Shown here: one piece after another, positions 1-5,170 of the stretch | How positions within the stretch are numbered: the first letter of the stretch is position 1 | How the letters are laid out: every line of letters starts with the position of its first letter | Source of the DNA: a bacterium | GTDB lineage: Bacteria; Blakebacterota; Blakebacteria; Blakebacterales; Blakebacteraceae | Length of the DNA: 5,170 nt | Direction of reading: 5' to 3' | NCBI GenBank assembly: GCA_025774205.1 | Contig: JALGWK010000503.1 | Location: 1-5,170 of the forward strand | Position numbers and translations under genes: made by a program | The notes under the pieces: model-generated | The model's input: the letters and a program-made list of their open reading frames with translations, nothing else | Database searches by the model: none | Told to the model about the DNA's origin: nothing

Positions 1-105
1 CAGGATCCTCCGCCACCCCTGCACGACCGCCGCGGCGGTCTCATCGCACGATGTTTCGATACCGAGTACCACAGGAGTTTCGGAGATACGTCGATCCGCA
101 GTCAT
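1..105 (-). CDS. tsaD: TsaD, tRNA N6-threonylcarbamoyladenosine transferase (N-terminal 35 codons, cut by window edge)
   Basis: Reading the minus strand from an ATG at 105 gives a short N-terminal extension and then V-L-G-I-E-T-S-C-D-E-T-A-A-A-V-V (residues 13-28). This is the near-invariant opening of the TsaD/Gcp/Kae1 ASKHA-fold family. In bacteria TsaD, with TsaB and TsaE, transfers the threonylcarbamoyl group made by TsaC onto A37 of ANN-decoding tRNAs in the cytoplasm (family knowledge). Only 35 of roughly 340 expected codons are inside the window, so the metal-binding histidines cannot be seen. The gene follows the YbbR-like gene by 17 bp on the same strand, which suggests one transcript. 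The ribosome site is weak: a GGGGA run about 7 bases before the ATG. The fragment has no stop and is too short for most gene finders, but the motif makes the assignment firm. Confidence 0.9.
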   Translation of the reverse strand, partial: MTADRRISETPVVLGIETSCDETAAAVVQGWRRIL

Positions 106-122
106 AGTTCGATCCCCGGGAT

Positions 123-1052
123 TCAGAACTCGGTGACTCTGAAGAGCGCTGGTTCCATGATCTTCAGGGTGATACCCAGCGGCAGTTCAATCCTTGGCTC
201 GACCAGGGTGAGGCCATCGGGTTGTATCAGCCTCATATCGAGCACGAGCCGGATATCATCCTTGACCAGAGCTTCGATCAGACGCGTGCCGCCCTGTACC
301 GTGACGGCGGCTGATCGCGGTTCGGCCAGGTAGCGTTCCGGCCGGCTGGTGCCGATGAAGTTGATCTGGACATCCTCGAAGAGCCGTTCCCCCAGTTTCT
401 GGATATCGTGCACAACCCTGACCGTCGTGGGAAAGATGGAAAGGTTGTAGATCTGAGGAACCAGGACCGGCATTTCGACATCGACCGACTCCCTCACCCG
501 GCGGGGGAGCCTCAGAGTATCCGTCTGTACGGATGTGAGTGCTGCCAGATCACTCGCCGGACCGATGAGGGTGACCGAATCGGGAACCGCCGCCACCTCA
601 CCGACCAGGGTATAACCGGGAGCTAATTCGATCTCGATCGGTGTCACTACCGGAAGACGGACCTGCTCCAGTCGGTCGAGAATGAGAACGAGCTCTTGAG
701 GCGACAGGACCGCCAGTACCTCCAGGTTGAGCGCATCCGGATACACCACGTTCTCGACGCCCAGCTGCAGGAGGCCGCGTGAACGGACATCGCTGGCATC
801 CACCCGCAGGGAGAGATCGCGCCACGGCAGGGTCAGAAGACGTTTGCCGTTGCCCCGGAACCTGACCGCGCAGGTCTCGGGGATCTCGTCGGCGATCACA
901 TACCCCTCGGCAATCCCCACCACCTGCAAAGGGATCTCGAAAATCCATTCGTAGGTATCTTTCTCTGTGGCGATGTGGAACCACAGGAGGAGAGCTACCG
1001 TGAGCGACCCGATCTTCAAGCCGGCATTCTTGGTCAGTATGCTGCGATCCAT
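123..1052 (-). CDS. ybbR: YbbR/CdaR-like membrane-anchored protein
   Basis: This is a 309-residue protein with a basic N-terminus, one membrane segment at about residues 12-28 (L-K-I-G-S-L-T-V-A-L-L-L-W-F-H-I), and then a beta-rich extracytoplasmic part. The start N-A-G-L-K-I-G-S-L plus hydrophobic segment is typical of YbbR-domain proteins. The rest can be divided into about three YbbR-like repeats (roughly 35-125, 130-215, 225-305), recognisable by I-P-L-Q-V / L-P-V-V openings and later V-x-V-x-G segments. In Firmicutes, YbbR (CdaR) binds and modulates the diadenylate cyclase CdaA. No cdaA lies next to this gene, since upstream is a 430-bp intergenic gap, so a role in c-di-AMP control is not supported here. 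Start choice: ATG at 1052 is taken. A TTG two codons earlier (1058) is possible and sits better spaced from a GGAAG. The product lies upstream of tsaD, probably in one operon. The family call is good; the function is unknown. Confidence 0.85.
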   Translation of the reverse strand: MDRSILTKNAGLKIGSLTVALLLWFHIATEKDTYEWIFEIPLQVVGIAEGYVIADEIPETCAVRFRGNGKRLLTLPWRDLSLRVDASDVRSRGLLQLGVENVVYPDALNLEVLAVLSPQELVLILDRLEQVRLPVVTPIEIELAPGYTLVGEVAAVPDSVTLIGPASDLAALTSVQTDTLRLPRRVRESVDVEMPVLVPQIYNLSIFPTTVRVVHDIQKLGERLFEDVQINFIGTSRPERYLAEPRSAAVTVQGGTRLIEALVKDDIRLVLDMRLIQPDGLTLVEPRIELPLGITLKIMEPALFRVTEF

Positions 1053-1298
1053 GGGCAAGTGGGACCGCTTCCGTCTATTTCTTGATAGGGGCTGGACCTA
1101 TATGACTGCCGACACTCACCTCACCATTGTCAATCCTCAGATGGTAACCACAATCAGGACTTGAGCAGACCCACCGGCGTTACACTTCAGACATTCAGGG
1201 AAAACAGCTTCCATAAGAGTTGTTCACCTCCCGTCCTCGCAACCACAACATGTAACCGGATCGGTGGGCTATCGGCAGAGAGCGTGGGGAGTATAGGC

Positions 1299-1363
1299 CG
1301 GGGTTCACATGGGGTCAACCCCGCAACCGGCTGGTTTCGATCCAGTCATTCCCTCGGAGGGAA
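1299..1363. repeat. Cluster of three consecutive inverted repeats upstream of cstA
   Basis: Three potential hairpins follow each other. CGGGGTT (1299-1305) pairs with AACCCCG (1317-1323) across an 11-base loop. GGCTGG (1329-1334) pairs with CCAGTC (1342-1347) across a 7-base loop, with one G-T pair. TTCCCTC (1349-1355) and GAGGGAA (1357-1363) form a near-perfect palindrome around G1356. None is followed by a T run, so they are not classic intrinsic terminators. They could be operator sites or part of a structured RNA, or they could be chance in GC-rich DNA. They lie upstream of the suggested cstA promoter at 1420, so they would be in the cstA leader only if transcription starts earlier. Confidence 0.45.
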
Positions 1364-1419
1364 CCTGGTGTGTCGGATCGGCATCACTCCGCATCAATGA
1401 GAGCCTTGATCCCCCCTCC

Positions 1420-1449
1420 TTGACAGTGGAGTCCAGACGGTCGTAGCTT
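1420..1449 (+). promoter_or_regulatory. Possible sigma70-type promoter for cstA
   Basis: A perfect TTGACA stands at 1420-1425. TAGCTT at 1444-1449 follows an 18-bp spacer and matches the -10 consensus at its first, second and last positions. A start about 7 bp further on would leave a leader of about 30 nt before the cstA ATG at 1485. The -35 is convincing and the -10 is weak. It is the best right-facing candidate I can see in the gap. Confidence 0.35.
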
Positions 1450-1484
1450 TTCCACCACCCATTCATCTGAAAACTGGATCTGCC

Positions 1485-3165
1485 ATGAACGCCGCCCTGC
1501 TCCTTCTGTTCGCAATCATCGCCCTGCTGGCCGGTTACATTTTCTATGGCCGCTTTCTCAGCCGCCGCCTGGGCATCGATCCCGACCGGGCCACTCCGGC
1601 CCACACCCGGGAGGACGGTATCGACTATGTGCCGGCCCGCGCACCGGTACTCTTCGGTCATCACTTCGCCTCAATCGCAGGAGCGGCACCTATCATCGGT
1701 CCGGTCACAGCGGCTGTCTTCGGTTGGGTCCCGGTCCTTCTCTGGGTGCTGATCGGATCGATCTTTCTCGGCGGAGCGCACGACATGTCGAGCCTTGTCG
1801 CGAGCATCAGGCACCGGGGCAACTCCATCGGGGAGATCATCGAGGAGAATATCGGCGTCAGCGGCAAGACCTTCTTCCTGATCTTCGCGCTGGCCACACT
1901 GATCCTGGTAATTGCCGTCTTCGCCGCCATTGTGGCCCGAACCTTCACCGAGAATCCGGCCGCCGCGTCGGCTTCGATCCTCTTCATCCTGCTGGCGGTG
2001 GCCTTCGGACAGGTCCTCCACCGGATGAAGCTCCCGCTGGGGGCCTCAACCCTCGTCGGGGTGATTCTTCTCTTCCTCTGTGTCTGGCTCGGCCTGGAGT
2101 TTCCCCTGCAGGCCGGGAGCAACCTCTGGCTCTGGCTCCTGATGGGGTACATCCTCATCGCCTCGATCACTCCCGTCTGGGCCCTGCTCCAACCACGGGA
2201 TTACCTTAATTCCTTTCTGCTCCTTGCGCTCCTCGGAGGCGCGGTGGTTGGGATCGTGGTGCAGCAACCGGTCATCCGCCTGCCCGCTTTCACCGGGTTC
2301 AACAATGACCAGCTCGGATTCATGTTCCCGGTGCTCTTCGTTACGGTGGCCTGCGGGGCTATTTCCGGATTCCACAGCCTGGTCTCGAGCGGTACTACCG
2401 CCAAACAGCTGAACAGTGAACGGGATGCCCGGGTAGTCGGCTACGGGGGGATGCTCACCGAGGGTCTGCTGGCCGTGGTCGCGCTGGCAACCGCCGCTGT
2501 CCTCACTTCCGGTGATTACGCCGCTCGCTTCGCGGCCGGTCCGCGGCTTCGTCTCCTCGCTGGGGATCGATCCCGTCGTCGGTACCTCGTTCGCCGCGCT
2601 GGCTGTCTCGGCCTTCGCGCTCACCACCCTCGACACCGGCACGAGGCTCGGCCGCTACGCCTTCGCCGAGCTGTTCACCCATACCACCACCACGACCGGC
2701 GGGGAGGGCACCTCCGCAGGCACCACCACTTCCATACCCCCCGCCTGGACCCAGAACCGGTGGTTCTGCTCCGGCCTGATCGTCGCGGCGAGTGCCCTGC
2801 TGGCATTTTCAGGCCAGTGGCAGGTGATCTGGCCGATCTTCGGCAGCGCCAACCAGCTGCTGGCCGCCCTGGCCCTCCTGGCGGTGAGCGCCTGGCTGGC
2901 CCGTCTGGGGAAACGGGCCCTCTTCACCCGGATCCCGATGTACTTCATGTTCACGGTGACGCTGACAGCCCTGATCACCTTCGCCTACCGGAATCTCGCT
3001 GACGGCAAGATCTTCATGGGCTTCCTGAGTATCCTGCTCTTCACCCTGGCGGTGGTTCTGGCAATCCTGGCTTTCCGGTCTTTACGGAACATCTCGCCGA
3101 CTTCACCACCGTCCACACCTGAGAGCGAATCGGTGCCGGTTGAGGATTCGATGGAAGGGAGTTGA
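1485..3165 (+). pseudogene. cstA: CstA-family carbon starvation / peptide-pyruvate transporter, frameshifted
   Basis: CstA proteins are polytopic inner-membrane carriers linked to peptide and pyruvate uptake during carbon limitation (known from E. coli). The N-terminal part carries the family hallmarks: D-G-I-D-Y-V-P at 44-50, L-F-G-H-H-F-A-S-I-A-G-A at 56-67, F-L-G-G-A-H-D at 94-100, then alternating membrane segments through about residue 350. The C-terminal part (S-S-L-G-I-D-P, F-A-A-L-A-V-S-A-F-A-L-T-T-L-D-T-G-T-R-L, later F-G-S-A-N-Q-L-L-A-A-L-A-L) is equally typical but lies in the next frame (+1 relative to the first). The switch must occur near 2535-2545. Without it, the first frame runs on to 3002 as an Arg/Pro/His-rich tail that is not CstA-like. 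Joined, the parts give about 559 residues, a normal length for the short CstA type, though a few residues seem missing at the joint. The start ATG at 1485 has only a weak GGA upstream. The break could be a real mutation, a sequence error at a GC hairpin, or, less likely, programmed frameshifting. Confidence 0.88.
2531..2545. repeat. Perfect GC-only hairpin at the cstA frame break
   Basis: CGCGG (2531-2535) and CCGCG (2541-2545) form a five-pair all-GC stem with loop CCGGT. It coincides with the point where CstA homology passes from the first frame (Y-A-A-R-F-A-A-G) to the next frame (V-R-G-F-V-S-S-L-G). Such hairpins are known spots for polymerase slippage, small deletions and base-calling errors. 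The sequence shows the coincidence; the cause is inference. Confidence 0.6.
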
Positions 3166-3199
3166 ACACTTCCCGCAACTGATCGCCGGGGAATTCGTT

Positions 3200-4008
3200 A
3201 TGCCTCAAATACAGATCAATAATGCCGCCATCCATTACGAAGAACACGGGGATGGCCCCGAGTCTATTGTCTTTGCCCACGGTTTTCTCTGGAGTGGGCA
3301 CATGTTTGAACAGCAGGTGATGGCGCTGAAAGACCATTATCGATGCATCACCTTCGACTTCAGAGGACAGGGTCAGAGTGAAGTATCCAGATCAGGTTAC
3401 GACCTTTGTTCCCTCTGCGAAGATACCGCTGACCTGATTGAATCATTGCAGTGCGCACCGTGTCATTTCGTCGGACTCTCGATGGGTGGCTTCGTCGGCA
3501 TGCGCCTGGCCATTCACCGCCCCGATCTATTGAAATCACTCATGCTCCTTGAGACTTCAGCCGACCCGGAATCGGAGCATAGCCTTGGCCAATATCGTCT
3601 CCTTGGGTTCATCGCCCGTTGGTTCGGGTTGAGAATCATTGCCAACCGGGTGATGGAAAGCAACTGAGGGAAGAATGGCGCCGTCGATTGATATCCAATA
3701 ATCGTCTCGGCGTAACCCGAACTCTTAAAGGGATCATCAATCGTGAGGGAATCCATGACCAGCTGAATTCCATCGCGCTCCCGACTCTGATCGTTGTTGG
3801 CGACCAGGATGTAACGACGCCTCCAGCCATGGCGGAGCGGATGCAGGCAGGCATCCCCAATTCAAGGCTGGTGATCATCCCCGGCGCCGGACATACCTCG
3901 ACCATCGAGGAGCCGGAGGCCGTAAGCGACGCTCTTAAAACCTTTCTCGACAGTCAGACCGGAGGAACAGATTCGGGCGCGGTTGAGTCCGACTACCCGG
4001 TGATGTAG
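3200..4008 (+). pseudogene. Alpha/beta-hydrolase fold protein, frameshifted
   Basis: The first frame starts at ATG 3200, seven bases after a GGGGA (3188-3192). It carries the oxyanion-side H-G-F at 27-29, D-F-R-G-Q-G-Q-S at 53-60 and the nucleophile elbow G-L-S-M-G-G with Ser94, and it stops at 3665-3667 after V-M-E-S-N. The second frame, shifted by one base back, continues from about 3658 (K-Q-L-R-E-E-W-R-R-R-L) to the stop at 4006-4008. It holds the acid motif V-V-G-D-Q-D-V-T-T-P-P and the histidine motif P-G-A-G-H-T-S-T-I-E-E-P. The whole Ser-Asp-His triad is thus present but not in one frame. Joined, the parts give about 268 residues, slightly short for the family. From memory of relatives, about a dozen residues of the cap region appear missing at the joint, so the lesion may be a small deletion and not a single-base indel. 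The substrate is unknown (esterase/lipase-like or ring-cleavage-type hydrolases share this pattern). It lies 34 bp after cstA, so the two may have formed an operon. An upstream in-frame start at 3140 is unlikely because it overlaps cstA and lacks homology. Confidence 0.85.
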
Positions 4009-4039
4009 ACTGATACAAGACTGATACCAGATTAATACA
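4007..4039. repeat. Three tandem 11-bp direct repeats (iteron-like) between hydrolase and integrase
   Basis: The units are AGACTGATACA (4007-4017), AGACTGATACC (4018-4028) and AGATTAATACA (4029-4039), head to tail with no spacer. The second differs from the first by one base and the third by two. The preceding 11 bases keep TGAT in the same register, perhaps a decayed fourth copy. The repeat length is about one helical turn, as in arrays where a protein binds the same DNA face repeatedly. The first unit overlaps the hydrolase stop codon. The role is unknown: a regulator site, an integrase-binding site, or a simple slippage product. Confidence 0.75.
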
Positions 4040-4063
4040 AAGCTACCCCCGCTCATCTCCCCG

Positions 4064-4076
4064 GGCACCAGGTGCC
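4064..4076. repeat. 13-bp perfect palindrome upstream of the integrase
   Basis: GGCACC (4064-4069) and GGTGCC (4071-4076) flank a single A. As DNA this is a symmetric dimer-binding site candidate. As RNA it would form a short stem, but no T run follows, so it is a poor terminator. It lies about 100 bp before the integrase start and 25 bp after the 11-bp repeats. Confidence 0.5.
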
Positions 4077-4163
4077 TCTGTAAGCCCCCCGGCGAACATC
4101 TGCCCCTCTGGTGAACTACTTGACGCCCTGCTATCTGGATCCCGCGCAGACAGCAGGCATATC

Positions 4164-4169
4164 GAGGAG
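4164..4169 (+). promoter_or_regulatory. Strong ribosome binding site of the integrase gene
   Basis: GAGGAG stands 8 bases before the ATG at 4178. This fixes the start there over the internal ATG ten codons later, which has no comparable purine-rich site. Confidence 0.75.
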
Positions 4170-4177
4170 TTATTCAG

Positions 4178-5164
4178 ATGGAGAATCCGAATATTCCTGC
4201 CACGAGGATGAAACTTCTGAGCCAGGTGCGTGAGGCGATCCGCGTCCGTAATTACAGCCGCCGGACCGAGCAGACCTACGTGATGTGGGTCAAACGCTTC
4301 ACACGATTCCATGACCTGCAACACCCCTCCGAGATGGCCGAACCTGAGATCAACGCGTTCCTGACGTACCTGGCGGTCGACCGGAAAGTGAGCGCCTCGA
4401 CCCAGAATCAGGCTCTCAGTGCTCTGCTCTTCCTCTACCGCCACGTGCTGAACCGACCAATCGGTGAACTGGGTGACGTGATCCGCGCCCAACAGCCAAA
4501 ACGACTGCCAATCGTCATGACCCGGGATGAGGTCAGGACAGTCATGCGACAACTCTCGGGTGAGAAATGGCTCATTGCCGCCCTTCTCTATGGCTCAGGA
4601 CTCCGCCTCATGGAATGCCTGCGCCTGCGGATCAAGGATGTCGACATCACTTCAAGCCAGATCACCGTCCGGGACGGTAAAGGCAACCAGGACCGGGTCA
4701 CGATGCTTCCGACAACCCTTCATGACCCTTTCGAGGAGCACCTCAAGCATGTGAAGGCCATACACGAGCAGGATCTGAAGGAGGGCTACGGACGTGTTTC
4801 CCTGCCTCATGCCCTGGCGCGGAAATATCCGAACGCCGGTTCCGAATGGTGCTGGCAGTGGATATTCCCCCAGAAGAGAAGATGGAGAGACCGGCAGACC
4901 GGTCGTCAAGGCCGTCACCACATGGATGAGTCGATCATGCAGCGGGCGGTCAGGGAGGCGGTCAGAAACGCCGGCCTCACAAAACGAGCTACCTGTCACT
5001 CCTTTCGACATTCATTCGCGACCCACCTGCTCGAGGACGGCTACGACATCCGCACCATCCAGGAACTGCTCGGTCACAAGGATGTGAAGACGACCATGAT
5101 CTACACCCATGTCCTCAACCGCGGTCCCACCGGGGTCCGCAGTCCCATGGACCGGATCGCATGA
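4178..5164 (+). CDS. intI: Integron integrase (IntI-family tyrosine recombinase)
   Basis: This is a 328-residue, intact protein. IntI enzymes recombine attI and attC sites to insert and excise gene cassettes, acting on folded single-stranded attC DNA (family knowledge). The N-terminal SAM-like core-binding domain spans about 12-95 (Y-S-R-R-T-E-Q-T-Y, then [11 protein letters not shown]). The catalytic domain has Arg143 in S-G-L-R-L-M-E, Lys168 in D-G-K-G-N-Q-D-R, His274 and Arg277 in C-H-S-F-R-H-S-F, His300 in L-L-G-H-K-D-V, and the nucleophile Tyr309 in [10 protein letters not shown]. The insert that separates IntI from XerC/D is present at about 203-250: [22 protein letters not shown], and H-H-M-D-E-S. 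The end G-V-R-S-P-M-D is also IntI-like. The length matches the family (about 320-340). The gene is co-oriented with the hydrolase upstream, and no attC or attI core is seen in the 169-bp gap before it. The stop overlaps a possible next ATG (ATGA). It is an environmental, non-class-1 type by sequence feel; its exact class is unknown. Confidence 0.95.
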
Positions 5165-5170
5165 GCAATT

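What the first reader, a model, noticed from the sequence alone, without database searches (positions are those of the whole stretch)
4178..5164. Intact integron integrase without a visible cassette platform on its 5' side
All six catalytic residues and the IntI-specific insert are present, so the enzyme looks functional. In the usual integron layout attI and the cassettes lie next to the 5' end of intI and point away from it. Here, 4009-4177 has no GTTRRRY/RYYYAAC core, and the gene upstream points towards intI. So the array is either beyond the right edge (the reverse-integrase layout known from some spirochaetes and planctomycetes) or absent. A chromosomal IntI in an unusual host would be worth classing.
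Basis: partly seen in the sequence, partly recalled or inferred. Interest (0 to 1): 0.6.

Follow-up and report, generated by a model that had tools for sequence, protein, structure and literature searches.

The report
Reverse-layout chromosomal integron cut at contig end
The gene is a real integron integrase; its gene-cassette array was not missing but lies on the gene's other side, on a different contig of the same genome, making this an intact-looking 'reverse' integron of a kind already known, in a poorly sampled bacterial lineage.

Summary
4178-5164 encodes a full IntI (TIGR02249, 490 bits against a cut-off of 265), and nothing attI- or attC-like lies on its 5' side. The window is a whole contig that ends 6 bases after the intI stop.

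Synteny places the missing side. In two MAGs of the sister genus, cstA is followed directly by an HTH gene, AbrB/PIN, a phosphodiesterase, dksA and dnaK. In this MAG that block is on contig C470, which continues from the HTH gene into a cassette array (three attC copies, toxin-antitoxin cassettes) and breaks inside an IS110 element. The window and C470 are therefore the two flanks of one chromosomal locus. The attCs lie 3' of intI on its strand: a reverse integron. A second species of the genus shows both flanks too.

IntI relatives agree: the protein falls in a clade (SH-aLRT 97) whose detected main arrays are all 3' of intI, and 37 of 46 members carry an attI-like motif there.

Reverse integrons, and their IntIs forming one sub-clade, are already published: a new member, not a new kind. 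Not shown: the intI-to-array junction, this genome's own attI, and activity.

The parts
4178..5164 (+). intI: integron integrase of the reverse-layout clade, 328 aa, intact
   Evidence: TIGR02249 490 bits; catalytic residues and IntI insert; tree; dN 0.147, dS 1.58 against G001 over 111 codons
5165..5170 (.). end of contig; attI and the first cassettes are predicted beyond it (attI-like motif mostly 125-181 nt past the intI stop in relatives)
   Evidence: contig length; attI-like motif in relatives; no other contig overlaps this end
4009..4177 (.). 5' side of intI, without attI core or attC, as expected for the reverse layout
1485..3165 (+). cstA (carbon starvation protein family), left chromosomal flank of the integron; reading frame broken by a 26-nt deletion relative to G001
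   Evidence: PF02554 on both halves; intact in G001; deletion aligned
3199..4008 (+). alpha/beta hydrolase gene, frameshifted between about 3619 and 3667; present in G000 only, no attC; not a recognisable cassette
   Evidence: absent between cstA and intI in G001
123..1058 (-). YbbR-like protein, conserved left flank (beside cstA in G001 and G003 too)
   Evidence: PF07949

Best explanation
The window is the left end of a sedentary chromosomal integron of the 'reverse' layout, inserted between cstA and an HTH-regulator gene. Order: cstA, intI (+), [attI about 165 nt past the intI stop, not in the window], cassettes whose attC sites read on the intI strand, last array gene(s), HTH gene, AbrB/PIN, phosphodiesterase, dksA, dnaK. 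IntI most likely works as in other integrons: it recombines the folded bottom strand of attC with attI, so that a new cassette enters at attI just 3' of intI. Shown here: IntI identity, catalytic residues and purifying selection; the 5' side being bare; attC sites in the genome; synteny placing both flanks at one locus; clade-wide 3' arrays and 3' attI-like motif. Inferred: that the gap between C400 and C470 holds attI, further cassettes and the IS; that attI exists in this genome; that IntI is active.
For: IntI identity. Empty site in the sister genus: cstA next to HTH, AbrB/PIN, phosphodiesterase, dksA, dnaK in G002:C379 and G003:C281. The same block on G000:C470, followed by attC3-HigBA-attC2-MNT/HepT-attC1 in the orientation expected for 3' of intI. 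G001 repeats both flanks: cstA-intI on C285, dnaK to HTH plus serine hydrolase plus a weak attC on C238. Clade layout and tree. attI-like motif 3' of intI in 37 of 46 relatives. Contig ends: 30 of 46 close relatives end within 2.5 kb 3' of intI, 2 of 46 on the 5' side.
Against: The junction intI-attI-first cassette is not assembled and no contig overlaps the window's end. Only one of the three attCs on C470 scores well with the general model (40.5 bits; attC3 9.5 bits, attC1 found by DNA similarity only). The G001 attC on C238 is weak (22 bits) with poor R boxes. The sister genus has attC-like sites although this locus is empty there, so not every attC in the family belongs to this locus.
Confidence: 0.9

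Rival explanations
1. Lone integrase (In0-like): intI has lost its own array, and the attC copies on C470 are a separate CALIN (attC cluster without integrase) that happens to lie next to the same chromosomal block.
For: The junction is not assembled; the genus has attCs on several contigs; a lone intI and CALINs are common in general (established knowledge; CALINs in PMC9668308).
Against: Both contigs end at one empty site that is contiguous in G002 and G003, with attCs in the orientation a reverse integron predicts; G001 shows the same two flanks. Two unrelated elements at one site in two species would be a coincidence.
Confidence: 0.07
2. Ordinary layout: attI and the array lie 5' of intI, and the array was lost or displaced by the alpha/beta hydrolase insertion.
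For: The hydrolase is an insertion between cstA and intI that G001 lacks.
Against: In G001, without the hydrolase, the 237-nt gap between cstA and intI holds no attC; no attI-like motif lies 5' in the window; clade members do not have the ordinary layout.
Confidence: 0.02
3. Binning artefact: the window or C470 comes from another organism.
For: The MAG is fragmented: 527 contigs, 86% complete, 4.8% contamination.
Against: C400 is about 76-81% identical to G001 across ybbR, cstA and intI. C470 aligns with G001:C238 over 5.7 kb at 78%, and its dnaK-to-HTH block is syntenic with G002 and G003.
Confidence: 0.01

Closest known systems
Reverse (inverted) integrons, e.g. [quoted passage not shown]
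   Same: intI and cassettes transcribed in the same direction; first cassette and attI immediately downstream of intI; chromosomal.
   Different: Other host lineage and other attC sequence; attI and junction not seen here; IntI nearest to clade members from many phyla (best 72% identity), with the spirochaete IntIs of the set in the same clade but more distant.
Archaeal integrons (PMC9668308)
   Same: attI reported immediately downstream of intI.
   Different: Archaeal IntIs form their own clade in that paper; they were not placed in the tree made here.
Ordinary integrons: V. cholerae IntIA superintegron and class 1 mobile integrons
   Same: Same enzyme family, catalytic residues and IntI insert; IntI1 is about 51% identical.
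   Different: Those have divergent intI and cassettes with attI on the 5' side (established knowledge).
IS1111-attC group of insertion sequences (reference in PMC11187229)
   Same: IS110/IS1111-type transposase placed at one end of attC.
   Different: Only part of the element is assembled; subgroup, seekRNA and target rule not tested.

Membership tests
IntI integron integrase | Over the curated TIGR02249 cut-off, below Xer cut-offs | tested here: met
   490 bits against 265; Xer models not reached
IntI integron integrase | Tyrosine-recombinase catalytic set R-K-H-R-H-Y and the IntI-specific insert | tested here: met
   R143 K168 H274 R277 H300 Y309; insert about 206-252
IntI integron integrase | Falls among IntI, outside Xer, in a tree | tested here: met
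   (quick tree, SH-aLRT only)
Reverse integron | attC array 3' of intI, on the intI strand | tested here: met
   By synteny of C400 and C470 with the empty site in G002/G003 and with G001; direct junction not assembled
Reverse integron | attI 3' of intI | not testable with these tools
   Window ends 6 nt after intI; attI-like motif seen only in relatives
Reverse integron | IntI belongs to the inverted sub-clade | tested here: met
   49-row clade, SH-aLRT 97, whose labelled rows all have 3' arrays, spirochaete and planctomycete IntIs included
Ordinary (divergent) integron | attI and opposite-strand cassettes 5' of intI | tested here: not met
   No core, attC or attI-like motif at 4009-4177
Functional integron | attC x attI recombination by this IntI | not testable with these tools
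   Needs an assay
IS1111-attC insertion sequences | IS110/IS1111 transposase inserted at a fixed place at one end of attC | tested here: inconclusive
   DEDD_Tnp_IS110 hit; the same IS-attC junction in G000:C470 and G001:C133; full element and subterminal repeats not available

The most novel reading that the evidence does not exclude
A rarely sampled bacterial lineage carries a vertically kept reverse integron at a fixed chromosomal site, with family-wide attC sequence, a similar toxin cassette in two genera (Gp49-type, G001 and G002), and an IS110-type element that sits in attC at the same base in two species beside different cassettes; integrons may not have been reported from this lineage.
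Probability: 0.5. Interest if true: 0.4.

Novelty: new member of a known kind. Interest (0 to 1): 0.3.

Why it matters
It shows that an apparently orphan integrase in a fragmented MAG can be an assembly effect, and that its array can be placed by synteny with an empty site. For this IntI clade the attI and cassettes should be sought 3' of intI, where contigs tend to break; a survey that looks only at the 5' side, or only within one contig, will undercount such integrons. It also adds one more poorly sampled lineage to those with chromosomal integrons.

Tried and rejected
Rfam gave no match in the window. Model R1's only hit in the own genome, C331:14833-14915, lies inside a long ORF read here as mfd-like (no profile run) and was rejected as chance; R1 also missed the C470 array, found only with the second model R2. 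MAFFT alignments of full attCs were too poor for a model, so one with masked loops was used. An overlap between the window's end and another contig was sought and not found. Considered and rejected: the alpha/beta hydrolase as a cassette (no attC on either side); the protein as XerC/D or a phage integrase; contamination.

Full report
What was checked. The ORF at 4178-5164 encodes a 328-aa protein that matches the integron-integrase model TIGR02249 over its whole length at 490 bits, cut-off 265, and stays far below the Xer cut-offs. The nearest solved structure by sequence is V. cholerae IntI, 2a3v. The six catalytic residues and the IntI insert are in place. The 5' side 4009-4177 holds no core site, and no attC is found in the window with two covariance models. 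The window is a complete contig, C400 of a 527-contig, 86%-complete MAG, and it stops 6 bases after intI.

Where the array is: relatives. The 80 best relatives from named genome contigs (56-72% identity) were scanned for attC with a hand-written finder. Sites of one geometry, found with no filter on side or strand plus two, gave covariance model R1; R1 hits gave model R2. Over about 1 Mb, hits beside intI fall into two kinds almost without exception: 3' of intI on its strand, or 5' of intI on the other strand. Exceptions: L075 and L067 have same-strand attCs 5' of intI. In a tree with Xer outgroups the window's IntI lies in a 49-row clade (SH-aLRT 97) in which every row labelled with an array has it 3' of intI; over the whole tree 25 rows have 3' arrays and 11 have 5' arrays, and the 3' label needs a single change (mean of 500 shuffles 12.9). 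Caveats: quick tree, many open forks, and a few labels rest on weak hits (for L053, E 3 with R1 and no hit with R2). Independently, contigs of 46 close loci end within 2.5 kb on the 3' side of intI in 30 cases and on the 5' side in 2, while for the other 34 loci the numbers are 4 and 25: arrays break assemblies, and they do so on the 3' side here.

attI in relatives. A motif like TTATANGGAACCRYATAAACATTGTTAGRY occurs mostly 125-181 nt past the intI stop, on the intI strand. With leave-one-out scoring 37 of 46 clade members reach 9 bits or more 3' of intI; the best score on the 5' side in those 46 is 7.2, and the best 3' score among the other 34 loci is 4.7. Its GTT is the expected exchange point by analogy with known attI sites; that it works as attI is inferred. 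A paper on archaeal integrons reports attI directly downstream of intI (PMC9668308).

Where the array is: this genome. R2 finds one strong attC in the MAG, C470:7678-7774 (E 1.2e-6). Its DNA finds two further copies on C470 (6890-6977, 8373-8473) and attC-like copies in G001, G002 and G003. The C470 array carries toxin-antitoxin cassettes (HepT/nucleotidyltransferase; Gp49/HTH), then a zinc-ribbon gene, an NAD-binding protein and a serine-hydrolase-like gene, and ends in an IS110-type transposase. The bottom strand of attC2 folds into the usual attC hairpin with an extrahelical base (z -2.3 as DNA).

The link. In G002 and G003, MAGs of the sister genus, cstA is followed directly by an HTH gene, then AbrB/PIN, a phosphodiesterase, dksA and dnaK (G003 shows AbrB and PIN as clear ORFs). 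In G000, cstA is followed by the hydrolase and intI on C400, while dnaK, dksA, phosphodiesterase, PIN/AbrB and HTH are on C470, immediately followed by the serine hydrolase and the cassette array. C400 and C470 are thus the two sides of one insertion. Turned to continue from C400, C470 presents its attCs on the intI strand. Same-genus G001 repeats the picture: cstA-intI on C285, and dnaK to HTH, the same serine hydrolase and a weak attC (22 bits) on C238, aligned to C470 over 5.7 kb at 78%. This is the reverse layout, shown by synteny; the junction itself is unassembled.

How it most likely works. By established knowledge of integrons, IntI recombines a folded attC bottom strand with double-stranded attI, so new cassettes enter next to attI. 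Here that would be just 3' of intI, with cassettes read in the same direction. dN 0.147 and dS 1.58 over 111 codons between G000 and G001 intI indicate purifying selection. Activity is not tested.

What is known. Reverse integrons are named and described for Treponema denticola (PMC7691350); Spirochaetota IntIs are generally in reverse orientation (PMC9668308); [quoted passage not shown] The correlation seen here is therefore a confirmation. The case is a new member of a known kind. Its host lineage could not be named; its family is represented by four MAGs, and the other relatives returned share only the domain.

Open points. The hydrolase between cstA and intI is in G000 only and is not a recognisable cassette. 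cstA has a 26-nt deletion and the hydrolase a frameshift; assembly error and decay cannot be told apart. The sister genus has attC-like sites although this locus is empty there, so attCs also exist elsewhere in the family.

Noticed in passing
L176 (G000:C470) 8368-8500 and L177 (G001:C133) 140-272: An IS110-type element (DEDD_Tnp_IS110) sits inside the R'' end of an attC at the same base in two species, beside different cassettes; it resembles the attC-targeting IS1111 group.
   Followed up: partly
window 2512-2560: cstA reading frame broken by a 26-nt deletion relative to G001, where the gene is intact; assembly error or pseudogene.
   Followed up: partly
window 3200-4008: Alpha/beta hydrolase gene with a frameshift between about 3619 and 3667, inserted between cstA and intI in G000 but absent there in G001.
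   Followed up: partly
L202 10058-10366 (G001:C60) and L179 3598-3867 (G002:C261): Very similar Gp49-type toxin genes next to attC-like sites in two genera, as if one cassette were shared.
   Followed up: no
L202 near 10410-10447 and L203 near 9900-9933 (G001:C60, C100 ends): Two attC 3' halves preceded by the same sequence near contig ends, as if a second repeated element were inserted in attC.
   Followed up: no
L178 (G003:C126) 4388-4483; L179 (G002:C261) 3216-3244 and 3951-4015; L204 (G002:C191) 1173-1201: attC-like sites in the sister genus, where the cstA-HTH site is empty and no IntI passed the cut-off; CALINs or another integron site.
   Followed up: partly
L075 (Acidobacteria MAG) 1822-1919 and 4001-4100; L067 8373-8433: Same-strand attCs 5' of intI as well, so intI seems to lie within or behind an array.
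   Followed up: no
L141 (IMG/VR contig), intI at 2164-3126: A contig classed as viral encodes an IntI 69% identical to the window's, with an attC 3' of it on the same strand; it may be a bacterial fragment.
   Followed up: no
L160 (Gemmatirosa kalamazoonensis 1.1-Mb plasmid) 7616-12652: A dense reverse-layout array of at least 11 attCs 3' of intI on a large plasmid that has no annotation in this collection.
   Followed up: no
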